DNA from: Candidatus Altarchaeales archaeon WOR_SM1_86-2
GTDB lineage: Archaea; Altiarchaeota; Altiarchaeia; IMC4; MCBC01
Direction of reading: 5' to 3'
NCBI GenBank assembly: GCA_001723855.1
Contig: MCBC01000040.1
Location: forward strand, 1-8,785
DNA length: 8,785 nucleotides
Under the pieces are notes generated by a model. The model had not been told where the DNA came from, ran no database searches, and was given only the letters and a program-made list of their open reading frames with translations. Made by a program: the position numbers and the translations under genes. Below are positions 1-8,785 of the stretch, piece by piece. How positions within the stretch are numbered: the stretch's first letter is position 1; every line of letters begins with the position of its first letter.

Positions 1-1005
1 TGTGAGACTGCTGCAGTTGGATGCGCTCTCTATATCATAGCCCTTTGCGAGTGTGTCTACGATCTCATCCGCATCGATATCGCCTGCGTCCAGATCAAGA
101 CCTGGGGGGAGGAAGGACGGCTCCCCTAGATAAGTCCATTCGCTCAGCCATGTCGCTATCGGGACAGATCCTATATCGGTTAATGCCGCCGGGTCTTCCC
201 CGATTGCTTTTATGGATTCCAGATCGCCGCGCATGACCTGGTCAATCGGGTCAAAAGAAATATGACCCTCCTTTATGAATGAGCCGTTATGCTTTGGGTT
301 ATAGCCGTTGACATACGCCCTCATGTATAGTGCTATCGTGGTCGACCATTGAACATTTTCATTATAACTTTGATGGAAATCATACGCCTTGTCATACAGC
401 TTGAACAACCTCACGGGAACGACCGCCGCAGTCTTATAACCTGTTTCGTTATATGTTATGTCCCTGTAACTCGAACTCATTTCCGGAATAGTTACGATAA
501 GAACGATATTTCCGGTTCCGTCATCGGATTCGGCAATTTCAACGTCATCGGGTTCGATTCCTTTCATCCTGATGTCAATGTCATTTATGCTCCATATAAA
601 TTCATTCCCCCCCATGCATCTATCGGAAGTTTTACACAGCTGCTCGTTAAACTCTCGTGCAATATCTATCTGCATATCCCTTATCATCGCATTCCTTCCC
701 GCATCCCTGCTTCCCATTGTCAGATATTTATTCACGCCGTCATCGGTCATATAGTGTCCAACCTTCCACACGGCGGGATGCCCGGTATGGTCCAGAATAG
801 TCGGCAGTTGTCCTTTAACTCCAAGTATCGTACTGGTCATCTTAACCTGCTCCGCATGCTTTGCAGTCTTTGTGTATGAAGAGTTCATTAGATGCATCGC
901 TATGCACGTAACGATCAGTACCACAACCACTCCCAGGGAGGTGTAGATCATGCTCCCTCTCCTGTCTTTCCTGAATTCCCAAGATTTCAACTTCATTTTC
1001 TCCAT
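1..1005 (-). CDS. Membrane-anchored secreted protein with pilin-like N-terminus, partial
   Basis: I do not recognise the family. The frame is open for 335 codons from the ATG at 1005 to the left window edge, so the C-terminus is missing. The N-terminus is basic (residues 4-16 rich in K/R, ending RKDRRGS), followed by one hydrophobic helix at about residues 18-36 (YTSLGVVVVLIVTCIAMHL). The rest is hydrophilic with no further helix, so an extracytoplasmic domain on a single anchor is likely. The RRG-SM step before the helix resembles an archaeal type IV prepilin cleavage site, but this is inference. The ATG at 1005 has AAGG seven bases upstream. An alternative ATG at 996 overlaps the TGA of the upstream gene as ATGA. 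Either start implies translational coupling with the 993-1478 gene. It is probably part of an adhesion, pilus or secreted-structure operon; function is unproven. Confidence 0.8.
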   Translation of the reverse strand, partial: MEKMKLKSWEFRKDRRGSMIYTSLGVVVVLIVTCIAMHLMNSSYTKTAKHAEQVKMTSTILGVKGQLPTILDHTGHPAVWKVGHYMTDDGVNKYLTMGSRDAGRNAMIRDMQIDIAREFNEQLCKTSDRCMGGNEFIWSINDIDIRMKGIEPDDVEIAESDDGTGNIVLIVTIPEMSSSYRDITYNETGYKTAAVVPVRLFKLYDKAYDFHQSYNENVQWSTTIALYMRAYVNGYNPKHNGSFIKEGHISFDPIDQVMRGDLESIKAIGEDPAALTDIGSVPIATWLSEWTYLGEPSFLPPGLDLDAGDIDADEIVDTLAKGYDIESASNCSSLT

Positions 1006-1478
1006 ATATAAACCTTCAATAATCCCTCGTGCACCTCACCATCATTCCTGTGGACTGCCACCGGCGAAACAGAAGAGATGATATTTTTAGTGTCCGGCGG
1101 TGACGCACCCCATGGACCAAATTTCATGTCGTCCCTTAAATCATCAATCTCAACCATGCATTCGTATTCTATAAAACCGTAACTGCTCGGATCAAATCCA
1201 GCCATGCTGTTCTCATCCAAAACCCCCGGCCGTTTAATTCCATTAACCTCGTAAACCAGCTCGCTTTTGCTTTCAAGTATACTCGACAGCTCCACAGCGC
1301 TTGTATGCATATCCACCGCCCTGTTGGTCTCCAGATACCCGCCAACAATCTTAAAGATCAAAACCATGAGGACCATGGTTATGATCAGCATTATCGTCAA
1401 TGCCGGGATATCCTCCAGGGATACCGGACCTATTTGTCCCTCTCTATCGGTTAAAAACCTTTTTATTTCGCCAAGCAT
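993..1478 (-). CDS. Small membrane-anchored protein, class III-signal/pilin-like
   Basis: 161 residues, family not recognised. The N-terminus has a charged stretch, then REGQIGPVSLEDIPALT and a hydrophobic helix at about residues 28-46 (MLIITMVLMVLIFKIVGG). The (K/R)-x-G-Q step directly before the helix recalls the class III signal peptides of archaeal pilin-like proteins, though the QxSxExxxL form is not matched exactly. Residues 50-161 are hydrophilic with no second helix. The gene is first in a minus-strand operon: its TGA overlaps an in-frame ATG of the next gene, which has the same single-anchor layout, so the two products probably act together at the cell surface. A TATA-like box lies about 25-35 bases upstream. 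There is no clear Shine-Dalgarno sequence, consistent with a short leader. Confidence 0.82.
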   Translation of the reverse strand: MLGEIKRFLTDREGQIGPVSLEDIPALTIMLIITMVLMVLIFKIVGGYLETNRAVDMHTSAVELSSILESKSELVYEVNGIKRPGVLDENSMAGFDPSSYGFIEYECMVEIDDLRDDMKFGPWGASPPDTKNIISSVSPVAVHRNDGEVHEGLLKVYIWRK

Positions 1479-1501
1479 TCTCTATTAGTGAAATATGGGA
1501 T

Positions 1502-1514
1502 TTTAAATAAAAAT
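1502..1514 (-). promoter_or_regulatory. TATA-like box of the minus-strand membrane operon
   Basis: On the minus strand this reads TTTTTATTTAAAA, ending 24 bases before the ATG at 1478. That is the usual spacing of an archaeal TATA box for a leaderless or nearly leaderless transcript. Seen by eye only. Confidence 0.45.
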
Positions 1515-1537
1515 ACATTCAAAGCAGGTCGATTTAT

Positions 1538-1606
1538 TTTTCTGTTTCAAAAAAGATTTTTGGCATTTTTGCAAAAAAACAGGAATTTCTTTTCTGTTTC
1601 AAAAAA
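1538..1606. repeat. 17-bp direct repeat pair in divergent intergenic region
   Basis: The 17-mer TTTTCTGTTTCAAAAAA occurs at 1538-1554 and again at 1590-1606, 52 bases apart, in the spacer between the minus operon and the L31e gene. The two copies lie between the two divergent TATA-like boxes, so a pair of regulator-binding sites is possible; the composition is AT-rich and a chance or slippage origin cannot be excluded. Confidence 0.5.
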
Positions 1607-1650
1607 ATGTGATGAACCTCAGGTCCCAACTGATTATTCAGGTTCAGTTA

Positions 1651-1660
1651 TCTATATAAT
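1651..1660 (+). promoter_or_regulatory. TATA-like box of the L31e gene
   Basis: TCTATATAAT followed by a T-rich run, centred about 53 bases before the ATG at 1709. A start site about 25 bases downstream would leave a leader of about 25-30 bases. No clear Shine-Dalgarno sequence is seen before the ATG. Confidence 0.4.
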
Positions 1661-1708
1661 TTTTTTCTTATTCTTATTTATTGTTTCATAATTTAAAGAT
1701 AGTACAAA

Positions 1709-1987
1709 ATGGCAGAAAAAGAAGAGAAAACTTACACCATTCCATTAAGGCAGGTTTACGATGCCCCGAGAACGAAGCGGGCAAGCAAAGCAATAAAGGT
1801 GGTGAGGCAGTTCCTGGTAAGGCATGCGAAAATCGGAGACGTGCATCTTCCGCCGGAAAATATTGTTCTGGATAAAAGCTTGAATGAAGCGGTATGGGCG
1901 CGCGGAATCCAAAAACCGCCTCGCAGGATCAGGGTCAGCGTTGCCGAGGATGAAAAAGGAAGAATGGTGGCTTCATTGGTTGAGTGA
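1709..1987 (+). CDS. rpl31e: 50S ribosomal protein L31e
   Basis: 92 residues, the normal size for archaeal L31e (eL31), a protein of the large ribosomal subunit near the tunnel exit that is found in archaea and eukaryotes. The sequence shows the family pattern: TYTIPLRQVYDAPRTKRASKA near the N-terminus, then AIKVVRQFLVRHAK, and NEAVWARGIQKPPRRIRV towards the C-terminus. It begins MAEKEEK and ends in TGA. It has no partner gene here: L39e and aIF6, often adjacent in archaea, are not visible, and the downstream 340 bases hold no ORF. This gene is the best evidence that the window is archaeal and that TGA is a stop codon in this organism. Confidence 0.96.
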   Translation: MAEKEEKTYTIPLRQVYDAPRTKRASKAIKVVRQFLVRHAKIGDVHLPPENIVLDKSLNEAVWARGIQKPPRRIRVSVAEDEKGRMVASLVE

Positions 1988-2109
1988 CGGCGCCAGGGAA
2001 GATACTTGAAATTCAGGGTTAAAATAAATTCTATGCTCCATCCTGCCATAAAATCCATATCTAATAGAGCCCGACCAAACGAAGGGTTGATTCACCAGCC
2101 CCCCATTTT

Positions 2110-2176
2110 TCCGGATCAGAAAGGAAATTACCGGGTTTTCGCCGAAAATGCTGGAAATCCTTCCGGATCGGAAGGG
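2110..2176. repeat. Repeated TTCCGGATC motif with hairpin, downstream of L31e
   Basis: The 340-base stretch after L31e (1988-2328) has no gene I can support. It holds two copies of TCCGGATC(A/G)GAA, at 2110-2121 and 2162-2173. The second lies in a perfect hairpin, CCTTCCG (2159-2165) and CGGAAGG (2169-2175) with loop GAT. Between the copies is TTTTCGCCGAAAA, another small hairpin. A T-rich run follows at about 2196-2210. The hairpin plus T-run could end L31e transcription; this is inference. Confidence 0.45.
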
Positions 2177-2293
2177 TAAACTGAACTACTGTGAATTTAT
2201 TTTTATTTTAGTATTGTCATAAATGTTAATATGGCAAAATCAAATAACAAAGACTGATTGAACCAGGGAATAAGGCTGCAATCGGTCCGTATT

Positions 2294-2307
2294 ATTTAAT
2301 ATATAAA
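2294..2307 (+). promoter_or_regulatory. TATA-like box of the multi-helix membrane protein gene
   Basis: TTTAATATATAAAC, centred about 28 bases before the ATG at 2329. This spacing fits a leaderless transcript starting at or just before that ATG, and argues for the ATG over the TTG at 2317. Confidence 0.5.
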
Positions 2308-2328
2308 CTTAATTCATTGCATGATAAA

Positions 2329-3168
2329 ATGGAAATTCAATTTGAAGATTTCCTGTCGCTGATGGCAAATTACCTATCAACGACGCCGTCAGAAATGTTG
2401 GCGGGGAATGTGTTTGCAGTCGCAACAGGGTTGATTCTCGTTTATATCGCGGTGTTTATTATCAACAAGTTCACAGGGCTGATCATATTTTTCCTCAAGA
2501 AAATCTTCCTGACAATTATTGTCTCGGTAGCATTCTACCAGTTCCTTTTGCACTTAAATTCCAGGATAGCGGCAGAGGGACTTACAAACGATATACTTGT
2601 GCTGGGCGCAGCGGGTTTCCTCGTCGGCATTCTTGCGTTTCTCACTGCGCTGTATGCTTCATTCCGTTCGTTTAAAAAAGTTCGTAAAGGGGAAATTAAA
2701 AAGCCGGGGGCTTATGAAAAACCAAAAGAGTACGAGAAACCCGCAGAGGTTCAAGCGGCTGCAAAAGAAAAACACGGGGAAAGAAGCTTCAAGGAAATGC
2801 TTTCCATAGATTCGATCAAGAGCGACAAATCCCTCGGGGCGGTGATCGCATACATAGTGATCGCGGAATTCGGAGTGTTCTCGTCAAAAACAATCGCAGC
2901 ACCCACCGTAGATGTTGGGTTGATGTTCTTCATCGCCTTCATGATCGTAGCGGTTTTCTTCATCAAACAAAGCTACAAGGACTACAAGAAGGGTCTCTTC
3001 CATTTTGCCGTCGCATGCGTCGTCGGAGGTGCACTTTCAATACTGCTGGGTCATCTATGGGGTGCGGTCCCTCTTGAACAGCTGTTGTCCGCGGGCTACT
3101 TCGCAACCGACTCCCTGGTGGCGTTCGTCACCGGGCTTGCACTCAGCCTTTTCATGGGAAGCAGATAG
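2329..3168 (+). CDS. Multi-pass membrane protein of unknown function
   Basis: 279 residues from the ATG at 2329; a TTG at 2317 would add four residues but sits too close to the TATA-like box. Family not recognised. Hydrophobic segments are seen at about residues 26-46, 50-74, 88-112, 170-190, 196-213, 223-243 and 258-276, so roughly seven helices in two blocks (three, then four). The blocks are joined by a long charged linker at about 113-168, rich in K and E, with a near-repeat AYEKPKEYEKPAE. The short loops and lack of a signal peptide point to an integral membrane protein. It stands alone, with its own promoter and a T-rich stretch (CCTTTTTATATTT) just after its TAG. No catalytic motif is visible, so no function is proposed. 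Confidence 0.82.
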   Translation: MEIQFEDFLSLMANYLSTTPSEMLAGNVFAVATGLILVYIAVFIINKFTGLIIFFLKKIFLTIIVSVAFYQFLLHLNSRIAAEGLTNDILVLGAAGFLVGILAFLTALYASFRSFKKVRKGEIKKPGAYEKPKEYEKPAEVQAAAKEKHGERSFKEMLSIDSIKSDKSLGAVIAYIVIAEFGVFSSKTIAAPTVDVGLMFFIAFMIVAVFFIKQSYKDYKKGLFHFAVACVVGGALSILLGHLWGAVPLEQLLSAGYFATDSLVAFVTGLALSLFMGSR

Positions 3169-3308
3169 CAGATGCCAGCCCTTTTTATATTTCAAATACT
3201 AATTTAACAATATAATATGCACAATTTAGTTTGCAAAAATTCACCTAAATCTGCACTGGATGGAAATTCCTGATCAACCATAAGAACCAATTTAAATTAA
3301 AACTCAAA

Positions 3309-3713
3309 ATGTCTGGAAAAATTAAAAGGGCACATGCAAGTGATATTATGAATAGCAATGTGGTCGCTGTTAAGAAAAGCGAAAATTTGGGAAGTGTGGT
3401 AAAAATAATGGCTGAAAAAAGGATCGGGAGTGTTATCGTTGCTGATGAACCCGATAACCCGCAGGGAATAATAACTGAAAGTGATATGATAAGGATAATG
3501 GCAAAAAAAGGGAAGGGATTCTTTGATTTAAGTGCAGGACAGGTCATGTCAAAGCCGTTAGTTACGATAATTCCTTCAGCAGATATTGAAAGAATTGAAA
3601 AAGAGATGAGACGAAGGAATATAAAGCATTTGCCCGTTGTTGCATCAGGAGAATTGCATGGAATAGTAACTTCAAAAGATGTAGTTGATTATCTGGGAAA
3701 ATGGAGGGTCTGA
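3309..3713 (+). CDS. Two-CBS-domain protein
   Basis: 134 residues made almost entirely of a tandem CBS pair: first domain about 8-70 (ASDIMNSNVVAVKKSENLGS, then RIGSVIVADEPDNPQGIITESDMIR), second about 76-132 (AGQVMSKPLVTIIPSADIER, then IKHLPVVASGELHGIVTSKDVVDYLG). Such stand-alone pairs form a Bateman module that binds adenosine ligands such as AMP, ATP or SAM, and acts as a regulatory subunit; which ligand or partner is not readable here. Each domain ends with the expected G-I-(I/V)-T-x-x-D-(M/V) signature. The ATG follows an AT-rich stretch with no Shine-Dalgarno sequence. The next gene starts shortly downstream on the same strand but has its own TATA-like region, so co-transcription is uncertain. 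Confidence 0.93.
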   Translation: MSGKIKRAHASDIMNSNVVAVKKSENLGSVVKIMAEKRIGSVIVADEPDNPQGIITESDMIRIMAKKGKGFFDLSAGQVMSKPLVTIIPSADIERIEKEMRRRNIKHLPVVASGELHGIVTSKDVVDYLGKWRV

Positions 3714-3806
3714 TGTAACATAAATTATATTACAATGGAAAAACGTACGGATTCTGCGGGGGCTGCACCTCAATTAAAAAAATTAATTAAAAAATCATAT
3801 CCCTGA

Positions 3807-4391
3807 ACATTATTTTTAATCGTCGGAAACTCCGGCTCAGGGAAAGATTCAATAATATCCGGGGCGATTAAAAAATACCCGAATAATCTAAAGGAGGTAT
3901 ATCAATCTAAAAGATACGTTACACGCCCAGGGTCTAAATTTGAAGATAATCATTTCATAACCCCGGAAAAATTTAAAGAAATGGAAAAACAGGAAAAATT
4001 TGCTTTAAAATGGCACAGTTATGGTTTAGATTATGGGGTTCCTATAGAAATAGACGAATGGCTTAAGGGGGGGCACCCGGTTATTGTTAATGTGAGCAGG
4101 GAGGTTATTGACAACGCTCGGCTGGTCTACGAGAACGTAAAAGCAGTTTTTATAGAAGTCCCGTCCGAGATCACCTTGAAAAGAATTAAAATGCGGGGAA
4201 GAGAATGCGGGGAAAATTTAAAAGAAAGAGCAGAAAGAGCAAGGACACGCCAAAAATCATATGGAGTGGATTTTGTAGTGGACAATTCCGGGGAATTGGA
4301 TGATGCTGTTGATCAATTTTTAAATTATTCAATAAATATCATACATAAAATAAAGAATAAATCAAACGGAACAGATTTGAGGGGTGGATAA
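3807..4391 (+). CDS. phnN: PhnN-like ribose 1,5-bisphosphate phosphokinase, start disrupted
   Basis: The family phosphorylates ribose 1,5-bisphosphate to PRPP with ATP in C-P lyase phosphonate breakdown. In this frame the P-loop GNSGSGKDS lies at 3825-3851, followed by family patterns RYVTRP, FALKWHSYGLDYGV, EIDEWLKGGHPVIVNVSR and RIKMRGRE. From 3807 it has 194 codons, matching the usual 185-190. Odd points: directly before 3807 is an in-frame TGA (3804-3806), and no ATG, GTG or TTG lies between it and the P-loop. An ATG at 3735 is in the same frame, 23 codons before the TGA. The first ATG after the P-loop is at 3981, which would drop the ATP site. So this is a nonsense-mutated pseudogene, a rare start, readthrough or an assembly error. 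The last 14 codons come from the island repeat that starts at 4343. No other phn gene is present. Confidence 0.75.
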   Translation, partial: TLFLIVGNSGSGKDSIISGAIKKYPNNLKEVYQSKRYVTRPGSKFEDNHFITPEKFKEMEKQEKFALKWHSYGLDYGVPIEIDEWLKGGHPVIVNVSREVIDNARLVYENVKAVFIEVPSEITLKRIKMRGRECGENLKERAERARTRQKSYGVDFVVDNSGELDDAVDQFLNYSINIIHKIKNKSNGTDLRGG

Positions 4392-4393
4392 CG
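4343..4393. repeat. Platform left part, copy 1 (contains 29-bp core 4348-4376)
   Basis: 51 bases, 50 identical to 6898-6948. It contains the 29-bp core (AAATAAAGAAYAAATCAAAC then GGAACAGAT) found four times in the window, then TTGAGGGG(T/G)GGATAACG. Identity to the other copy stops right after the TAACG, where the folded site differs. It overlaps the 3' end of the phnN frame and supplies its C-terminal codons and TAA. Confidence 0.9.
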
Positions 4394-4478
4394 TTTGCGG
4401 CTATGCGAAGTTTTTGCGGAACGCAGTGGAGCAAAAATTTGGGTGCAGCGAAGCGGAACTACACAGCCGCTGTTGTGT
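4387..4478 (-). other. attC-like folded recombination site, cassette 1
   Basis: Imperfect palindrome at the 3' end of the GNAT cassette. Pairings: outer AAC 4390-4392 with GTT 4472-4474; second stem GCGGCT 4397-4402 with AGCCGC 4465-4470 (plus TG 4404-4405 with CA 4462-4463); inner stem AAGTTTTTGC 4408-4417 with GCAAAAATTT 4431-4440, loop of 13. The second site (6941-7024) has the same plan with different bases, so pairing is conserved over sequence. The spacer between outer and second stem is 4 bases on one side and 1 on the other, unlike the more even spacing in classical attC. A structured RNA is an alternative reading. Confidence 0.6.
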
Positions 4479-4496
4479 GCCGTACACCGCCAATTC
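4471..4496. repeat. Cassette 1 end box, left arm of inverted repeat
   Basis: 26 bases beginning TGTTGTGTGC, complementary at 23 of 26 positions to 5388-5413 on the other side of the GNAT gene. The first nine paired bases after the T (GTTGTGTGC with GCACACAAC) would form the R''/R' type pair of the excised cassette circle. Pairing continues further (TACACCGCC), which is longer than a normal integron R box. Confidence 0.8.
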
Positions 4497-4501
4497 TCCC
4501 T

Positions 4502-4519
4502 CGCCCAAGGACACGGGCG
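4502..4519 (-). terminator. Hairpin just after the GNAT stop codon
   Basis: CGCCC 4502-4506 pairs with GGGCG 4515-4519, loop of eight, starting five bases past the GNAT stop codon on the minus strand. It has no clear T-run on that strand. A terminator or mRNA-end role is only a guess. The motif CCCAAGGACA inside it recurs at 5364-5373 on the other side of the gene. Confidence 0.3.
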
Positions 4520-4523
4520 TCTT

Positions 4524-5348
4524 CTATTTTTCCTGCATTATGCAATGTCCTTCACCCTCTTTCGTTTCCCATTTCCAGGTATCAATTAATTTTATTTTGC
4601 CACCATCACCAACTTCAATTTTGTCATTTGAGTTTCCGCTATTTTTTTCGCCATTAAGATTTATTTGTTCATAATGAAAGTGAAATTTCTCTCCTTCAAT
4701 ATATCCAATAATATCACCTTCTTTGATTTTTCCGCCTTTGTATTCACCCATCACCATCTCCTGACATTGATAAAAAGCGAAGATGGTGTCGCCGTTCACC
4801 TCTGCACCGGGACCATCATTTTGTAGTACATGGAAAATCCTGTTATTCAGATTAAACGCTGGTGGATTGCTGAGTGGTTTGAGCATTTTTGCCATTCGAT
4901 AATAATCAAGCGTCAAATTGTTATCGACAGGTATGCTGCAAAATTTGAGGGTTTTGTAATTTCCGCTGTCGTAAAATCTCTTTGCCGGCAGGGACGAATG
5001 AAGATCCAGAAAAGCCACATCACTTCTTATTGCCTCGGTTTCCAAATAGTCCATTATCTTTTTTCCAAAACCATGTCCTTGAAATTCCGGCAGTACAAAA
5101 ACCCGCCTGATATTTGTTCCAAGCAAAGTACCGGTTCCAATAATTCTATCGTGCATCAAGAGAACAATTGCTGTTCCATTGCCTGCGTCTTCCTTGATAT
5201 TTTGCGGTGAATGGTAATCAATGAAATAGTCAATCGCTTCTTTCGGGTAAAAAGACCTGTAAGATTCACGAGTTGTCCTGTGGACTAATTCAACAATTTC
5301 TTCCAAATCCCTGTCTTTAAATTTCCTCAATTCTTCATTCATTCTCAT
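4524..5348 (-). CDS. GNAT acetyltransferase fused to N-acetylglutamate-synthase-like domain
   Basis: 274 residues in two parts. Residues 1-155 are a GNAT N-acetyltransferase: RRVFVLPEFQGHGFGKKIMD (81-100) is the acetyl-CoA-binding motif with the Q-x-x-G-x-G/A loop, followed by the motif-B helix region with AKRFYDSGNYK (122-132). Residues about 168-272 (NRIFHVLQNDGPGAEVNGDT, then EYKGGKIKEGDIIGYI, HYEQINLNGE, KIKLIDTWKWETKEGEG) match a small beta-rich domain that bacteria encode as a separate protein of about 110 residues usually annotated n-acetylglutamate synthase; its true activity is poorly known. Substrate is unknown. The ATG at 5348 is used; one at 5342 is also possible. No TATA-like box lies close upstream; the platform repeat at 5464-5476 carries one on this strand, with a hairpin in the leader. 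It is the only gene of cassette 1. Confidence 0.9.
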   Translation of the reverse strand: MRMNEELRKFKDRDLEEIVELVHRTTRESYRSFYPKEAIDYFIDYHSPQNIKEDAGNGTAIVLLMHDRIIGTGTLLGTNIRRVFVLPEFQGHGFGKKIMDYLETEAIRSDVAFLDLHSSLPAKRFYDSGNYKTLKFCSIPVDNNLTLDYYRMAKMLKPLSNPPAFNLNNRIFHVLQNDGPGAEVNGDTIFAFYQCQEMVMGEYKGGKIKEGDIIGYIEGEKFHFHYEQINLNGEKNSGNSNDKIEVGDGGKIKLIDTWKWETKEGEGHCIMQEK

Positions 5349-5361
5349 ATTCCGGTTTTAG

Positions 5362-5388
5362 CACCCAAGGACAGGCGCCTCTTGGGTG
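5362..5388. other. Hairpin in the GNAT leader
   Basis: CACCCAAG 5362-5369 pairs perfectly with CTTGGGTG 5381-5388, loop of 11. It lies 14 bases upstream of the GNAT ATG, between the cassette junction and the start codon. It could affect translation, or be a remnant of an older recombination site. Confidence 0.5.
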
Positions 5389-5413
5389 AATGGGCGGTGT
5401 ATTGCACACAACA
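5388..5413. repeat. Cassette 1 end box, right arm of inverted repeat
   Basis: Partner of 4471-4496. It ends GCACACAACA; the AAC at 5410-5412 is where similarity to the other platform copy begins. Confidence 0.8.
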
Positions 5414-5518
5414 ATGGTATATACGAACTTGTTCTCACGGGCATCCTTCTGGATTAAACTTAACTTTAATAAATACATTTTTTTGAAATAAATAAAGAAC
5501 AAATCAAACGGAACAGAT
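5410..5518. repeat. Platform right part, copy 1 (contains 29-bp core 5490-5518)
   Basis: 109 bases, 105 identical to 8271-8379. It starts AACAATGGTATATACG, has a small hairpin ATCC-TTCT-GGAT (5443-5454), an imperfect 18-bp palindrome at 5453-5470, and an AT-rich TATA-like stretch CTTTAATAAATAC (5464-5476) that reads as TATA on both strands (GTATTTATTAAAG on the minus strand). It could drive GNAT leftwards and the small ORF at 5523 rightwards. It ends in the 29-bp core. Confidence 0.9.
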
Positions 5519-5522
5519 AGTA

Positions 5523-5735
5523 ATGAACCAGAAATATGAGCTGTTCCGTGAGAAGGGAGAGAGGACGGCAGAGAGCGGCTTCAGGAGATACCGCAAGAAA
5601 CTCATAGACCGGAAACTCATAAGGAGAGAGTTCACATCCAGGGGATTCAGGGGGAGATCGTCAAAGTCCTTTTTATGTCGGGGGGTTTTGAATAGGTTTG
5701 TTGGAAAAATAAAGAGTAAAAATTCAGATATGTAA
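5523..5735 (+). CDS. Small basic protein, winged-helix-like, possibly a gene remnant
   Basis: 70 residues, starting four bases after the platform core. Residues 1-50 (YELFREKGERTAESGFRRYR, KKLIDRKLIRREFTSRGFRG) resemble the C-terminal winged helix of archaeal AAA+ ATPases of the Orc1/Cdc6 type, where a helix ends in a LGLI-like turn and the wing carries SRGxxGR(T/S). The match is by eye and partial. After about residue 50 the sequence becomes a basic, non-family tail, and another frame reads IQGIQGEIVKVLFMSGGFE then stop (5636-5695), so a frameshift is possible. It may therefore be a truncated 3' fragment joined to the repeat, or a small DNA-binding protein. The TATA-like stretch at 5464-5476 is well placed for it. 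No Shine-Dalgarno sequence. Confidence 0.45.
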   Translation: MNQKYELFREKGERTAESGFRRYRKKLIDRKLIRREFTSRGFRGRSSKSFLCRGVLNRFVGKIKSKNSDM

Positions 5736-5747
5736 GTGCTTAGTTTG

Positions 5748-5780
5748 CTATTTTAATTTTTAAGAGTAATGAATAAGGAA
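5748..5780 (+). promoter_or_regulatory. TATA-like box and ribosome binding site of the DUF1016 gene
   Basis: CTATTTTAATTTTT at 5748-5761 lies about 33 bases before the ATG at 5788, and AAGGAA at 5775-5780 is a weak Shine-Dalgarno sequence seven bases from the ATG. Together they support the chosen start and separate transcription from the small ORF upstream. Confidence 0.4.
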
Positions 5781-5787
5781 TAATAAA

Positions 5788-6834
5788 ATGACTAAAAAGG
5801 AATTAACCGCAAAAAATTTCGATGATACTTATTACAATATAAGAGAGATTCTTGAAAATGCAAGAACCACCGTATACAAAGCCGTGAACTTCATGATGGT
5901 TCAGGCATACTGGAATATAGGGAGAGTTATCGTTGAAGACGAGCAGAAAGGAAAAGGGAGAGCGGATTACGGCAGGTATTTACTAAAAGATTTATCTGAA
6001 CGGCTTACCAAAGATTATGGCAAGGGCTTTGATGAATCAAACCTGAGAAATATCAGAAAATTTTATTTAACATTCCCAAACTGTGACGCACTGCGTCACG
6101 AATTAAGCTGGACGCATTACCGGCTGCTTTTGAGAGTGGAAAAAGACGATGCTCGAAGCTTTTACATGATTGAGTCCATACACAACAACTGGAGTACAAG
6201 AGAACTTGAGAGGCAGATAAACTCCCTCCTTTATGAGAGGATTGCTCTTAGCAGGGATAAAGAAAAAGTAAAGGAATTAGCAGTGAAAGGTAATGAAATC
6301 CAGGCGCCGAAAGATATTATAAAAGACCCGTATGTTCTTGAGTTTCTCGGTCTGGATGGAAACGAAAGATACCTTGAAAAAGATCTTGAGCAGGCATTGA
6401 CAGATAAATTACAGAAGTTTCTCCTTGAGCTTGGGCGCGGATTTTCTTTTGTATCGCGCCAGAAAAGAATCACGCTTGACGGCGACCATTTCTACATTGA
6501 CCTTGTTTTCTACAACTACCTCCTGAAGTGTTTTATTTTAATTGACTTAAAAGCCGGTAAACTCACCCACCAGGACATCGGGCAGATGGATTTTTACGTC
6601 AGGTACTTTGAGAAGGAAGAAAAACAAAAGAGAGACAACCCAACCATCGGATTAATATTATGCACAGGCAAAAACGAAACAATGGTGAAATACACACTGC
6701 TTGAAGACAGCCGGCAGGTGTTCGCATCTAAATACAAATTATACTTACCCTCAGAAGAGGAACTAAAAAGAGAGCTGACAAAAGAACGACAACTAATAGA
6801 AATGGAAAGACGACTAAAGGATAACACACAGTGA
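5788..6834 (+). CDS. DUF1016 / YhcG-family PDDEXK nuclease
   Basis: 348 residues, full length for the family. The N-terminal DUF1016 part (about 12-150) has the typical VQAYWNIGRVIVEDEQKGKG, YGRYLLKDLSERL, and the SWTHYRLLLRV signature (about 107-117). The C-terminal part (about 175-325) is a PD-(D/E)xK nuclease fold: FYIDLVFYNYLLKCFILIDL runs into DLK at 253-255, giving D238 and the D-x-K pair, with an aspartate where most relatives have ELK; then HQDIGQMDFYVRYFE and PTIGLILC. The family is a predicted DNA nuclease found in defence and mobile gene pools and sometimes paired with restriction systems; its target is not settled. No modification gene is adjacent, so it appears solitary. It lies between the two platform elements, opposite in direction to both cassettes. 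Confidence 0.92.
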   Translation: MTKKELTAKNFDDTYYNIREILENARTTVYKAVNFMMVQAYWNIGRVIVEDEQKGKGRADYGRYLLKDLSERLTKDYGKGFDESNLRNIRKFYLTFPNCDALRHELSWTHYRLLLRVEKDDARSFYMIESIHNNWSTRELERQINSLLYERIALSRDKEKVKELAVKGNEIQAPKDIIKDPYVLEFLGLDGNERYLEKDLEQALTDKLQKFLLELGRGFSFVSRQKRITLDGDHFYIDLVFYNYLLKCFILIDLKAGKLTHQDIGQMDFYVRYFEKEEKQKRDNPTIGLILCTGKNETMVKYTLLEDSRQVFASKYKLYLPSEEELKRELTKERQLIEMERRLKDNTQ

Positions 6835-6897
6835 ATTTCATGAAACAAGCTCTCCTTTAAAGGCTGTGGATAAAACCGAATGTTCTAAAATCCTAAA

Positions 6898-6948
6898 ACA
6901 TAAAATAAAGAATAAATCAAACGGAACAGATTTGAGGGGGGGATAACG
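6898..6948. repeat. Platform left part, copy 2 (contains 29-bp core 6903-6931)
   Basis: 51 bases, one mismatch to 4343-4393 (G instead of T within the G-run). The sequence before it (after the DUF1016 stop) is unrelated to that before copy 1, so the repeat has a sharp left edge. The short spacer 6835-6897 also contains the perfect palindromes TTTCATGAAA and CCTTTAAAGG. Confidence 0.9.
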
Positions 6949-7024
6949 GAAGAAGGATTGCGAAGTTGCAACCGTAGGGAGCAATTTGGATGAGCGATAG
7001 CGAATCGTAAATCCTTTGTTAGAC
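6941..7024 (-). other. attC-like folded recombination site, cassette 2
   Basis: Outer TAAC 6944-6947 pairs with GTTA 7018-7021; second stem AAGGATT 6953-6959 with AATCCTT 7010-7016; CGA 6961-6963 can pair with TCG 7005-7007; inner stem AAGTTGC 6963-6969 with GCAATTT 6981-6987 (one G-T pair), loop of 11, so A6963 cannot be in both of the last two. Spacers between outer and second stem are 5 and 1, as in site 1 (4 and 1). The box GTTAGAC at 7018-7024 fits the integron core GTTRRRY exactly; GGATAAC on the other side does not fit RYYYAAC fully. A second GTTAGAC follows at 7031-7037 inside the hairpin GGGTC-GTTA-GACCC. Confidence 0.62.
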
Positions 7025-7062
7025 GGGGTCGTTAGACCCGAACGGAGCGTAGCGGAGTGAGA

Positions 7063-7081
7063 GTGCGAATGAAGGAACATT
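7063..7081. repeat. Cassette 2 inner inverted repeat, left arm
   Basis: GTGCGAATGAAGGAACATT, nearly complementary to 8246-8263 (ATGCGAATTTGGAACATT when reverse-complemented). With the outer GTTAGAC (7018-7024) and GTCTAAC (8267-8273) boxes it brackets the TIR-VapB-VapC genes. The left side is longer by about 37 bases (about 7025-7062), which hold the extra GTTAGAC and a GGAGCGTAGCGGAG-type stretch. Confidence 0.6.
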
Positions 7082-7088
7082 TATATTT

Positions 7089-7517
7089 CTAATTAACTTT
7101 ATTGATTTCTTCTTCAGGTGTCAGCACATCGATAATTTTCACACCTCTTTTTCGTTGTTCGTCATCTAAAGTAATTAATCTCACATTGAATCTTGATGCA
7201 ACAGCAACATATATAGAATCTGCACATCTTATCCTATATCTCGCGGCAATTTCGGATGCAAACATAGCTAAACTTTCATCTATTGGTATCATAGTGATAT
7301 TAGGAACTTTTCTAAACCGCTTAACAAAATTCATTGCTAAGATCTCATTATCTGTTTTGCGTACTATAGCTGCTGACATCTCTGGCAAGATAATTTGAGG
7401 AACTACAATCTCAATATTCTCATTTCTTATCCTATCGATCAATTCTTTGCTATATTCATGATGTTCTTCCCCTTCGACCGCAGAATTTACTATGACGCTT
7501 GCATCTATACAATACAT
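7089..7517 (-). CDS. vapC: PIN-domain ribonuclease, VapC-type toxin
   Basis: 142 residues, normal size for a VapC toxin, a metal-dependent RNase that attacks tRNA or rRNA. The acidic residues expected for a PIN active site are visible: D5 (MYCIDASVIV), E46 (ILPEMSAA), D100 (RCADSIYVAVA) and D118 (LITLDDE). The C-terminal VKIIDVLTPEE is also typical. It is the last gene of a three-gene minus-strand operon: its ATG lies one base after the TAA of the VapB-like gene, so translation is coupled. RNA target cannot be told from sequence. Just past its stop the cassette 2 end box begins, so nothing else is transcribed with it before the folded site. Confidence 0.93.
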   Translation of the reverse strand: MYCIDASVIVNSAVEGEEHHEYSKELIDRIRNENIEIVVPQIILPEMSAAIVRKTDNEILAMNFVKRFRKVPNITMIPIDESLAMFASEIAARYRIRCADSIYVAVASRFNVRLITLDDEQRKRGVKIIDVLTPEEEINKVN

Positions 7518-7518
7518 T

Positions 7519-7713
7519 TTATCTTCTCATTTCAGATATTATCTTCCAGCTAGGTTTATCAGTTACTTTTGCCTTGCTTATCTCTCTACCAACCCTGTAT
7601 AAATCGTCCCAAGCATCAGTTTCTTTTTCAAACTGATGATACATAAGGCGCAATAGTTTTTTTATTTTCATATCTACATACTGATATTTTTCTATCCCAA
7701 TATATGTGCTCAT
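7519..7713 (-). CDS. VapB-like antitoxin
   Basis: 64 residues, small and charged, called from position: directly before a VapC gene, one base apart, and overlapping the stop of the TIR gene by ATGA. I do not recognise a DNA-binding fold with confidence. The N-terminal half (MSTYIGIEKYQYVDMKIKKLLRLMYHQFEKE) could be helical; the C-terminal part (DLYRVGREISKAKVTDKPSWKIISEMRR) has the look of the flexible tail with tryptophan and arginines that antitoxins insert into the PIN active site. Expected role is to bind and block VapC and perhaps repress the operon. It would be lost first on degradation, as in other type II systems; this is family knowledge, not seen here. Confidence 0.75.
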   Translation of the reverse strand: MSTYIGIEKYQYVDMKIKKLLRLMYHQFEKETDAWDDLYRVGREISKAKVTDKPSWKIISEMRR

Positions 7714-8171
7714 TTTTTACTCAAAATGCGTAAAATAAATGCGAAAAATATTATCGTTATTACCAAGGATACAATATCATTTGACTTTGTTTTATGCCTC
7801 TCTAAATATTGAGTTGTAAGATCAATAGCATCCAATGGGCTTAATCTATTGAATCTTATATACTCCATACCTTCAAGTGCACCAACGGGCTTCACGTTGT
7901 CTTCTACAATAGGTATTATTTGTATATTCGCTTTGGACGCATAACCCATCTCTTGATTGACATAAGATGATCTATCTCCATCTCTTGTTAATATTGCTAT
8001 AACAATATCAGAGTCATCTATATTTCTTGTAACTTTTTCCCAAATATCTGTCCCGGGTTGATAGTCCTCATCTGCTATGTATGTCTGAATACCGGCCAAA
8101 TCTAAATTGCTCTTTAGTGTGCTAACGATGTTTCTATCCTTCACACTATGACTTACAAAAACTTTCATCAT
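7710..8171 (-). CDS. TIR-domain protein with C-terminal membrane helix
   Basis: 153 residues. A TIR domain covers about 3-115: KVFVSHSVKDRNIV (box 1), DEDYQPGTDIWEKVTRNIDD, SDIVIAILTRDGDRSSYVNQ and EMGYASKA. E74 in VNQEMGYA sits where TIR NADases have the catalytic glutamate, so NAD+ cleavage or signal-nucleotide production is plausible. Residues 133-149 (IVSLVITIIFFAFILRI) form one hydrophobic helix, placing the TIR domain on the cytoplasmic face of the membrane. The ATG at 8171 (followed by a second ATG) sits about 25 bases from a TATA-like box, suggesting a leaderless message. Its TGA overlaps the VapB-like ATG. No separate sensor or effector gene is seen; either the membrane helix or the VapBC pair may provide the trigger. 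Such TIR proteins act in antiviral abortive responses in other prokaryotes. Confidence 0.9.
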   Translation of the reverse strand: MMKVFVSHSVKDRNIVSTLKSNLDLAGIQTYIADEDYQPGTDIWEKVTRNIDDSDIVIAILTRDGDRSSYVNQEMGYASKANIQIIPIVEDNVKPVGALEGMEYIRFNRLSPLDAIDLTTQYLERHKTKSNDIVSLVITIIFFAFILRILSKK

Positions 8172-8189
8172 ATATAATGTCAGTTTAGA

Positions 8190-8202
8190 TTATTTAATAA
8201 AA
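8190..8202 (-). promoter_or_regulatory. TATA-like box of the TIR-VapB-VapC operon
   Basis: TTTTATTAAATAA on the minus strand, centred about 25 bases before the ATG at 8171. Cassette 2 therefore has its own promoter inside the cassette in addition to any platform promoter. Confidence 0.5.
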
Positions 8203-8245
8203 CTAAATATTAACTAATAAAAGCAATATAACTAAAATCAATTTG

Positions 8246-8263
8246 AATGTTCCAAATTCGCAT
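8246..8263. repeat. Cassette 2 inner inverted repeat, right arm
   Basis: AATGTTCCAAATTCGCAT, partner of 7063-7081. The GTCTAAC box at 8267-8273 follows and overlaps the start of the platform right part. Confidence 0.6.
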
Positions 8264-8270
8264 TTCGTCT

Positions 8271-8379
8271 AACAATGGTATATACGAACTTGTTCTCACG
8301 GACATCCTTCTGGATTAAAGTTAACTTTAATAAATACATTTTTTTGAAAAAAATAAAGAATAAATCAAACGGAACAGAT
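8271..8379. repeat. Platform right part, copy 2 (contains 29-bp core 8351-8379)
   Basis: 109 bases with four differences from 5410-5518. Here the palindrome ATTAAAGTTAACTTTAAT (8314-8331) is perfect over 18 bases; the other copy has one change. The AT-rich stretch 8325-8337 reads as a TATA box on both strands. After the core the sequence changes at once into the 3' end of the Fic gene, whose stop codon is 15 bases away. Confidence 0.9.
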
Positions 8380-8393
8380 GGTGACCACATCTT

Positions 8394-8785
8394 TTATTTT
8401 TGTTTTTTTGTGGACACCTTCTTTAAGGTTTTGTTATATTGTTTGATTAAATATTTTATTGTCGGCCTCAGATTATTATCTTTTGAGTATTCCTTAAGTG
8501 CGCTGTAATACTTTTGCCTGTCCTCTAAAGCAATGTTGATCGGAGGGTACTTATTTCTTATCAATATAAAATTCAGCAGCAGTCTCCCCACTCTCCCGTT
8601 ACCGTCCTGGAACGGGTGAATATGTTCAAATTGATTATGAATTATTGCTGCCAGGATCAACGGCTTGAAATTACTTTTGTTTTCATTATACCATTCAACA
8701 AAATCCCGTAAATAATAATCAAGGTCTTTAACAGGGGCTCCCGAATGCACGATTTCACCCCCGCCATCTCTTATCACTACTTCAA
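8394..8785 (-). CDS. Fic-family AMPylase-type protein, partial (N-terminus beyond window)
   Basis: About 130 C-terminal residues are visible; the frame is open at the right edge (VVIRDGGGEIVHSGAP, a stretch normal just before the Fic core). The active-site motif HPFQDGNGRVGRLL is complete (H-P-F-x-x-G-N-G-R-x-x-R), with the preceding helix LAAIIHNQFEHI, so the enzyme should be able to transfer AMP or another nucleotide or phosphate group to a target protein. After the motif come NFILIRNKYPPINIALEDRQ and YYSALKEYSKD, also usual for Fic. It ends in a basic tail (KKVSTKKQK) with no room for the common C-terminal winged helix. An inhibitory motif, if any, lies outside the window. The stop is 15 bases from the platform repeat and no antitoxin is seen on that side. 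Confidence 0.93.
   Translation of the reverse strand, partial: EVVIRDGGGEIVHSGAPVKDLDYYLRDFVEWYNENKSNFKPLILAAIIHNQFEHIHPFQDGNGRVGRLLLNFILIRNKYPPINIALEDRQKYYSALKEYSKDNNLRPTIKYLIKQYNKTLKKVSTKKQK

Follow-up and report, generated by a model that had tools for sequence, protein, structure and literature searches.

The window analysed here, a stretch of DNA of 8.8 kb, derives from an archaeal host, as the earlier note on this sequence had proposed and as ribosomal protein L31e and named relatives in the Altiarchaeota bear out. It contains two near-identical platforms, each interrupted by a cassette whose genes lie on the minus strand. The slash in G/TT below marks the cut, and the features are as follows:

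4343..4391, minus: platform copy 1, downstream half, TTATCCACCCCTCAA, then direct repeat
4349..4376, plus: direct repeat copy a, AATAAAGAATAAATCAAACGGAACAGAT
4386..4478, minus: attC1, R'' ACACAAC and R' GTTATCC (model R2, E 6.5e-12)
4392..5411, minus: cassette 1, 1020 bp, GNAT acetyltransferase gene and attC
4524-5348, minus: GNAT acetyltransferase with a C-terminal extension (Pfam Acetyltransf_10, 2.9e-11)
5410..5518, minus: platform copy 1, upstream half, with attI core; cut between 5412 (G) and 5411 (T)
5491..5518, plus: direct repeat copy b (27/28)
6898..6946, minus: platform copy 2, downstream half, TTATCCCCCCCTCAA, then direct repeat; 50/51 identical to 4343-4393
6904..6931, plus: direct repeat copy c
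6941..7024, minus: attC2, R'' GTCTAAC and R' GTTATCC, the platform completing R' (model R2, E 1.7e-12)
6947..8272, minus: cassette 2, 1326 bp, TIR gene, 64-aa ORF, PIN gene and attC
7089-7517, minus: PIN/VapC-like protein (Pfam PIN, 5e-17)
7519-7713, minus: 64-aa ORF, without a Pfam match at E<=0.001
7710-8171, minus: TIR protein (Pfam TIR_2, 7.6e-20)
8271..8379, minus: platform copy 2, upstream half, with direct repeat, AT-rich promoter-like stretch ATGTATTTATTAAAG (by eye) and attI core GAGAACAAGTTCGTATATACCATTG, followed across the cut by TT
8272/8273, minus: platform copy 2 cut, between 8273 (G) and 8272 (T)
8352..8379, plus: direct repeat copy d

The flanks of the two cassettes are identical at 50/51 positions (4343-4393 against 6898-6948) and at 105/109 (5410-5518 against 8271-8379), values that agree with those noted earlier, as do the cassette lengths of 1020 bp (5411 to 4392) and 1326 bp (8272 to 6947). 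On the minus strand both copies share the order ...CCATT G/TT cassette ... G/TTATCC..., and homology between them breaks at G/TT on both sides, where the earlier note had seen similarity stop at AAC (GTT), so that insertion lies between the G and the TT of attI. The inserts themselves have no meaningful similarity (blastn, best E 2.0), in keeping with their description as unrelated cassettes, and in the 20-base bins directly beyond the flank ends 2-10 of 20 positions match on the outside and 4-12 of 20 on the inside. A 28-bp direct repeat, absent from the earlier note, stands at both ends of each platform, and its four copies are 27-28/28 identical. No target-site duplications were seen by eye beyond these repeats, and an exact scan of a viral contig collection with the repeat returned 0 matches.

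Rather than the integron-like array that had been suggested, the window holds two single-cassette platforms, and the DNA separating them carries a YhcG-family gene. The stretches 3700-4342, 5522-6897 and 8383-8785, all outside the platforms, show no mutual similarity (blastn, E<=0.1), and because all outer flanks differ, a single simple duplication, named beforehand as an outcome speaking against the platform reading, does not account for the two copies. A different proposal would be that a locus was duplicated and its middle later replaced by homologous recombination, with the 28-bp repeats or the platforms acting as homology arms and no site-specific recombination taking place. Platform halves that are 96-98% alike, with direct repeats at their bounds, would supply enough homology for such an exchange, but the similarity ends exactly at G/TT on both sides, both inserts carry an R'' that fits their own start, and the outer flanks are unrelated.

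The folded sites previously noticed at the gene-3' ends were recovered by R2, a covariance model of 14 sites from other archaeal genomes, with the window excluded from its building. At E<=10 it matches attC1 and attC2 and no other site in the window, and since the model never saw this DNA, its matching just these two is more than chance. Both lie at a gene's 3' end and possess paired R''/R' and L''/L' arms. The GTTAGAC/GTCTAAC boxes previously equated with the integron core are present in cassette 2, whereas cassette 1 has GTTGTGTGC/GCACACAAC. Stronger evidence than a match to a single consensus, however, is the complementarity of R'' to the start of its own cassette, R'' of cassette 1 being the exact reverse complement of that cassette's first 9 nt and R'' of cassette 2 that of its own first 8 nt. 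Among 50 attC from the window and Altiarchaeota loci (52 of 53 model matches taken, one partial match dropped, then 2 without AAC removed), R'' matches its own start over at least 9 nt in 17, compared with 184 of 2362 wrong-partner pairings. In further loci, mostly from other archaeal phyla, this holds for 24/41 compared with 144/1508 (42 of 43 matches taken, one cut-off match dropped, then 1 without AAC removed). The best own-start match is just 5-6 nt in 22 of the 50, i.e., the start is not always recognisable.

Stem pairing over 16 attC sites reaches 95.0% of 222 cells, against 73.0% when shuffled, a count that is partly circular since 14 of the 16 had also passed a stem criterion. The bottom strand outfolds the top at both window sites. 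Its fold at attC2 surpasses 197 of 200 shuffles, though at attC1 (bottom -12.8, top -11.1 kcal/mol) it does not exceed them (z 0.08). The hairpins could in principle be other repeats, such as transposon ends, terminators or REP-like elements, that the covariance model grouped by chance, and the ordinary stability of attC1 would fit this, as would the matches of a model, R1, in many archaea (at least 25/57 and at least 18/60 genomes; three scans scored no more than 150, 77 and 73 initial candidates per genome). These matches are, however, uneven, 42 of the 60 genomes having none among the candidates scored; the own-start complementarity is far above its control; and attC sites form same-strand arrays in G007:C2 and L200, all of which makes a chance grouping very improbable. 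An Rfam search of the window at gathering scores gave no match. R2 also found no match on one class 1 integron region, so the attC described here constitute an archaeal group that R2 does not tie to bacterial attC.

The attI core, GAACAAGTTCGTATATAnnnnnG with TT across the cut, was found again in Altiarchaeota genomes, before cassettes and sometimes directly after a tyrosine recombinase. A pattern derived from sites already seen, TTCGKATATAN4-6GTYR, has 21 occurrences across 10 of the 29 Altiarchaeota genomes, its reversed form 5. The joined platform core aligns weakly to the attI of G008 and to five attI of G030 (E 0.007-0.024). These five G030 copies are 92-99% alike over 75 nt and carry differing cassettes, and are therefore the alternatively filled platforms that had been worth looking for in other genomes. 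Among their ten pairs, homology ends at +12 past G/TT in six, at +15 in one and at +50 to +212 in three, the last three carrying related cassettes. The break just past G/TT thus appears again in 7/10 platform pairs of another genome, which argues further against replacement through homology arms, an explanation that we regard as improbable.

An empty platform, which the earlier note had also hoped for, was not seen among the 29 Altiarchaeota genomes, where the attI core alone matched, weakly. Platform DNA was found in 0/6 genomes, with weak AT-rich matches in 4/29 Altiarchaeota genomes, and an exact scan of a genome contig collection with the platform core gave 0 matches. Three candidates (G008:C147, G008:C93 and G009:C96) were dropped as attI, their match being limited to the AT-rich promoter-like stretch. 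G030:C256 is flanked by 14-nt and 11-nt repeats, judged too short to tell.

Taken together, the attC anatomy, the recurring attI core and the G030 copies point to two attI-type platforms with one cassette each, and we consider it likely, with a probability of roughly 0.8, that 4343-5518 and 6898-8379 are integron-type attI platforms of an Altiarchaeota-like archaeon, each with one cassette inserted site-specifically and served in trans. The proposal of two attI-like copies is upheld by the structure of the attC sites, by the complementarity of each R'' to its own cassette start and by relatives in which a similar attI adjoins a recombinase. Each cassette would have entered as a circle via site-specific recombination that joined the G/TT of its single attC to the attI core between G and TT. 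The attC sits at the gene's 3' end, and the promoter-like stretch of the platform is directed into the cassette. Possessing no integrase, the platforms would most likely depend on a tyrosine recombinase encoded elsewhere and acting in trans, an archaeal IntI/XerA-like enzyme that is probably of the type seen next to comparable attI in relatives and that has no IntI-specific insertion. The circle intermediate and the trans action, together with present activity and expression, are what we infer from these sequences.

No recombinase match was found within 3 kb of either window attI (tblastn E<=1e-3, 8.8 kb window). The IntI-like tyrosine recombinase sought after the earlier note was not seen in the window; beside similar attI in some relatives a recombinase is present, there without the IntI insertion. 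Across 24 attI platforms (15 of the 21 pattern sites and 9 others, with G012 494k and 915k uncounted, these having start matches and no attI motif), the recombinase within 3 kb is intact at 4, truncated at 2 and without a match at 18 (again tblastn E<=1e-3), with little upstream DNA to search at window copy 2 (513 nt) and at G030:C84 (1229 nt). At G030:C239 and C17, where tblastn gave no match, a short recombinase tail can be made out by eye. The attI core is conserved beside recombinases in some relatives, as judged by sequence, and in G007:C2, G016:C28 (opposite orientation), G030:C49 and G030:C11 a recombinase that has no IntI insert is found 94-282 nt upstream of the cut in attI. Two insertions of IntI1, 31 and 10 residues long, are absent from the archaeal recombinases over the region compared. 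Classical XerA resolves chromosome dimers. The recombinases of G030:C49 and G007:C2 pass the XerA_Arch cut-off (NCBIfam NF040815, 220 bits) with 241.8 and 237.4, while that of G018:C12 fails with 199.2, yet the first two differ from XerA_Arch by an N-terminal extension of ~70-90 residues and by their location beside attI and cassettes. The best solved relative of the G030:C49 enzyme is IntI4 (2A3V, E 1.5e-47).

These observations also bear on the possibility that a true IntI, possessing the extra domain and encoded at another place in the genome, moves what are ordinary integron parts, the domain-less recombinases of the relatives being bystanders such as XerA. Archaeal IntI with this domain have been reported (six among 75 genomes, PMC9668308), Xer-like proteins are everywhere, with TIGR02249 matches in 14/14 control genomes, and, among the attC matches listed, 13/24 strong recombinases have no attC within 6 kb. 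In favour of the platform reading, the same comparison places an attC within 6 kb of 11/24 recombinases most like IntI against 4/63 weaker ones. These 87 recombinase places exclude extra pieces of counted ORFs and some small fragments, two weak ones near attC (G114:C38 and G093:C1) among them. Against the platform reading, the link between recombinase and attC is loose, as in those 13 and in further genomes: G001 and G053 have a strong recombinase and no R1 match among the candidates scored; G014 and G020 have at least 7 and at least 8 R1 matches and no TIGR02249 match. Against a true IntI, the TIGR02249 integron-integrase cut-off, which IntI1 clears with 508.6 bits, was passed in 0/29 and 0/28 archaeal genomes, at least 18 of the latter 28 having R1 matches, and the insert-less recombinases stand upstream of attI cuts, so that a true IntI acting from elsewhere seems unlikely, if worth keeping in mind. 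An IntI with its own extra domain, which an integron in the strict sense would have, was not found in the window or among the relatives' recombinases examined.

Integrons in Archaea have already been published (Ghaly et al., 2022, PMC9668308), likewise with archaeal attC cassettes, a canonical insertion point and attI downstream of the integrase gene, and in attC x attI conjugation assays with IntI1, 8/9 archaeal attC recombined about as frequently as the control. According to excerpts of that paper, PF00589 and the IntI-specific domain both had to be present for an integrase to be accepted (IntegronFinder), the latter domain being called necessary for integron-mediated recombination (citing Messier and Roy, 2001), and in the same excerpts the Altiarchaeota are mentioned once, as tree root. 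In contrast to the integrons described there, the attI-adjacent enzyme of the relatives has no IntI insertion, and 18/24 platforms have no recombinase match within 3 kb. The novelty lies in attI platforms multiplied without an integrase and in a kind of integrase that would escape the published screen; searches of the openly licensed PMC literature showed no paper describing archaeal integron enzymes that lack the extra domain. We lean, with some reserve, towards a separate archaeal integron branch having domain-less IntI/XerA-like recombinases and dispersed, multi-copy attI docking sites served in trans.

If this is true, a genome would hold several attI, most without an integrase and each with one or few cassettes of its own, some bearing defence-like genes, and the enzyme of archaeal integrase-less cassette clusters would have been there throughout but overlooked by screens that require the extra domain. 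A cassette system with a domain-less enzyme would mean that folded-attC recombination can work, or began, without the IntI-specific domain, which bears directly on the origin of integrons from Xer-type recombinases.

In class 1 integrons the order is promoter-attI-G/TT-gene-attC, and the window platforms share it. Many solo attI per genome would act as parallel slots for one or few cassettes, which differs from one attI followed by one long array. CALIN, clusters of attC without an integron integrase, are not known to have an attI of their own. With two R2 sites less than 4 kb apart and no IntI, attC1 and attC2 form such a cluster (>=2 attC) within the window, but here every cassette has its own attI platform, with non-cassette genes between. 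The delta-attI-type cassettes of mobile integrons, as far as they are described in excerpts of PMC12901181, likewise place attI sequence away from the integrase; there an attI-type site replaces attC, whereas here a platform bearing a promoter-like stretch receives an attC-bearing cassette.

The two platforms are nearly identical in their flanks (50 of 51 and 105 of 109 positions, exactly as counted in the earlier note), and on either side of each insert the homology breaks at G|TT. The inserts are unrelated to each other, as are the outer flanks. The features concerned are as follows.

4343-5518, genes on the minus strand: platform copy 1, with the GNAT cassette and its hairpin attC1
6898-8379, genes on the minus strand: platform copy 2, with the TIR-PIN cassette and its hairpin attC2
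4349-4376, 5491-5518, 6904-6931 and 8352-8379: four copies of a 28-bp direct repeat, at the borders of the two platforms and of the intervening YhcG stretch
5788-6834: YhcG-family nuclease gene between the platforms (PADLOC PDC-S02, 7.6e-152)
8394-8785: Fic gene in the right flank (SoFic, 6e-30)

Read along the minus strand, the sequence of copy 1 is G|TTGTGTGC...GCACACAAC-hairpin-G|TTATCC and that of copy 2 is G|TTAGACG...CGTCTAAC-hairpin-G|TTATCC, the right end being common to both because TTATCC is platform sequence. In the circle of an integron cassette, the R'' arm of attC pairs with the cassette's own start, and in both window inserts R'' is complementary to the start of its own cassette, over 9 nt in copy 1 and 8 nt in copy 2. 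A convincing cassette start was lacking for 22 of 50 attC, and the stability of attC1 is not unusual. The observation of the earlier note and its integron-type reading of the two window platforms both stand. A second GTTAGAC lies at 7031 inside the near-palindrome GGTCGTTAGACC (7013-7040), at a distance of 13 bases from the core of attC2 (7018); it may be left over from an earlier attC end.

Upstream of cassette starts there is a palindrome, then KATATA, then G|TT, as seen in the attI of the window (GAACAAGTTCGTATATACCATTG|TT) and of two Altiarchaeota contigs, G030:C49 (GAACAAGTTCGGATATAAATTG|TT) and G007:C2 (CATTAATGTCGGATATACCGAAG|TT), with similar attI-like sequences before cassettes in two genomes of another phylum (G139, G145). 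This pattern, drawn up from such sites already found, occurs 21 times in the 29 Altiarchaeota genomes vs 5 times for its reverse. Genome G030 carries five attI copies (contigs C49, C42, C17, C27 and C289), 92-99% alike over 75 nt, so that the earlier pattern of alike platforms with differing cassettes recurs in an independent genome. Homology to C49 starts upstream at -561 in C42, -301 in C289, -224 in C17 and -198 in C27; among the ten pairs of copies, homology ends downstream at +12 in six and +15 in one, and extends to +50, +55 and +212 in the remaining three, whose cassettes start alike. A plausible reading of the five is that a recombinase-attI unit was copied and the recombinase then lost to different degrees. 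Within 3 kb of 24 examined platforms the recombinase was intact at 4, truncated at 2 and without a match at 18, two of which retain a short recombinase tail (by eye). For the window organism, no integrase or empty attI was seen in the 8785-b window.

AttC-like hairpins and attI-like palindromes adjoin several Altiarchaeota recombinases matching the integron integrase profile TIGR02249, and in G007:C2 seven attC lie on one strand behind the recombinase. A covariance model built from 16 hairpins, two of them window sites (R1), matched in 20 of 29 genomes from the phylum of a Candidatus Altiarchaeales record (the Altiarchaeota set), 25 of 57 genomes from the phylum of an Aenigmatarchaeota record and 18 of 60 from that of a Methanolinea record. 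All 12 matches in G012 are scattered over a single 1.39-Mb contig, where four of them cluster and the other eight stand alone. A second model built from 14 sites, window excluded (R2), matched the window at the two attC alone (E 1.7e-12 and 6.5e-12), and gave no match on one class 1 integron region. The stem covariation count is partly circular. In another archaeal phylum, G093 (loci L197, L198) has 19 attC-like sites along a 1.07-Mb contig. A transposase-like gene (L075 2729-4282, 517 aa by eye) lies at the core end of a cassette attC in G018:C12.

TIGR02249 matched in 17 of 29 Altiarchaeota genomes, with the cut-off (265 bits) reached in none of these 29 nor in 28 further archaeal genomes; scores were 229 bits for the G030:C49 recombinase (357 aa) and 220.2 for that of G007:C2 (at least 7999 homologues), vs 508.6 for IntI1. 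Both have an N-terminal extension and pass the XerA_Arch profile NF040815, which G018:C12 does not. Against solved structures, G030:C49 scored higher with IntI4 (2A3V, 166.1 bits) than with an archaeal XerC-like protein (150.1) or XerA (134.7). The alignment with 2A3V leaves out residues 172-237 of that structure, whereas those with the XerC-like protein and XerA are uninterrupted, and compared with IntI1 the archaeal recombinases lack 31 and 10 residues in this region. An attC lay within 6 kb of 11 of 24 recombinases at TIGR02249 E<=1e-20 vs 4 of 63 weaker ones (Fisher p 6e-5), and outside the Altiarchaeota set of 4 of 9 vs 3 of 51 (p 0.007), counts that come from hand-typed lists and include some Altiarchaeota cases that had helped train R1. 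Recombinase and attC are not always found in the same genome: R1 matched 7 times in G014 and 8 times in G020, neither of which has a TIGR02249 match, and G001 and G053 show the reverse.

In the proposed mechanism, a cassette circle would fold its attC and a recombinase would link this to the platform at G|TT, so that the cassette gene would end up behind the platform's promoter-like stretch; we infer action in trans, strand choice and activity. What is new is that archaeal cassette docking sites are multiplied without an integrase, their likely enzyme type being devoid of the domain defining IntI. The published archaeal integron screen demanded an IntI-specific profile (PMC9668308), and a domain-less recombinase type would therefore go unreported.

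The window DNA is archaeal, judging by its gene for ribosomal protein L31e and the relatives of its 278-aa membrane protein (nearest at 65-66% identity; one named Altiarchaeota, 54%). Two contigs labelled Chloroflexota/Chloroflexi (L025, L035) that carry a relative of this membrane protein are probably mis-binned. The four 28-bp repeats, which split the locus into the GNAT platform, the YhcG stretch and the TIR-PIN platform, may reflect movement of the platforms as whole units. The YhcG-family and Fic genes beside them could form a small accessory or defence-like island, and the cassette contents (TIR and PIN, GNAT) look accessory and partly defence-like; a TIR cassette also sits in G030:C256, whose platform has no recombinase match. 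A guanylate-kinase-like ORF (3834-4391) is without a good ATG start, its frame being open upstream of 3981 (by eye), and its 3' end runs into a direct repeat. A 70-aa ORF (5523-5735), possibly a gene fragment, begins directly after a direct repeat and has no Pfam match at E<=0.1.
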